NCBI RefSeq assembly: GCF_009497655.1
Contig: NZ_CP023317.1
Span: 4,059,501-4,123,500 of the forward strand
DNA: 64,000 bases
Origin: Priestia megaterium
Lineage (GTDB): Bacteria > Bacillota > Bacilli > Bacillales > Bacillaceae_H
Reading direction: 5' to 3'
Shown here: piece after piece, positions 1 through 64,000 of the stretch
Layout of the letters: each line of letters begins with the position of its first letter
Position numbering within the stretch: the first letter of the stretch is position 1
The notes under the pieces: model-generated
What the model was told of the DNA's origin: nothing
Databases searched by the model: none
Seen by the model: the letters and a program-made list of their open reading frames with translations, nothing else
Position numbers and translations under genes: made by a program

Positions 1-1904
1 GGAACAAGCCCTTTTTGTTTTAAGTCTTTCACGGTACTATCAACTGATTCATTAACGTAAGATTTAAGCTTGATTTCTGAATCCACTTTCTTTTCTTTCG
101 TTTCTTTTCCGTCTTCATCCGTTTTTTGAGGCTCCACTCCTAAATACTGCAGACTATTTTTCATCACCGGATTAAATACAGCTGTAAGCGGCGCAGTACC
201 CGTTTCTTGAGGCGTGAGAGTTGGATTTTTAACGGCTACATAGACAAGGAGCTTTGGATCCTTAGCAGGTGCAAAGCCCATAAAGGAAATGAAATTTTTC
301 CCGTGTCCATGCAGGTAACCTCCGGTAGGCCCAGGAATTTGAGCTGTTCCCGTCTTTCCAGCGACATCGTATCCTTCAATCGCGTAAGGTTTGCCTGTTC
401 CATCATCAGAAGAAACAACGGTTTCTAAAATACCTAGCGTTTCGTTCGCTGCTTTTTTAGAAATAGGCTGGCCTACTACGGTAGGTTTTGTTTTCTTAAT
501 TGTTTTCTTATTTGTTTCATCGACTACTTGTTTAATCACGTAAGGCTTCATCATTTTCCCGTCATTTGCAATCGCAGTAGCCGCTTGAATTTCTTGAATA
601 GGCGTAAAAGCAGACGCCTGTCCAAACGCAGTGGTTACGCGGTCTCTCGGGTACTTCGTCACTAACTTGCTAGAAGCTTCATTTGGCAAGTCAATTCCCG
701 TCTTATCCATAAAGCCAAACTTGTCCAAGTATTTATACAAACGGTCGGTACCTAATTTTTCGTTGGCTAAAATGGCAACCGCTACATTTGAAGACCTTTG
801 AATTCCTTCATTAAATGTAATAGCTCCCCAGCCGACTCCGCCGTTGTGATCGTTAATCGGAACGCTGTTTTTCGTTACTTTATAAGATCCCGACTGATAG
901 CGGTCTTCGCCGTTATAAACGCCTGCATCAATCGCGGCTGCTAGCGTAAAGATTTTCATCGTTGAACCAAGCTCATAGCTGTTTTCAACAAACGGATTGC
1001 GATAAGAAGTGATATCACGAATATTTGGATCAAATGAAGGTCGGTTTGACATCGCCAAAATTTCACCGGTTTTCGGATTCACTACCGTTGCCATTAGCTC
1101 TTCTGGTTTATATTCTTTAGCAGCAGCTGTCATCGCATCCTCTAAAAACGTTTGAATTTTTTCATCAATCGTAAGCGTAACGCTGTCTCCGTTTTTAGGA
1201 GCTACAATTGACTCTTTTGGATCCGGAAGCTTAATTCCGTTTTTAGCAGCTTCGTATTTTACATATCCATCTTCTTCAGAAAGCTGCTTATCAAATACTT
1301 TTTCAATTCCCATTTTCCCTACGATTTTACCCGTATCATCTTTTTGTGCATATCCTAAAATACTTGAGGCAAATACACCGTTTGGATAGAAGCGCTTCGA
1401 ATCGCGTAAAAACGTGATGCCCGGGAGATTTAGCTTCTCAATTTTTTGCTTTAGCACGTTATCAATATCACGTCCGCCTGGGCCAAGTTCTACTTGGAAG
1501 GTACCACGTTTAATTCCTCTTGTTAACATGCTTTCAATTTTCGATTCGTCCATCTTCAACAACGGGGCTAATTTTTGAGCCGTCTTTTCTGGGTCTACCA
1601 CATGTTGCGGGTGATCTTTATCTTTTGTTTGTTTTTTATCTAAAATCGCCACAACCGTATAAGCACCCGTGTCTTGGGCGATTGCTTCTCCATTTCGATC
1701 GTAAATCGTACCGCGCTGTCCTTCAATTTTAGACGTTCGCGTATGCTGTTTTTGTGCAATTTCGGCTAAAGCTTCTCCGTCTGCTTTGCCCGTCGCTTGG
1801 ATGTAAAAGAACCTGATGGCTAATACAAAAAAGAGCAATGCAAATATTAAAATTAATATTGCTGCTCCTGTACTAATATTGCTATTTTTTCTTGGCGTAG
1901 TCAT
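1..1904 (-). CDS. pbpB: Penicillin-binding protein 2B (septal transpeptidase), 3' end cut by window
   Basis: Class B PBP that cross-links septal peptidoglycan in the divisome, anchored in the membrane with its catalytic domain outside. Read from ATG at 1904, about 634 residues are visible without a stop. An N-terminal membrane segment (about residues 15-35) is followed by the PBP dimerisation domain (RGTIYDRNG) and the transpeptidase domain. The catalytic motifs are STMK (the SxxK serine-lysine pair), SSN and KTGTAQ. The last visible residues (SYVNESVDSTVKDLKQKG) look like the start of a PASTA domain. It follows ftsL by 5 bp, the usual dcw order. Because the frame runs off the window edge, the C-terminus and any spoVD downstream cannot be seen. 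Confidence 0.95.
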   Translation of the reverse strand, partial: MTTPRKNSNISTGAAILILIFALLFFVLAIRFFYIQATGKADGEALAEIAQKQHTRTSKIEGQRGTIYDRNGEAIAQDTGAYTVVAILDKKQTKDKDHPQHVVDPEKTAQKLAPLLKMDESKIESMLTRGIKRGTFQVELGPGGRDIDNVLKQKIEKLNLPGITFLRDSKRFYPNGVFASSILGYAQKDDTGKIVGKMGIEKVFDKQLSEEDGYVKYEAAKNGIKLPDPKESIVAPKNGDSVTLTIDEKIQTFLEDAMTAAAKEYKPEELMATVVNPKTGEILAMSNRPSFDPNIRDITSYRNPFVENSYELGSTMKIFTLAAAIDAGVYNGEDRYQSGSYKVTKNSVPINDHNGGVGWGAITFNEGIQRSSNVAVAILANEKLGTDRLYKYLDKFGFMDKTGIDLPNEASSKLVTKYPRDRVTTAFGQASAFTPIQEIQAATAIANDGKMMKPYVIKQVVDETNKKTIKKTKPTVVGQPISKKAANETLGILETVVSSDDGTGKPYAIEGYDVAGKTGTAQIPGPTGGYLHGHGKNFISFMGFAPAKDPKLLVYVAVKNPTLTPQETGTAPLTAVFNPVMKNSLQYLGVEPQKTDEDGKETKEKKVDSEIKLKSYVNESVDSTVKDLKQKGLV

Positions 1905-1909
1905 CGCAA

Positions 1910-2269
1910 TTAATCGTTAACGACTTTTACGTTATTTTCATTCAATTTTAGTCCAAGTTCTTTTGCTTTTGTCCAAATACGATCGTATGCACTTAACTCT
2001 GTTACCTGTAATTTTAACTCATTGTTTTTTGCTTCTTGCTTGTCAATCTTTCCATCGAGTGATTGCACTTCTTCACTGATGCTATAAAGCGAAGATTGAT
2101 TTGAAATGATTTGCACAGACCCAAACAGCATGAGTGCGACAAACCCAGAATACACAATTTTTTCACCAACCGTGATTTTTCTTTTTGTCTTTCGAACAAC
2201 TTGACGTACCGTCTTTTGCTGCTTCTGCTGCTGGTCTTGCTCTCTTACTTTGTATGCTGCATTGTTCAT
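1910..2269 (-). CDS. ftsL: Cell division protein FtsL
   Basis: Small bitopic divisome protein (119 aa) that pairs with DivIC/FtsB and supports PBP2B at the septum. A basic, Gln-rich cytoplasmic tail (residues 1-36, with KTKRK) is followed by one membrane segment (about 37-56). An extracellular coiled-coil stretch follows (about 62-95, SLDGKIDKQEAKNNELKLQV). Length and layout fit FtsL, whose primary sequence is poorly conserved, so position between rsmH and pbpB is a large part of the evidence. An ATG start behind a GAGGGGACGAG ribosome site is likely. Confidence 0.92.
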   Translation of the reverse strand: MNNAAYKVREQDQQQKQQKTVRQVVRKTKRKITVGEKIVYSGFVALMLFGSVQIISNQSSLYSISEEVQSLDGKIDKQEAKNNELKLQVTELSAYDRIWTKAKELGLKLNENNVKVVND

Positions 2270-2302
2270 TCTCGTCCCCTCCTCTTTGATTAAACCCTTT
2301 TA

Positions 2303-3238
2303 TTAGACTAATTTCTCAACAATTCGAAGCTTTGCCGAACGCGCGCGCTTATTTTCTTCTACCTCTTCTTCTGAAGGTAAAATAGGTTTTCTTGTGATGA
2401 CTTTCATTTTAGGTTTAAATTCTTCTGGAATAACCGGCAGTCCATGAGGAAGCTGCGGAACCGTGCTTGCATTTTTAAACGCTACTTTACAAATTCGGTC
2501 TTCAAGTGAATGGAAGGTAATAACACTTACACGTCCACCTTTTTTGATTACATCCATGGCCTGTTCAATTGCATCTTCAAATACTTGAAGCTCATCATTT
2601 ACAGCAATGCGAATAGCCTGGAAAATCCGTTTTGCCGGATGTCCGCCCGTTCGTCTAGCTGGTGCTGGAATACCATCTTTAATAAGATCAACCAGCTCTA
2701 GCGTTGTTTCAATTGGTTTAGACTCTCGATATGCTTCAATCTTGCGGGCAATTTGTTTCGAAAACTTTTCTTCTCCGTATTGGAAAAAGATTTTTACAAG
2801 TTTTTCATAAGGCCATTCATTTACTACGTTGTACGCAGAAAACTTTGAGTTTTGATCCATGCGCATATCAAGCGGGGCCTCATGATGAAAGCTGAACCCT
2901 CGCTCTGGTGTATCCAACTGAGGAGACGAGACGCCTAGGTCAAACAATACTCCATCTACTTCTTCAATTCCATGTTTCATTAGCTGCTCTTTTAAATAGC
3001 GAAAATTACTTTTGATTAGAATAACTCTGTCTAGATACGGGGCTAATTTTTCTTTTGCATTTTCAAGAGCAACATCGTCTTGATCAAACGCAATTAATTT
3101 CCCTTTTTCTGATAGCTGTTTTACGATATATTCACTATGACCTGCTCCGCCAAGCGTGCAGTCGACATATACTCCATCCGGCTTAATATTTAAGCCTTCC
3201 GCTGCTTCTTTAAGCAAAACAGTTGTGTGATTAAACAT
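2303..3238 (-). CDS. rsmH: 16S rRNA (cytosine(1402)-N(4))-methyltransferase RsmH (MraW)
   Basis: SAM-dependent enzyme that methylates N4 of C1402 in the ribosomal P site (311 aa, normal length). The N-terminus [12 protein letters not shown] is typical. The SAM-binding glycine motif GGAGHS is at about residues 30-35 and FDQD at 51-54. The family signature [10 protein letters not shown] and the late FHSLEDR motif are also present. It is the first gene of the dcw segment seen here, followed by ftsL and pbpB. In B. subtilis it is preceded by mraZ, which is missing here; the 334 bp upstream are non-coding and hold the probable promoter. Confidence 0.97.
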
Positions 3239-3572
3239 TATGACACCTACTTCTTTCTAAACTACTTAGTTATGTATACAAAAAGCAAAAAACGGTGTTT
3301 TTCTTTGATATATATACACGTTTATATTATATATCAAAGTTCAACATTATTTCAGCTATTTATATAAGAATTAAGTAGAATTTTGTCTTTTTGTCACAAA
3401 TAGTGTCATTTTGTTAAAAGTAGGACATATTCGTAGAATAAAATGTAAGGAATATAAGGTTTTTTTGCGTAATTAGAAATAAATACCTTATAAGGATTCA
3501 ATTGGCTGACATTCACCTTGTAAACTTGTTCTCTTTTCCAAAATAAAAATCCTGCTTTTCAGCAGGATTTTA
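3239..3572. other. Intergenic region where mraZ would be expected; promoter region of rsmH-ftsL-pbpB
   Basis: No reading frame resembling MraZ (about 143 aa) fits in these 334 bp on either strand. On the minus strand an AT-rich promoter-like block (TATAAT around 3320-3330) lies about 85 bp upstream of rsmH. It sits inside a 12-bp inverted repeat (CTTTGATATATA at 3303-3314 and its complement at 3328-3339). The 3546-3571 end is the bshC terminator. Confidence 0.6.
3546..3571 (-). terminator. Terminator of bshC
   Basis: An 11-bp stem (AAAATCCTGCT and its complement) with a 4-nt loop, just past the bshC stop codon. A T-rich tract follows on the minus strand. Confidence 0.75.
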
Positions 3573-5198
3573 TTAGACATAGCAGACTTTTAACTGGTGA
3601 TTTAATTCGACTTCAGCACTTAGTAAATCTGACACAAATTGCATACCATAGCCGTTTAAATAATACATAATATTCCACATGCGTTCTTGTGGAGCATTGT
3701 AGGGACGAAGAGCAAGTTCAATTTGAGCATATTTTGAATGCTTCACATCGTGCTTAATGAGCTGTTTGGATTCGACAATCTTTTGAATGGTTTCAAACTG
3801 CTTTTGAATAATCGCTCGATTTTTAAGCATGACTTCATCAAATGTTTTGTCTTCTTTTTGAATATTTTCACGAAGAGTTTTATGAATTTTTTCAAAATCT
3901 TCTTTCGCTTTTTCAAAATACATTTCGTACGGGTTGTGAACTTCTGTCTTAAGCCAGTGCTCCCTCTCTGCATCTACGCCTTTGTTAATGACATTCGAAA
4001 GGTCTAACTGAAGTTCATCCATATACTTCTCGATATGTCTTTCTACGATTGCATAGGATAACCTCGGAACCACGGGAGGCATTTTAAAGCTAAATAAAGA
4101 AAATGCTTTTTCAAGCTCTGCCCAATACGCTACTTCCCCTGGACCTGCAATAAACGCAAGGGTAGGAAGTAAGTACTCCTGCATAAGGGGTCTAGTCACA
4201 ACGTTATTACTAAGAAGCTCTGGCGTTTGTTTAGCAATTTGAACCAGCTCTTCTTTAGACAGCGCGAGTTCATTTTGCTTTCCAACAAACTGCTCTTGCT
4301 CTGCGTCTCTTTCTAAAAGTACTCTGTTTTCGTTGTGTGAATAAAAGAGATGAGCCGTTTCTTCTCCCACTTCAATCATTCGTCCGTATTGTTTTTGAAT
4401 CTCTGTTTGCTGTTCCATAACGGCTGACGATAATTTGTCATTTTGTTCAATTAACGTCACAAAGAAAGAAGATTCAATGCTGCGCACTTCTTTAGAAGCT
4501 GCATCCATTAAAATAAGACCTGACTCTGCAAACAATGTGGTAACCAAATGAGCAAAGAAATCGACATAGGTACGTGATTTATCTAACGCCTCTAAAACAA
4601 AGTGTAACACCTGATTTGTATGCGCCGTTTCGTTAAACGTTTGAAAAACATCACGAACCCAGCTTCTACAGGCTTCCTGATCTAATTCGATTTGAGAAAC
4701 CATTTGCTTTTTCTTTAAAGAATGCTTTAACGTTTTCTTTAAAAGCTGGTTTTTATGCTCTGTGTATACATGGTTGATCTCAGCAAAATCATGATCTTCT
4801 CCAGCAATCCAAAATACCGGAAGCACGGGCACGTTTAGAGCTGCCTCTTGTTGTTTAGCTAGCAGCACAATTGAAATCACTTTATGAATGGTGTACAAAG
4901 GACCCGTAAGCAGCCCCGCTTGCTGACCTCCAACGACCACTACGCTGTTAGGATCTTTTAGCTTTTCAATATTTTCAATCGTCTTAGAAGATGCTCCGTA
5001 GCGCTTATTAAAATCAAGCAGATACTCAGCAAGCTGTTCTCTTGGATAAGACTGCTTTTGAACGTCCGCTAAACGTTTTTCATATACGTCTTTTTCGTGT
5101 ATATTATAATGAAAAAAGGAAAGTGCTTGCTTTTCACCTTTTATGTAATCGTTCGTTAGTTTGTTTCCCGCCTTTAAAGAGACGTCTGTAATCTCCAT
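3573..5198 (-). CDS. bshC: Bacillithiol biosynthesis cysteine-adding enzyme BshC (YllA)
   Basis: Putative ligase that adds cysteine to glucosamine-malate in the last step of bacillithiol synthesis. At 541 aa it is the normal family length. Recognisable stretches are VVVGGQQAGLLTGPLYTIHKVIS (about residues 87-110), the FWIAGEDHDFAEINH motif, and a C-terminal helical coiled-coil followed by LRPYNAPQERMWNIMYYLNGYG. It is placed as in B. subtilis between panE and the dcw genes. ypdA, encoding bacillithiol-disulfide reductase, lies at the other end of this window. The ATG is preceded by AAAGGAAG with 7-nt spacing. Confidence 0.95.
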   Translation of the reverse strand: MEITDVSLKAGNKLTNDYIKGEKQALSFFHYNIHEKDVYEKRLADVQKQSYPREQLAEYLLDFNKRYGASSKTIENIEKLKDPNSVVVVGGQQAGLLTGPLYTIHKVISIVLLAKQQEAALNVPVLPVFWIAGEDHDFAEINHVYTEHKNQLLKKTLKHSLKKKQMVSQIELDQEACRSWVRDVFQTFNETAHTNQVLHFVLEALDKSRTYVDFFAHLVTTLFAESGLILMDAASKEVRSIESSFFVTLIEQNDKLSSAVMEQQTEIQKQYGRMIEVGEETAHLFYSHNENRVLLERDAEQEQFVGKQNELALSKEELVQIAKQTPELLSNNVVTRPLMQEYLLPTLAFIAGPGEVAYWAELEKAFSLFSFKMPPVVPRLSYAIVERHIEKYMDELQLDLSNVINKGVDAEREHWLKTEVHNPYEMYFEKAKEDFEKIHKTLRENIQKEDKTFDEVMLKNRAIIQKQFETIQKIVESKQLIKHDVKHSKYAQIELALRPYNAPQERMWNIMYYLNGYGMQFVSDLLSAEVELNHQLKVCYV

Positions 5199-5288
5199 GA
5201 AAGAACTTCCTTTCTTTTCCTAATACTTATATTCTCTACATATAGCTTCATTATCCATAATGTAACTGCTCACGTCTAGTAACATGCT

Positions 5289-5672
5289 TTACAGAGAGGA
5301 AATACGAAAAGCGATTCCACCTATATTTAACACAATATGTGCAATAAGAAACAAAACGAAATTCATTCGAAAGAACCCTTTCGCAATAAGCTTCATTTCT
5401 AAGTCATGTTTGACTTTCCAATGTACAAACATCATAATCATTGCCACAACTAAAAGGACTAACGCAATCAACCACAAAAAAGAGTGCCCAAAAATTTCCA
5501 CAGCTGCATAATGCACGGACAAAATAAGAAAAACCGTAGTAATGTACGTTGCTATGTGGACAGATTTCCTTTTATTTTTCGTCAGTTTGCGTAAAAGCAT
5601 GTATAGAATAAAAAAACCGACGAGCGGCAGAGTGACAAACGTCGCAAAAACGCCAGCAATAAAACTTCCCAT
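5289..5672 (-). CDS. Small membrane protein, DUF3397 family
   Basis: Predicted integral membrane protein of 127 aa with about four hydrophobic segments separated by short basic loops (RKLTKNKRKSVH, HWKVKHDLEMK). It resembles DUF3397 proteins, which in Bacillaceae sit next to panE; this is from memory and the function is unknown. I chose the ATG at 5672 over the GTG three codons upstream because AAGGGTG lies 6 nt before it. This start also falls 1 nt after the panE stop, implying translational coupling. Confidence 0.75.
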   Translation of the reverse strand: MGSFIAGVFATFVTLPLVGFFILYMLLRKLTKNKRKSVHIATYITTVFLILSVHYAAVEIFGHSFLWLIALVLLVVAMIMMFVHWKVKHDLEMKLIAKGFFRMNFVLFLIAHIVLNIGGIAFRISSL

Positions 5673-5673
5673 G

Positions 5674-6555
5674 TTACTCACCCTTTTCTTCTTCGATTCC
5701 TTTTATTGACCTATATAAAAAGTCAACAATAGGCGTCGACGTTCTTTTTTCAGCAGCTTGTGTTTGGATATAACCTAAGATAGCATCAATCTCGGTTTGC
5801 CGCCCCTCCTGTATATCTTTTAGCATAGAAGATTGATTTGTACTCGTGCGCGAACAAACCCCCATCGCATTTTCCCAATAATTAAAAGCTGAATCCAGTT
5901 TTAACACATCTGCAATCTCTTCATACAATAGACGCATCGTTTTATAAAAGTAGCTGTTGTGAATCAGCTGCCCATTTTTCACGCGATACAGTGCCGTAAG
6001 AGGATTAATGAGCGCATTTACAACTAATTTCTTCACCAGCATCGCATACCAATCTTTTTCAATTACCCAAGGAAAATTCACAATCGGTAAGATAGACTCC
6101 ATTTCTCCTCTGTACGAAGCAATACGGGTTGTTCCTATTCCTGTATGATGGACGCTATCCATATTTGTACGCATTGCCCCATGTTCAACTGTACCCAAAT
6201 AGAGAGTGCGCTGCGGGAGGTTTTTGAGAATTTCAATATGGCTCATACCGTTTTGGATAAACAAAAGGGGAGTATGTATAGTAAGGGTTTTAATAAAAGG
6301 AATAATCTCTTTTAAATGATACTGTTTTACAGTAATAATGATTAAATCTGCTTCTTTTATGTTTTTTTCCAGAGGGATAGCACTGACTTTTTTCGTGTGA
6401 TGTTCCCCTTGTCTATGTAAGGTAATTCCATTTTCGTTAATACACTTTGCTTGAGTTGGTGTTTTCGTGTACAAGGTTACATCATAACAATCTGATAAAT
6501 ACGCGCTAAACAACAGACCTAATGATCCGCCTCCAATAATACCTATAGTTTTCAT
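5674..6555 (-). CDS. panE: 2-dehydropantoate 2-reductase (YlbQ/PanE)
   Basis: NADPH-dependent ketopantoate reductase of the pantothenate (vitamin B5) pathway, 293 aa. The N-terminal Rossmann motif GGGSLG is at about residues 8-13. The central VKQYHLKEI segment and the C-terminal lysine/asparagine helix region (KKLVVNALINPLTALYRVKNG) are typical of ApbA/PanE. The end NQSSMLKDIQEGRQTEIDAILGYI is the conserved C-terminal domain. It sits next to the DUF3397 gene and bshC, as in B. subtilis ylbQ-yllA. coaD, from the same coenzyme A pathway, is about 12 kb away. Confidence 0.93.
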   Translation of the reverse strand: MKTIGIIGGGSLGLLFSAYLSDCYDVTLYTKTPTQAKCINENGITLHRQGEHHTKKVSAIPLEKNIKEADLIIITVKQYHLKEIIPFIKTLTIHTPLLFIQNGMSHIEILKNLPQRTLYLGTVEHGAMRTNMDSVHHTGIGTTRIASYRGEMESILPIVNFPWVIEKDWYAMLVKKLVVNALINPLTALYRVKNGQLIHNSYFYKTMRLLYEEIADVLKLDSAFNYWENAMGVCSRTSTNQSSMLKDIQEGRQTEIDAILGYIQTQAAEKRTSTPIVDFLYRSIKGIEEEKGE

Positions 6556-6713
6556 CGTATTTTTTGTTCCTCTTTCTATTATTGAGTTTCATTTTAGCAA
6601 AAAAATGCTTTGAATTAAATGCATTCTTTAAATTTTACCTATTCATATAGCCCGTGTGATTAAAAATCACCGGGCTTATTGTAAATTATTTAGAGTGATC
6701 CCGTTTTTTTCTA

Positions 6714-8255
6714 TTATACGGGATACACCGGATGTTTACGACGGCTAAAGGTCACATTCTTTGTTTCATATAATCGAAAGCGGTCAATTAACGTTCGACG
6801 CAGTTCGTTAGCAGGAACGATGTCGTCAATAATAAGTTCAGATGCCAGCGTATAGATATCGATGTGTTCTTTATACTCTTGCTGTTTCTGTTTAACAAAC
6901 ATGAACCGCTCTTTCGGATCTTCAATTTCATTAATTTTATTAGAATAGACGGCATTTACTGCAGCTTCAGGACCCATTACGGCAATTTGAGCAGTAGGCA
7001 ATGCAATGCAGCAATCTGGTTCAAAAGCCGGACCAGCCATAGCGTAAAGCCCTGCGCCATAAGCTTTACGCATGACTACGGAAATTTTAGGAACTGTAGC
7101 TGAACTCATCGCTGCAATTAATTTGGCTCCATGTCTAATGATGCCAGCTCTTTCTACTTTGGTTCCAATCATAAATCCAGGCACGTCAGCTAAAAACAGC
7201 AAAGGAATATGGAATGCATCGCACAATTGAATAAATTTTGCGCCTTTATCTGCTGAATCTACAAACAGCACTCCCCCTTTAACTTTTGGCTGATTAGCAA
7301 CAATCCCTACTACTTTTCCATCTATTCGTGCAAGCCCTGTTACCAATTCGGCGGCAAACAGTTTTTTTATTTCAAAAAAGCTCCCCTCGTCAATAAGGGT
7401 ATCAATTGCTTCATAGATATCAAATGGAACATTTTGATTCTCCGGAATTAGTTCTACTAAATCTTTTGTCTGCTTAGGCTCTTTAGCTTTTTGTACTTTA
7501 GGCTTTTCTTGATAGTTTTGTGGAAAGTACGTTAAATAAGATTTGGCATACGAAATAGCTTCTTCTTCAGAATAAGCCAGCACATCCCCGCACCCGCTAA
7601 CGCTGCAGTGCATATGCGCTCCTCCCATTTCTTCTAGCGTAACCTTTTCTCCAATAACGGCTTCGGCCATACGCGGCGACCCTAAGTACATAGAAGCGTT
7701 TCCATCTACCATCACAACAATATCACAAAATGCAGGGATATAAGCCCCTCCAGCTGCTGACGGACCGAAAAGCAAACAAATTTGAGGAATGACGCCGGAA
7801 AGTTTTACTTGATTGTGAAAGATCCTTCCAGCTCCTCGGCGGTTTGGAAACATATCTAATTGATCCGTAATACGCGCTCCAGCAGAATCCACTAGGTACA
7901 GTAAAGGCACATGCAGTTTTTCTGCAACTTCTTGAATCCGAATAATTTTTTCTACTGTTCTAGCTCCCCAAGACCCTGCTTTTACAGTAGAATCATTAGC
8001 CATTACACAAACCGTTTCACCGTTTACTTTTCCAATCGCAGTTACAACACCGTCTGCCGGCAACCCTTCGGCTTTATTATTTGCAAACATGCCGTCTTCT
8101 TCATATTTCCCGTCATCGAATAAAAGGGCTAAACGATCTCTTACAAAAAGCTTCTGTTGTTTTGCAAGTTTCTCTTTATACTTCTCGGCGTTGCCACGCT
8201 CTACTTTTTGACGATTTTCATCATATTTTTTCTGAGATTCACCTGTATGTATCAT
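6714..8255 (-). CDS. Acyl-CoA carboxylase, carboxyltransferase (beta) subunit
   Basis: Transfers carboxyl from carboxybiotin to an acyl-CoA, with the two downstream-named subunits as partners. The 513-aa protein has the two crotonase-like halves of this family. The N-terminal half carries GRIFHNQVKLSGVIPQI and GPSAAGGAYIPA. The C-terminal half carries DVPGFMIGTKVERAGIIRHGAK and RKAYGAGLYAMAGPAF. It resembles propionyl-/methylcrotonyl-CoA carboxylase beta chains and B. subtilis YngE. Sequence alone does not settle the substrate. It is the last gene of a cluster with biotin carboxylase and a small biotinyl protein (19-bp gap). Confidence 0.9.
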   Translation of the reverse strand: MIHTGESQKKYDENRQKVERGNAEKYKEKLAKQQKLFVRDRLALLFDDGKYEEDGMFANNKAEGLPADGVVTAIGKVNGETVCVMANDSTVKAGSWGARTVEKIIRIQEVAEKLHVPLLYLVDSAGARITDQLDMFPNRRGAGRIFHNQVKLSGVIPQICLLFGPSAAGGAYIPAFCDIVVMVDGNASMYLGSPRMAEAVIGEKVTLEEMGGAHMHCSVSGCGDVLAYSEEEAISYAKSYLTYFPQNYQEKPKVQKAKEPKQTKDLVELIPENQNVPFDIYEAIDTLIDEGSFFEIKKLFAAELVTGLARIDGKVVGIVANQPKVKGGVLFVDSADKGAKFIQLCDAFHIPLLFLADVPGFMIGTKVERAGIIRHGAKLIAAMSSATVPKISVVMRKAYGAGLYAMAGPAFEPDCCIALPTAQIAVMGPEAAVNAVYSNKINEIEDPKERFMFVKQKQQEYKEHIDIYTLASELIIDDIVPANELRRTLIDRFRLYETKNVTFSRRKHPVYPV

Positions 8256-8274
8256 GATATCTCCCCTTTATGAG

Positions 8275-8487
8275 TTATGAAATAGTCACCAAAACGTCGC
8301 CTTCGTTCACAAAATCCCCCACGGCTATATGGACAGTCTCTGCAATACCAGCTTGATCGCTTTCAATAGGAATTTCCATTTTCATAGATTCTAATACAAC
8401 AACAACTTCTCCTTTAGTTACACTTGCTCCTTGCTGAACAAACACATTAAATACCATGCCTGCCATTGTCGCTTTGATTTCACTCAT
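8275..8487 (-). CDS. Biotin/lipoyl attachment protein (stand-alone biotinyl domain)
   Basis: A 70-aa free-standing biotin carboxyl carrier domain. The motif ESMKMEIPI holds the lysine expected to be biotinylated. The fold fits the BCCP/YngHB type: an N-terminal MAGMVFNVFV strand pair, the central target turn, and the C-terminal VNEGDVLVTIS. It overlaps the biotin carboxylase stop by 4 nt (ATGA), so the two are coupled. It carries carboxybiotin between the biotin carboxylase and the carboxyltransferase. Confidence 0.92.
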   Translation of the reverse strand: MSEIKATMAGMVFNVFVQQGASVTKGEVVVVLESMKMEIPIESDQAGIAETVHIAVGDFVNEGDVLVTIS

Positions 8488-9836
8488 TGTGGTGCTCCTC
8501 CTTTATTTAATACTGTTGATAATAACGATGTGTTATAGGTGCCCTTTTCATATAACTCTTCATTTAACAACTGCTTAAATAGAGGAATATTTGTTTTGAT
8601 TCCCTCTACAACAGCTTCTGTAAAATATGATTTAGCTAGTTCAATTGCATTTGAACGCGTACGACCAGTAATGATAACCTTTGCAATCATTGGATCATAA
8701 AAAGGTGTAACCGCATTCATATCACTGTAGCCGCTATCTACGCGCGCGTAGGTTCGCTCCGGCAAGTGATAACCCGTAATTTTCCCCGGAGCCGGTAAAA
8801 AAGTAAACGGATCTTCTGCATAAATTCGAAATTCAATGGCGTAGTTATTTGCTGCTATTTCCTCTTGCATACGAGGAAGCTTTTCACCGCGCGCAGCTAA
8901 GATCTGCCACTTAACTAAATCGACCCCTGCAATTTGCTCGGTGATCGGATGCTCAACTTGCAGCCGCGTGTTCATTTCAAGAAAATAAAAATTTTCGTCT
9001 TCATCCACGATAAACTCCACCGTACCCGCATTATAATAGCCGATTGCTTTAGCCGCTTGAACGGCTTGGTTTTGCATGGCTTGTCGCGTACTTTCTTTTA
9101 AAGAAAGCGCAGGGGCTTCTTCAATCACTTTTTGATTTCTTCTTTGTACAGAACAATCGCGTTCAAAAAGATGAACGACATTACCATGCTGATCTCCAAA
9201 GACCTGTACCTCGATATGTTTTGCGTTTGTGATAAGCTTTTCAATAAACATTCCTTCATGACCAAAATATGCTTTTGCTCTTGCTTTTGTTGAGGCATAT
9301 ACCTGTTTTACTGCTTCTTCGTTATCGCAGCGCACCATCCCAATTCCTCCGCCGCCTCCGCTTGCTTTTAACATAACGGGATATCCAATTACCCCCGCTA
9401 CTTTACAAGCCTCTTCAACCGACGTCACATCACCTTCGCTGCCGGGGACAACAGGTACACCCGCTTCTTTCATCGCAGCGCGGGCAGCAATTTTGTCGCC
9501 CATCATCGAAATGATTTCGGGAGAAGGACCGATAAAACAAAAACCTTCATCAATCGCTCTTTTAGCAAATGCACTATTTTCCGATAAAAATCCATATCCA
9601 GGATGAATGGCGTCTACTTTTTCTTCATGACTAATTCTAAGCAGCTCTTCCACATTCAAATATGACTTTTGCACAGGAGGCTCTCCAATTCGACGTGCTT
9701 TTGTAGCCGCTTGAACATAAGGAAGTTCTGCATCTGCATCGGAATAGACAGCCACCGTTTCAATGCCCATTTGTTTGCATGTATGAATAATACGAAGAGC
9801 AATTTCTCCTCGATTTGCAATCAGTATTTTTTTCAC
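8484..9836 (-). CDS. Biotin carboxylase subunit of an acyl-CoA carboxylase
   Basis: ATP-grasp enzyme that carboxylates biotin on the carrier domain. It is 450 aa from GTG at 9836, with no fused BCCP domain. The N-terminus is VKKILIANRGEIALRI, followed by HPGYGFLSEN, the glycine-rich ATP loop KASGGGGGIGM, QRRNQKVIEEAP and EMNTRLQVEHPITE. A GTG start is chosen because AAGGGGAG lies 6 nt before it and the family starts here; the open frame extends 13 codons further upstream. It is the first gene of the carboxylase cluster. A candidate cre site is about 80 nt upstream. The main fatty-acid AccC should be elsewhere. Confidence 0.92.
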   Translation of the reverse strand: MKKILIANRGEIALRIIHTCKQMGIETVAVYSDADAELPYVQAATKARRIGEPPVQKSYLNVEELLRISHEEKVDAIHPGYGFLSENSAFAKRAIDEGFCFIGPSPEIISMMGDKIAARAAMKEAGVPVVPGSEGDVTSVEEACKVAGVIGYPVMLKASGGGGGIGMVRCDNEEAVKQVYASTKARAKAYFGHEGMFIEKLITNAKHIEVQVFGDQHGNVVHLFERDCSVQRRNQKVIEEAPALSLKESTRQAMQNQAVQAAKAIGYYNAGTVEFIVDEDENFYFLEMNTRLQVEHPITEQIAGVDLVKWQILAARGEKLPRMQEEIAANNYAIEFRIYAEDPFTFLPAPGKITGYHLPERTYARVDSGYSDMNAVTPFYDPMIAKVIITGRTRSNAIELAKSYFTEAVVEGIKTNIPLFKQLLNEELYEKGTYNTSLLSTVLNKGGAPQ

Positions 9837-9913
9837 CTTTCTCTCCCCTTTCCTCAAATTTCTACTTTCCCCCATATAATTCTACAATAATTTTAAAACT
9901 CCTCTACAATTTT

Positions 9914-9927
9914 TGAAAACGCTTTCT
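9914..9927. promoter_or_regulatory. Candidate catabolite-response element (cre) upstream of the carboxylase cluster
   Basis: TGAAAACGCTTTCT matches the CcpA consensus TGNAANCGNWWNCA at all but the last position. It lies 78-91 nt upstream of the biotin carboxylase GTG. By analogy this would put the cluster under carbon catabolite control. Confidence 0.55.
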
Positions 9928-10087
9928 ATTTGAATTCTGTTTCCCTTTTGCCTCCTTTCTAAAAAGTGATGTTTATAGTAATGTATTCTTCGTATTTAAC
10001 CGAAAGAATTCATTTTTCTTTGTGCGCATTGAATATTCGTTCACCAATCACGAAAACAGAATATTTTGTATTTTTGTTATATAATAT

Positions 10088-10120
10088 TAGATGAACGAAC
10101 CAATCCAGTTCGTTCATCTA
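10088..10120. repeat. Perfect 13-bp inverted repeat at the ylbP promoter
   Basis: TAGATGAACGAAC (10088-10100) is separated by 7 nt from its exact reverse complement (10108-10120). It begins 3 nt after a TATAAT box, so it overlaps the expected transcription start of ylbP. It could be an operator or a 5'-UTR hairpin. Confidence 0.7.
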
Positions 10121-10149
10121 GCAAGGAGACATAACAAGGGGGATATGGG

Positions 10150-10620
10150 ATGAATTACGAAGTGAAGCATTTAAAAATTAATTTTAAAACGCTAGAAGAG
10201 TTCAAGAAATTCAAAGAATATGGCATTCAAGAACTTTCAATGCTAGAAGAATTACATGCCAAGATTTCCGATAATGAAATAAATTCTCCGTTTTACGGCA
10301 TTTATTTTGGAAATAGCTTAGTGGCTCGCATGAGTCTCTATAAACGAAACAAACAGTACGATCAATATTTCGAGCCGCCTCAAACGTATATTGAAGTGTG
10401 GAAACTTGAAGTGCTCAGCGATTTTCAGCGCAAAGGATTAGGTCAAACGCTCGTTGAATATGCCAAATCCTTTCAATTACCTATCAAAACAAGCCCGCGA
10501 GTAAAATCGAGTGATTTTTGGTCAAAAATGGGGTTCGTACCTGTAACGTATGATATCGATCGTGATTTGGGAGAAAACCCTCTTATTTGGCTACCAAACG
10601 GTGTAAGCGAACAAAAATAA
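10150..10620 (+). CDS. ylbP: GNAT-family N-acetyltransferase YlbP
   Basis: Predicted acetyl-CoA-dependent acetyltransferase, 156 aa, substrate unknown. The acetyl-CoA-binding motif is visible as EVLSDFQRKGLGQTLVEYAKSF (about residues 93-114), with the RKGLGQ pyrophosphate-binding turn. The late SDFWSKMGFVPVTYD is a typical GNAT C-terminal strand. Start ATG at 10150 follows AAGGGGGA. It is on the plus strand, against its neighbours. It shares the intergenic region with the carboxylase cluster and ends at a bidirectional terminator facing gerR. Confidence 0.85.
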   Translation: MNYEVKHLKINFKTLEEFKKFKEYGIQELSMLEELHAKISDNEINSPFYGIYFGNSLVARMSLYKRNKQYDQYFEPPQTYIEVWKLEVLSDFQRKGLGQTLVEYAKSFQLPIKTSPRVKSSDFWSKMGFVPVTYDIDRDLGENPLIWLPNGVSEQK

Positions 10621-10647
10621 ACAGCTGATTTCCAGCTGTTTATTTTA
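10613..10647. terminator. Bidirectional terminator between ylbP and gerR
   Basis: A 13-bp stem (AAATAAACAGCTG and its complement) with T-rich flanks on both strands, between two convergent genes. Confidence 0.8.
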
Positions 10648-10701
10648 TATCTATGTGGTATATATGATTAACATGAAGTAGGGAGCATTCAAGCTATCGC
10701 T

Positions 10702-11304
10702 TTACTTTTGAACTTTTTCTAAATTTAAATTTTTATCCACTTGAAATTTCACTTTTCTACTTTTTTCATCCTCTTTTAATACAACCATTTTACGAGCCCT
10801 CTCCATAATTTCAATAAGAGCTTTATAGTCATCTTCCACAATTAACAAATTGTTTTGCAAAGCTTTTTTTTCTTTTTCCAAAATCGTTACTTTCTCTTGT
10901 AAACGTTCAATCTTTTGCTGCAGTTCTTCATTAGCTTCGAGAAGCTCCGACGAGTGTTTTTGCCCTTGATCTACATTTTCTAAATACTTAATTACCTCAT
11001 TAAGCGAAATATGTTTCTCTGCTTCCATATATGATAAGCGTGCAGGCTGCTCGTCGTCTTTTGAAACAGTTCTTGCTTTTAATTCTTTTCTCTGTTTTTT
11101 CGCAAGGTCAATACCAGTCTTGTATTGTTTGCGCACAAAAGAATTCCAGCGGAAGCCACAAGCTGCTGATGTTCGTGTAAGTTTCTTCCCCACTTCTTCA
11201 AATGCAGCTAGCTGAGTGCCACCTTCACGTATATGACGCAGTACAATTTCTGCGAGTAATAAATCTTCATCATGAGTCCATGCATCTTGACGAGAAGAAG
11301 TCAT
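10702..11304 (-). CDS. gerR: RsfA-family sporulation transcription factor GerR (YlbO)
   Basis: DNA-binding regulator of sporulation genes, 200 aa. The N-terminal Myb/SANT-like domain has regularly spaced Trp/Phe residues (DAWTHDEDLLLAEIVLRHI and SAACGFRWNSFVRKQY, about residues 7-60). This is the hallmark of RsfA/PrsA-like factors. Residues about 95-165 form a long coiled coil (EELQQKIERLQEKVTILEKEKKALQ). Position beside ylbP matches B. subtilis ylbO (gerR), a sigma-E-dependent regulator. The start is ATG behind AAGGAGGG. Confidence 0.88.
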   Translation of the reverse strand: MTSSRQDAWTHDEDLLLAEIVLRHIREGGTQLAAFEEVGKKLTRTSAACGFRWNSFVRKQYKTGIDLAKKQRKELKARTVSKDDEQPARLSYMEAEKHISLNEVIKYLENVDQGQKHSSELLEANEELQQKIERLQEKVTILEKEKKALQNNLLIVEDDYKALIEIMERARKMVVLKEDEKSRKVKFQVDKNLNLEKVQK

Positions 11305-11482
11305 TTTTCTATCCCTCCTTATCCGTACTTATTAAATGAATATGCACCTACTAGATAAGATAGACTATTGTTCCTCTTCTCAATCAAGAAAATCTTTCAT
11401 ATACTTTGAAGCAAAATGGGAAACCCGTGATTCTTTCATCTTTTGCTTATTAACTATATTGCTATGGAAATGCAGTTCATAA

Positions 11483-12250
11483 CTATGTTTTTTTAACGAT
11501 GACCTTTTGAACCGCTTCTTCATGCTCAGGCGATTCCCACAATATCGAACAGCGATGAATTTCTTGTTCCATTCGATTCCAAACCTGGCTTTGCTCCCAT
11601 TTCTCAATAGCGATTTCTTTGTAAGCTTGCAATACTTGGGTCGATTTATGAGTAATAGGAGCTAACCACTCCTCACACCTCATAGTTAGCTCTTTAAACG
11701 ACGTAACATAGGAAAGAAATCCAATTTGCTTTGCTCGTTCTACTCCATACAGCTGAGCACTGTAGATCATTTCCATCGCTTCTTGATACCGCAGCTTTTC
11801 AAGAAGAATGGTTCCGCCTCCCCAGCCTGTTGTAATTCCTAAATTCCCTTGAATAAAGCCCATTTCGCTATGTGTTGCACTTATACGGAAGTCACATGCA
11901 ATCGCAAGCTCACATCCCCCCCCAACCGATGTTCCATTCAAAAGGGCAACTGTTGGTTTTGGGAGCGTTAAAATTTCATAAAGAATTCTCCCCATTTTCG
12001 TTAACATTTGAGACGCCTCTTTCGAAGTCTTTAGCTCATGAAATACGCTTAAATCTCCTCCACTGCAAAATGCGTCTGAACCAGCACCTGTAATTACAAA
12101 AGCTTTTACTAACTGATTATGTTTCACATAATCTACAGCTTGCTGCAGTTCATTCATCACATCATAATCAATAGCATTACGCTTTTCAGGGCGATTAATC
12201 ACAAATGTAGCAATGCCTTGGCTTGTAGTAAACAGCTCGCTTTTTTTCAT
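11483..12250 (-). CDS. Enoyl-CoA hydratase/isomerase family protein
   Basis: Crotonase-fold protein of 255 aa. Visible motifs are the N-terminal INRPEKRNAID, the oxyanion-hole segments ITGAGSDAFCSGGDLSVF and NGTSVGGGCELAIACDFRI, and NLGITTGWGGGTILLEKL. The reaction cannot be assigned; hydratase, isomerase and decarboxylase members look alike. It lies near, but not next to, the acyl-CoA carboxylase cluster, separated by gerR and ylbP. A role in the same acyl-CoA pathway is possible but only inferred. It is not part of the B. subtilis ylb set. Start ATG follows AAGGAGG. Confidence 0.85.
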   Translation of the reverse strand: MKKSELFTTSQGIATFVINRPEKRNAIDYDVMNELQQAVDYVKHNQLVKAFVITGAGSDAFCSGGDLSVFHELKTSKEASQMLTKMGRILYEILTLPKPTVALLNGTSVGGGCELAIACDFRISATHSEMGFIQGNLGITTGWGGGTILLEKLRYQEAMEMIYSAQLYGVERAKQIGFLSYVTSFKELTMRCEEWLAPITHKSTQVLQAYKEIAIEKWEQSQVWNRMEQEIHRCSILWESPEHEEAVQKVIVKKT

Positions 12251-12330
12251 GCTTTTTCCTCCTTATGAACAAGGTATGAATCCTTTTACAACAGTAATTG
12301 TTTATTTAAAAAGAGTTCTTGTTCTATAAG

Positions 12331-12363
12331 AAAAATCCTTCTCTTCCAAAGGGCAGAGAAGGA
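12331..12363 (-). terminator. Second terminator downstream of rpmF
   Basis: An 8-bp stem (TCCTTCTC and its complement) followed by a T-run on the minus strand, about 20 nt beyond the first rpmF terminator. Confidence 0.55.
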
Positions 12364-12371
12364 AAAAAGGC

Positions 12372-12406
12372 AAAAAAAATAAAAGACCCTTTAAGAGGGT
12401 CTTTTA
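12372..12406 (-). terminator. Terminator of ylbN-rpmF operon
   Basis: A 10-bp stem (AAAAGACCCT and its complement) with a 5-nt loop and an 8-T tract on the minus strand, 15 nt after rpmF. Confidence 0.8.
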
Positions 12407-12419
12407 TTTAAATAAGCAA

Positions 12420-12593
12420 TTATTTGCTTACTACGTCATTTCCTTTGTAAGTACCACAAGCTTTACATACGCGGTGTGATAGTTTCATTTCACCACAATT
12501 TGGGCACTCTACCATACCAGGAACTTGTAATTTAAAGTGCGTACGACGCGTTCTTTTCTTCATTTTAGATGTTCTTCTAAAAGGTACAGCCAT
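12420..12593 (-). CDS. rpmF: 50S ribosomal protein L32
   Basis: Small ribosomal protein of the large subunit, 57 aa. The start [19 protein letters not shown] is diagnostic. Four cysteines (CPNCG and CKACG) form the zinc ribbon, so this is the zinc-binding form. The ATG at 12593 is chosen over an in-frame GTG three codons upstream because GGAGGT is 7 nt before it. It is transcribed with ylbN, as in most Firmicutes. Confidence 0.97.
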
Positions 12594-12658
12594 TATTCCC
12601 ACCTCCTTAAAAGAATTTTAAAATCATATGAAGGCCCGAAAGCCGGATCTTCGCATTT

Positions 12659-13177
12659 TTATTTCTTTTTGTCTTTAAAGAAATTTTCGAGTACGGCTAA
12701 GCGGGGATCTACTTTTTCCTGCTGTTCTTCTTCGGTAACAACTTCCCAGTCTTTTCCTGACTGTGGAGCTGCTCCTGCCGCTTGCTGATTTTCACTAAAT
12801 ACCTGCAGAGGAATTTCAACAATAATTAACTCTTGAATCAAAGGTTGTAAATCAACCGTTTCTCCCTCTACAATGCGTACTTCAGCATCTTCTTCATAAT
12901 CAGCATTCACATTCAATAAAAACGTTTCAGTTGCGTTAATTTCAAACGGATACGGAACGTCAACTAATGTACGAGCACAAGGCAACGTCATTTCTCCTGA
13001 AATTTTAAGGTGAAACGTTACTTTCGAAGAGCTAATGTCGGCTCTTCCTTTCACGTTTACATCTGACATTCTACGAATTTGAGGATCAGCATTCATAAAC
13101 TCTTTGCCGTCAATCACTTCGTCAAATGTTAGACCTTTATTTTGCAACTGATACAATTGATGTATTGTCCATTTCAT
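12659..13177 (-). CDS. ylbN: YlbN, DUF177 (YceD family) protein
   Basis: 172-aa DUF177 protein located directly upstream of rpmF, the conserved arrangement. Homologues affect 23S rRNA accumulation, but the molecular role is not settled. Visible features are the MKWTIHQLYQLQNKGLTFDE N-terminus, a cysteine in the middle (LPCARTLVDVPYPFEINATETF), acidic strands, and the C-terminal VDPRLAVLENFFKDKKK shared by the family. It is transcribed from a near-consensus sigma-A promoter at 13206-13234. Confidence 0.9.
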   Translation of the reverse strand: MKWTIHQLYQLQNKGLTFDEVIDGKEFMNADPQIRRMSDVNVKGRADISSSKVTFHLKISGEMTLPCARTLVDVPYPFEINATETFLLNVNADYEEDAEVRIVEGETVDLQPLIQELIIVEIPLQVFSENQQAAGAAPQSGKDWEVVTEEEQQEKVDPRLAVLENFFKDKKK

Positions 13178-13205
13178 TGTTAATCACCTCAAGGCAACAA
13201 AGGTT

Positions 13206-13234
13206 ATTATAGCTTTCACAAGATTATTTGTCAA
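13206..13234 (-). promoter_or_regulatory. Sigma-A promoter of ylbN-rpmF
   Basis: Perfect TTGACA (13234-13229), 17-nt spacer and perfect TATAAT (13211-13206) on the minus strand, about 30 nt before the ylbN start. It overlaps the -35 box of the opposing tmcAL promoter. Confidence 0.85.
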
Positions 13235-13256
13235 TATTTTTTCTTTACACTATAAT
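13228..13256 (+). promoter_or_regulatory. Sigma-A promoter of tmcAL
   Basis: TTGTCA (13228-13233), 17-nt spacer and perfect TATAAT (13251-13256), about 100 nt before tmcAL. Its -35 box overlaps that of the ylbN promoter by 5 bp. Confidence 0.8.
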
Positions 13257-13356
13257 GTACTTAAATATGCTTTTTTGTAAAAATTTCTTACTTTCATAAA
13301 AAAATGTTTTTAAAACAAAGAGCTAGACTAAAAATAATAAATTAAAAGGAGACATT

Positions 13357-14556
13357 ATGCAAGCAGTTGGAATAATTGTCGAATATAATCCTTTTCATAA
13401 CGGACACGCTTATCATTTGCAGCAAGCCAAACAACAAACCGGAGCAGATTGTGTGATTGCTGTGATGAGCGGGCACTTTTTGCAGCGCGGAGAGCCTGCT
13501 CTTGTATCGAAATGGTCCCGCACAAGAATGGCTTTAGCCGCTGGTGCAGACTTAGTCGTTGAATTACCCTATGCTTTTTCTACTCAAAAAGCTGAAACAT
13601 TCGCAAGCGGCGCTATTTCTATTTTGGAATCCCTTCACGCTGACTTTGTATGCTTTGGCAGCGAAAATGGCAATATTGACTCATTTACCCGCACCGCTGA
13701 TTTGCTCGAAGCTCATGAATCAGAACTATCCGCTTTAATTCAACAAGAGATGAAAAAAGGAAACAGTTATCCAAAATCAGCTTCCAATGCTTTCTTACAG
13801 CTTTTCACGGAGGCTCCTATTGATCTATCTCAGCCAAATAATGTGCTTGGAATGAGCTATGTAGCTGCCATAAAAAAACAGCATGCATCTATTAAACCAT
13901 ATACAATCACTCGAATTCAATCACATTATCACGATGATTCCCTGTCTTCCTCTTTTATTTCAAGCGCTACAAGCATACGTAAAGCTATTTTTGACAGCAG
14001 CAGCCATGGGGACCTGGGCAAGCATATGCCAGTTAGTACAGCAAACGAATTAGCAGCTTACAAACAAGCACACGGACAGTTTCATCATTGGGAGCACTAT
14101 TTCCCATTTTTGAAATACAAACTATTAACTACTCCACTTTATGACTTACAGCGTATTTATGAAATAGAAGAAGGTATTGAACATCGACTGCTATCTTATA
14201 TTTCTTCATCTACTTCATTTGAAGATTTTTTAACAAATGTTAAAACGAAGCGATATACGAGAACCCGTTTACAGCGCATGTGCGTTCACCTTTTAACCAA
14301 TACAACAAAAAGTGAGATGCAACAAGCTGATCCTTATATTCGCTTATTGGGAATGTCAAAGACCGGACAAGCCTATTTAAAAACAATTAAGAAAAAGCTG
14401 TCCCTTCCTATTGTATCCACTGTATCGCAATGTAAACTGAAAGAAATTGATACCGATATTAAAGCGACACATGTTTATAGTATGCCGTTTCAGGAGCCTC
14501 TGCGCTCTCAGTTTATGAAACAAGAATATACGCAGCCTCCTATCATTTGGCCATAA
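13357..14556 (+). CDS. tmcAL: tRNA(Met) cytidine acetate ligase TmcAL (YlbM)
   Basis: Uses acetate and ATP to form N4-acetylcytidine at the wobble position of elongator tRNA(Met). At 399 aa it is the normal length. The nucleotidyltransferase-like N-terminus has VEYNPFHNGHAYHL (the HxGH ATP motif, about residues 9-22). MSGHFLQRGEPALVSKWSR and NNVLGMSYV are also family marks. It is on the plus strand between minus-strand ylbN and ylbL, as ylbM is inverted in B. subtilis. Start ATG at 13357 follows AAAGGAG. Confidence 0.93.
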   Translation: MQAVGIIVEYNPFHNGHAYHLQQAKQQTGADCVIAVMSGHFLQRGEPALVSKWSRTRMALAAGADLVVELPYAFSTQKAETFASGAISILESLHADFVCFGSENGNIDSFTRTADLLEAHESELSALIQQEMKKGNSYPKSASNAFLQLFTEAPIDLSQPNNVLGMSYVAAIKKQHASIKPYTITRIQSHYHDDSLSSSFISSATSIRKAIFDSSSHGDLGKHMPVSTANELAAYKQAHGQFHHWEHYFPFLKYKLLTTPLYDLQRIYEIEEGIEHRLLSYISSSTSFEDFLTNVKTKRYTRTRLQRMCVHLLTNTTKSEMQQADPYIRLLGMSKTGQAYLKTIKKKLSLPIVSTVSQCKLKEIDTDIKATHVYSMPFQEPLRSQFMKQEYTQPPIIWP

Positions 14557-14586
14557 AAAAATCGTCTGCAAGAGACGATTTTTTTA
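14555..14586. terminator. Bidirectional terminator between tmcAL and ylbL
   Basis: An 8-bp stem (AATCGTCT and its complement) with A- and T-runs on the two sides, between convergent genes and overlapping the ylbL stop. Confidence 0.8.
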
Positions 14587-15600
14587 TGGTTTCAGCTTTT
14601 CTAAATAGGTTACGGCATCCGAAAATGAATCTACGGGTACAATTTTCATATCACTGTTTATTTTTTTGGCTGTCTTCACTGCTTCTCGGTAGTTAGAGCC
14701 AGCAGCCCCTTTTTCATTTGGTGCAAAGAAAATCTCTGCTCCTTCTTTATCTGCGGCTACAATCTTTTGTGAAATACCTCCGATTGGTCCTACCTCTCCT
14801 TTATCATTGATAGTCCCTGTACCTGCAACGCGGTGGCCTTTTGTCATGTCCTCTTTAACAAGCTGATTATAGATTTCAAGTGAGAACATCAGTCCCGCTG
14901 AAGGCCCTCCTATTTTTTCAGTATCAATATGTATATCGGGCTTGACTTTTAATTCTTGGTTCGTTTCTAAGGCAATTCCTAGGCCTACTCGTTTCGGCTC
15001 GTCAGGAAATGCTTTAACTTTTAGAGTACGTTTGCTTTCTTTGCCATCTCTTTTCACATAAATTGATACTGAATCTCCTGCTTTTTTAGTCGATACGTAG
15101 TTGATTAAGTCCTCAGCAGTTTGAATTTTTTTCTCATCTACTTTTGTCACGACATCTCCAACATGAAGTTTTCCATGTGCAGGCATATTTTCTACAACAT
15201 ATGTAACATATACGCCTTTATTGTGGTAGGAAACGCTCTTTCCAGCTGCTTCATATGCTACTGAAATAGCGGCATTTTTTGACGTATCCATCATATGTAA
15301 TTGCCTTGTCGAGTAATCTTCATCGCTTTCACCCTGCTGCAAAATTTGCTTTGTAGGGAAAATTTCATGAAAGTCCTGTATTTTCGCAAGACCATATGAA
15401 AGAGGAGTTGCTCTGCCCATTCTTACAGTTGTAAGCATAAACGTCCCTTTTTCATGGTATCCATCTTCTACCTTAATAATAGGCGCAAGTTCTTCTGCCA
15501 TTCCAGGCTTTGTAATGTAGTACGGCAATGGATAAAAACAAAGCATTGCCACCACTGCAATAACAGCCAAATATACCAAAATTCTAATTCTAGATTTCAC
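14584..15600 (-). CDS. ylbL: YlbL/SepM-type PDZ-Lon membrane protease
   Basis: Membrane-anchored serine protease of 338 aa: one N-terminal membrane segment (about residues 7-25), a PDZ domain (about 125-195, KLHVGDVVTKVDEKKI) and a C-terminal Lon-type S16 domain. The catalytic serine is in EKIGGPSAGLMFSL and the lysine in GGISQKIVAADKEGAE, a Ser-Lys dyad. B. subtilis YlbL is linked to DNA-damage checkpoint recovery. The GTG at 15600 is preferred to the longer frame because GGAAGGAG is 10 nt upstream and the product then matches family length. It overlaps ylbK by 11 nt. Confidence 0.9.
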   Translation of the reverse strand: MKSRIRILVYLAVIAVVAMLCFYPLPYYITKPGMAEELAPIIKVEDGYHEKGTFMLTTVRMGRATPLSYGLAKIQDFHEIFPTKQILQQGESDEDYSTRQLHMMDTSKNAAISVAYEAAGKSVSYHNKGVYVTYVVENMPAHGKLHVGDVVTKVDEKKIQTAEDLINYVSTKKAGDSVSIYVKRDGKESKRTLKVKAFPDEPKRVGLGIALETNQELKVKPDIHIDTEKIGGPSAGLMFSLEIYNQLVKEDMTKGHRVAGTGTINDKGEVGPIGGISQKIVAADKEGAEIFFAPNEKGAAGSNYREAVKTAKKINSDMKIVPVDSFSDAVTYLEKLKP

Positions 15601-16387
15601 TTTTTTTGTTCTCCTTCCAATGATCAATTGCTTGTAGAATAGAAGGCAACTGCTCATGTGCTGCTTGTTCACCAATTGACATCATTTCTTGAATGTTTGT
15701 AAATGCTCTGGAACTAAAAGTATCGAGATTAGGACGAATCATAACGTCTGAAGCAATAGTTCGATGAGCTACTAGCTCATCTTGCAAAATATCTAAACTT
15801 TGCATAATCACATCAAAAATGGAGCTGATTTCTGCATTCACTTTCGCTTTTGATACATCGACTCCAATGACAATATCAGATCCCATCTCTTTTACAACCG
15901 ATACAGGAATACGATCCACTACCCCGCCGTCTACAAGCAATCGCCCATCAATTACTTCGGGAGCAAAGATTCCTGGAATTGAAATACTTGCTCTCACCGC
16001 TTCAGCGATAGGTCCTTTTTTAAATACCACTTTCTCTCCTGTTTTCAAATCTGTCGCTACAATGGCAAACGGTATAGATAACTGTTCAATGTTTCTATTT
16101 TGCGTAAAAGTGCGAACCAACGACTTTACTCTGTTGCCCGTAATAAATCCCATTTTTGGCACGGTAAAATCCAAATAATACTTTCGTTTGAACGTTAGCG
16201 CCATTTTATAAAGAGTTGCCAGTTCAATACCTGACGCATATAGTGCACCAACTAAAGCTCCCATGCTGCTGCCAGCTAGAAAATCAATAGGAATGTTATT
16301 TTCTGTTAGCGCTTTGATTACTCCTAAATGTGCAAAACCTCTAGCTCCACCTGAGCCTAACGCAACTCCTATTTTTGGGCTTTCCAC
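15590..16387 (-). CDS. ylbK: Patatin-like phospholipase family protein YlbK
   Basis: Predicted serine lipid acyl hydrolase of the RssA/NTE patatin family, 265 aa. It shows the oxyanion-hole motif GSGGARG (about residues 12-18), the nucleophile elbow GSSMG and the catalytic aspartate in LLVDGGVVDRIP. The substrate is unknown. It is translationally coupled to ylbL through an 11-nt overlap, as in other bacilli. Confidence 0.9.
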   Translation of the reverse strand: MESPKIGVALGSGGARGFAHLGVIKALTENNIPIDFLAGSSMGALVGALYASGIELATLYKMALTFKRKYYLDFTVPKMGFITGNRVKSLVRTFTQNRNIEQLSIPFAIVATDLKTGEKVVFKKGPIAEAVRASISIPGIFAPEVIDGRLLVDGGVVDRIPVSVVKEMGSDIVIGVDVSKAKVNAEISSIFDVIMQSLDILQDELVAHRTIASDVMIRPNLDTFSSRAFTNIQEMMSIGEQAAHEQLPSILQAIDHWKENKKSEI

Positions 16388-16823
16388 TTTACCTGCCCCC
16401 TCGTTTTACCTTATAGACTTCTAAAAATGTAAAAACTTTTGATGAGCTTCTCTATCATTGTTGCCCTGTCTTCAATAGGACTATTCTTCATTTTCTATTT
16501 GTTCATTTTGTATGAAGCTAAAGATATGTTTTGCTCAATCAACGGTGGTTATTAAGCATTATACTATACTGAAGGTTGTTTTAAGAAATTCTTACTCTTC
16601 TCTTGCTGCGTATACGTTTTTTTACTCCTTGACTATTCTAGAAGTGCATTGATTTATGTATATGAATTGTATTTCCAAATGTGACAAGACGCCTTTTTAT
16701 TCAGTATGAATTTATTTTCTCCTTACACATAGGCATAAAGTCGATGCATAGCTTCGTATATTGATATATAGAAGAACTTGTACATTTGCCTAAAACTCCT
16801 CATTTCATTCCTATCAAAATGAC
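16388..16823. other. Intergenic region between divergent ylbK and ylbJ
   Basis: 436 bp, AT-rich, no supported gene. A weak sigma-E-like pair (GCATAAA near 16732 and CGTATATT about 15 nt further) lies upstream of ylbJ, which would fit sporulation control. No strong inverted repeat was seen. Confidence 0.45.
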
Positions 16824-18062
16824 GTGAGCTTAGAAAAGGAGATGAATCGTTCGTTGAATAAATCGATGGTGAAAACACTTCTGCTCGGGACGAGCGTAAC
16901 ACTTCTCGCTATTGCGCTTATTGTATATCCAAAAGAAGCGCTAGAAGGTTCAGTAAGAGGTCTCAACACATGGTGGAAGGTCGTCTTTCCTTCTCTGCTG
17001 CCCTTTTTTATTGTTTCAGAAATGCTTATTGGGTTTGGCGTAGTGAAGTTCATTGGGATCTTATTAGAGCCGTTTATGAGGCCTTTATTCCGAGTACCTG
17101 GAGTAGGGGGTTTTGCTTTAGCAATGGGCATGGCTTCTGGATTTCCTTCAGGTGCAAAAATCACTTCCCGGCTGCGCCAAGAAAAACAGCTAACAGCTAT
17201 TGAAGCTGAAAGACTCGTATCATTTACTAACTCATCTAACCCTATTTTTATTTTTGGAGCTGTGGCAGTTGGCTTTTTTCACAATCCAGCTGTCGGTATC
17301 ATATTAGCTCTCTCTCATTACATAGGGAATATTTGTGTAGGACTGGTGATGCGGTTTTATGGATCAGCAAAACCTAAAGGACAAGTAATTCAAAAACCTT
17401 CTTTATCGTTAGCTTTTCACGAAATGCATAAAACGCGATTAAAAGATAAGCGTCCTATCGGGAAGCTTTTAGGAGATGCGGTTACTTCTGCAGTTCAATC
17501 TCTCTTAATGATTGGCGGTTTTATCATTTTATTTTCTGTATTAAACAAACTTTTATATGTGACTCATATCACGGCCGTTTTAAGCAGCGGTCTAGCTTAT
17601 TTATTTTCCCTTTGTCATATAGGGACTGAGCTGAGCCTTCCCTTTATTTCGGGGCTTTTTGAAATTACGTTAGGAAGCCGCCTAGCAAGCGAAGCACCGG
17701 ACACGCTGCTGTTTCATCAAATTATCATCGTTAGCTTTGTATTAGGCTTTAGCGGTTTCTCTGTTCAAGCACAAGTAGCTAGCATACTCGCCGAAACAGA
17801 TATTCGATTTTTCCCGTTTTTTATTGCCCGAATTTTTCACGGCTGTTTTGCGGTAGTATTCACTATCTTTCTATGGGGTCCTCTTCGGGAATCCATTACT
17901 ACTTTTCAAGCATCTGAAGGAGCACTGCCGGTTTTTTCTCACTTGGAGTCCGTTACGATTCTATCGCAGTGGCTAAACGTGTACGGCCCGCTCCTAACGA
18001 TTTTTACGCTGTGCTGCTATATTTATCTATATTCAAAACGAGCGTTTCTTCATCGTTCCTAG
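16824..18062 (+). CDS. ylbJ: Sporulation integral membrane protein YlbJ
   Basis: Polytopic membrane protein of up to 412 aa with about eight hydrophobic segments and nucleoside-recognition (Gate)-like features. These include GMASGFPSGAKITSRLRQ, SNPIFIFGAVAVGFF and GFSGFSVQAQVASILAE. YlbJ is made in the mother cell under sigma-E and is needed for heat-resistant spores in B. subtilis. It is inverted relative to its neighbours, as there. The start is unsure: GTG at 16824 gives the longest frame, but GGAG at 16838-16841 would better serve TTG at 16854, removing about 10 residues. Confidence 0.88.
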   Translation: MSLEKEMNRSLNKSMVKTLLLGTSVTLLAIALIVYPKEALEGSVRGLNTWWKVVFPSLLPFFIVSEMLIGFGVVKFIGILLEPFMRPLFRVPGVGGFALAMGMASGFPSGAKITSRLRQEKQLTAIEAERLVSFTNSSNPIFIFGAVAVGFFHNPAVGIILALSHYIGNICVGLVMRFYGSAKPKGQVIQKPSLSLAFHEMHKTRLKDKRPIGKLLGDAVTSAVQSLLMIGGFIILFSVLNKLLYVTHITAVLSSGLAYLFSLCHIGTELSLPFISGLFEITLGSRLASEAPDTLLFHQIIIVSFVLGFSGFSVQAQVASILAETDIRFFPFFIARIFHGCFAVVFTIFLWGPLRESITTFQASEGALPVFSHLESVTILSQWLNVYGPLLTIFTLCCYIYLYSKRAFLHRS

Positions 18063-18063
18063 T

Positions 18064-18117
18064 AAAAAAAGAACGTGACGTTTTCTTATCGGCAAAGAAA
18101 ACGTCACGTTCTTTTTT
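18064..18117. terminator. Strong bidirectional terminator between ylbJ and coaD
   Basis: A perfect stem of about 23 bp (18064-18087 against 18095-18117) with a short loop and A/T tracts on both ends, between convergent genes. Confidence 0.9.
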
Positions 18118-18120
18118 ATC

Positions 18121-18642
<522 letters not shown>

Positions 18643-18650
18643 TCATTGAT

Positions 18651-19220
18651 TTATTCAACTGATTCTTCTTTCTTGTATGTATAAATAGAAACACCAATGA
18701 TACCGTACGTTTCGCTTTTTATTTTTTCAAATAAACCAATCTCATTATCTAAATGTACATCATGAGAATGCTCCGCTACAATAATTCCTGTTTTTGCCAG
18801 AAGGTTTTCTTCACTTACCGTTTCGATAAGCGCTTTCAACTTTTGTGCTTTATACGGTGGGTCAAGCAAAAGTAAATCGACAGTCAGCTCCCTTTTCTTT
18901 ATCGCTTTCAGTGCACGCTCTGCATCATTTCGATACACTTCAGCGCGGTCTTCTAACCGACAGGATGCTAAGTTTGCTTTAATCGTCTGAATCGCTTTGC
19001 CATCCCGATCCACAAAAATGACTTTATCTATTCCTCGACTTAGAGCTTCAATTCCCAAGCCACCGCTTCCACCGAACAAATCAAGAGCTGTTCCACCTTC
19101 AAAAAACGGTCCAATCATATTAAAAATAGCTTCTTTCACCTTATCTGTTGTAGGGCGGGTTGAGTATCCTGGAACCGCCTTTAACGCATGGCCTTTATAT
19201 AAACCTGCTACTACTCTCAT
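18651..19220 (-). CDS. rsmD: 16S rRNA (guanine(966)-N(2))-methyltransferase RsmD (YlbH)
   Basis: SAM-dependent N2-guanine methyltransferase of small-subunit rRNA, 189 aa from ATG at 19220. Visible motifs are MRVVAGLYKGHALKAVPG, RPTTDKVKEAIFNMI, ALDLFGGSGGLGIEALSRG (SAM loop) and the catalytic LLLDPPYK. An in-frame GTG three codons upstream is also possible, but homologues begin at MRV. A possible promoter (TTGCTA, 17 nt, TATGTT) lies about 30-70 nt upstream. Confidence 0.93.
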   Translation of the reverse strand: MRVVAGLYKGHALKAVPGYSTRPTTDKVKEAIFNMIGPFFEGGTALDLFGGSGGLGIEALSRGIDKVIFVDRDGKAIQTIKANLASCRLEDRAEVYRNDAERALKAIKKRELTVDLLLLDPPYKAQKLKALIETVSEENLLAKTGIIVAEHSHDVHLDNEIGLFEKIKSETYGIIGVSIYTYKKEESVE

Positions 19221-19558
19221 CCTTATCACTACCTTACTTTTACTTCCTTATTCTTCATTATCCTAACATATTTTGAATTACAAAGACTAGCAAAAATCCT
19301 CAATTTATTCAATGCTGTATGCATTCTGTGCAATAACCCAGCAGCTTGCTTTTATGCTGGACTTTTACGACCGTCTCCTTAGATACACCTATGCAGATCA
19401 TTCGGCATTTCGTTCATAAAAGATTTCCTTTACTTTAATATGTCATCATAAACGTAAATTTACCCTTTTTCTCTGTCATGTTATCAGTCTTTTATATTTT
19501 AAAAAGTGAATTTCACGAGACAGGTATATGAACGTTTAAAACGGACATACTGACTAGT

Positions 19559-19733
19559 AACAACATCATCTAACCGATGTTGTTGCCAACCGCGGAGAAG
19601 ACTTACGTTTCCCCATAAGTTCTTCCTCCGGTTTCTCCTCTCCCTTTGCCTTCATCAAGGTGCTTGTAATCGCAGAGGTGATTACACCCCTTTATTGAAG
19701 GGCCCTACAATGAGTAGTTGTAGGGATTTTTTT
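19559..19733 (+). ncRNA. Candidate structured RNA or attenuator leader ending in an intrinsic terminator
   Basis: Consecutive stems on the plus strand: AACAACATC/GATGTTGTT (19559-19584), then an imperfect long stem near 19587-19637. An imperfect outer stem GCCTTCA/TGAAGGGC follows, enclosing GTAATC/GATTAC (19648-19702). CCCTACAA/TTGTAGGG (19703-19725) followed by seven T residues completes the set. It lies 77 nt before the plus-strand gene at 19810. It could be a cis leader or an independent small RNA. A ylbH-leader RNA family has been described at this locus in bacilli, but I cannot test membership or strand. Confidence 0.5.
19703..19733 (+). terminator. Intrinsic terminator of the structured RNA
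   Basis: An 8-bp stem CCCTACAA/TTGTAGGG with a 7-nt loop followed by a T7 tract on the plus strand. Confidence 0.8.
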
Positions 19734-19809
19734 ATTTACTCCTAAAATATTCAGTGATACATTAAACTACGTGAGTTTGCTTTTTTAATACATAGAGGGG
19801 GAAATACAT

Positions 19810-20196
19810 ATGATTCAGCGTTTTATTGAGCTCGGAGAAGGGTATTCAGATATTTATGAGCTGTTAGAGATTGTCAAAAGCAACAAACATCGTCTTGCCC
19901 ATCTTATTATGCTGCGAACAGTAAAAGAAGATCGACAAGTAGCTTCTTTTGTCGCTGTCTTGCATCCAACAGCTGAAGGGAATTTCCAACCGCTTTACGT
20001 TTGCCGAGAAGGAATTGTTTTAAAACAAAACGACAGCAAGCGCGTTGAGTTATTTAAACGAGCAGCTGAGGAAGCGGGAAAAGAAATTGTGGTACTCGAT
20101 GTCAAACCATCTACTACCTTTCCAGAAACAGCACTATACTATCAGCACCTTATTGGCATTTTGCGAATGAACCGCTTTATTCCGCCAATGCAATAA
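19810..20196 (+). CDS. Conserved hypothetical protein (possible DUF7147 family)
   Basis: 128-aa soluble protein beginning MIQRFIELGEGYSDIYELLEIVKSN after a GAGGGGG ribosome site. No signal peptide, membrane segment or known catalytic motif is visible. C-terminal residues VLDVKPSTTFPETALYYQHLIGILRMNRFIPPM look like a compact conserved end. Some bacilli carry a similar gene here that has been loosely annotated as methylthioribose kinase, but this protein is far too short for that enzyme. The structured RNA upstream may control it. Confidence 0.7.
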   Translation: MIQRFIELGEGYSDIYELLEIVKSNKHRLAHLIMLRTVKEDRQVASFVAVLHPTAEGNFQPLYVCREGIVLKQNDSKRVELFKRAAEEAGKEIVVLDVKPSTTFPETALYYQHLIGILRMNRFIPPMQ

Positions 20197-20236
20197 CCTC
20201 ATCCCTGCCTATTCGTTTGCTAAGGCCAAGTAAAAT

Positions 20237-20268
20237 AAAAAAAGGAATGTACATTACATTCCTTTTTT
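20237..20268. terminator. Bidirectional terminator between the 128-aa gene and ylbG
   Basis: A 14-bp stem (AAAAAAGGAATGTA and its complement) with A and T tracts, between convergent genes. Confidence 0.85.
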
Positions 20269-20270
20269 GT

Positions 20271-20546
20271 TTAAATTCCTATCTTATAGTCATATTCCTT
20301 CGCTTTATCCGGCTTTGAATTTTCGAATTCTGTTTTTAAAAACGGCCGATAAGAAGGATCTACTTTCTTCACAAAAGGTAGAGACTGAAGTTTATGGATT
20401 GTTTTTTCAATGCCATCTTGGTTGCAATATAAGACAACATACTTTAATTCTTTAGATACGTAATGTACATTTCCGTACTTTCGCAATGCTTTTGCTTGCT
20501 TAACAGAATGCACATACGCTACAATTCCTTGACGTTCAACAAACAT
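20271..20546 (-). CDS. ylbG: YlbG, DUF2129 family cytosolic protein
   Basis: 91-aa protein of unknown function, the length of B. subtilis YlbG. It begins [40 protein letters not shown] and contains [19 protein letters not shown]. The ATG at 20546 was chosen because AAGGGGA is 7 nt upstream and homologues start here; the frame is open for 15 more codons. It is normally next to ylbF and rsmD. Confidence 0.9.
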
Positions 20547-20623
20547 ATTTAGTTCCCCTTTTGCATACGTTATATTGGTTTTCTTTATCATAAATTCTTT
20601 TATATGAAGTAGGTGCTTTATGT

Positions 20624-20938
20624 ATGAATTTAGATGATATCTGGATGCTCTTTCTTACTCATTTTAACGAGCACAGAGCTATTGAACAAGTCATTTTCAA
20701 AAAAATCACAAATATACCCTTTTTGTATATAAACACATCAATTGAGCGTAGAAAAATAGATGAGCTTCTAGAAGCTTCATCTATTTTTGCTACATCCAAT
20801 ACAAATGCTACGTGGCGCTCAAGTTTTGTCAGAAGTCAGCATCTTACTTATGTCTATCAGCACAGGTTTTACGTTCCACAGCGTAAAATGGCCTGCTGCG
20901 GAAATTCCTGTGCTGATTGCGTTCGATTTATACAGTGA
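20624..20938 (+). CDS. Hypothetical protein with Cys-rich C-terminus
   Basis: 104-aa protein with a ribosome site (GTAGGTG, 8 nt before ATG). Most of it shows no recognised domain. The C-terminus [16 protein letters not shown] packs four cysteines in CCxxxCxxC form, resembling the short oxidoreductase-like CCGxGCxxC motif or a metal/Fe-S site. It converges on ylbF with 5 bp between the stop codons; YlbF also ends in a Cys-rich tail. I do not recognise the gene from B. subtilis. It could be a spurious frame, but the ribosome site and motif argue for a real gene. Confidence 0.6.
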
Positions 20939-20943
20939 ACGGC

Positions 20944-21390
20944 TTATGCGCTGCACCCGCAGCTTCCACCAGATCCGCAGCCACCGCCGCAGCTGCTTCC
21001 CGTATCAAAAAACGGATTTCCCGTCGGTACTTTAACATGCTCTGAAACAGCTTGACCAAGGATAACGCTAATTTCATCAAGCAGTTTTTGCAATTCATTT
21101 TCTGCTTTTTTGAACGCAGCGATTGTCGCATGTAAATCAACTTGACGCTTTACATCACGTACTTGTCTCGTAATGGTTTTATAGTCAGGATGATATTTTC
21201 CAAATCGCTGAACATCCTCATACTGTTCCTTTATTTTCACAAATTGAGCAATTAATGCCTGTGCATGTGAATCTTTATTTAATCTATATAAACATTGACG
21301 ATAGTTCTCGGCTACGTCTGATTGTAACACCATGTTCGCTACGTGATCAGACTCGTCGAGTAATTCAACAGTTCTCATTGTTGTCAGCAT
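20944..21390 (-). CDS. ylbF: YlbF (RicF), subunit of the RNase Y-specificity complex
   Basis: 148-aa all-helical member of the YlbF/YmcA family. With RicA (YmcA) and RicT (YaaT) it forms the Fe-S-containing Y-complex that directs RNase Y cleavage and affects competence, biofilm and sporulation. Residues about 10-115 are long helices (QALIAQFVKIKEQYEDVQRFGKYHPDYKTITRQVRDVKRQVD). The tail SSCGGGCGSGGSCGCSA carries four cysteines, consistent with cluster binding. Start ATG at 21390 follows GGAGGTG. The partner genes are not in this window. Confidence 0.93.
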   Translation of the reverse strand: MLTTMRTVELLDESDHVANMVLQSDVAENYRQCLYRLNKDSHAQALIAQFVKIKEQYEDVQRFGKYHPDYKTITRQVRDVKRQVDLHATIAAFKKAENELQKLLDEISVILGQAVSEHVKVPTGNPFFDTGSSCGGGCGSGGSCGCSA

Positions 21391-21490
21391 GGCTGTGCAC
21401 CTCCGTTTTTATCTTATCACGTTTTGGATCTAAAGAAAAAGAACTTGCTAAAACAGCTTACACTGATTTACTACAAGTTCTACTTTTTAA

Positions 21491-21877
21491 CTATATAATT
21501 TCAACCGTAAAGGTATTCCTCACTTGATAACTTTCTTCTTTAGATTTCATCAGTTCAATCGTAACAGTATGAGATCCTTTTGGAAGATCACTTAAAACAA
21601 AGGCTGCTTGCTTCATTTCTTTAAATGGTTTTCCATCTACTGTGATTTGAAGGAATCCACTCTCTGTTGAAAATGAAAACCCGCTTAGAATACATTCGAC
21701 GTATACGTTCTGTCCTTTCACATGCTGGTGTACCATCAGTGAAGGTTTTGTATTCATTGCACCAAACGTTTCAGCTGCCCACGGTTGAGAGGAAGTTTTA
21801 GTCTCAGGTTTTGGTTTATCATGGTTGCATCCTAGCAGAGAAACTGCACATAAGGCCGTCGTTAATAGTAAGCGCAT
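21491..21877 (-). CDS. Small lipoprotein of unknown function
   Basis: 128-aa predicted lipoprotein with signal MRLLLTTALCAVSLLGC, whose lipobox LLGC places the lipidated cysteine at residue 17. The mature part (about residues 45-128) looks like a small beta-sandwich (FSTESGFLQITVDGKPFKEMKQAAFVLSDLPKGSHTVTIELMKS). This resembles extracellular Ig-like or chelator-type domains, but no family is certain. It is not in the B. subtilis ylbF-ylbE interval. A loose hairpin with AGAACTTG/CAAGTTCT arms and T-rich tail follows on the minus strand. Confidence 0.7.
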   Translation of the reverse strand: MRLLLTTALCAVSLLGCNHDKPKPETKTSSQPWAAETFGAMNTKPSLMVHQHVKGQNVYVECILSGFSFSTESGFLQITVDGKPFKEMKQAAFVLSDLPKGSHTVTIELMKSKEESYQVRNTFTVEII

Positions 21878-21945
21878 AATACCATTCCTTTATCATTCGT
21901 TTCTCCATAGTGTTTACAAACTCTTTGTTTTTACTCATGACGTGC

Positions 21946-21977
21946 AAAAATCTCTGCATCGCTATGTATGCAGAGAT
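21946..21977 (-). terminator. Terminator of ylbD-ylbE
   Basis: A 10-bp stem ATCTCTGCAT/ATGCAGAGAT followed by T5 on the minus strand, touching the ylbE stop codon. Confidence 0.75.
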
Positions 21978-22213
21978 CATTGATTTTTCATGGATTGAAA
22001 CATATGAAACATCATATTCGCCATTTGAATCGAATTCGAAAACTTTTCTACTTTATGAGGAATGGTTTGTTTGTAGTAGTGTTTGGATTCTAATTCAAAT
22101 TTCTCCAGTTCTTCAGGGTTTCTAGATAAACGCCGGTACCACATTGGCTGTTCACGAACGAAGTCGTTGAGTTTAGGACGAGACTGCATATACTCGTATA
22201 TATCCTTTCTCAT
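21977..22213 (-). CDS. ylbE: YlbE-like protein
   Basis: 78-aa protein of unknown function. It begins MRKDIYEYMQSRPKLNDFVREQPMWYRRLSRNPEELEKFELESKHYYKQTIPHKVEKF, the YlbE-like domain pattern, and ends in a Met-rich segment (MANMMFHMFQSM). It lies 5 bp after the ylbD stop and is surely co-transcribed with it, as in B. subtilis. Confidence 0.88.
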   Translation of the reverse strand: MRKDIYEYMQSRPKLNDFVREQPMWYRRLSRNPEELEKFELESKHYYKQTIPHKVEKFSNSIQMANMMFHMFQSMKNQ

Positions 22214-22218
22214 TGCGC

Positions 22219-22629
22219 TTAATCTTTCCTAAAGCCAAATGGATTCCCTGGCCCGGAAGCTGCTCCTCCACCTGATGGCTTAGATGGTTGAAATTGTTGC
22301 AGTACTTGTTGAATATTCGAAATAGCGGAATTTACATTTGTGATATGATTTTGCATTTGATTCAAGTCCATGTTTTTTAGCGAGGATACAATTGTACCCA
22401 TAATATCTTTTTTCTCCTCTGTGGCAGCAGCTGGTTCAGCCTTTTCACTTTCTTCTGAACGATATGCCTCCCACATTGGGTCTTCTGCACCGAATAAATA
22501 CCAATCTTCATAAAGCTCTTTCCACGTTTTTTGCTGCTTTCGAACCTGTTCTACTAATTTGGGATGTGATTTTACAAATTGTTTAAATTCCACAACGGAC
22601 GGATGAAGCTCTCGTTTGGTTTCCTTCAC
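22219..22629 (-). CDS. ylbD: YlbD, putative spore coat protein
   Basis: 136-aa protein with the YlbD coat domain: LHPSVVEFKQFVKSHPKLVEQVRKQQKTWKELYEDWYLFGAEDPMW (about residues 8-53). An Ala/Glu-rich linker and a Gly/Ser/Pro-rich C-terminus (FQPSKPSGGGAASGPGNPFGF) follow. GTG at 22629 is preferred to the GTG two codons upstream, because GAGGTGA then has 6-nt spacing instead of none. It is the last gene of the ylb synteny block; ylbC, its usual upstream neighbour, is replaced by ypjA. Confidence 0.87.
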   Translation of the reverse strand: MKETKRELHPSVVEFKQFVKSHPKLVEQVRKQQKTWKELYEDWYLFGAEDPMWEAYRSEESEKAEPAAATEEKKDIMGTIVSSLKNMDLNQMQNHITNVNSAISNIQQVLQQFQPSKPSGGGAASGPGNPFGFRKD

Positions 22630-22711
22630 AGTCACTCACCTCATACTTAAATATAGCCTACTATATCTTAGAAAAAGAGAGCTCGTTTCGTGCGCCTATT
22701 TCAAAAATTTT

Positions 22712-23299
22712 TTATAGCTGTTTTTTTGAAGAAGCACGAACTGTGAACCAGTATGTAATGAAAATAGATAAAATGCTTAGCCAAAATGTAAAATAACCAA
22801 TTTCAGACATATACGCATTGAGCATGCTGTATCTTGGCATCATAGAAAAAACGTAATCAATGATATCATTATGTACGGCCCATACAGCGGCAACCGCTAC
22901 ATGCCATAACTTAATCCGGTAAAACGGTACGTATAAAAGCCCTTGAAAAGCCATTGCTGCATGAGAAGCCATTAACATAAGCATCATCCAATCAATGTAT
23001 CCTGTTAACACATAGACCAATACATTCATTATAACGGCCCAAATCCCGTATTTAAACAGCGTGACCATGGCTAAAGCTTCAAATAGTGAAAAATGTTTTC
23101 CAAGTAAAAGACCGATAAGTACGATAACAAAAAACAAGCTTGCCGTTGGACTATCAGGTACAAATAATAAAAACTTCTTAGGTGTTTCCGCTAATTGACT
23201 CCCATACCAAATATATCCGTAGATTGTTCCTAGTATATTTACAATCAGCAAAAGCGTTAAAAAACGCTTATCTTTTAAGGTATACCATAACCAAGCCAT
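22712..23299 (-). CDS. ypjA: YpjA, DUF1405 family membrane protein
   Basis: 195-aa integral membrane protein with about six to seven hydrophobic segments and a short basic tail (RASSKKQL). The N-terminus MAWLWYTLKDKRFLTLLLIVNILGTIYGYIWYG and the internal HNDIIDYVFSMMPRY are DUF1405 signatures. Function is unknown. It follows qcrC, as in B. subtilis, but a terminator separates the two. It marks the start of the ypj-ypd synteny block; ypjB would be expected next but ylbD lies there. Confidence 0.88.
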   Translation of the reverse strand: MAWLWYTLKDKRFLTLLLIVNILGTIYGYIWYGSQLAETPKKFLLFVPDSPTASLFFVIVLIGLLLGKHFSLFEALAMVTLFKYGIWAVIMNVLVYVLTGYIDWMMLMLMASHAAMAFQGLLYVPFYRIKLWHVAVAAVWAVHNDIIDYVFSMMPRYSMLNAYMSEIGYFTFWLSILSIFITYWFTVRASSKKQL

Positions 23300-23405
23300 T
23301 CAGAAAGTCTCCTTTACATTTAATCTCTTCTTTATTATGTACAGTTTTTGGACAATAGCAAGCACCTATCTCATTGATATAAACCACAACATTAAATAAA
23401 TTCAA

Positions 23406-23433
23406 AAAAAACCAGCCTTTTGGCTGGTTTTCA
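23406..23433 (-). terminator. Terminator of qcrABC
   Basis: A 10-bp stem AAAACCAGCC/GGCTGGTTTT followed by a T tract on the minus strand, immediately after qcrC. Confidence 0.88.
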
Positions 23434-24201
23434 TTATTCTTTTCCTAAGTTTCCGACAAATTCCGAGAGCGTTTTCAATTCTTTATCTGAACCTTTGAAA
23501 ACACCTTTTGGCATATTGCCTTTACCATTTTTTGCGATATTGGCGATTTCTTCAGGAGATAAATCAATTCCTGTTAAAGCCGGAGCCGCAGGGCCTCCCT
23601 GTAAATTATCACCATGACAGGTCAAGCACGTTTGCTTTTGCATAATTTTGTAGCCTTCTGAATTTTTGTCAATCGCTACTTCTTCTCTAATTTTCCCTTG
23701 CTCTTCACGTGCTTTCCAATCTACCTGTGTCGCTGACTGCCACGTTAGGAAAAAGACTGCTGCTATAGCCAGAAGCATGAATCCTGTCGCAAACGGTCTC
23801 TTAGCCGGTCTTCTTTCTGGTCCGCGATCAATGAAAGGAGCAAGCATTAATGCGCCAAATGCAATCCCAGGAATAATAAATGCACCTATAATATTATATG
23901 GACCAGAAGCAAATGAATATTTAAGCAATTGATATAGAAACAAAAAATACCAGTCGGGAAGAGGCAAGTACCCCGTATCAGTCGGATCGGCAATACGTTC
24001 AAGCGGAGATGGATGAGCGATGGTTAAACATAAATAACCAATTAAAAAAACTGCTCCTACCATCCATTCTTTTAGTAAAAAGTTTGGCCAGAATGCTTCT
24101 GTTTTCCCTGGAAATTCAGAGTAATCTTTTGGAATATTGGGTTTTCGTTCTGCAGGAACACGTGAATCTCCAACAAACTTCATCCCTTTACCACGATGCA
24201 T
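23434..24201 (-). CDS. qcrC: Menaquinol:cytochrome c oxidoreductase, cytochrome b/c subunit QcrC
   Basis: Fused subunit of the Bacillus b6c complex, 255 aa. The N-terminal part corresponds to subunit IV of b6f, with three membrane segments and DPTDTGYLPLPDWYFLFLYQLLKY. The C-terminal part is a cytochrome c domain with the haem motif CLTCH (residues 192-196) and a likely methionine ligand near residue 230. The ATG at 24201 was chosen because GGAGG is 6 nt upstream and MHRGKGMKFVGDSR is the conserved start. It acts in the membrane, haem outside. Confidence 0.97.
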   Translation of the reverse strand: MHRGKGMKFVGDSRVPAERKPNIPKDYSEFPGKTEAFWPNFLLKEWMVGAVFLIGYLCLTIAHPSPLERIADPTDTGYLPLPDWYFLFLYQLLKYSFASGPYNIIGAFIIPGIAFGALMLAPFIDRGPERRPAKRPFATGFMLLAIAAVFFLTWQSATQVDWKAREEQGKIREEVAIDKNSEGYKIMQKQTCLTCHGDNLQGGPAAPALTGIDLSPEEIANIAKNGKGNMPKGVFKGSDKELKTLSEFVGNLGKE

Positions 24202-24311
24202 GTTCTCCCTCCTTTTTCTCACTGTTCTAGTGAAAGTACTAACAACGGAGTATGTGCTTGATGCATATGATGACTAGTGTGATTGACTAATTGAATAAAG
24301 CGTATAAACTT

Positions 24312-24986
24312 TTATAGTGGTCCTGAAATTCCTTGTTTACGAATCATTAAGAAGTGGGCACCCATTAAGCCAAGCAGGGCTCCGGGTAAAAAGAATACGT
24401 GAATGGCGAAAAAGCGAGTTAGTGTTTGAGCACCAACGATGTCTGGATGTCCTGAGAGTAATGTCTTCACTTGCTGGCCTATAATTGGTGTGGATTCAGC
24501 AATTTGCAAACCTACTTTCGTTGCAAATAGCGCTTTCATATCCCACGGCAACAAATAACCTGTAAAACCTAAACCTAACATAACAAAGAAAATTAACACA
24601 CCCACAATCCAGTTTAACTCGCGGGGTTTTTTGTATGCTCCTTGGAAGAAAACACGAAGTGTATGTAAAAACATCATGACGATAACCAAACTTGCTCCCC
24701 AGTGATGCATACCTCGAACAATTTGTCCGAAAGCGACTTCATTTTGAAGATAATAAACGGATTCCCATGCATTTTTTATATCTGGTACATAATACATGGT
24801 CAAAAACATGCCTGATAAAATTTGAATAACGGTAACAAAAAACGTCAATCCACCAAAACAATACACAAATGCTGAAAAGTGATGTGCAGGATTTACGTGT
24901 TCTGGCACTTCATGATCGGCCACATCTCGCCATAAAGGAGTAATATCTAGCCGTTCATCCACCCAGTCATAGATTTTATTCAACAT
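24312..24986 (-). CDS. qcrB: Menaquinol:cytochrome c oxidoreductase, cytochrome b subunit QcrB
   Basis: Cytochrome b6-like subunit, 224 aa, binding two b haems. Four membrane segments carry the histidine pairs (HHWGASLVIVMMFLHTLRVFF and RFFAIHVFFLPGALLGLMGAH). The b6 mark GLGFTGYLLPWDMKA is present. It lies 3 nt after qcrA, in the conserved qcrA-qcrB-qcrC operon. Confidence 0.97.
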   Translation of the reverse strand: MLNKIYDWVDERLDITPLWRDVADHEVPEHVNPAHHFSAFVYCFGGLTFFVTVIQILSGMFLTMYYVPDIKNAWESVYYLQNEVAFGQIVRGMHHWGASLVIVMMFLHTLRVFFQGAYKKPRELNWIVGVLIFFVMLGLGFTGYLLPWDMKALFATKVGLQIAESTPIIGQQVKTLLSGHPDIVGAQTLTRFFAIHVFFLPGALLGLMGAHFLMIRKQGISGPL

Positions 24987-24989
24987 TTT

Positions 24990-25490
24990 CTATGCCCCTC
25001 CTTGTGGTTTGGCTTTTCCTAGATATAACGTACCGCCTTTTACCTTTTGAACGTATACATCTAACGGTCCCATCGGTGGTGTCCCCGGTACATTTTTACC
25101 GCTTTTTTCATACATTCCCCCATGACAAGGGCAGTAGAAACGATGTGGATAGTTTTTGTCACCAGCCCAGTTAACCGTACAGCCTAAATGCTTACAAATT
25201 GGTGACAGCGCAACGATTTCACCTTTATCAGTTTTGTACACCCAAGCCGATCTTGGTTCTTCTGATTTATGCCACGCATCCACTTGCTTGATTTTAAAAT
25301 CGACACGTTTCGGCTCTTTTGTAATGTCTTTAACCTGCGCTACAGCTACTAAATCCTGACCCGCTTCTTTTTCCAAAATTGGATCTACTGCAAAGCGCAC
25401 CATTGGCATTAACATTCCAGCAGCCATAAATCCCCCTACACCAGTGAGCGTATAGTTTAAAAACTGTCGTCTTGATACCCGATCACCCAT
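24990..25490 (-). CDS. qcrA: Menaquinol:cytochrome c oxidoreductase, Rieske iron-sulfur subunit QcrA
   Basis: Rieske [2Fe-2S] protein, 166 aa. A twin-arginine type N-terminus (SRRQFLNYTLTGVGGF) leads into one membrane anchor. The cluster ligands are CKHLGC (residues 99-104) and CPCH (120-123). The ATG at 25490, behind AAAGGGGGG, gives the conserved start; an upstream in-frame ATG is less likely. It is the first gene of the qcr operon, transcribed from a sigma-A promoter at 25571-25599. Confidence 0.96.
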   Translation of the reverse strand: MGDRVSRRQFLNYTLTGVGGFMAAGMLMPMVRFAVDPILEKEAGQDLVAVAQVKDITKEPKRVDFKIKQVDAWHKSEEPRSAWVYKTDKGEIVALSPICKHLGCTVNWAGDKNYPHRFYCPCHGGMYEKSGKNVPGTPPMGPLDVYVQKVKGGTLYLGKAKPQGGA

Positions 25491-25570
25491 GCTTTTCCCC
25501 CCTTTAAAAAAGTTCAGTCCAGAGAATTTTGGACACATGATGGACCATTCTATTAAACTAGGACATAATC

Positions 25571-25599
25571 ATGATATATTAATATTTCTGGAAGGTCAA
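25571..25599 (-). promoter_or_regulatory. Sigma-A promoter of qcrABC
   Basis: TTGACC (25599-25594), 17-nt spacer, TATCAT (25576-25571) on the minus strand, about 80 nt before the qcrA start. Confidence 0.6.
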
Positions 25600-25694
25600 T
25601 ACAATAAAAACCTAAAACATGGAAATAATCTTTATTTTTCTAAATTTTTCGTCATTATTTTGTTTGCGCTTCCATTGCTTATTCTACAGCCTTT

Positions 25695-26153
25695 TTAAAC
25701 ACTCCATTTCTCTACAAAAATCGGCAGGAGCTGTTGGACTTGTTCATGTATGAGCGTATACTTATGCGAGTCGTCTATATGCTCAAGCGGTAAAGCAGGT
25801 ATCCAAATGCAGTGAGCCCCTATTTCTTTTTCATACTGCAGCCAATCTCGGTCGCTAGTAAGCACAAAAAGATGTTTGACTTCATTGTCATTTATATGCT
25901 CATTCCAACGAAGTAATGTTTCATAAACAGCAGCTACTCCATCTTTTTTTAAGTATGTAAAACTAGGTGTTAAAATCACTCTTCCTTTAAATTGTCTCTC
26001 TAACTCTTCAGTAAGAGCAGTCGTATATTCACTCATAGATGCAGTAAGCTTTAAATCTTCTCCGAAATCAATAGGAATGAGTGGAACCAATACGGTATCA
26101 ACATAACTTTTGGATTGTAAATACACATCCATTTCCTTCGCCTGCAGCTTCAA
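25695..26153 (-). CDS. ypiF: YpiF, DUF2487 family protein
   Basis: 152-aa soluble protein of unknown function. It begins MKLQAKEMDVYLQSKSYVDTVLVPLIPIDFG from a TTG codon with GGAG 7 nt upstream. Conserved internal segments include LTPSFTYLKKDGVAAVYETLLRWNEHI and FVLTSDRDWLQYEKEIGAHCIWIPALPLEHID. It sits between ypiB and qcrA, as in B. subtilis, where it is thought to be linked to the qcr genes only by position. Confidence 0.85.
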   Translation of the reverse strand: MKLQAKEMDVYLQSKSYVDTVLVPLIPIDFGEDLKLTASMSEYTTALTEELERQFKGRVILTPSFTYLKKDGVAAVYETLLRWNEHINDNEVKHLFVLTSDRDWLQYEKEIGAHCIWIPALPLEHIDDSHKYTLIHEQVQQLLPIFVEKWSV

Positions 26154-26220
26154 CTTTCTTCTCCTCTCAGCAAGCTTGCTAAGGCTTGTCTTATTTATTT
26201 TTCAAACTGAATAAGGAGAT

Positions 26221-26263
26221 AAAAAAAGAGATTGACCTTTTTCTAAGAAGCTAGCCAATCTCT
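26221..26263 (-). terminator. Terminator of ypiA-ypiB
   Basis: Arms AGAGATTG/CAATCTCT around a 21-nt loop, followed by T7 on the minus strand, just after ypiB. Confidence 0.65.
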
Positions 26264-26270
26264 CGTTTAT

Positions 26271-26816
26271 CTACTGTACATAATGGTTATTTAAATATTC
26301 GCTTAAGCGCTGAAATTCCTCTTTATCATTTTCATCTAATGCTTTATCAATTAGTTCCATGATTTTTGATCGTTGAAATTTCTGAATAGATTCTTCCAAT
26401 ATTTGCTCAGCTAATACTCTGTCTTTTTCATTTGTTTGATTAGCTTTTGGCATATACGGATTGTCTTCCAGTACAGCCACATATTGAGGCGATGAATACA
26501 ACGATCGGAAGTTTAATTGAATATAAATGTCTTCTTCTCGATTCAAACGAATATCATGAAATGATTTTTCTGCATCGGTTGTCATGATATTTTCTTTATA
26601 AAAACGAAATGGAGGGTCTTCCACACAGTGCGTAGACATCACCATCCCGCGAGGACAAAACTGTGCTTGCTCAACGAAGTGAACTCGTTTCATCAATTGA
26701 TCATGGCTCATCAAATAATTTAAAATCCATACACATTCTCTGCGCTTCAGCTGATAATTCGTTAAAAACCAGCGAACAAATTCTTTTTTCTCGTTGACAG
26801 TAACAGGGGTCGTCAT
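26271..26816 (-). CDS. ypiB: YpiB, UPF0302 family protein
   Basis: 181-aa protein of the UPF0302 family. The N-terminal domain has [44 protein letters not shown] (about residues 8-51). The C-terminal helical IDEYAN/YpiB-type part ends [30 protein letters not shown]. subtilis YpiB has been tied to cytochrome bc complex and outgrowth phenotypes, but its molecular role is not established. It is downstream of ypiA. Confidence 0.88.
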
Positions 26817-26913
26817 ATTCTCACTTCCCTCCTCTGTGTTTAAACTCTCAGTTAAAACACCTTTTACAGTTATTTATTCCACACGGCAGCAATAAAATCC
26901 TCTGAACTATTAT

Positions 26914-28170
26914 TTATTCTTCTAATTGAAATAATATGTCTTGAATTTCATCTACTGTTGGATCCATGGCTAATAAAGCTTGGAAAATCCCCTTCGCTTT
27001 CGAGCGCTGTCCTTCTTCTAATAAGAAATAGCCATACTCTTCTAAAAACGCATACTCTTCTTTAAAAACAGTATATGCAGATTCGTAGTATTTTAGCGCT
27101 TCTTCATAATTTTCTAATTCCTGATAAGCTTTTGCTAAATCCCATTCAAAATGAGGGTCATGCTCATTATATTCTTTGGCATGCTCGATATTCTCTACTA
27201 CATCTTCATATCTCTCTTGACTCATATAAAGTTTAGAGAGAGTTAAAATAGCTTCAATGTACCCTGGATCTAGTGCAATCGCTTGTTGAAACGCCGATTC
27301 AGCCTCTTCTTCTAGACCGCGCTTTAATGCTATTTTACCTTTAAAAAAGTAAAGTTCTTTTTGAAATTCATCCTGCGCAATACCTTCGTTGACAGCCACC
27401 GCAGCCTCTTCTAGCATCTCTTCATGTTCATATGACTTTGCTAAATATAAATAAAGAGAATGGTACTCACGGTCTAACTCTTTTAGTTCTGTAAACTTTT
27501 CAATAGCGGTCTGATAATGACCTGCTTGATACGCTGAAATCGCATATTCAAATAGTGTGTTAATCTCAAGCTTATCTTTTAACGCTTGATCAAAGTAAGG
27601 AAGCGCTTCTTCGAACTGGCCGATACCTGCTAGACTTTCAGCTAATCGCTGACGAAGATCCGTACCGTTAAATTCTTTTTCTGTTTTTAGCAGCGTTTGA
27701 TAAAAAGGAATTGCCTTTTGATAAATTCCTTGACTGCTGTAAAATTCACCGAGCCCAAAATCGATAACCGGCTCATTTGGAAGCATTTTTTTCGCTTCCA
27801 TTAACTTTTGCTCACTTACTTCACTAAGGCCTTGCATTTGATATAAGTCAGCTACAAGAAGCAGAGCTGGCACGTAATTATCGTCTTCGCTGCTAATTTG
27901 ATTTAAAATATGAATGGCTTCTTCTTCTTCTTCTAAATCAATGAGCATTTCAGCTTTTAATAAATACAGCTCGCCTTCTTCTGGGTATTTAGCAATGAGC
28001 TCGTCTATTAAAGGCAGCGCATCATTTACTAGTCCCCACTCCTGTAGCTGTTCAGCCATTAAAAACTTTTCTTCGTCTGTAGCTTTATCTTTCAATTCAT
28101 GAATAAGGGCAAGACCTTTTTCAATTTCATTGGATTCTACGTAACCTATCGCGCGGTCTAGTTCTTTCAC
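26914..28170 (-). CDS. ypiA: YpiA, tetratricopeptide-repeat protein
   Basis: 418-aa protein made almost entirely of TPR helices. About ten repeats are visible (for example YQKAIPFYQTLLKTEKEFNG, YQTAIEKFTELKELDREYHS, LEEEAESAFQQAIALDPGYIEAI, YEEALKYYESAYTVFKEEYAF). Very acidic; no signal or membrane segment. It probably acts as a protein-binding scaffold; the partner is unknown. GTG at 28170 is favoured over the TTG two codons earlier because AAAGGAG then has 8-nt spacing. Position between aroA and ypiB is conserved. Confidence 0.88.
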   Translation of the reverse strand: MKELDRAIGYVESNEIEKGLALIHELKDKATDEEKFLMAEQLQEWGLVNDALPLIDELIAKYPEEGELYLLKAEMLIDLEEEEEAIHILNQISSEDDNYVPALLLVADLYQMQGLSEVSEQKLMEAKKMLPNEPVIDFGLGEFYSSQGIYQKAIPFYQTLLKTEKEFNGTDLRQRLAESLAGIGQFEEALPYFDQALKDKLEINTLFEYAISAYQAGHYQTAIEKFTELKELDREYHSLYLYLAKSYEHEEMLEEAAVAVNEGIAQDEFQKELYFFKGKIALKRGLEEEAESAFQQAIALDPGYIEAILTLSKLYMSQERYEDVVENIEHAKEYNEHDPHFEWDLAKAYQELENYEEALKYYESAYTVFKEEYAFLEEYGYFLLEEGQRSKAKGIFQALLAMDPTVDEIQDILFQLEE

Positions 28171-28474
28171 ACACAATTCTCCTTTATTATTACATTCACT
28201 TTTTATATAAAAATAAAACGAATTAATTTTCTATTTTTCCAAACTCGAAGCAAGAACACATGCTTCTATACACCATGATAAAATAGTTTGAGCGTTTGTT
28301 CAACAAATCAATTTGAATACGCTTACATTTTTTTAGGTAAAAACGAGATTGAGACATGAAACCTTCGTTCACCATCTCAATAAAAAATCCGAACGAGTTT
28401 GATTTTTCATCAACAATATCAATTCCTCGTTCGGATTTCCCTTCAACCAAAATACGTTTGTTCCAGCCTCTTCC
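28171..28474. other. Intergenic region between aroA and ypiA
   Basis: 304 bp with no supported gene. The aroA-proximal part is the supra-operon terminator (28382-28438). The rest is AT-rich and should contain the ypiA promoter, which I could not pin down. Confidence 0.5.
28382..28438 (-). terminator. Terminator of the trp-hisC-tyrA-aroA operon
   Basis: A 13-bp stem AAATCCGAACGAG and its complement around a loop of about 28 nt, followed by T6 on the minus strand. Confidence 0.75.
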
Positions 28475-29764
28475 TTATTGGCTTAGCTCATCAAGATCTT
28501 CAAAAAAAGTAGGGTAGGAGACGTGAATGGCATCACTTCTCATTAGCGTTACCTCTCCCGTTGCAATGGCTGCTGCGACCGCAAGCATCATTCCAATTCG
28601 ATGATCTCCGTAGCTGTCTACTTCCCCGCTTCGCAGGGCCGTCTTGCCTTCGATAATAAGTCCATCAGGTGTTGGCGTAACGGAGGCACCCAGCTTGCTT
28701 AGCTCGGTTGCAACCGTATCGATGCGGTTCGTTTCTTTTACTTTTAGTTCTTCCGCATCTTTAATCACCGTTTTCCCAGTTGCCTGAGTCGCCAAAAGAG
28801 CGATTACCGGAATTTCATCAATTAAACGAGGAATTAAATCGCCCCCAATTTCAATCCCTTTCAACTGAGACGTTTCAATCGTCAAATCGCCAATAGGCTC
28901 TCCATTTTGAATACGTTCATTGGAAATTGTAAGGCGTGCACCCATTTGCTGAAGCACATCAATAATACCTGTTCTTGTAGGATTGAGTCCGACGTTTTTC
29001 AAAACGATTCGGCTGTTTGGAACAATGGCTCCTGCAACAAGAAAGAATGCAGCTGAAGAAATGTCTCCAGGGACGTACACATCCGTTCCGCGCAGGGATT
29101 GTCCCCCTTCAATACTTACAGTCGTTCCATCTACCTCTACGTCTACTCCAAATGCGCGAAGCATACGCTCGGTATGGTCGCGTGATGTAAAAGGCTCGGT
29201 TACTTTTGTTGTGCCTTCGGCATGAAGTCCCGCTAGTAAAATCGCCGATTTTACTTGTGCACTTGCTACAGGAGAATGGTAATGAATTGCTTTTAATGCT
29301 CCTCCTCTAGTAGATAAAGGCGTATATTGGCCATGCTCACGCCCATCAATCTTTGCACCCATAGAGCGCAGCGGCACCGTAACACGGCTCATTGGACGCT
29401 TGGCAATCGACTCATCTCCAATTAGAGATGTATGAAATGGCACACCGGCAAGAATCCCCAGCATTAAACGAGTAGTTGTTCCTGAATTTCCTACATCTAA
29501 GATGGAAGTAGGTTCACTTAATCCTTCGATACCTTTACCTTCCACTTCAACATACTCGCCTTCTCTTTTAATCGATACGCCCATCTTTTCAAAACAAGAG
29601 ATAGTACTTAAGCAATCTTCACCTGCTAAAAAATGATTAATCGTAGTTTTCCCTTCTGCCATCGCTCCGAACATCACAGCTCTGTGAGAAATTGACTTAT
29701 CCCCGGGAATAGAAATTTCTCCTTGAAGAGATGAAAGATTCGTTTTTAATGGTTTTCCACTCAT
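28475..29764 (-). CDS. aroA: 3-phosphoshikimate 1-carboxyvinyltransferase (EPSP synthase)
   Basis: Sixth step of the shikimate pathway, joining PEP to shikimate-3-phosphate (named aroE in B. subtilis). 429 aa. Visible motifs are [59 protein letters not shown] and [14 protein letters not shown]. The ATG at 29764 was chosen because AGGTG lies 8 nt upstream. It is the last gene of the trp supra-operon, 21 bp after tyrA. Confidence 0.96.
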
Positions 29765-29785
29765 TTCATTCACACCTTTCATACA

Positions 29786-30886
29786 TTAAGAAATAAACGT
29801 CTGATATTGATGCTGATGGAGACACGCTCTTGCCCGCTTTCTATCTTCCTCTGTTTGAAAGCTCAAACGTAATACTCCGTATATATCTTCTCGTGTTTCC
29901 AAAATTCGAATGTTTGTAATACTGATTTCATCTTCTGCTAAATAACCGGTTACTTCTGAGATAATACCCGGATAGTCAGGAACATCCACATAGAGATCAT
30001 AAAAGGATGGAATCGCTCCTTTGGTTCGTACAGGAAGCTGATCTCTAAATTGTTTCGCTTGTGAAAAATATGTATAGATATCATTCGCATCTTTTCGTTC
30101 GATCATATTTCGCACGTCGTTCATTTCTTCAAGCCAGTGGTCAAACATTGAAAGAAGCGCATCCTGGTTATGAAGCAAAATATCTCTCCACATCGCTGGA
30201 CTGCTTGAAGCAATACGTGTAATATCACGAAACCCTCCAGCCGCAAGCTGCGAAACTAGCTGATTGTCTTGTTGGTAATATTCTGCTTGATGAACAAGGC
30301 TTGCAGCAATAATATGTGGAAAATGGCTAATGACACCTGCTAATTTATCATGTTCTTTTGGTGACATTACAATAATTTTAGCTTTTGTACCACTTAGCAA
30401 TTCCTTTAAGCTGTTTAAAGCCTCCGAAGAAGTAGAAGATGAAGGTGTTAATACATACATTGCATTTTCAAATAAATGAGCTTTAGAAGCAGCTACTCCG
30501 CTTTTATGAGACCCCGCCATTGGATGACCCCCGATAAACTCAATGCCTTTAGAAATAAGAGCCTCGGCTGTCTTCACTACTTCTTCTTTTGTACTTCCTA
30601 CGTCTGTTACGATGACAGACTGTTTGAGCGTAAAATGTTCGAACTGTTTTAGCACTTCCGCTGCTTGGGTGACCGGAATGGCAATAACAATATAATCCGC
30701 TTGCTCAGCGCCTTGTTGCAAAGAAGAAGCCGCTTGGTCAATTACGCCTAGAGTTTTAGCGAGCTCCAGCTGCTCTTGATTAATGTCAAAACCTATTACA
30801 TCAAGATGATGCTGCGTCTTTTTTATATTAAGTGCAAGAGATCCTCCAATTAATCCCAGGCCTACAACAAAAACATTTTCTTTCAC
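29786..30886 (-). CDS. tyrA: Prephenate dehydrogenase
   Basis: Converts prephenate to 4-hydroxyphenylpyruvate with NAD, on the way to tyrosine. The 366-aa protein has a Rossmann domain (GLGLIGGSLALNIK, residues 9-22). The conserved GGHPMAGSHKSGV and a C-terminal ACT regulatory domain (about 295-366, DVPDYPGIISEVTGYLAEDEISITNIRIL) follow, suggesting feedback control. Start is GTG behind GAGGTG. It is separated from hisC by 72 bp that contain a strong hairpin. Confidence 0.95.
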   Translation of the reverse strand: MKENVFVVGLGLIGGSLALNIKKTQHHLDVIGFDINQEQLELAKTLGVIDQAASSLQQGAEQADYIVIAIPVTQAAEVLKQFEHFTLKQSVIVTDVGSTKEEVVKTAEALISKGIEFIGGHPMAGSHKSGVAASKAHLFENAMYVLTPSSSTSSEALNSLKELLSGTKAKIIVMSPKEHDKLAGVISHFPHIIAASLVHQAEYYQQDNQLVSQLAAGGFRDITRIASSSPAMWRDILLHNQDALLSMFDHWLEEMNDVRNMIERKDANDIYTYFSQAKQFRDQLPVRTKGAIPSFYDLYVDVPDYPGIISEVTGYLAEDEISITNIRILETREDIYGVLRLSFQTEEDRKRARACLHQHQYQTFIS

Positions 30887-30910
30887 TTTCCTTCACCTCA
30901 TTGTGCATAT

Positions 30911-30944
30911 GAAGATGAGAGTGTGAAATCACACTCTCATCTTT
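30911..30944. repeat. Strong hairpin between hisC and tyrA
   Basis: A 15-bp perfect stem (AAGATGAGAGTGTGA at 30912-30926 and its complement at 30929-30943) within the operon. On the transcribed minus strand no T tract follows, so it is not a standard terminator there. It may set mRNA processing or stability. Confidence 0.7.
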
Positions 30945-30958
30945 TACTATATTAGGTA

Positions 30959-32062
30959 TTAAGCTTTCGCCGTTTCTTGGTTAACAAACTGCTGAAGCAA
31001 TTCAATGATTTGTTCATTTTGTTCTTTTGTTCCCACCGTAATACGAACGGAAGTTGGGAAGCCTAATGCATTCCCTGAACGAACGATAAATCCGCGCTGC
31101 AATAAAAATTGAAACACTTCATCGCCTTGACGGCCAAAATCAATTAGAACAAAATTAGTGAAAGAAGGATAATAGTTTAAGCCATTCTTATCACAGAAAG
31201 CATAGTACTGCTGCAAACCTGCTTCATTTTTCTTTTTGCACTCTTCAATGAACGCTTGGTCTTCAAGAGCAACGATTGCTGCTTTTTGAGCCATGCGGCT
31301 TGTATTAAAAGGTTCGCGAGCCGGCTCAATTTTTTGTAGCAATGATTCGTTTGCAATACCGTAACCAATACGCAAAGAAGCTAAGCCGTATGCTTTTGAA
31401 AATGTGCGAAGTACAATTAAGTTTTCGTATTCATTCAAAAGCTCTACCGTATTCGGATAGTCGGCTTGGTCTGCTGCATACTCAAAATACGCTTCATCCA
31501 TAACGATTAACGTATGCTTAGGAACTTGCTTCATAAAGGAAATTAACTCATCGCCCTTCACATACGTTCCCGTTGGGTTATTAGGACTGCATACCCATAC
31601 AATTGTCGTATTTTCATCAATTGCACGAAGCATAGCATTTAAATCATGATCTCCGCCGCGCAGCGGTACTTCACGAATTTCTGCACCTTCAATTACGGCA
31701 TTGTGCTTATATTGAGGAAATGATGGCGTTGGCATGACAGTGTTTGTATCAGCCGATAGTAAAGCTCGGCAAATAATTTGAATGACTTCATCAGACCCAT
31801 TTCCAAAAATCAGCTGATCTTGCTCTACACCTACGTGTTTTGCTACTGCTGCACGCAGTTCAGCTGCATAACCGTCTGGATAAAGCGCCATATTTTCAAT
31901 TTCTGCAGCAATCGCCTCTTTTACTAAAGCAGAGCTGCCGTAAGGATTTTCATTGGATGCTAATTTTACAACGCGATCTAAATTAAATTCACGCTTCACT
32001 TCTTCAATTGGCTTACCTGGTTTATATGGAGATAAAGTTAGTAATTGTTCTTTTACCTTCAC
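30959..32062 (-). CDS. hisC: Histidinol-phosphate/aromatic aminotransferase
   Basis: PLP-dependent aminotransferase, 367 aa, used for histidine and, in bacilli, also for tyrosine and phenylalanine synthesis. Motifs: [66 protein letters not shown] and the PLP-lysine segment [15 protein letters not shown]. The GTG at 32062 has GAGGTG 7 nt upstream; this ribosome site lies within the end of trpA. Placement inside the trp operon matches B. subtilis. Confidence 0.96.
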
Positions 32063-32066
32063 CGTG

Positions 32067-32882
32067 TTACACCTCGCATTTTTGTATAGGCGAAACGATG
32101 GATGCAACATACTCCTCAATTTGATTTAATCCGTCTCGGCGTGTATCCTTATTTAAAAGAACTTGTTCAAGCTGGCCAATTTTATTAACAATTGCACTTC
32201 CAATTACAATGCCGTCGCTGTGTTCTTTTAATACCTCTACTTGTTCGCTTGTTGAAATCCCAAAACCGACGGCAACCGGTATAGAAGCTGCTGCTTTCAC
32301 ATCTTCTAAAAAGGTGCCAATATCAGCTGGCAGCGTAGAGCGAACCCCAGTAACGCCTAAAGACGACACGCAGTATAAGAAGCCCGTTGCATCTGCAGCA
32401 ATTTTTTGAATACGCTCTTTAGATGTAGGAGCAACCATTGAAATGTACGCAACTTCATTTTCAGCGGCAAGCTCCCGGATACGGCCACTCTCTTCGTACG
32501 GTAAATCCGGAATTAGCACTCCATCTATTTCATTTTCTCGCATTAACGCGAAAAAGGATTCTAAACCTAATTGTAACACAGGATTAAAATAGGTAAAGAG
32601 AATTACCGGTATTTTCACACCTTTTTTTCTCATCACCGATACAAGCTTAATAGCTTTTGAAATAGACATACCGCCAGATAAAGCTCTTTTGGACGCCTCT
32701 TGAATAATCGGACCATCTGCTAAAGGATCGGAATACGGTACGCCCAGCTCTAAAATAGAAGCACCTTGCTTTTGCAAAGACAAAGCAATTTCCACCGTTG
32801 CATCTTCATGAGGATCTCCTGCTGTAATAAATGGAATAAATAATGTTTCATGTTTAGGTAGTCTCGCTTCAAACGTATTCAT
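32067..32882 (-). CDS. trpA: Tryptophan synthase alpha chain
   Basis: Cleaves indole-3-glycerol phosphate to indole, which is channelled to TrpB. 271 aa TIM barrel. The catalytic glutamate and aspartate are in [37 protein letters not shown] and [10 protein letters not shown] (phosphate loop region) are present. It overlaps the trpB end by 14 nt, indicating coupled translation. Confidence 0.97.
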
Positions 32883-34707
32883 GTTCTTCTTCCTTCCCTT
32901 CTAGCAAGTTTACTAATGTATGAACGTCCTTATCTCCTCGACCTGATAAGCAAATTAAAATGGTTTCTTCTTTCGTCATGCTTTTAGCCAGTTCAAATGC
33001 TTTTGCCAGCGCATGGGCGGATTCGATAGCCGGGATGATTCCCTCCGTTTTCGCCAGCAGCTGAAGAGCTTCGATTGATTCATCATCCGTTACACTTTCA
33101 TATTCTACTCGTCCAATAGATGAAAGGTGAGAATGCTCTGGACCGATACCCGGATAATCCAAACCTGCTGAAATAGAATAAGGCTCTGTAATTTGACCAT
33201 TTTCATCTTGAAGTAAATACGTGAGCGTTCCGTGGATAACACCTTTTGTGCCTTTAGCCATTTTAGCAGCATGAAGAGCTGTATTTAGTCCTTTCCCCCC
33301 TGCTTCTACTCCAATCAAGCGTACATGTTCTTCTTTAATAAAATCATAAAACATACCGATTGCATTACTACCGCCTCCGACGCATGCCACGACAGCATTT
33401 GGAAGTTTTCCTTCTACCGCTGTAAACTGTTCTTTTGCTTCTTCTCCAATAATTTTTTGGAAATCTCGAACCATTTTAGGATAAGGATGCGGTCCAATTG
33501 CCGAACCAATTAAGTAAAAATGATCTTCACAGTGTTGAACCCAGTAGCGGATTGCTTCATTTGTTGCATCTTTTAGCGTTTTTGTTCCAGAAGTTGCAGG
33601 AATGACTTCCGCTCCTAGAAGCTTCATGCGAAAGACGTTCAACGCCTGACGTTCAATATCTTCTTCTCCCATGAATACTTTACATTCCATTCCGAACTTT
33701 GCAGCTACTGTAGCTGTGGCTACCCCGTGCTGACCCGCTCCTGTTTCAGCAATAATTTTTGTTTTGCCCATCCGTTTAGCAAGTAAAATCTGTCCAATGG
33801 CATTGTTGATTTTGTGAGCACCCGTATGATTTAAGTCTTCACGTTTTAAATAAATTTTTGCCCCGCCGAGTGTTTCGGTAATATTATCAGCATATGTTAA
33901 AGCCGTTGGTCGCCCTGAGTAATTGACGAGTAAGGATAGATACTCATCTTTAAATGCCGGATCTTTCATTGCTTGATTCAAAGCTGCTTCTACTTCTTCA
34001 AGTGGTTTCATTAATGTTTCAGGTACGTATTTTCCGCCAAATTCACCAAAGCGGCCAAATTCATCAGGATGATTGTATGTCATAGTATGGATCTTCCTTT
34101 CAATCTCTATAATTTTTGTATAGTCCTTCGTTCCATTTGTTTCAATACCGCCAGAAATATCAATCGCCCCAGGCTTGTAGGGTAACAAGTTCTCAATGTT
34201 AAAAGCATTGATTCCTCCAGCAATAAAGCATTTTTTACCTAACTTTCGTGCAGCTGATTCATACTGAGGAACGAAGCTCCAATCAAAAGCGACGCCCGTT
34301 CCTCCGAATTGTTCTTTAACCTTGCTGTCAATTACATAACCGTCAGCTTCTTCATATACATGCATTTGCTGCAGCGTATCTTTATTGTGCGGGAGTGCTT
34401 TCCATACTTCATATCCACGCTGCTTTAACTCACGTACTTCAGCAGCTGTTTCTTGCCCGTGGCACTGAATCACATCTAAATTTGTCACGGAGGCAATTTC
34501 AAGTATTTGATCCACCGGTGTATTAACAAATACCCCTACTAGCGCGACTTGTTTTTTTATTTCATCCGTTACAAACTCATTTACTCGTTCAGGCTTTACA
34601 TATCGTTTACTTTTAGGGTAGAAAATAAAGCCAATGTGAGTAGCAGCCGACTTTTCGATTAAAGCTATATCTTGTTTTGATCGAATACCGCAGTACTTAA
34701 TAAGCAT
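32869..34707 (-). CDS. trpFB: TrpF-TrpB: phosphoribosylanthranilate isomerase and tryptophan synthase beta in one frame
   Basis: A single frame with no stop joins TrpF (residues 1-208) to TrpB (209-612). The TrpF part has the catalytic cysteine in KYCGIRS, the DVIQCHGQE strand, and [14 protein letters not shown] near its end. The TrpB part has [18 protein letters not shown], the PLP-lysine motif [20 protein letters not shown] and the phosphate loop GGGSNAIG. Both parts look intact and of normal length. In B. subtilis these are two genes. The TrpB ATG (34083) has AAAGGAAG 9 nt upstream, so a separate TrpB may also be made. ATG at 34707 follows GGGGA and overlaps trpC by 11 nt. Confidence 0.9.
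34084..34100 (-). promoter_or_regulatory. Internal ribosome binding site for trpB within the trpF-trpB frame
   Basis: AAAGGAAG lies 9 nt upstream of the in-frame ATG (34083-34081) that begins [17 protein letters not shown], the usual TrpB start. It would allow free TrpB beside any fused product. Confidence 0.6.
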
Positions 34708-35464
34708 ATTCACTTTCCCCAAACAGCTTTTTAATCGCTTTGGTTTGATTATCCTGTCTCATAAGCGATTCTCCTACTAAAATAGCTTTTGCTCCGGCTT
34801 CTTTTACGTAGGAAACATCATCGTATAAGTAAATGCCGCTTTCACTTACTAAAAGCTGATCTTTCGGCACATGCTTAGCGATTTCTTTTGTCTGCTGCAC
34901 GCTGGTTTCAAACGTATGAAGATTTCGATTATTAATCCCGATAATCTTCGGTGTAAATACAGCTAACAGCTGTTCAAGCGTTTCTAAAGAATGCACTTCT
35001 ACTAAACAATCTAACTCTTTTTCAGCAGCTTGAAGATAAAGCTCTTGCAATTTTAATGGTTCAAGTGCTTCTCCGATGAGTAAAATCGCATCGGCACCGA
35101 TTCTTGCACTTTCTTCCACTTGAATGGAATCAATGATGAAATCCTTGCGAAGCACAGGAATAGAGACATGCTGTTTAATATCACTTAAAAACGTTCGGTG
35201 TCCTTGAAAATAGTGCTGATCCGTTAACACAGACAAAGCATCTGCTTTTCCTTCCTCGTAGGCTTTAGCAATTTCCACAGGCTGAAAATTCTCTTTTATT
35301 AATCCTTTGGAAGGAGAGGCTTTTTTTACTTCTGCAATAAGAGCCAGCTCTCGATTCGGATTTGATAAAGCTTCTAAAAATGATCGTTTTGTAACATTTT
35401 GCTGTTCGGGTAACTGTAGGTTTTGAATTTCTTCTTTTTTTGTTTCAATAATTTTATTGAGCAT
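34697..35464 (-). CDS. trpC: Indole-3-glycerol phosphate synthase
   Basis: TIM-barrel enzyme closing the indole ring, 255 aa. Visible: [15 protein letters not shown] (catalytic lysine and phosphate site), [51 protein letters not shown] and VSESGIY. ATG at 35464, 6 nt after AAGGTGG, overlaps the trpD stop by 11 nt; an in-frame TTG two codons earlier is less likely. Confidence 0.96.
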
Positions 35465-36479
35465 GTTCAACCACCTTTTTCGATTTCAATCGTTGTAATT
35501 GCGTGTATGCAGCACCTGATTCAATTGTTTCTAAAGCTACAGCTACTCCTTCTTCAAAAGTAGAAACGTTTCCGCTAACGTAAATAGCTGCAGCAGAGTT
35601 CAACACGACTGCATTTTTAGCAGTTACATTACTTTTATTTAAAAATAGCGATTCAATGAGCTCTGCACTCGATTTCGCGTCTTCTACCACCAAATCTTCA
35701 AGCTTCCCTCTCTGTAAGTGTACATCCTCTGGTGCAAGCGTATATTCTGTAATAACATTGCCTTGTACTTCTACAATATCCGTTACATCCGTGGCACTAA
35801 TTTCATCTAAACCATCTCTGCCGGCAACAAGCAGGACGTGATTAGCTCCCAGTACAACAAGCGCTTCTGCTAATTTTCGTGCAAGCTCAATAGAATAAAC
35901 GCCAATTACTTGCTTTGTGCAGTTAGTAGGGTTTGCTAACGGACCTAATGCATTAAAAACGGTTCTAAACCCTAATTCCTTTCGAGTAGCAGCAACGTGC
36001 TTCATAGCAGGGTGATAAAGCGGCGCAAATAAAAAGGACATGTTGAGGTCAGCCACCGCATTTTTCACTTCTTTTTCATTTCCTTGAATCCATATATCCA
36101 AATGTTCTAACACGTCTGCACTTCCGCTTTTAGAAGATACCGCGCGATTCCCATGTTTCGCAACCTTTACTCCAGCAGCAGATGCCACAATCGCACTAGC
36201 CGTTGAAATATTAAACGTAGAGGCGCCGTCTCCTCCCGTACCGCACGTATCTACTACGTTTAATTCGTCTAGAGAAATAGCATTCATATTGTTTTTCATA
36301 CCCCGGACAAAACCAACAATTTCATCGACGGTTTCTCCTCGGTACGTTAAAATGGTTAGCACGCTAGCAATTTGAGCTGCCGGGACTTTACCGTTCATAA
36401 TATCATTCATAATTTTTTCTGCTTCTTCCGCTGAAAGTGACTCCCCGCGCAAACACTTTTTCAACAATTCTTTAAACAT
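35454..36479 (-). CDS. trpD: Anthranilate phosphoribosyltransferase
   Basis: Joins anthranilate to PRPP, 341 aa. The PRPP-binding motif is [37 protein letters not shown] and [36 protein letters not shown] complete the family signature. ATG at 36479 with GGAGG 6 nt upstream overlaps the trpE stop by 8 nt. No glutamine-amidotransferase domain is present, so TrpG must come from elsewhere (shared PabA in B. subtilis). Confidence 0.96.
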
Positions 36480-37986
36480 ATACATCCTCCTTTTTATCGT
36501 AGATGTCTTGAGCTAATTGAATTGTTTTAATTAAAGCGCTAGCTTTATTGCGGGTTTCTTTCCACTCAAGCTCCGGTTTTGAGTCAGCAACCACTCCTGC
36601 TCCGGCCTGTATATAAGCGGTTTGGTCTTTCAAAAGAATGGTACGAATTGCAATGCACGAATCAATGTTTCCATCAAATCCGAGATATGCTACGGTTCCT
36701 GCATATACATTTCGCGCAACTGGTTCAATTTCATTTAAGATTTGCATCGCCCGCACTTTTGGAGCGCCAGATACAGTACCCGCTGGAAATGCAGAAAGCA
36801 GCGCATCAATAGGATGTACTTTTTCATCTAGGCGTCCTGTCACTTTAGAAATCAAGTGCATGACGTGCGAAAAATTAACCTGCTGCATTAATACCGGCGT
36901 TTGGACACTTCCATACTGTGCAACTCGGCCGATGTCATTTCTTGCTAAGTCCACGAGCATATAGTGTTCTGCCCGCTCTTTTTCATCGCTAATTAAGTCT
37001 TCATACAAGCGCGCATCTTCTTCTGCATCTCTGCCGCGTCTTCTCGTTCCTGCAATTGGATGAATTTCTAAATGACCGTTTTCAATTTGAATCAACCGCT
37101 CAGGGGAACTTCCAATCAATTCCACTCCCTTTACTTTCACGTAAAATAAATAAGGAGATGGATTAACTAATCGCAATACTCTGTAAATATCAAATCCAGC
37201 TACGGTCGTATCAATTTGAAATCTCTGCGACAATACGGCTTGAAAAACATCTCCGCTTTTAATGTATTCCTTAATTTTTTCCACATCTTGCACAAATTTA
37301 TCTTTTTGGTATGACGATGTCACGCCTTCAAAGCTAACTTCGCGCTGCTCGCTTTCAAACATCATTGGCTTTTCTTTCACCGTCTGCGCTATTCTTTCAA
37401 CATATCGATTGATCTCTGCTAGAGCTTCATCATGTTTTTCTTTTTTCTGCTGTTCTTTATCTTTCTCATCAAGCTGAATGTAGTGAATCACCATAAGCTC
37501 TTTTGTTTGGTGATTATAAGCGAGCATCGTTTGACAATAGATAAAGTGAAAAGTAGGCATGTTCAAATCGTTTTGGGCATGTACGTTTACTTTTTCAATT
37601 TGCGATACTGCGTCGTAGCTGATAAATCCTACTGCTCCTCCTTTAAAAGGAAGTGCAAGATCTGGTACTTTCACTTTCAGCTCTTGCTGAATTTTACAAA
37701 ATACCTCTTTAAAGCTGTCTCCTTGCAGCACAGGTTGAAGCTGCTTGTTTTTTGCTAGATAGGTTCCGTTCTCTTCTTCTACATACAAAAATGGATTCAA
37801 GCCAATAAAAGAATAATTAGACCATGGTGATGATTCATCATTGCTTTCAAGTAAATATACAGCTTCATCTTTTACTTGCTGAAAAAGATCAACAGGTGTC
37901 ATGCTATCGATAAATATTTTTTTTATGATTGGAATGGTTAAATACTTTGTAGAGTCTTCTAAAAAAGAAGTATACGTGTTCGTCAT
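36472..37986 (-). CDS. trpE: Anthranilate synthase component I
   Basis: Makes anthranilate from chorismate with an amidotransferase partner not encoded here. 504 aa. The N-terminal regulatory region has LLESNDESSPWSNYSFIG, the type of tryptophan-binding LLES motif. The C-terminal chorismate-binding domain has GDVFQAVLSQRF, SPYLFYVKVKGVELIGSSPERLIQ, IAGTRRRGRD and PAGTVSGAPKVRAMQILNEIE. It is the first trp gene, preceded by a TRAP-type leader. GGAGG is 10 nt before ATG at 37986. Confidence 0.96.
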   Translation of the reverse strand: MTNTYTSFLEDSTKYLTIPIIKKIFIDSMTPVDLFQQVKDEAVYLLESNDESSPWSNYSFIGLNPFLYVEEENGTYLAKNKQLQPVLQGDSFKEVFCKIQQELKVKVPDLALPFKGGAVGFISYDAVSQIEKVNVHAQNDLNMPTFHFIYCQTMLAYNHQTKELMVIHYIQLDEKDKEQQKKEKHDEALAEINRYVERIAQTVKEKPMMFESEQREVSFEGVTSSYQKDKFVQDVEKIKEYIKSGDVFQAVLSQRFQIDTTVAGFDIYRVLRLVNPSPYLFYVKVKGVELIGSSPERLIQIENGHLEIHPIAGTRRRGRDAEEDARLYEDLISDEKERAEHYMLVDLARNDIGRVAQYGSVQTPVLMQQVNFSHVMHLISKVTGRLDEKVHPIDALLSAFPAGTVSGAPKVRAMQILNEIEPVARNVYAGTVAYLGFDGNIDSCIAIRTILLKDQTAYIQAGAGVVADSKPELEWKETRNKASALIKTIQLAQDIYDKKEDVYV

Positions 37987-38050
37987 ATCTTTCAATCCTC
38001 CATTTCATGGAGAATGAGAATAGATGAGGTTATATAAAAGAGGATATAAT

Positions 38051-38206
38051 AAATAAACCCAAAGACACATCAAAAATGGGCCTTTGGGTATACGAATGGT
38101 AAAATTCACTCAACTAAACTCTGCTCAACTGTCTCATTCTCGTCTACCCTAATCTCAACTAAACTGTCTATTGTTTTCTCATAACTAAAATCTCTAAACT
38201 AACTTG
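38051..38206 (-). promoter_or_regulatory. trp leader with TRAP-binding (G/U)AG triplets and terminator
   Basis: The trpE leader transcript carries about 15 GAG/UAG triplets between 38201 and 38109. A core from 38161 to 38109 has mostly 2-3-nt spacing: ten triplets plus one CAG. Downstream is an intrinsic terminator with a CCCAAAG/CTTTGGG stem (38058-38064 and 38082-38088) and a T-rich tail. In B. subtilis the TRAP 11-mer binds 11 such triplets and favours the terminator. mtrB (TRAP) is encoded about 7 kb away in this window. Confidence 0.88.
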
Positions 38207-38212
38207 TTACCA

Positions 38213-38242
38213 ATTGTAGTACGTTTCAAATTCATTTGTCAA
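38213..38242 (-). promoter_or_regulatory. Sigma-A promoter of the trp operon
   Basis: Perfect TTGACA (38242-38237), 18-nt spacer, TACAAT (38218-38213) on the minus strand, placing the start just before the triplet repeats. Confidence 0.8.
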
Positions 38243-38269
38243 CTACTATCTACTTGGCTTTTGAAGAAA

Positions 38270-39352
38270 CTACGCTTGAAGCTCTTCATTCAGCAGCTTA
38301 AGAATCACTTCATCTTCTACTTGTTGAACAAAAGGTTTTCCTATGCCTTCAAGCAGTACCATATGAACATTGCTTGATTTGGACTTCTTGTCTGCTTTCA
38401 TTCTCACGAGCAGCTTTTCAGCTGAAAGGTGGTTTGGAACAGACGTCTCATAGCCAAATTTTTCAAACCATTTCGCAATTTCAGCTACAGGGAACTCGCT
38501 TTTCCCAAGCGTATTGCTGACTTTCATAGCAAACAGCATCCCAATGGCTACGCCTTCTCCGTGACTGATTTGTCCATAGCCGCACTCTGCTTCGATCGCA
38601 TGACCTAACGTATGTCCAAAGTTCAGGTGAGCGCGAACGCCAGCTTCTGTCTCATCTTCTTTTACAACAGATGCTTTGACTAAAATACCGCTTTGAATAG
38701 CATAAATTAATTTTTCACCTTGTAAATCAGTCAGCGATTGTATATTTTGCTGAAGCCATTCATAAAATGCTTCATCGTGAATAAAAGCATGTTTAATCAC
38801 TTCTGCAAAACCGGAACGCCACTCTCTTTCAGGAAGCGTTTTAAGAAGATCAATGTCATAAACAACCGCTTCAGGCTGATAAAAAGCGCCAATCATATTT
38901 TTTCCAAGCTCATGATTAATGGCTACTTTACCGCCTACAGCACTATCGTGAGCAAGAAGCGTCGTTGGCACTTGAATAAACGAAACCCCTCTCATGTATG
39001 TAGCGGCTACAAATCCAGCTAAATCGCCAACTACCCCTCCGCCGAAAGCAATAACGAGCGCATTGCGGTCAAGCTGCTGCTCGAGTGCAAAAGTCTGACA
39101 ATCGTAGTAATGTTGAAATGACTTTGCGTGTTCACCGCTTGGTACTACGTATTTAGCCACTTTAAACTGCGTCTCAATCGCTTTTACAACCGCTTCTCCA
39201 TAATATGAATCTACAGCTGAATCAGTGATGATTAACACTGACGACAGATTAGGTTTTACACTCTCAATAATAGAAGGCAGCTTTTCAATTAATCCATTTC
39301 CTAAATAAAGAGGATATGTTTTGGATAAAGTTTGAATATCAATTTGCAACAT
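38270..39352 (-). CDS. aroB: 3-dehydroquinate synthase
   Basis: Second step of the shikimate pathway, converting DAHP to 3-dehydroquinate with NAD and a divalent metal. 360 aa. Visible: FGGGVVGDLAGFVAATYMRG (NAD loop), QVPTTLLAHDSAVGGKVAINH, AEVIKHAFIHD and HLNFGHTLGHAIE (metal histidines). The start ATG overlaps the aroC stop (TAATG). The chorismate mutase gene aroH, which follows aroB in B. subtilis, is missing; the trp leader begins within 30 bp. Confidence 0.96.
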   Translation of the reverse strand: MLQIDIQTLSKTYPLYLGNGLIEKLPSIIESVKPNLSSVLIITDSAVDSYYGEAVVKAIETQFKVAKYVVPSGEHAKSFQHYYDCQTFALEQQLDRNALVIAFGGGVVGDLAGFVAATYMRGVSFIQVPTTLLAHDSAVGGKVAINHELGKNMIGAFYQPEAVVYDIDLLKTLPEREWRSGFAEVIKHAFIHDEAFYEWLQQNIQSLTDLQGEKLIYAIQSGILVKASVVKEDETEAGVRAHLNFGHTLGHAIEAECGYGQISHGEGVAIGMLFAMKVSNTLGKSEFPVAEIAKWFEKFGYETSVPNHLSAEKLLVRMKADKKSKSSNVHMVLLEGIGKPFVQQVEDEVILKLLNEELQA

Positions 39353-40524
39353 TAAAACTCCCTCGCATGTACACGCATTTTCTCAATATTTTCAGCAATT
39401 AAATCAATTCGGTCTTGTCCAAACTGTTCGATTAGCGCATCAGCCAATTCCCAAGCTACAACGGCTTCTGCTACAACGCTTGCTGCCGGCACAGCACAGC
39501 TGTCTGAACGTTCGATGCTTGCCTCGAAGGCTTCTTTTGTTTCAATATCAACACTTTTTAACGGCTTGTAAAGCGTTGGAATAGGTTTCATTACACCGCG
39601 TACTACAATTGGCATACCTGTTGTCATGCCACCTTCAAAGCCGCCTAAGTTGTTTGTTTTACGGGTATATCCATTCTCTTCATCCCATAGAATTTCGTCA
39701 TGAACTTCGCTTCCTGGTCTGCGAGCCGCTTCAAATCCAATCCCAAACTCAACGCCTTTAAATGCATTAATGCTCATAACAGCTGCAGCAATCTTCGCAT
39801 CTAATTTACGATCGTAATGGACATAGCTGCCCACTCCTGCTGGCACGCCTTCAATAATAACTTCTACTACGCCTCCGATCGAATCGCCGTTTTTCTTAGC
39901 ATCATCGATTGCTTGCATCATGTCTTTCTCAACAGCTGAGTCAAAACATCTTACTGGAGAAGCTTCAGTGACTTCTTGAAGTTCCTCTAAGCTTTTGTAT
40001 TGAGGAGGATTTGCCTGTACGCCGCCAATTTCTAATACATGTCCAGCTACAGAAATCCCGAACTGAGCAAGGATTTGACGAGCCACAGCACCTGCTGCTA
40101 CCCTTACAGTTGTTTCACGAGCTGAAGAACGTTCTAATACATTTCTCATATCGCGATGACCATATTTAATAGCGCCGTTTAAATCGGCATGCCCTGGTCT
40201 TGGTCTTGAGATTTTACGCTTTACTTCTTCTGATTCTTCTTCAGAAATTGGCTCGATGCCCATAATTTTTGTCCAGTGTTTCCAGTCGTTATTTTCTACC
40301 GCTAACGTAATAGGAGATCCTAGCGTATAGCCGTGGCGAACACCGCTTAAAATTTCCGCTTGATCTTTTTCAATTTGCATACGTCTTCCGCGACCATGAC
40401 CTTTTTGTCTTCGCGCTAAATCTGTATTGATGTCTTCGGCTGTTAAAGGAAGTCCTGCGGGAACACCCTCTAAAATAGTAGTCAACTGTGGACCATGTGA
40501 TTCTCCTGCTGTTAAATATCGCAT
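39352..40524 (-). CDS. aroC: Chorismate synthase
   Basis: Last step of the shikimate pathway, FMN-dependent (aroF in B. subtilis). 390 aa. Motifs: [87 protein letters not shown] and [20 protein letters not shown]. It is the first gene of the aromatic supra-operon, with GGAGGTACGATT before the ATG. cheR lies 134 bp upstream with its own end. Confidence 0.97.
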
Positions 40525-40658
40525 AATCGTACCTCCGCTTAATATGTATTATTCGTCAGAATTTTTCCATTTTTAAATATGACTATACCATACTATAACA
40601 TAAGAATATATAAAAAGTTTCACCTCAGCTTGTAAGAAATCGCTTCAGGTTATCTCAA

Positions 40659-41441
40659 TTAAATGGTCTTTACTTTTCTGTAAAAAAACGTATCAGCCGT
40701 TTCAAACCCATACTTTTGCGGAGTGAAAATCTGCTCTGTGCTCCCTACAAATAAGATGCCTCCAGGTGCTAAAGCTCTGCTAAACTTTTCATATAAAGCA
40801 TGCTTTGCTTCATCGGTAAAATAAATAAGCACGTTTCGACAAACAATCAAGTCAACGTTTTTAGGAAAAGAGTCTGACAGTAAGTTATGTTTTTGAAAAA
40901 TAACTGTTTTTTTGATTTTTTCATCTAATAAGTACCCGGTTCCTCTTTGTTGAAAGTACTTATTTTTCATCGAAACAGGCATTTCCTGAAGTGAACGTTC
41001 ATCATAAAAGCCTATTTTTGCTTTTTCTATCACTTTTTCATCCAGATCGGTCGCCAATATAGAAATACGCGAAAGCGGAAAAAATGTTGATAAAACCATC
41101 GCTAGTGTATACGGCTCTTCCCCTGTTGAACAGGCAGCGCTCCACACTTTCAGATCTGTTTTTCCTTTTACAAGAGTCGGTAAAATTTTTTGCTCCAATA
41201 TATCCCACCGCTGATAGTTGCGATAAAACTCTGACACGTTAATCGTCATCCGATCTAAAAACTCCTCAAGCAGTTCGTTGTTACTGTTCATTGCTCGATA
41301 ATATTCAAAAAAACTAGAAAAACCTTTTTTTTCATACAGCGAGGTGAGGCGGCGGTGCATTTGAGACTGCTTATATAGTGATAAATCAATGCCTGTTTTT
41401 GTTTTTATTTTCTCCACAAACGCGTCGTATTCATCTATCAT
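40659..41441 (-). CDS. cheR: Chemotaxis protein methyltransferase CheR
   Basis: Methylates glutamates on chemoreceptors for adaptation; cytoplasmic, SAM-dependent. 260 aa. A helical N-terminal domain (about residues 1-75, LYKQSQMHRRLTSLYEKKGFSSF) is followed by the catalytic domain with NVSEFYRNYQRWDIL, WSAACSTGEEPYTLAMVLS (SAM loop), ILATDLDEKVIEKA and VDLIVCRNVLIYF. It stands between aroC and ndk, as in B. subtilis. Confidence 0.94.
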   Translation of the reverse strand: MIDEYDAFVEKIKTKTGIDLSLYKQSQMHRRLTSLYEKKGFSSFFEYYRAMNSNNELLEEFLDRMTINVSEFYRNYQRWDILEQKILPTLVKGKTDLKVWSAACSTGEEPYTLAMVLSTFFPLSRISILATDLDEKVIEKAKIGFYDERSLQEMPVSMKNKYFQQRGTGYLLDEKIKKTVIFQKHNLLSDSFPKNVDLIVCRNVLIYFTDEAKHALYEKFSRALAPGGILFVGSTEQIFTPQKYGFETADTFFYRKVKTI

Positions 41442-41607
41442 TTTTGACTCTCCTTTCTCATTCCTATACGTTTATGTTAGACGTATAAAGAAATAAAACC
41501 TTTATATACGCTTATCTTCTTATTAATATATCGGAATACATTATGAAAATGTTTATGCGGGGAAATCTTTGCACTTAATAGCCTAGAAGCCTATTTATAC
41601 ACACAAT

Positions 41608-41640
41608 AAAAAAGACGAATGAAAATTCATTCGTCTTTTT
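41608..41640. terminator. Terminator between ndk and cheR
   Basis: A stem of about 14 bp (AAAAGACGAATGAA and its complement) with A/T tracts, downstream of ndk and usable on the minus strand. Confidence 0.85.
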
Positions 41641-41652
41641 GCGCTATCTAAA

Positions 41653-42102
41653 TTAGTAAATCCAAGCGTCTGCGTCTTTTTTATAGAAAGTCAGCTCTTC
41701 ACTTTCAAAGAATAAGCTGATTTCACGCTCCGCACTTTCTGGTGAATCTGAGCCGTGAATAATATTCTTATCCACAATCAGTCCATAATCACCTCGAATA
41801 GTCCCAGGAAGCGCTTCTTGAGGGTTAGTTTTCCCCACCATTTGACGTGATACTGAAATCACGTTTTCACCTTCCCATACCATAGCAAAAACTGGACCTG
41901 ATGTGATAAATTTCACTAACTCACCGAAGAAAGGTTTCTCTTTATGTTCACCATAGTGTGTTTCAGCTAATTCCTGCGAAATATGCATAAGCTTAGCTCC
42001 AACTAATTGAAAACCTTTTTTCTCAAAGCGAGAAATAACCTCACCAATAATGCTTCTTTGTACCCCGTCTGGTTTGACCATTAAAAACGTTTTTTGTATC
42101 AT
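41653..42102 (-). CDS. ndk: Nucleoside-diphosphate kinase
   Basis: Balances nucleoside triphosphate pools by gamma-phosphate transfer through a phosphohistidine. 149 aa. Visible: [49 protein letters not shown] and [16 protein letters not shown] with the catalytic histidine. ATG at 42102 is 6 nt after GGTGGAG. A promoter with an overlapping-downstream cre-like site is at 42145-42199. Confidence 0.97.
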
Positions 42103-42144
42103 TTTACTCTCCACCCCTGAAGTTCATGATATGTAAACAAGTTT

Positions 42145-42158
42145 TGAAAGCGCAATCA
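42145..42158. promoter_or_regulatory. Candidate cre site upstream of ndk
   Basis: TGAAAGCGCAATCA (plus strand) matches all fixed positions of the CcpA core TGNAANCGNWWNCA. It starts a few nt downstream of the predicted ndk transcription start, a position typical of repression. Confidence 0.55.
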
Positions 42159-42170
42159 CACCTCATGAAG

Positions 42171-42199
42171 ATATTAACATTGTTTCGAGCAGTTTACAA
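42171..42199 (-). promoter_or_regulatory. Sigma-A promoter of ndk
   Basis: TTGTAA (42199-42194), 17-nt spacer, TAATAT (42176-42171) on the minus strand, about 70 nt before the ndk start. Confidence 0.55.
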
Positions 42200-42217
42200 C
42201 TTATGAAAGTAAATAAA

Positions 42218-43183
42218 TCAAAATTTCCGTTTTCCAATGTACTTCGCAATTTGATGCAGCGTTTTTTTCGCCTTGTTTGGCGGCAGTTCTTCTAAAATGC
42301 TCATCGCTTTTTGCAGATAACGATCGCTCATCTCAAATGAACGTTCAATGGCGTTAGAAGATTTAATATCAGAAATAATTTCATCGATCAGCTCTTGCTC
42401 ATATTCCCTCTCGAAAAGCTGTTCTACTTTATCTCGAAACTCAGCATTTTCAATGGCATACAAAACTGGCAGCGTAATATTTCCTTGCAGTAAGTCGCTG
42501 CCAACTGGTTTCCCAAGCTGTTCTTCTGATGAGATAAAATCTAAAATGTCATCCGTAATTTGAAATGACATTCCCACGTAATATCCAAACCAAAATAAAC
42601 GTTTATGTATATCTTCAGGAGCTCCCGCTGCAATTGCGCCTAACTGACAGCTTGCAGCAATTAGCAGTGCCGTTTTACGTTTAATTCTACGCAGATACAC
42701 GCGTAAGTTTTGGTTTAGGTTGTATTTGTCCTTAATCTGTTCAATTTCACCGAGCGTTAATTCCACCATCGTATTAGATAAAATTTTATGTGCTTCCACA
42801 TCTTTAACCTCACTCATAACTTCAAGTGCACGAGCAAAGATGTAATCCCCTGTATACATAGCAATACGATTGTCCCATTTTGCCTTAATTGTTGGTTTTC
42901 CCCGTCGCTTATCAGCGTCATCAATAACATCATCATGAACAAGAGACGCCATATGAATCAGCTCAAGCGCTACTGCCACATGTTTGATTTGGTCGATATT
43001 GTAATGCCCAAATTTAGCTGCCAACAAAACAAATACAGGGCGAATTCGTTTCCCCCCTGCTTGTAAAAGGTGAAGAGAAGCATCTGTGATAAGTGTTTCA
43101 TCGGTATGAACAGTTTGTTCAAGTTCTTTCTCAATAAGGGTAATATCCGTATTCAAAAAAGCGTACATCATTTTTAGTTTCAT
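42218..43183 (-). CDS. hepT: Heptaprenyl diphosphate synthase component II
   Basis: Catalytic subunit making the C35 side chain of menaquinone-7, with HepS. 321 aa. The two aspartate-rich motifs are DDVIDD and DDILD. GGKRIRPVFVLLAAKFGHY, RRGKPTIKAKWDNRIAMYTGDYIFA and the C-terminal KYIGKRKF are typical. ATG at 43183 has AAGGTGA 5 nt upstream; the GTG three codons earlier has no room for a ribosome site. Confidence 0.96.
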   Translation of the reverse strand: MKLKMMYAFLNTDITLIEKELEQTVHTDETLITDASLHLLQAGGKRIRPVFVLLAAKFGHYNIDQIKHVAVALELIHMASLVHDDVIDDADKRRGKPTIKAKWDNRIAMYTGDYIFARALEVMSEVKDVEAHKILSNTMVELTLGEIEQIKDKYNLNQNLRVYLRRIKRKTALLIAASCQLGAIAAGAPEDIHKRLFWFGYYVGMSFQITDDILDFISSEEQLGKPVGSDLLQGNITLPVLYAIENAEFRDKVEQLFEREYEQELIDEIISDIKSSNAIERSFEMSDRYLQKAMSILEELPPNKAKKTLHQIAKYIGKRKF

Positions 43184-43264
43184 TGGACTCACCTTGCATT
43201 ATATATTCATTCTTTACTCCTTATCCTACAGGCTGTTGCACCTGTAGGACAAGCTTTTTCTCTT

Positions 43265-43969
43265 TTATCGTTTGTACCCTAGATGCATCGCCGCTACTCC
43301 ACCTGTGTAAGATTTCACTTCAACATCTGTCAAACCGGCTTCACGGAACATATCAGCCAATTGCTTTTGACCTGGAAAGTCCCTAGCTGACTCTTGAAGC
43401 CATGAATATTCATCATAGCTTTTAGCGACCATCTTTCCAAGCGCAGGCATAATATACTTAAAATAAAGCAAGTACATTTGTCGGTAACCAATCATCGTTG
43501 GCTGAGACGTTTCAAGGCAAACCACTTTTCCGCCAGGTTTCACGACGCGCTGCATTTCCTTTAAAACTTGAAGGTAATCGGGCACGTTGCGCAGTCCGAA
43601 TCCAATCGTTACATAGTCAAATGAATTATCTTCAAAAGGAAGCTCCATTGCATTGCCATGTAGTAAAGTAATATTTGAAAAAGGTGAGTTTTTTACTTTC
43701 TCTTCACCAATCTTTAGCATATTTTGACTAAAATCCAGGCCAACTGCCTCTCCTGTTTCTCCAACTGCTTCAGCCATAGCTAGCGTCCAATCCGCAGTTC
43801 CGCAACAAACATCTAAAGCTTTTGTTCCTTTTTGAACATTCATTCGCTTCATCGTATCTTTGCGCCATGCCTTATGACGCTGAAAACTAATAACAGAATT
43901 CATTTGATCATAATTTTTGTATATTTTTTCAAATACGCCATGGACACGCTGTTCTTTTGATTGCTGCAT
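43265..43969 (-). CDS. menG: Demethylmenaquinone methyltransferase
   Basis: SAM-dependent C-methylation, the last step of menaquinone synthesis (UbiE/MenH family). 234 aa. Visible: [43 protein letters not shown] (SAM loop), [27 protein letters not shown] and [28 protein letters not shown]. It lies between hepS and hepT, the conserved Bacillus order. Confidence 0.96.
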
Positions 43970-43973
43970 ATCT

Positions 43974-44768
43974 CTATCCTTCTCCTACGACATTTTTCAA
44001 CACTTCTAAGCTAGATGTAAGTTCATCTAAGTGCTCTCTTAAAAACTCATTCATCGCAAATTCACTTCGTAAGTACCCTCTAACAATATCTACAGACTGT
44101 TGAGTATACGAATAAAGGTATTCTTTTATTTGTTCTTGATTCATGCCAATTTGTTTGCAATAGTTTAGCAAGAGAGTAGGCTCTTTATGCTGTAATGACT
44201 TTAATTGCTTTAATATCCCATTCAAATACGCTGCATGTTTTAAAAGTTCTTTCCACTCTTCACGTTCAAAATAGTCACATAAGCATCTTACAAACGATGA
44301 TTCTGCTGCTAAAAAACTATTCATAACGTCGTGTGGATTAGTAGAGCGATTGTTATAAATGTGTATCTTAGCGATATTAATTTCTTTAATAGCAGATGCT
44401 ATAACTTTCATTAAATTCAGCTGGCTGCTTTGAGCTAAATAGTAATAGTACAGGCCGCTGTAATAATCTCCGGCCAAAACTACCAGCTGCCTCTCATGCA
44501 GCTTCCCTTCATTTCCGCTAACATTTTGAGTGGAGACTAGATCGTGGGTATCAAGTGCGGTTTGAACGAGCATCACAGATAGCACAGAGCTGTTCTTTTT
44601 TTCTTCTTCCATTGAAAGAGTATCTAAGAACGAACACATGTACAGTAATCTATTTTCATCAATACGCGGATGATGAATATATTTTTTTACATATGGATGA
44701 CTTAATTCAACATGAAGCTGTTCTTTCATGTTGGCCACAATATCATAGATGGTTTTTACGCTCATCAT
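43974..44768 (-). CDS. hepS: Heptaprenyl diphosphate synthase component I
   Basis: Non-catalytic, helical partner of HepT that sets product length. About 264 aa. It shows the family segments [33 protein letters not shown] and [17 protein letters not shown]. HepS diverges quickly, so position before menG-hepT supports the call. The start is slightly uncertain: ATG at 44768 has GGGAG 6 nt upstream; an open frame continues seven codons further. Confidence 0.9.
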
Positions 44769-45020
44769 CCTTGTCTCCCTTTCCATCACTATTTGTTTAA
44801 AGTTCTTTTAACTCCAAATCGATAGTGTCAATTATAACATAATTACATTATAAAATATCCTTTAAATTCTTTTGAAGCTTTTTCACGGTTTAAATCCTTT
44901 AGCTGCTCATCCGCTTGAACACCGTTCATCTACATACCATCTTGATTTCTTAGACAGTAATTTAAGATATTGCTTTTAGTTTCACCATGTTTTTCCTGTT
45001 CTTATTCATTTATTTTAAAT

Positions 45021-45047
45021 ATAAATAAAAGCAGGAAAATCCCTGCT
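45021..45047 (-). terminator. Terminator of folE-mtrB
   Basis: A 6-bp stem AGCAGG/CCTGCT with a T-rich tail on the minus strand, overlapping the mtrB stop codon. Confidence 0.7.
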
Positions 45048-45277
45048 TATTTTTTCGTATCGGATTCAATTTCTCCGTGAACAGTCTGAACGACGGCTTT
45101 GCCACGAATTTTAATTGCGGATGTATGCTCAGTAAACTGCGCAATCATCACTTCGCCTTTATCTAGTTTTTCTGAATGATGAAATCGCGTATCTGCTCCT
45201 CGCGTTAAGCCAATTACGTTAACTCCATCTTCGACCGCTTTAATGACAATATACTCTGGCGTTCCTTTTTGTGTCAT
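45047..45277 (-). CDS. mtrB: Trp RNA-binding attenuation protein TRAP (MtrB)
   Basis: 76-aa protein that forms an 11-subunit ring, binds tryptophan and wraps trp leader RNA on (G/U)AG triplets. [55 protein letters not shown] is almost invariant in TRAP and contains the RNA-contacting Lys and Arg residues. ATG at 45277 has AAGGAG 8 nt upstream. It follows folE by 25 bp, as mtrA-mtrB in B. subtilis. Its target leader is at 38051-38206. Confidence 0.97.
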
Positions 45278-45302
45278 ATTCTCTTCTCCTTCATCATCCA
45301 CA

Positions 45303-45869
45303 TTATGATTTGATCAATGATAAAACTTCAGCTCTAGAACTTGCATCGTGTTCTAACACTCCACGCACAGCAGAAGTAATTGTCATAGCCCCAGGCTTTT
45401 TAATGCCTCGCATGGTCATACACATGTGCTCTGCTTCCACTACTACCATTACCCCGTGCGGCTCTAATGTTTCTACAATAGAATCCGCCACTGTAGATGT
45501 AATTCTCTCCTGAAGCTGAGGACGTTTCGCAACAGCTTCTACCGCTCTTGCCAGCTTACTTAAACCGGTCACTCGTCCGCCTTTTGGAATATACGCAACA
45601 TGAGCTTTTCCGTAAAAAGGCACTAAGTGGTGTTCACACATAGAGTAAAAAGGAATATCTTTTACAAGCACTAGCTCTTCATGATCTTCTCCAAAAACTG
45701 TTTTAAAATGCTCTTTTGGATCTTCATTCAACCCGGAAAAGACTTCCTCATACATTTTAGCTACTCGCTTTGGTGTATCTAATAATCCTTCACGGTTTGG
45801 ATCTTCGCCAATTGCTTCTAAAATTAGTCTCACAGCTTGTTCGATCTGTGGTTTATTTACAGATGACAT
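45303..45869 (-). CDS. folE: GTP cyclohydrolase I (FolE, MtrA)
   Basis: First step of folate synthesis, converting GTP to dihydroneopterin triphosphate; zinc enzyme. 188 aa. Zinc and catalytic residues lie in [20 protein letters not shown] and in [32 protein letters not shown] and [13 protein letters not shown] are conserved. ATG at 45869 has GGAGGG 7 nt upstream; the frame is open for five more codons. Confidence 0.97.
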
Positions 45870-45939
45870 GTTGTTGCCCTCCAATTCGTTGCATTACGAC
45901 TTTATGAAAAAAATTCTAGCATATGTATATACCAAAGGC

Positions 45940-45971
45940 AAAAAAGAAAGGTCGCAAATGTGCGACCTTTC
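45940..45971 (-). terminator. Terminator of hbs
   Basis: An 11-bp stem GAAAGGTCGCA/TGCGACCTTTC with a 4-nt loop and T-rich tail on the minus strand, about 50 nt after hbs. Confidence 0.85.
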
Positions 45972-46017
45972 AAAGCTCTTCATCAACGGCTATGAATAAA
46001 GCCATTTTATGTAGATA

Positions 46018-46290
46018 TTATTTTACAGCATCTTTAAGAGCTTTACCTGGTTTGAATGCAGGAACTTTGCTAGCAGGAATTTCGATTTCTTCGCCAGTTT
46101 GTGGATTGCGTCCTTTACGAGCAGCACGTTCACGTACTTCGAAGTTACCAAAACCGATAAGTTGAACTTTGTCCTCAGCTTTTAAAGCTTCTAAAATTGT
46201 ATCGAAAACAGCATCAACTGCTTTTGTAGCATCCTTTTTTGAAAGCTCACTTGCTTCTGCAACAGCATTAATTAATTCTGTCTTGTTCAT
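46018..46290 (-). CDS. hbs: DNA-binding protein HBsu (HU family)
   Basis: Nucleoid-associated HU protein, 90 aa, binding and bending DNA as a dimer. [32 protein letters not shown] forms the helical base. [45 protein letters not shown] contains the beta-arm with the proline tip. ATG at 46290 follows a strong GGAGGAGGTG; upstream in-frame codons are unlikely. Placement beside spoIVA is conserved. Confidence 0.98.
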
Positions 46291-46426
46291 GCCATTCACC
46301 TCCTCCCAAAATCGGATCATATAATAACTAAAAACCTTGTTAGAAAAGGAATCTAGTAATTCGTTATATCTCATTCTTTAACAAAACAAATGGATATTAT
46401 ACATAACCTATGTATCGACAAGCCTA

Positions 46427-46455
46427 ATCATAAACGATTGAACTAAATAATTCAA
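46427..46455 (-). promoter_or_regulatory. Candidate sigma-A promoter of hbs
   Basis: TTGAAT (46455-46450), 17-nt spacer, TATGAT (46432-46427) on the minus strand, leaving a leader of about 130 nt. Confidence 0.5.
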
Positions 46456-46621
46456 TGTTTTTCATTCATCTGCCGTATGTATGTAGTGAAAACAGTATGA
46501 TCGATCGATTTCTGTTAAAAGATTAACATATTGAACAAGGCATAGCAAGCAGAAAATAACGCAGGAATAGGATAACCACGCGTTCTATCACAATATATGT
46601 AAAGTTTTGTATGATCTATCC

Positions 46622-46651
46622 AAAAAGAAGAGGCTCCTTTATGAGGAGCCT
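46622..46651 (-). terminator. Terminator of spoIVA
   Basis: An 8-bp stem AGGCTCCT/AGGAGCCT and a T-rich tail on the minus strand, 13 nt after spoIVA. Confidence 0.8.
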
Positions 46652-46663
46652 AACCTTATATTC

Positions 46664-48142
46664 TTATAAAATAATCGCGATTAAACCTCCAGATCCTTCG
46701 TTAATAATCCGTTCTAGCGTTTCTTTTAACTTATATCGCGCATTTTCAGGCATCAGCGACAGCTTTCCTTGAATCCCTTCTCTTACGATTGAACTTAGAG
46801 AGCGGCCAAATATATCTGAATTCCAAATTGAAAGCGGATCATCTTCAAAGTCTTGCATCAAATAACGAACTAATTCTTCGCTTTGCTTCTCCGTTCCGAT
46901 AATCGGCGCAAATTCTGATTCTACATCCACTTTAATCATGTGTATAGAAGGTGCCACTGCTTTTAAACGAACTCCAAAACGCGATCCTTGGCGAATAATT
47001 TCAGGTTCATCAAGGCTCATATCTGAAAGCGAAGGTGCAGCTACACCATAACCCGTTTGCTTAACCATGCGAAGTGCATCAGAGACTTGATCATACTCGG
47101 TTTTTGCATGCACAAAGTCTTGCATTAACTGCAGCAAATGATCTCTTCCGCGAATTTCTACTCCCACGATTTCTTTCAAAATCTGATCATATAAGTCATC
47201 TGGAGCGTATAAGTCAATTTCGGCAATCCCCTGCCCCATCTCAATTCCGGCTAATCGAGCCTGATCGATAAACTCAAACTGGCTAAATTGCTCTACTACC
47301 CGTTCAACGTCTCTCAGTCTCTTAATATCTTTTACCGTTTCTTTAACGGCTTCTTGATAGCTTTCACGCAGCCAATGTTTATCTTTTAAAATCATTACCC
47401 AGCTTGGTAGATTAACGTTGACTTCTAATACAGGGAACTCGTATAGTGCTTCTCTTAATACGTTCATCACATCAGTATCGCGCATGCTTTCCACACTCAT
47501 CGCTAATACTGGGATATCATATTTTTCATTAAGCTTTGCACGAAGCTTTTCTGTATCGGGATGATATGGCTGTACGGTATTAATAACCATGATAAATGGT
47601 TTGCCTACTTCTTTTAGCTCATTAATGACGCGCTCTTCTGCTTCCACGTAATCTTGACGAGGTATATCTCCAATTGAGCCATCTGTTGTAATGACGACAC
47701 CAATCGTTGAGTGTTCTTGAATGACCTTTCTCGTTCCAATTTCAGCCGCTTCGTGAAATGGAATTGGTTCTTCATACCAAGGTGTATTGATCATTCGAGG
47801 TCCATTTTCATCTTCGTACCCTTTAGCGCCTGGCACTGTATATCCTACACAATCTACTAACCGTATGTTAACTTCTAGCCCGTCATCTACCAAAACATTG
47901 ACTGCTTGATTCGGTACGAATTTTGGCTCAGTTGTCATAATCGTTTTTCCAGCTGCACTTTGTGGTAGTTCATCTTGTGTGCGAGCTCTTTCTGCCTCGT
48001 TCTCGATGTGAGGCAGGACCACCAGCTCCATAAACTTTTTAATAAATGTAGATTTTCCTGTTCGAACTGCTCCCACCACACCTAAATATATATCGCCTCC
48101 TGTACGTTCAGCGATATCTTTAAATACATCCACCTTTTCCAA
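46664..48142 (-). CDS. spoIVA: Stage IV sporulation protein A (spore coat ATPase)
   Basis: Mother-cell protein that polymerises on the forespore surface using ATP and forms the basement layer of the coat. 492 aa, the standard length. The TRAFAC-type Walker A motif GAVRTGKST is at about residues 24-32. LVDCVGYTVPGAKGYEDENGPRMI and TTDGSIGDIPRQDYVEAEERVI are conserved. The extreme C-terminus GSGGLIAIIL is the SpoVM/membrane-interacting tail. It starts with TTG, GGAGGGG being about 5 nt upstream. A sigma-E promoter is expected but I could not place it. Confidence 0.97.
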   Translation of the reverse strand: MEKVDVFKDIAERTGGDIYLGVVGAVRTGKSTFIKKFMELVVLPHIENEAERARTQDELPQSAAGKTIMTTEPKFVPNQAVNVLVDDGLEVNIRLVDCVGYTVPGAKGYEDENGPRMINTPWYEEPIPFHEAAEIGTRKVIQEHSTIGVVITTDGSIGDIPRQDYVEAEERVINELKEVGKPFIMVINTVQPYHPDTEKLRAKLNEKYDIPVLAMSVESMRDTDVMNVLREALYEFPVLEVNVNLPSWVMILKDKHWLRESYQEAVKETVKDIKRLRDVERVVEQFSQFEFIDQARLAGIEMGQGIAEIDLYAPDDLYDQILKEIVGVEIRGRDHLLQLMQDFVHAKTEYDQVSDALRMVKQTGYGVAAPSLSDMSLDEPEIIRQGSRFGVRLKAVAPSIHMIKVDVESEFAPIIGTEKQSEELVRYLMQDFEDDPLSIWNSDIFGRSLSSIVREGIQGKLSLMPENARYKLKETLERIINEGSGGLIAIIL

Positions 48143-48319
48143 AAGATCCCCTCCGATCTATGAGTTCATGGAATATGACATCCATTGCGAGAGTAAATTA
48201 GGACACTATATAGTTATGACGTTGTCCTATTAAAATATGACTTTTGATAGAAAAATTTATGATTTTTTTCATGCACATGCTGACTTAGTCATTCTGATTT
48301 TCATTATTGGTGTACAAGA

Positions 48320-48366
48320 AAGAGAAAACCCCTTCTCTCTGAATATTATTCAAGGAGAAGGGGTTC
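48320..48366 (-). terminator. Terminator of yphE-yphF
   Basis: An 11-bp stem AACCCCTTCTC/GAGAAGGGGTT and a pyrimidine-rich tail on the minus strand, just after yphF. Confidence 0.75.
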
Positions 48367-48371
48367 ATGAC

Positions 48372-49094
48372 TTATTTTTTAAAAAATATTGGTTCATTCT
48401 TATCGTTAACTGTATAAGGAAGAGAGTAAGCAGGTACAAAATCACTGTTTTCCACAAGGAGCTTTCGGATATCTTCACCCGGTTTGTAGGAGCTTTTATG
48501 CTTTTGAATGGCATCATACAAATCAGGACGATAATCTACAAATACATCTCCCTGCCCATTAACAATTAAAGAAAGACTATTCCCTGTATACGGGCTAGTA
48601 ACGACAGGGGGTTCTTTCATATTCAATTTCTTATAGTTAATAGAGAATACGCCGGGAGCGATGACGTCTTTAAACGGTACGTACCCTTTATGGTTTTGAC
48701 GGTATATATTCAAATGTACATTAACATCTTGAATCGTATCCGCCATCCGTAAGTCTAATAATTTAACCGTGGGCTTTGTTTCTGCATCCACAAGCACGTA
48801 CGCAAATATCCCTCCGCTTTCATACGAATTCCCAGGTGCGTCTTGCATGTATCTAGGAACAATTTTTGTAAAGTCAATCGGATATTTTTGATAAATCGGC
48901 GTGTCCATATCTTTCGTTTTTATCGGCAATAAGCCTCCGCTTTCTTCTTTAAATTGATCAACGGCCGTTTGTACGGAAGCAACTTGATCTTTATAAGGAA
49001 CTTGATTTTGAGACATTCTTTCCGTCGGGTACAAACAACCGGATAATACAAAAATGGTTAACCCAACAATAGACGTTAGCATGAATTTTTTCAT
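48372..49094 (-). CDS. yphF: YphF, putative lipoprotein
   Basis: 240-aa predicted lipoprotein of unknown function. The signal peptide MKKFMLTSIVGLTIFVLSGC ends in the lipobox LSGC. The mature protein has no recognised catalytic motif; segments such as DFTKIVPRYMQDAPGNSYESGGIFAYVLVD are conserved in Bacillus YphF. ATG at 49094 is favoured over the GTG three codons before because GGGTGAGG can then act as ribosome site. It is downstream of yphE by 24 bp. Confidence 0.88.
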   Translation of the reverse strand: MKKFMLTSIVGLTIFVLSGCLYPTERMSQNQVPYKDQVASVQTAVDQFKEESGGLLPIKTKDMDTPIYQKYPIDFTKIVPRYMQDAPGNSYESGGIFAYVLVDAETKPTVKLLDLRMADTIQDVNVHLNIYRQNHKGYVPFKDVIAPGVFSINYKKLNMKEPPVVTSPYTGNSLSLIVNGQGDVFVDYRPDLYDAIQKHKSSYKPGEDIRKLLVENSDFVPAYSLPYTVNDKNEPIFFKK

Positions 49095-49118
49095 TTTCCT
49101 CACCCTACCATATGTACA

Positions 49119-49322
49119 TTAAGCATCTGTCGGACCGCTGAATACAACAATTACCATAATAAGACCTGCTACAATCATGAGCGAATAGGCAATGAAAGCG
49201 AGTACAATTTTACCAACGCGGTTCGTGATTTTATAACGACTAAAGTAAATAGAAAATACCGCAATAAACATAAATACAATGGAACCCAATGAAATCCACA
49301 TCTTTAACAAACCTGGCGACAA
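49119..49322 (-). CDS. yphE: YphE, DUF2768 small membrane protein
   Basis: 67-aa protein with two membrane segments (about residues 8-27 and 38-62) around the basic turn SRYKITNRVGK. It starts with TTG, 10 nt after GGAG, giving MSPGLLKMWISLG, the usual family start. Function unknown. It forms a unit with yphF, as in B. subtilis. Confidence 0.85.
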   Translation of the reverse strand: MSPGLLKMWISLGSIVFMFIAVFSIYFSRYKITNRVGKIVLAFIAYSLMIVAGLIMVIVVFSGPTDA

Positions 49323-49636
49323 ATTGCATCCACTCCTTTTTTCACCGTTATTATAACATAAGGACTTATAGTTAAGACGGATATTAATAGAACATTCTAA
49401 ATTTAATATTTATTTACCTTCCATTGATTTACGCTCTATAGTAATTACTTTCCTATTAAATTGACAAATTCCTGCTTTTTCACATAAAAAAATCGAAGCG
49501 AAGGGGGCTCTTCGCTTCGACCGTAACTAAATATTCCCATACTAACAGTTCTACTCATCTTTATTTACACGTTATTTTATGCAAGTAAATGATTTTGGGT
49601 ATCACCAATTGCCTATTTTTTCATATTTCTTTGCAC
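49323..49636. other. Intergenic region between yphE and gpsA
   Basis: 314 bp without a supported gene. It contains the gpsA terminator (49486-49521) and AT-rich DNA that should hold the yphE promoter. The minus strand between 49323 and 49480 shows no clear paired -35/-10. Confidence 0.5.
49486..49521 (-). terminator. Terminator of der-gpsA
   Basis: An 11-bp stem TCGAAGCGAAG and its complement with T7 on the minus strand, about 115 nt after gpsA. Confidence 0.8.
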
Positions 49637-50668
49637 TTAATTTAATTTTTCTCCTAAAACATTCGCTAAATCTTCCATTTCATGTGTTTTAGTACGAGAC
49701 ATAAGCGCGTCTACTGCATCTTTTGCCTTCACATCATTAAACAGTACATTATATAAAGCATCAGCAATCGGCATTTTCACGTCGTATTTTTGAGATAGCT
49801 GGTAAGCTGCTTTCGTCGTGCGTACACCTTCTACAACCATTCCCATATTTTCTAATACTTCGTCTAAATTTTTGCCTTTTCCAAGAAGATTACCAGCGCG
49901 CCAATTTCGAGAATGAACGCTTGTACACGTTACAATCAAGTCTCCAATCCCGGTTAAACCTGAGAACGTCAGAGGATTGGCGCCAAGCACCGTACCTAAA
50001 CGAGCGATTTCAGCTAAGCCACGAGTCATAAGAGCGGCCTTCGCATTGTCACCATATCCAAGTCCATCCGTAATACCAGCAGCAAGAGCAATAATATTTT
50101 TTAACGCTCCCCCAATTTCCACACCAATCACATCAGGATTTGTATAAACACGGAAGTACTGTTGATTATTAAATAAATCCTGTACTTTTTCTGCTGCTTG
50201 TATATTTGTTGAAGCTGACGTCACGGTTGTCGGCTGCCTTCTACTTACTTCTTCAGCATGACTCGGGCCTGATAAGACAACGATGTCTTTTGTATCAATT
50301 TCTTGTTGAATCATTTGAGATATACGTAAAAGAGAATCCGGTTCAATTCCTTTACTTACGTGAACAATTGTAAACAGTTCATCGGTAAGGGATTTTAGCT
50401 GTTGCAACACTTCACGAATGGCCTTCGTTGGAACAGCTAAAATAAGGGTTTCAACACCCTCTATTGCCTTTTCTAATGACGTAAAACCTTTAATCTGATG
50501 AGGAAGCTCTACACCAGGCAGATATTTTTCATTCTGATGCGTCTCGTTGATTTGATCAATGACTTGTTGTCTATGTCCCCAAATGCGAACATCGTGTCCA
50601 TTTTCCGCCAATACGAAAGCTAATGCAGTTCCCCAACTCCCTGCTCCTAGTACAGCTATTCTTTCCAC
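49637..50668 (-). CDS. gpsA: Glycerol-3-phosphate dehydrogenase (NAD(P)+)
   Basis: Reduces dihydroxyacetone phosphate to sn-glycerol 3-phosphate for phospholipid synthesis. 343 aa. Rossmann motif [20 protein letters not shown] at the N-terminus, then [75 protein letters not shown] and [13 protein letters not shown]. The GTG at 50668 gives the conserved start [10 protein letters not shown]; a GTG three codons upstream is also possible. It follows der by 17 bp. Confidence 0.96.
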
Positions 50669-50685
50669 GCCGATCACATCCTCTG

Positions 50686-51996
50686 TTATTTTCTTGGTCT
50701 TGCAATAATTTTAATTGGAGTTCCTTCGAATCCAAAAGCTTCACGAAGCTTATTTTCTAAGAAACGTTTATATGAAAAATGCATTAGCTCAGGATCATTT
50801 ACAAACACAACAAAAGTTGGCGGCTTGATTGCTACTTGAGTTGTGTAATAGATTTTTAAGCGGTTGCCGTTGTGAGTAGGCGTAGGGTTCATTGCTACTG
50901 CATCCATAATTACATCGTTTAAGATGCTTGTTTCTACACGTACCGCATGGCTTTCGCTTGCAAGATCAATCATTGGCAATAGCGTATGCGTACGTTTTTT
51001 CGTTTTAGCTGAAAGGAATACAATTGGAGCATATGTTAAGAACTGAAAATGCTCGCGTATATTTTCTTCAAATTTTTTCATTGTTTTTTCATCTTTTTCT
51101 ACTGTATCCCATTTGTTCACAACAATGACGACAGCTTTTCCAGCTTCTTGTGCATAGCCAGCAATTTTCTTATCTTGTTCAATAATACCCTCTTCAGCAT
51201 TTAATACAATTAAGACAACGTCTGAGCGTTCAATTGCCTTTAATGCGCGAAGTACGCTGTATTTTTCAGTACTCTCGTACACTTTTCCACGCTTTCTCAT
51301 TCCAGCTGTATCAATAACAACATATTCTTGATCTTCTTTTGTAAACTTCGTATCAATAGCATCGCGTGTCGTACCGGCGAGATCACTGACAATAACACGA
51401 TCTTCACCTAGAAGAGCATTAACTAATGAAGATTTCCCTACGTTAGGACGACCAATCAATGAAAATTTAATGACGTCTTCTCCGTAGTCTTCGTCTTTTT
51501 CTTTTGGAAAATGCTTAGCTGCCTCGTCTAACAGGTCACCTAAACCTAAACCATGCGTTCCTGAGATTGGGAACGGTTCTCCATATCCTAGTGCGTAGAA
51601 ATCATAGATTAATTCTCTCATTTCAGGATTATCTACTTTATTAACGGCTAGGACGACGGGCTTTTTGGATTTGTATAAAATTTTCGCCACTTCTTCATCA
51701 GCTGCAGTAATTCCATCGCGTCCATTCACTAGAAAAATGATTACGTCCGCTTCATCAATTGCAATTTCTGCCTGCTGTTTGATTTGTTCTAAAAATGGCT
51801 CATCTCCAATATCAATACCGCCAGTATCAATAATGTTAAAGTCCAAATTCAGCCACTCACCTGAACTATAGATACGATCACGAGTTACACCCGGAATATC
51901 TTCTACAATAGATACTCGCTCTCCTACAATTCGGTTGAAAATTGTTGATTTTCCTACGTTGGGACGACCAACAATCGCAATAATTGGTTTTGGCAT
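50686..51996 (-). CDS. der: Ribosome biogenesis GTPase Der (EngA)
   Basis: Essential double GTPase for 50S subunit assembly, 436 aa. Two G domains: GRPNVGKST (residues 10-18) with DTPG-like DTGG, and GRPNVGKSS (about 183-191) with [14 protein letters not shown] and NKWD specificity motifs are present. The C-terminal KH-like domain ends [10 protein letters not shown]. Position upstream of gpsA is conserved. Confidence 0.98.
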
Positions 51997-52293
51997 ACGA
52001 TTCTTCCCTTTCCTTGATCTTTTTTATGTATCGGCAACCAGTCTTTAATCGACTAAAGGTATTTATCTACATGTACAAATAAATAAGATCATTCGTTTTT
52101 CAAAAATTGAGGCCATGCAGCGTGGCATGACCTCTACTAATCGATCATAAGCGATAAAGCAGGATTTTTATCAGCTCTTTCTTATACTGAACTGATTAAC
52201 TGCCTATCCGCTGAATAAGCATTACTCTTTCAATCAAACAATTTTATCAAAAATCACCGGTAACAACAATATAATTTTACGAAATCTCTTCTT
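51997..52293. other. Intergenic region between der and yphA
   Basis: 297 bp with no supported gene. It includes a terminator for yphA (52101-52134) and AT-rich DNA leading to der. Confidence 0.45.
52101..52134 (-). terminator. Probable terminator of yphA
   Basis: On the minus strand a 10-bp stem GAGGTCATGC/GCATGGCCTC (one U-G pair) is followed by a T5 tract; it lies about 160 nt past yphA. Confidence 0.6.
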
Positions 52294-52899
52294 CTATTTG
52301 TAAGTACTTTGCTTTTGCCTGTGAGACTTCAGCACGTACAAATCTAAATAAGCAGAGAAATAAACCAGCATCTCCCAAATAAACATCGCTCCTACTGCTG
52401 TGGCTAAAACGTCGAGTGTACGAAGAGACCCTATTTCATAAGATGCGATATCCCGAATGACAACTGCGTATAAAAAGTCTCCTCCAACTACACCTAAAAT
52501 GATTGCTGCGAATCTTTTTTCAGCATCTTTAACCACCATAAAGCAAATATATAAGATAAGTCCAGTCAAAATCCACTTACGATCAATAAAAATCCAGACA
52601 GGATCATAGAGCTCAAGTAAACAAAAACTAGCATAGGCAATTATTATAATGCCGCATACAATAACATAATATAACTGCTGAAATCGGCTGTAGCCTGAAG
52701 CATACACACACGCTACTCCCACTAAAAACAAAGCGGTGTAGCTACATGAAAACTGAGTCATATGCATGTTCATTCCGCTTAGGAGTATACTGATTAATAT
52801 AATGGCTGCTACCTTCCAACGCCTAGCTGTTTTGGGCATAAGAAAAGTCGCAACAATCCATCCCATCCACGAAAGCCAATAAAAGAAAATTCCGTCCAC
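52294..52899 (-). CDS. yphA: YphA family membrane protein
   Basis: 201-aa polytopic membrane protein with about six hydrophobic segments. GTG at 52899 gives the start MDGIFFYWLSWMGWIVATFLMPKTARRWK, like B. subtilis YphA; GGGGAGG is 11 nt upstream, whereas the GTG four codons earlier directly abuts it. Function unknown. It lies divergent from ypzI. Confidence 0.82.
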   Translation of the reverse strand: MDGIFFYWLSWMGWIVATFLMPKTARRWKVAAIILISILLSGMNMHMTQFSCSYTALFLVGVACVYASGYSRFQQLYYVIVCGIIIIAYASFCLLELYDPVWIFIDRKWILTGLILYICFMVVKDAEKRFAAIILGVVGGDFLYAVVIRDIASYEIGSLRTLDVLATAVGAMFIWEMLVYFSAYLDLYVLKSHRQKQSTYK

Positions 52900-53019
52900 T
52901 GAATATGGCACCTCCCCTATCTGTCATCAGTATGTATCAATTTTGGAAAACTTAATCGGAGTTTTAGAATAGAACCGCTTATTTTGGACAACCTATCAGA
53001 AAAAAGGAGGGAATATAAA

Positions 53020-53157
53020 ATGGGAAAAGATCGTCAAGAGAAAAAATTAAAGGAATCAAAACGAGTTGAATCTGACCGTGATCAAGGACTTCACTATCCG
53101 GGAGCAACTAGCTTGCAAAGTCCTGAAGAAGCGCGCGAGTTAAATGAGCATAAATAA
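53020..53157 (+). CDS. ypzI: YpzI family small protein
   Basis: 45-aa highly charged protein: MGKDRQEKKLKESKRVESD is followed by QGLHYPGATSLQSPEEAREL. This closely matches my memory of B. subtilis YpzI (MGKDRQEKKLKxSxRVESDRDQ). AAAGGAGGG lies 10 nt before the ATG and a strong terminator follows immediately. No membrane segment. Function unknown. It is on the plus strand, against its neighbours. Confidence 0.85.
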   Translation: MGKDRQEKKLKESKRVESDRDQGLHYPGATSLQSPEEARELNEHK

Positions 53158-53189
53158 AAAAATGCGCTGACTAAGTCAGCGCATTTTTT
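53156..53189. terminator. Bidirectional terminator between ypzI and the MFS gene
   Basis: A 14-bp stem AAAAATGCGCTGAC and its complement with a 3-nt loop and A/T tracts on both sides. Confidence 0.88.
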
Positions 53190-54402
53190 ATTTTAAAACT
53201 GGATGTGAAACAGGATAGGAACGTTCTTTCTTTCCTGTAAACAAAAAGAGAACTCCTCCCACTAACAATAGTGCTCCTGACAAATAAAATCCGAATTCCA
53301 TACTTCCAAGTTTATCTGCAAAATATCCGGTAATGTAAGGTGCAAAGATCGATGACAGCATGCCGCTGAAGTTAAAAAAACCGTACACTTTAGAGTACAT
53401 GGAAGAGGGAGTAATATCCGCCATATACGAAATTAAAATCGGATCTAATGCTAATTTCCCTATCAGACCGTACACAATTAAGCCGATTAATAGCCAAGAA
53501 TAACTCTCTGTATAGGGAATAAAAAATTGACATAAAGCGCCCGCTACTGACAAACTCACAATTAATGCTTTTTTATTTGCAATTCGATCCGATATATATC
53601 CAAAGAAGATTGCTCCTGGAATAGACGCCCACGGTACTAAAGATGCTATGATGCCTGTTTGAGACCCTTCTAAGCCGCGCGAGTGCTGCAAATAATAAGG
53701 AAGCCACGTCAGCATCCCAAAAAATCCGTAAAGAGAGCAGAAGATTAAAATGTATACGAAAATATGATTTTTTGTAAATAATACTTTTAGCGACTGCTTT
53801 GTTTCTTTATTTAGCGAATTTTTTTCTTGATCCCTTTGCTTATCTTTTACAAAGAAAGCTATTAAAATAGCTATTACTATAGTCGGAATAGCAAATAAGT
53901 AAAAAGTAAACTGCCAGTCTTTTTCTAACGTATATGTAATGTATGTAGAACCGATAAAACCAAGCGATATACCAAAAGCCATTCCACTATTGATGAGCGC
54001 AGACACTAGACCTCGGTATCGTTCAGACGTGATGCTTGAAGAAATTCCGTATTGTGAACCATAATACGTTCCTTCTCCAAGTCCTGTCAGCGCCCGCATG
54101 AGCAAGAACATACCAAAAGTAGTCGTAAGTCCTGTAAAGAATGTGGCAACTCCAAACAAAATGTATCCAGCCACTAAGATCTTAACGCGACCAAATCGAT
54201 CTGCCAAAAAACCCGTTGGAATCTGCATAGCTGCATACGCTGCAAAAAATACGGTAGACATTAGCCCAAGTTCAGCTTTATTAAGATCCCACTGCGCACC
54301 GATATCTCCCATAACTGGAGATAAAATATTACGATCTGCATACATGAAAACCCAGCCTAAAAAGAAAAGAAAAATTGTAAATATAGGATGTCCCTTTTTC
54401 AT
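53188..54402 (-). CDS. Major facilitator superfamily transporter
   Basis: 404-aa membrane protein with about 12 predicted helices. MFS motif A is GFLADRFGRVKILVAG (about residues 63-78), with GYISDRIANKKALIV as its second-half copy. ALTGLGEGTYYG resembles the anion:cation symporter (hexuronate/sugar-phosphate-like) group, but the substrate cannot be told. It interrupts the ypzI-fni order known from B. subtilis. A cre-like site lies about 113 nt upstream of the start and a TATAAT at 54449-54444, so carbon-source control is plausible. Confidence 0.88.
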   Translation of the reverse strand: MKKGHPIFTIFLFFLGWVFMYADRNILSPVMGDIGAQWDLNKAELGLMSTVFFAAYAAMQIPTGFLADRFGRVKILVAGYILFGVATFFTGLTTTFGMFLLMRALTGLGEGTYYGSQYGISSSITSERYRGLVSALINSGMAFGISLGFIGSTYITYTLEKDWQFTFYLFAIPTIVIAILIAFFVKDKQRDQEKNSLNKETKQSLKVLFTKNHIFVYILIFCSLYGFFGMLTWLPYYLQHSRGLEGSQTGIIASLVPWASIPGAIFFGYISDRIANKKALIVSLSVAGALCQFFIPYTESYSWLLIGLIVYGLIGKLALDPILISYMADITPSSMYSKVYGFFNFSGMLSSIFAPYITGYFADKLGSMEFGFYLSGALLLVGGVLFLFTGKKERSYPVSHPVLK

Positions 54403-54515
54403 TACGCCACCTCTTTTTTCTGATTTTTCTGTTTATTTAACTTATTATAAGTGGCTAACGTTTGGGATTTCATGCTTTTTGTCACTTCTTCTGCCAATAT
54501 TTTTTGTTTTTTTAA

Positions 54516-54529
54516 TGAAAACGCGATCA
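54516..54529. promoter_or_regulatory. Candidate cre site upstream of the MFS transporter gene
   Basis: TGAAAACGCGATCA matches the CcpA core TGNAANCGNWWNCA except one W position, with A and T flanks as in the extended consensus. It lies between the fni terminator and the MFS promoter region. Confidence 0.45.
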
Positions 54530-54547
54530 TTCATCTTCTAAGGAAAT

Positions 54548-54579
54548 AAAAAAGCAAGCAGTTAACTGCTTGCTTTTTT
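54548..54579. terminator. Terminator of fni (palindromic, bidirectional)
   Basis: A perfect 32-nt palindrome centred on GTTAAC, with six A and six T at its ends, directly after fni. Confidence 0.85.
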
Positions 54580-54580
54580 A

Positions 54581-55633
<1,053 letters not shown>

Positions 55634-55646
55634 TCATCACCATTAC

Positions 55647-56783
55647 TTATCTTAATTTTTTTAATTGATCCCCAATCATATCACCTAATTGGAAGCCTTT
55701 TGACTCTTCTTGTAATTCATAGTCACCGTAATCTTCTTGCTCTTCTTCCTCAAGGTCACGAATGCTTAACGAAACGCGTCGTTCTTGTTCATTCACATCA
55801 AGTACTTTTACCGTCACTTTTTCGCCTTCAGAAAGCACTTCATGCGGTGTCCCGATATGCTTATGTGAAATTTGAGAAATGTGTACAAGTCCTTCTACTC
55901 CAGGTAGAACTTCCACAAAAGCTCCAAAAGATACAAGTCTTTTAACAGTTCCATCTACTACATCACCTTGGCGAAGCTTCGTAGAAATGTTGGACCATGG
56001 ACCTTCTAACGTATCTTTAATAGATAATGAAACACGACCCGTTGATTTGTCAACAGATAATACTTTGACTTTCACAGTATCTCCCTCAGCTACTACGTCT
56101 GAAGGCTTTTCTACACGCGTATGTGAAAGCTGAGAGATATGCACTAGCCCATCTACTCCGCCTACATCTACAAACGCACCAAAGTCTGTTAAGCGCTGAA
56201 CGGTTCCTTCTAAAACCTGACCTTCTTTTAATGACTCAAGAACATTTTCTTTTTGTTGTACAAGCTCTTCTTCTACAACTGCACGATGCGAAAGGATCAC
56301 GCGATTTTTTTCTTTATCTAATTCCACTACTTTGACTGTAAGAGTTTGATCTTGATATTCTGCGAAATCATCAACGAAATGAGTTTCAACAAGAGAAGCT
56401 GGAATGAACCCTCTTACACCAATATCTACTACTAATCCGCCTTTGACAATTTCTTTGACTACCGCTTCAAACACTTCACCTGAAGAAAGTTTTGCTTCTA
56501 AACCGTCCCATGCTTTTTCAGCATCTACAGCCCGTTTAGATAACACAAGCACATCGTCTTCCACTTTAATTACTTTCGCTTCGACTTCGGCACCTTCTTG
56601 GATTACATCCCCTGCTTTTTCAATATGTAAGCTCGCTAATTCACTAATTGGAATAATACCGTCTAGTTTGCTGTTAGGCACATCTACATACACTTGCTTT
56701 TCTTCTACTTTTGTAATAGTACCTTTTACTGTTTCTCCTACTTCTAATGACGTTACCTCTACTTGATTCATATCTTCTGTCAT
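55647..56783 (-). CDS. ypfD: S1-domain RNA-binding protein YpfD (RpsA homologue)
   Basis: 378-aa protein with four S1 RNA-binding domains at about residues 15-85, 103-168, 190-257 and 275-343. Examples are FGAFVDVGGVDGLVHISQLSH and FGAFVEVLPGVEGLVHISQISH. It is shorter than six-domain E. coli S1. The acidic C-terminus ends SKGFQLGDMIGDQLKKL. In Firmicutes it is not a standard essential ribosomal protein. ATG at 56783 has GGAGGAGG upstream and gives the conserved MTEDMNQ start. It follows cmk-plsC, as in many bacteria. Confidence 0.93.
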   Translation of the reverse strand: MTEDMNQVEVTSLEVGETVKGTITKVEEKQVYVDVPNSKLDGIIPISELASLHIEKAGDVIQEGAEVEAKVIKVEDDVLVLSKRAVDAEKAWDGLEAKLSSGEVFEAVVKEIVKGGLVVDIGVRGFIPASLVETHFVDDFAEYQDQTLTVKVVELDKEKNRVILSHRAVVEEELVQQKENVLESLKEGQVLEGTVQRLTDFGAFVDVGGVDGLVHISQLSHTRVEKPSDVVAEGDTVKVKVLSVDKSTGRVSLSIKDTLEGPWSNISTKLRQGDVVDGTVKRLVSFGAFVEVLPGVEGLVHISQISHKHIGTPHEVLSEGEKVTVKVLDVNEQERRVSLSIRDLEEEEQEDYGDYELQEESKGFQLGDMIGDQLKKLR

Positions 56784-56945
56784 CGTCTTTTCCTCCTCCA
56801 ATATCCATCTACAATATGTATTCCCTTGTAAGAGTTCTTCACTCTTTTAGCTCATCATTATTGTATATAGCTCTGTATAGAAAAAACTCTCTTTGTTACT
56901 AACTTCTAATAAATAGAATCTTTTGTCAAGTCATAAGGTTACAAA

Positions 56946-57533
56946 CTATTGATATTTTTCAATTAATTCACCAATGCTTTTCATAATAACTTCGGTTACT
57001 TCCTCGGCTGATGCCTTTCGTTCACGAAGTTCATCCATCTGAATTGGCGGTCCGTACACTACTTTTAACCTTGCAAAACGCTTATATGGACCAATAACAG
57101 CACAAGGAACAACAGCTGCTTTTGAACGCAAAGCAAAAAAGCCTACTCCAGCCATTCCTTTTCCTAATTTTCCATCTTTACTTCTTGTTCCTTCTGGAAA
57201 TAATCCAAGCACTTTTCCTTCTTTTAAAATCTTTAACCCTTGGCGCAAAGCTTCACGATCTGCCATCCCCCGCTTTACAGGGAACGTTTCTAACTTTGGC
57301 AGAACCGTCTTCAGAAAAGGTGCTTTAAACAGCTCTGCTTTTGCCATAAACGAAATAGGCCTTGGACATGTCACACCTACCGTAGGCGGATCTAAGTTGT
57401 CAATATGATTTGAACAAAGCAAAACTCCGCCTTCTGAAGGGATATTTTCTGCACCGATTACTTCATAACGATAAACTGGTGTTAAAATACCTTTTACAAT
57501 GCCACGTGCAAACATATAAAAGCTCAAAATCAT
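56946..57533 (-). CDS. plsC: 1-acyl-sn-glycerol-3-phosphate acyltransferase (PlsC-like)
   Basis: Acyltransferase of phospholipid synthesis, 195 aa, adding the second acyl chain to lysophosphatidate. The catalytic HX4D motif is [10 protein letters not shown]; the later glycerol-phosphate site is [19 protein letters not shown] hydrophobic N-terminus ([15 protein letters not shown]) should anchor it. The start ATG overlaps the cmk stop by 4 nt, so they are coupled. B. subtilis has its plsC elsewhere, but the cmk-plsC pair is common in other bacilli. Confidence 0.92.
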
Positions 57534-58204
57534 CCAATCCTTTCGTTTGTAATAGAAAGTATTTTTTCTACAACTCCTTCAATCGATAAGGAAGTTGTAT
57601 CGATTTCAATTGCATCTTCAGCTTTTTTAAGAGGTGCTACTTCACGCTCAGAATCCAGCTTGTCTCTGCGGGCAATTTCTTCTTTTAAACGCTCTAAATT
57701 TGATTCAAAACCTTTTTTTATGTTTTCATCATGGCGTCGCTGTGCTCTTTCATCCACAGACGCTAATAAAAAGATTTTAACTTCTGCCTGAGGAAGCACG
57801 TGTGTACCGATATCACGTCCATCCATTACAACGCCTCCATCTTTAGCAAGGCCCTGCTGTCTCGCTACCATCTCTTCACGAACTGCACGATGTTTCGCTA
57901 CAATGGATACAGAGTTAGTTACTTCTGCGGAACGAATTTCACTTGTAACATTCTGTCCATTTAAGATGACTACCTGCCCAGATTCAGACGGTTTTAAATC
58001 GATTACTGTTTCATTAAGCAAATGCAATAGCTCTTCTTCATTTTGCAAATCCACCTGGTTTTTCTGCGCTTGATACGTTAGAGCACGATACATCGCTCCT
58101 GTATCAACATAAATATATGATAAGGTTTCTGCTATAATCTTTGCCACTGTACTTTTCCCAGCAGCTGCAGGACCGTCAATCGCGATTGAAATTTGTTTTT
58201 CCAT
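57530..58204 (-). CDS. cmk: Cytidylate kinase
   Basis: Phosphorylates CMP and dCMP with ATP, 224 aa. P-loop [14 protein letters not shown] (about residues 9-22), [37 protein letters not shown] and RAQRRHDE are family motifs. ATG at 58204 has GGGAGG about 5 nt upstream; the longer frame adds seven unlikely residues. Confidence 0.97.
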
Positions 58205-58288
58205 AAGTGCCTCCCTTAATTTCAAAACAGGAACAAACCACTTTCATCTTTTATACAATGAGCCATTTTATATGAAACGTTTATAAAC

Positions 58289-58318
58289 GAAAAAAAGAGC
58301 AGGGGGTCTTCTCCTGCC
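58289..58318 (-). terminator. Probable terminator of ypfB
   Basis: GCAGG/CCTGC stem followed by a T-rich tract on the minus strand, about 50 nt past ypfB. Confidence 0.5.
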
Positions 58319-58366
58319 TGGTGTTCACTGCATGTTTCTTTCCTAGTTATTCTACCATACGTCCGA

Positions 58367-58543
58367 CTACTGGTCGAATGTTTCAATAATTTTATTAAAA
58401 TTATTTTTGCTAACTCCCTCATACTGAATGACCTTTGAGAAATATGTACTGTGACTGCTAGATAGTAAAATACATTGGGCAATTATTAAAAACACAAATT
58501 GAATAACCACTAATTTAATTAAAATTCGTTCTATTCGATTCAT
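58367..58543 (-). CDS. ypfB: YpfB, DUF5359 family small protein
   Basis: 58-aa protein with one hydrophobic segment (residues 9-28, IKLVVIQFVFLIIAQCILL) after a basic MNRIERIL start. A C-terminal part with VIQYEGVSKNNFNKIIETFDQ follows. It closely resembles B. subtilis YpfB, which lies between cmk and ypfA there too. AAAGGAG precedes the ATG. A longer overlapping frame at 58222-58482 reads the same DNA in another phase and is not credible. Function unknown. Confidence 0.85.
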   Translation of the reverse strand: MNRIERILIKLVVIQFVFLIIAQCILLSSSHSTYFSKVIQYEGVSKNNFNKIIETFDQ

Positions 58544-58611
58544 CTTTTTCTCCTTTTGTAAGAAGTAATACCTTTGCTTACAGTTTAGGAAAGAGAAGTT
58601 TTTTTTATACG

Positions 58612-59277
58612 CTAAAGAAGACCTTTTCTCCTTAGGTCGAGCTGACGCTTTAAGGTATAACGAATCATCATTTCTTTCGTTTGTTTTTCCATGTCCATAA
58701 ATTTAATAGATAGCTGACCTACTTTACAGGAAGTCGGGGCGGTAATTCGTACAACTTCCCCTTTTAATTCAAGATGCTGCAAAGTTCCCTCACGATTAGG
58801 AAGACTTAATCGTACAACAACGGAATCTTTCTCATTAAAAAGCAGCGAATGATGGAAGGAGCCGGCTACTCCACCTGCACTGATGTTTTTAGTCATGATT
58901 TCCATTACGGCCTGCTGTTCTTGTTCACTTTTTATCACCGCCTTCACTGTAAGCGGCACACGGAAAAAATTTCTTCTTTGGATAGATTTTAACTTTTTAT
59001 CGCCCGGGTAAAAGAGCTTTACTACAGGCATGCCTTTTATTTCGCGTCCTGTTACTTCAGTTGGAAAGGTATATACATTTTGATTATATCCAATAAACGT
59101 AGCCAGCAATTTTGTACCTTTTAGTAAAAAAGCACTTCGCTGCGTTTCTTCATTTAGCGGATAGCTAATATAAATCACGTCTTCCGTAAACTCAACTACC
59201 TTACATCGATACGTTTGTTGTAAGGTAGACTCTCTGTGCCCGCTCTCTAACGTCAACCTCATTCCCGCTTTTATCAT
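58612..59277 (-). CDS. motI: c-di-GMP receptor and flagellar brake MotI (YpfA)
   Basis: 221-aa YcgR-like protein. An N-terminal YcgR domain (about residues 1-95) is followed by a PilZ domain with the c-di-GMP signature QRRNFFRVP (RxxxR type) and NISAGGVAG (D/NxSxxG). In B. subtilis, c-di-GMP-bound MotI contacts MotA and disengages the flagellar motor. The motor and cyclase genes are not in this window, but cheR is. Position next to ypfB matches B. subtilis ypfA. Confidence 0.92.
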   Translation of the reverse strand: MIKAGMRLTLESGHRESTLQQTYRCKVVEFTEDVIYISYPLNEETQRSAFLLKGTKLLATFIGYNQNVYTFPTEVTGREIKGMPVVKLFYPGDKKLKSIQRRNFFRVPLTVKAVIKSEQEQQAVMEIMTKNISAGGVAGSFHHSLLFNEKDSVVVRLSLPNREGTLQHLELKGEVVRITAPTSCKVGQLSIKFMDMEKQTKEMMIRYTLKRQLDLRRKGLL

Positions 59278-59397
59278 CTTCTCTCTCCTTCAGTTCCACT
59301 ATATACACTTTTTCCCTTTATTTAAACATAGTCAAATATATTTATTTTGTAAATAAAAATTAGTCATTTAGACTCAAAAAAACTTATACAATACAAA

Positions 59398-59423
59398 AAA
59401 CCGGTGTCTATAGACACCGGTTT
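59398..59423 (-). terminator. Terminator of sleB-ypeB
   Basis: A 26-nt perfect palindrome AAACCGGTGTCTA plus its complement with T6 on the minus strand, just after ypeB. Confidence 0.85.
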
Positions 59424-59430
59424 CTCAGCT

Positions 59431-60780
59431 TTATACTTCATTATATAAAGGTTCTGAGTTTTGCAGTTTTTCGACTTTCTCTTCAAAACCCGTATCGGCA
59501 TTGATAAAAATACGATACGTATCATTTTTAATTGTCCCTAAAAACTCATAGCATAGCACTTCTTCGTTTAAATCATTTGTAATAATTGCCAAGCGGTCTT
59601 CCATCACTTTTACATTCGAGTTTAGCTTGGTTTTTGCCTGTTCTTTCGAAATTTTAGGTTTTGGAATATCTCTTGTACGATGTTTTAATAAGAAGTCTTT
59701 AGCTGAGAAGCCAATCACAGATCCATCTTCTAAAGACATTTTCATTTTAACTGAATCCGGATAAATCCGAACTCCACTTTCCGTTTGCTCAACGAATGTA
59801 AAGACTCCCATGTTATCGTATTGAGCGCTTTCAGCCATCACTAGGCTTTCAAAACGATGATCTTTTAAAAACTTAGTCGCTTTGTTCATAGCATCGTTTA
59901 AACTAATATTTTGTTTTTTAATATCTCGATCTTCGAGCACCCAAAGCGGATATCCACCTTTTTGGGTAATATCCATATACGTCTCTTGTTTAGTCTTTGG
60001 ATCTGTAATGGTTAAGCTGTACACCTCATAATCGGCATCTTTTCCGCTCTTTACAATATGAATTTGTTCATTTCCTTTTAAATTCAAAAACGAACGCGCC
60101 ACTTGTTTAGCAACATCTTCACTAACTTCTCTACCTTTTAATTGATGAAAAGCGTTTTTTTCCTGTTCATTCGTTGCATTCATAACCCCTAAATCTGTTT
60201 CGGCAAAAGAATCCATACTTTTTTCAACGGTTTTTAATCCGTCAATAATCGTATTGTCCCCTTGCTTTTCTTTTGTGGCTAGAGCTAGCTCAACATCCAT
60301 CCAGCGCAAGTTATTATCAATGACTAGATGCTGTACTTGGCGCATTTCATTTTGAATTTCGCCTGACTGATCATAAAGCGAATTTAACGTTTTATACTCT
60401 TTATCTGTTAAGGGAGATTTGCTTAAATCCCTTACCGCCACTTTGTACGTAAAGTCACCAACATCTGAAAGAAACTCTTCTGTTTTATTGAACGGTAAAA
60501 GCGATAAAGGCAGCTGTCCTACATTGTTATGAGCTTCAGAAGTTAAACGCCATACTTCTGCAAGCGCGGGCGAAAGCTGATCTCTCGAACTCATGGCAAG
60601 CGTGCCACCGATTTTATCATTTAATAAATCTAGCTGATATGACAAATCATGAAATGCTCGTTGATACGTATTCTCCGCTTGAAGCAGCACAGCATCTTTT
60701 TCTTGATGTTCGCTGTACCCCCAATACCCTACACCTACAACACCAATAGCTAATAATACAATTAAAATTGTTCGAATCAT
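59431..60780 (-). CDS. ypeB: Germination protein YpeB
   Basis: 449-aa partner of SleB, needed for SleB to be present and regulated in the dormant spore. One N-terminal membrane segment (about residues 2-20) precedes a long helical region, and three PepSY-like repeats fill the C-terminal half (for example RSFLNLKGNEQIHIV and ISKEQAKTKLNSNVKVMEDRLAIIT). It is downstream of sleB by 17 bp. The operon is forespore-expressed (sigma-G) in B. subtilis. Confidence 0.95.
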   Translation of the reverse strand: MIRTILIVLLAIGVVGVGYWGYSEHQEKDAVLLQAENTYQRAFHDLSYQLDLLNDKIGGTLAMSSRDQLSPALAEVWRLTSEAHNNVGQLPLSLLPFNKTEEFLSDVGDFTYKVAVRDLSKSPLTDKEYKTLNSLYDQSGEIQNEMRQVQHLVIDNNLRWMDVELALATKEKQGDNTIIDGLKTVEKSMDSFAETDLGVMNATNEQEKNAFHQLKGREVSEDVAKQVARSFLNLKGNEQIHIVKSGKDADYEVYSLTITDPKTKQETYMDITQKGGYPLWVLEDRDIKKQNISLNDAMNKATKFLKDHRFESLVMAESAQYDNMGVFTFVEQTESGVRIYPDSVKMKMSLEDGSVIGFSAKDFLLKHRTRDIPKPKISKEQAKTKLNSNVKVMEDRLAIITNDLNEEVLCYEFLGTIKNDTYRIFINADTGFEEKVEKLQNSEPLYNEV

Positions 60781-60797
60781 GTTTCCTTCACCTCTCT

Positions 60798-61730
60798 TTA
60801 TCGACAGAAAATGTGTTTCCCGATTTGCTTAATTTGAGGACGTGACCAAATCCATGCGCTTGTTGCTGTATCCGGATTAAAGTAATAAATAGCATTCCCA
60901 GTAGGATCCCATCCGTTAATCGCATCCATAACCGCTTTTTTAGATGTTGGATTGGGTTCAAGCCAAATTTGCCCATCTGCTACGGCAGTAAATGCACGCG
61001 GTTCAAAAATAACTCCAGCGACTGTATTTGGAAATGACGGACTGTTAACTCGGTTTAAAATAACGGCCGCTACGGCTACTTGGCCATTATATGGTTCACC
61101 CCGTGCTTCACCATGCACAGCATTTGCCATGAGCTGAATATCATTTTGTGAAAACCCGCTCGGTACATTCACCGCTGTTGGCTTTTGTGCTTTTTCTTTC
61201 TGTTGTTCAGAATTTCCTTTAGACGTATTACGCTGCGGCTGACTGGCAGGTTTTTTTGCTTGAGAAGATCCGCTTTGTGCTTTTTGCTGACCATTGTTCC
61301 CGCTGCTTTTTCCACTGCTACCGCTTCCTTTAGACTGCTGATCAAGAGACTTACCGCCATAGTGCGTAAACTTATTGCCTTTTCTAATTTGATTTTTCAC
61401 ATAGCTTTCGTGATATTTTGTTGCGTTAGCTAATTTAATCTTTGTTTGCCAGCCTGCTAAACCGTCAATCTTTTTAATGCCAAATTCATATTGAAAATTG
61501 CGCAGTGCCCAGTATGTGCTCCATCCAAATACACCGTCAATTTTCCCGTTATAATAACCTAAATACTGAAGTCTCGACTGCAGCTCAATAACGTCATCTC
61601 CAACTGCTCCGTGTTGAATGACTTGATTTGAAAACGCGTGAGCGGCCTTTGGACTCACAACGGACGCTGCAATAAATGAACATATGCATATGAGACATGC
61701 ATACTTTTTAAAACATCGAAATGATAACAT
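60798..61730 (-). CDS. sleB: Spore cortex-lytic enzyme SleB
   Basis: Lytic transglycosylase that degrades muramic-lactam cortex peptidoglycan during germination. 310 aa. The signal peptide ends near AHA (residues 30-32). A PG_binding_1 domain follows (about 41-100, GAVGDDVIELQSRLQYLGYYNGKIDGVFG). A low-complexity Ser/Gly/Gln/Lys linker (about 130-190) leads to the hydrolase_2 domain with the catalytic glutamate in NAVHGEARGEPYNGQVAVAAVILNRV. ATG at 61730 has GTAGGAGG 7 nt upstream; the open frame continues 28 codons further but lacks a ribosome site. Confidence 0.95.
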   Translation of the reverse strand: MLSFRCFKKYACLICICSFIAASVVSPKAAHAFSNQVIQHGAVGDDVIELQSRLQYLGYYNGKIDGVFGWSTYWALRNFQYEFGIKKIDGLAGWQTKIKLANATKYHESYVKNQIRKGNKFTHYGGKSLDQQSKGSGSSGKSSGNNGQQKAQSGSSQAKKPASQPQRNTSKGNSEQQKEKAQKPTAVNVPSGFSQNDIQLMANAVHGEARGEPYNGQVAVAAVILNRVNSPSFPNTVAGVIFEPRAFTAVADGQIWLEPNPTSKKAVMDAINGWDPTGNAIYYFNPDTATSAWIWSRPQIKQIGKHIFCR

Positions 61731-61828
61731 GACAAAACCTCCTACATCGTATGTAACTGATAAGATGATAGGAGTATTTTTTGTAAAGGTTGTTTTTTTA
61801 TACAAGATGCGCAAAATTTACCGAAATG

Positions 61829-61874
61829 AAAAAACTCAGCTCGTAAATCTCTCAAAAAAGATTTACAAGCTGAG
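61829..61874 (-). terminator. Terminator of prsW
   Basis: A 15-bp stem (CTCAGCTTGTAAATC against GATTTACGAGCTGAG on the minus strand, one U-G pair) followed by T6. Confidence 0.85.
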
Positions 61875-61875
61875 C

Positions 61876-62526
61876 CTAGACAATCGATGGCTGTTTGGCC
61901 TTTTTTACTTTTCTTAATGCCAGCCACCATAAATAAATCATAAATGGAATAATAATAAATACCCAATGATCCATTGTTTTTAAAATATAATCATATGTTC
62001 CATGTAAAATGAGCGGCGCAAATACGGAATACAGCGTCCACTTCGTTTTTTCCTTTCCTTCAGAAAACTTTGCTTTCCCTAAATAATACCCCATAATGAC
62101 GCCGAATAAAGCATGACTAGATACGGGTAAAATGGCTCTTCCTAGCGCTGATTCTAAACCATTTGCAAATAAATATAAAATATTTTCAACGGTAGCAAAA
62201 CCTAATGAAACAGCTGCCCCGTAAACAATTCCATCGTAATGCTCATCAAATTCCACATGCTGATAAATCGTGAAATATAAAATGAACCATTTGAAAAATT
62301 CTTCTAAAAAGCTTGTCGTAAAAAATGCTTCAAGAAAAGGTGATTGAAAAACGTGTTCTTCACCAAATACATATTGAATAAACATAATTGGCAAAACAAG
62401 CATTGCTCCAAAAATAAATGTTTTTAATACCATTGAAATAGGCTCAGTTTCATATTCATCTTTCAAATAAAAAAAACTTAACAATGCCAATCCTGGCGCA
62501 ATGCCTGCAGATACAATCGCCAACAT
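61876..62526 (-). CDS. prsW: Intramembrane protease PrsW (YpdC)
   Basis: Membrane-embedded glutamic-type protease that in B. subtilis makes the site-1 cut in the anti-sigma factor RsiW, releasing sigma-W. 216 aa with about five or more membrane helices. The conserved EExxxK motif is in [30 protein letters not shown] and HGTYDYIL carry the conserved histidines. Its substrate is not in this window. It is between sleB and ypdA, as in B. subtilis. Confidence 0.93.
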
Positions 62527-62724
62527 AAATAGCGCCTCATCTCCTCTATTTTTTTTAATAGTAACATGTTATCTTTAGGATGAAAATCTCCGTCTATAAT
62601 GTCCTTATCTTTATATGTAAATGCTCACATAACTTGCTGTCGATTTACAAAGCCTAACAAAGACCTTAAACAAGTATACCAAAAAATGTATCATACTTAT
62701 ACGAAAAATTGAAAGGAGCTCTCT

Positions 62725-63696
62725 ATGAAAACTGTTTATATTCTTCACACCGGCGGCACAATCTCGATGAAAGAAGACATGGAAACTGGAGCGGTAGCAC
62801 CAGATATTCAAAACCCGCTTCACCGCTCAACATCATCTGTTTCAGGTATGGCCAATGTAATCGTAGAAGAAGCATTTCATCTGCCTTCTCCTCATATTAC
62901 TCCTAAGGAAATGCTTATACTTTCAAAAAAAATACGCGATAAAATTAATGAAGGCAAAATTGATGCAGTCGTGTTAACCCACGGCACGGACACGCTGGAA
63001 GAAACCGCTTATTTTTTAGATTTAACCGTGCATACAGATATTCCAATTGTCTTAACTGGAGCTATGAGATCAAGCAATGAAATCGGTTCAGACGGTCCTT
63101 ATAATTTTATATCTGCGGTTCGGGTGGCTATTAGTGACGGGGCAAAAGGAAAAGGTGTCTTAGTTGTGATGAACGATGAAATTCATACCGCTGAAAATGT
63201 GACCAAGACCCACACAAGCAACGTGGCGACATTTCAAAGCCCTCAGTACGGGCCAATAGGATTAATCACAAAACGCGGCGTATCTTTTCACCACATGCCT
63301 ACAGAACATGAATTTTATCCTGTTAATCAAATAGATAAACAAATCACTTTATTAAAAGCTTATGCAGGAATGGACGACCATTTATTTCAAGCAGTGGCTT
63401 CAATGAATGTTGACGGACTTATAATTGAAGCCCTCGGTCAAGGAAATCTGCCTCCTCTCACCATTCCAGGAATTCAATTGCTTTTGAAGCGAAAGATACC
63501 CATCGTGCTCGTTTCTCGCTGTTTTAATGGAATTGCTCAAGATGTATATGGGTATGAAGGCGGTGGCAAGCTGTTAAAAGAGATGGGCGTTATTTTTTCA
63601 AATGGCTTAAATGGTCCTAAAGCACGCATTAAACTGTTGGTTGCTCTCCAAGTAACAACGAATCATGATGAGCTGCAGCAGCTATTTAATCATTAG
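62725..63696 (+). CDS. L-asparaginase (type I-like)
   Basis: Hydrolyses asparagine to aspartate and ammonia. 323 aa, no signal peptide, so probably cytoplasmic. The two active-site threonines lie in TGGTIS (Thr at about 12) and THGTDT (85-90). GAMRSSNEIGSDGPYNF and VNVDGLIIEALGQGNLP-like segments (SMNVDGLIIEALGQGNLPP) are conserved. GAAAGGAG precedes the ATG. It is inserted on the plus strand between prsW and ypdA; the B. subtilis ansA is elsewhere, so I give no symbol. Confidence 0.92.
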   Translation: MKTVYILHTGGTISMKEDMETGAVAPDIQNPLHRSTSSVSGMANVIVEEAFHLPSPHITPKEMLILSKKIRDKINEGKIDAVVLTHGTDTLEETAYFLDLTVHTDIPIVLTGAMRSSNEIGSDGPYNFISAVRVAISDGAKGKGVLVVMNDEIHTAENVTKTHTSNVATFQSPQYGPIGLITKRGVSFHHMPTEHEFYPVNQIDKQITLLKAYAGMDDHLFQAVASMNVDGLIIEALGQGNLPPLTIPGIQLLLKRKIPIVLVSRCFNGIAQDVYGYEGGGKLLKEMGVIFSNGLNGPKARIKLLVALQVTTNHDELQQLFNH

Positions 63697-63730
63697 TAAA
63701 ACAACGCATAGAAGCCTATGCGTTGTTTTT
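63697..63730. terminator. Bidirectional terminator between the asparaginase gene and ypdA
   Basis: A 14-bp stem AAAACAACGCATAG and its complement with T5. It overlaps the last codons of ypdA. Confidence 0.85.
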
Positions 63731-64000
63731 GTTGATAATATGAGAAGCGATTGATTTCCCATGAAAACGTCCATTTTCAATAAAAATCTCATTAGCATTG
63801 TTTCCTGCAGCAATCACACCAGCGATATAAATTCCTTCCACGTTTGTTTCCATCGTCTCTTCGTTAAAAGAAGGGCGGCCTGTTTCATCATCTAATTCCA
63901 CACCCATTTTTGTTAAAAACGAGTGATCAGGGTGATAGCCAGTCATGGCAAAAACAAAATCGTTACTAATCGTAAATTCTTTCCCTTCCTGCTCATATGT
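63716..64000 (-). CDS. ypdA: Bacillithiol-disulfide reductase YpdA, 5' part beyond the window
   Basis: C-terminal 94 residues of an FAD-dependent pyridine-nucleotide oxidoreductase. Visible: FVFAMTGYHPDHSFLTKMGVELDDETGRPSFNEETMETNVEGIYIAGVIAAGNNANEIFIENGRFHG, with the thioredoxin-reductase-like IYIAGV segment binding FAD. YpdA reduces oxidised bacillithiol with NADPH. The gene position after prsW and the NANEIFIENGR motif support the name. The frame is open through the window edge. Confidence 0.9.
   Translation of the reverse strand, partial: TYEQEGKEFTISNDFVFAMTGYHPDHSFLTKMGVELDDETGRPSFNEETMETNVEGIYIAGVIAAGNNANEIFIENGRFHGKSIASHIINKNNA

Follow-up and report, generated by a model that had tools for sequence, protein, structure and literature searches.

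A one-base fusion of trpF and trpB in Priestia megaterium, with a retained internal start that may still yield free TrpB

The union of phosphoribosylanthranilate isomerase (TrpF) and the beta subunit of tryptophan synthase (TrpB) in one polypeptide is already known, and the available part of one article describes it as rare (PMC11237513). The protein family model for this arrangement (NF010376 / PRK13803, bifunctional phosphoribosylanthranilate isomerase / tryptophan synthase subunit beta) has the same domains, in the same order and in one chain, as the gene from Priestia megaterium that is described here. Two other systems resemble this locus in different ways. In gene pairs coupled by termination and reinitiation (PMC6728339, PMC12548453, in the parts available), the overlap is ATGA, which is the state of trpF and trpB in the four genomes nearest to this one. 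In the phage endolysin CTP1L (PMC4777826, in the part available), an internal in-frame start gives a second, shorter product, and there, likewise, one frame has two products.

The locus departs from each of these systems. Unlike the family behind NF010376, the fusion lies one base away from its sister genes, has kept the trpB ribosome site and ATG of the genus, and falls short of the curated cut-off of 819 bits, with a score of 787; the gene has TrpF followed by TrpB in one chain and is thus a fusion of the NF010376 architecture, not a curated NF010376 member. Unlike the ATGA-coupled pairs, its overlap has been destroyed, so that free TrpB would need true internal initiation (the comparison being with the available parts of PMC6728339 and PMC12548453), and unlike CTP1L, as far as the available part of PMC4777826 describes it, the shorter of the two products would here be an entire enzyme that existed as such before the genes were fused. 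The open-licence literature searched, including the available parts of PMC2395257, PMC11237513, PMC2700814, PMC3932018 and PMC12548453, yielded no description of TrpB being started internally in a TrpF-TrpB fusion. The terms internal start, internal ribosome, Shine-Dalgarno and frameshift are absent from the available text of PMC11237513, and neither trpF nor tryptophan is mentioned in that of PMC3711429. Measured against this open-licence literature, in the parts available, the TrpF-TrpB architecture is known, and what appears to be new is that these fusions conserve a start for TrpB inside the frame.

The window, by which is meant the whole 64-kb stretch of P. megaterium DNA that was analysed, carries a single stop-free open reading frame (ORF) of 612 codons, which runs on the minus strand from an ATG at 34707-34705 to a TGA at 32871-32869 (Table 1); a TTG located 15 nt upstream of this ATG (at 34722) is a possible alternative start, which would give 617 aa. 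The earlier note on this DNA had reported trpF and trpB in one uninterrupted frame, with both parts apparently complete. The frame was found as described, its coordinates and sequence details being correct, and Pfam coverage of the two parts is complete or nearly so (positions 2-190 of 193 in PF00697 and 4-295 of 295 in PF00291). The genome (G000) has one TrpF match, which is the TrpF part of the fused frame, and a single strong TrpB match; a second TrpB match was counted, weaker than those listed (E above about 2e-6). For each of the 51 PDB sequences that match at E <= 1e-10, the best stretch covers one part only, either TrpF or TrpB.

Table 1. Positions of the fused gene, its junction and the neighbouring trp features in the window.
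Feature	Position	Strand	Details
Fused trpF-trpB	32869..34707	-	612 aa + TGA; NF010376 match over residues 1-604 of 612
TrpF part, phosphoribosylanthranilate isomerase	34084..34707	-	residues 1-208; PF00697, 161.9 bits
TrpB part, tryptophan synthase beta	32869..34083	-	residues 209-612 + stop; TIGR00263, 630 bits; PF00291
Shine-Dalgarno (SD)-like site AAAGGAAG for trpB	34093..34100	-	within the final codons of the TrpF part
Internal ATG, trpB start codon	34081..34083	-	in frame with trpF; ATG at this place in 10/10 genus genomes
1-bp C insertion site	34089..34090	-	CC in the window, C in the four nearest genomes; ATGA stop/start overlap removed
trpC	34697..35470	-	11-nt overlap with the trpF start
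trpA	32067..32882	-	14-nt overlap with the trpB end
trp leader	38046..38242	-	promoter-like TTGACA-18-TACAAT, run of TAG/GAG triplets, hairpin-like stretch and T-rich tail (by eye)

The trp leader is presumably a TRAP-type attenuator, after the model of B. subtilis; Rfam gave no match at this position, and although its promoter-like site was also listed by computation, the hairpin of the leader is absent from the computed list of terminators. In B. subtilis, aroH lies between aroB and trpE. The gap between these two genes in the window (37996-38269, minus strand) has no space for aroH and is occupied instead by the stretch that resembles a TRAP leader. The only Rfam match in the window is the ylbH leader RNA (RF00516, 19590-19735, minus strand), and near 19388, about 200 bases from it, 23 bases are missing relative to two close relatives of the strain (G008 and G001).

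The origin of the fused frame can be read from the genus. In all nine of the other Priestia genomes compared, trpF and trpB lie in different frames, which rules out a fusion common to the whole genus. In the four nearest relatives (G001, G003, G007 and G008, whose TrpB is 99% and whose TrpF is 95-98% identical to that of G000), the TGA stop of trpF overlaps the ATG of trpB, and the junction reads GATCATACTATGA where the window has GATCCATACTATGA, with one C fewer in the relatives (over a longer stretch, GAAAGGAAGATCATACTATGACATAC against GAAAGGAAGATCCATACTATGACATAC). Termination followed by reinitiation at ATGA is a general mechanism that could supply TrpB in these four sisters; in the window the overlap has been destroyed. 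Because the nine relatives are unfused, and because the exact junction was read in the four nearest, the fusion is judged to be derived, having arisen in the Priestia lineage by the insertion of a single base, an event seen in one genome, the only strain of the species in the comparison. The earlier note had named a stop codon or frameshift at this point in relatives as evidence against the fusion; a difference of frame is indeed present in the nine relatives, and what it shows is that the fusion is derived, not that it is absent from the window.

An extra base seen once may also be a sequencing or assembly error, in which case the strain would truly have the ATGA overlap and separate TrpF and TrpB. 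This explanation draws on the fact that the extra C is present in one genome only, being absent from the four nearest relatives, and that the other five genomes of the genus are unfused too. There may, moreover, be artefacts of this kind: Bacillus sp. JCM 19041 (L041) looks fused, yet the end of its trpB and its trpA are frame-broken as well, and it was dropped as a supporting fusion. Against an error stands, in the first place, the quality of the assembly (5.24 Mb in 3 contigs, 100% complete). In the second place, a proxy comparison between 460 kb from G000 and 480 kb from G008, of which 354 kb aligned in long collinear blocks, found no uncompensated 1-bp change other than the junction between genes that the two genomes have both conserved.

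This census covered ORFs of 100 aa or more in either of the two genomes, leaving aside their first and last 9 nt and the unaligned stretches, and counted 28 non-triplet gaps, one of them the junction. Four of the gaps form two compensating pairs, three more lie within 60 nt of gene starts, and one (position 419285) falls in an ORF without a match in the G008 stretch. A further 18 are located in ORFs found in a single genome: two ORFs, of 104 and 113 aa, account for 16 of these, an ORF of 117 aa for one, and an ORF of 197 aa (67 aa in G008), which is probably not a gene, for one. The remaining gap, of 10 bases, divides a frame of G008 in two. At that locus G000 has a 530-aa frame (G000:C1 offsets 104025-105617, about 3964025-3965617) where G008, with 10 bases fewer, has two frames, and the broken genome may be G008 rather than G000. 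At the level of whole ORFs, six from G008 are not intact in G000 and five from G000, the trpF-trpB frame among them, are not intact in G008, so that G000 is not unusually broken. Within the 64-kb window, comparison with G001 shows no indel other than the junction in any ORF of at least 100 aa; comparison with G008 adds only one, which touches the final base of an ORF of 128 aa. Of 437 sister ORFs, 390 (375,630 bases) keep at least 95% of their length intact, and only 1.6% of these conserved coding bases belong to the final five codons of a gene; random errors would therefore mostly strike sites where they do damage, and would rarely be as harmless in their place as this one, yet no damaging error was seen. 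Since no other uncompensated indel found in the 354 kb, bar the 10-base difference, joins or breaks genes conserved in both genomes, an assembly error is an unlikely source of the extra C, though it keeps some weight, and the insertion is judged, with good but not full confidence, to be real.

The site that would allow TrpB to be made from the fused gene is older than the fusion itself. As the earlier note had stated, a ribosome site lies 9 nt before the TrpB ATG and within the end of TrpF: AAAGGAAG was confirmed at 34100-34093, and a 9-nt spacer, ATCCATACT, separates it from the internal ATG, so that the window has an SD at a workable distance from an in-frame start codon. The predicted duplex between GAAAGGAAGAU and an assumed tail of Bacillus 16S rRNA has an energy of -9.6 kcal/mol. 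All ten genomes of the genus have GAAAGGAAG or a near-identical sequence before trpB; by this comparison, the internal SD of the window is the ordinary predicted trpB ribosome site of the genus. The TrpB part could be translated alone, starting at the internal ATG. In the window, retention of the SD may reflect only how recent the fusion is.

The explanation that we consider probable is that a recent insertion created the fusion and that the retained internal start still provides free TrpB. The single base added at the stop-start overlap would have placed trpF in frame with trpB; ribosomes translating trpF, unable to stop, would continue into a TrpF-TrpB protein of 612 aa, while ribosomes binding the internal SD AAAGGAAG would produce free TrpB of 404 aa. 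The coupling of termination and reinitiation at ATGA would thereby be lost, with true internal initiation in its place. The same two-product arrangement appears to be stable in f26, another family of the same order, in which most fused genes have kept the SD and the ATG. The earlier note had left the outcome as the fusion, free TrpB or both. This was the right frame for the question, and 'both' is, by comparison of genomes, the best-supported choice of the three, because the internal SD is the ordinary trpB site of the genus and because an old, independent clade, that of f26, keeps such a site conserved at the nucleotide level. The production of both proteins, their ratio and any benefit are what we infer from sequence, and a fixed ratio of fusion to TrpB is plausible.

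The survey of TrpF-TrpB fusions covered Bacillota. Among the NF010376 matches listed for 397 genomes of the order, in a list ordered with full-length matches first, those that are full-length and stop-free belong to G000, to G372 (family f11) and to at least 15 genomes of f26. In f26, trpF and trpB are fused in 34 of 35 genomes, a number that includes the junction of G405 (a 76%-complete draft in which TrpF is split over two frames); the single unfused genome, G416, has overlapping frames. Although 34 are fused, the NF010376 cut-off of 819 is reached by 9 of the 35, and it is therefore a strict one. A second, stand-alone TrpB-like gene is present elsewhere in several of the fused f26 genomes (G302, G360, G396 and G407, among others). 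In 348 genomes of the phylum there were 15 NF010376 matches at E <= 1e-210, and among these 15 only those of G000 and G662 are stop-free; the G662 frame (L248) has 867 aa and comprises TrpC-TrpF-TrpB, with an SD-like site and an ATG ahead of the TrpB part. A 777-aa open frame in G373 was ruled out as a fusion, TrpF (249-aa frame) and TrpB (405-aa frame) being separate there; four matches in metagenome-assembled genomes (L062, L064, L069 and L082) showed no single frame of at least 450 aa covering both parts, and the exact junction of the window had no match in IMG/VR. A quick tree of 62 TrpB rows shows four changes of the fusion state, which suggests four or more separate fusions of trpF with trpB among the Bacillota genomes sampled. 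All four of the inferred events come with an internal SD-like site and an ATG near the TrpB start; two of them, the independent fusions of G372 (AGGAGG, 9 nt, in-frame ATG) and G662 (AAAGGTG, 6 nt, in-frame ATG), are single cases whose SD-like sequence may be due to chance.

The sequence [AG]GGAAG lies 9 nt ahead of an in-frame ATG in 30 of the 34 f26 fusions, with the ATG present in all 30, and the commonest junction is D-E-R/G-K-M-x-x-M, encoded by GAA-[AG]GG-AAG-ATG-n6-ATG. The codons chosen are those that form the SD: AGG encodes Arg in 21 of 22 rows (pooled usage 17%), GGG encodes Gly in 9 of 9 (17.8%) and AAG encodes Lys in 32 of 34 (28%), all three being minority codons in these genes; AAA predominates in each of the other 14 conserved Lys columns. 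On a tree built from the fused proteins with the junction columns excluded, the junction Arg codon changes once (22 rows), compared with 13-19 times at 11 other conserved Arg columns (33-34 rows), and there are at least seven switches between AGG and GGG, each of which leaves the SD intact. The Lys column has two codon changes and another Lys column has one; taken alone, it is not unusual in its number of changes, only in its use of AAG. At the 94 unfused TrpF ends that fit a C-terminal motif, a subset of the loci, RGG-AAG occurs once, and the position of the start codon is occupied by F (58), I (24), L (8) or V (3), with Met in 1 of 94 compared with 31 of 34 in the fusions. As judged by codon choice and codon change, the SD site is conserved at the nucleotide level, beyond the requirement of the protein, and this holds for the f26 fusions only. 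The profile of anti-SD energy along the f26 genes has its first peak at the 3' end, which is probably the SD of trpA itself, and places the junction second, about equal to a peak near column 550; its mean and spread are distorted by no-duplex values, so that the profile alone is weak evidence.

These observations bear on the idea that the fusion alone is made and that the internal SD is a leftover, covered by translating ribosomes. An internal site can indeed be masked when the frame is heavily translated, and 4 of the 34 old fusions (G400, G401, G360 and G192) manage without the SD, three of them having Ile at the position of Met. However, a leftover would be expected to decay, whereas the SD codons of f26 resist synonymous change and their Arg/Gly replacements preserve the SD, which makes this idea improbable. 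No second TrpB match at E <= 1e-100 was found in G400, G401 or G192. Since G400 and G401 have neither the internal site nor a second TrpB, and have trpA directly downstream of the fused gene, their fused TrpB is probably functional. With the SD lost in 4 of 34, free TrpB does not seem to be indispensable in f26 fusions, and it would tune the dose rather than be essential.

It has also been considered that the SD-like stretch is not a start but a site where ribosomes pause, aiding the folding of TrpF before TrpB emerges. SD-like sequences have been proposed to pause ribosomes, and this one sits at a domain boundary. A pause, on the other hand, does not need an ATG at a fixed spacing of 9 nt, yet Met is found there in most fusions and hardly ever at unfused ends, and every fusion without it lacks the SD as well. 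This association has a Fisher p = 6.7e-4; counted by relatedness it comes down to three events of SD loss, two of them with loss of Met, and is not significant (sign test p = 0.5). On these grounds a pause site is very improbable. The channelling of an intermediate from TrpF to TrpB, to which the near-universal fusion in one family might point and which the earlier note had raised with TrpA as its partner, is scarcely credible and was rejected, given that TrpB does not use the product of TrpF and that TrpC and TrpA act between them in the established pathway, so that the steps are not consecutive.

Domain fusions are usually taken as two enzymes made one, and as a hint of channelling or interaction. 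In this case the partners are non-consecutive enzymes, and the old fusions appear to still yield one of them free. On balance we lean, if only modestly, towards the more general view that bacterial fusions of overlapping genes by a tiny indel can be lasting two-product genes whose internal start is kept by selection. If this is true, fusions that appear in databases as a single frame need not mean a 1:1 product, and their annotation overlooks a protein start. Priestia would represent the first step, of one base, beside near-identical unfused relatives against which the effects on protein ratio and growth could be measured directly. With an old fusion in nearly a whole family and a fusion one base old in the window, the full path is open to experiment.
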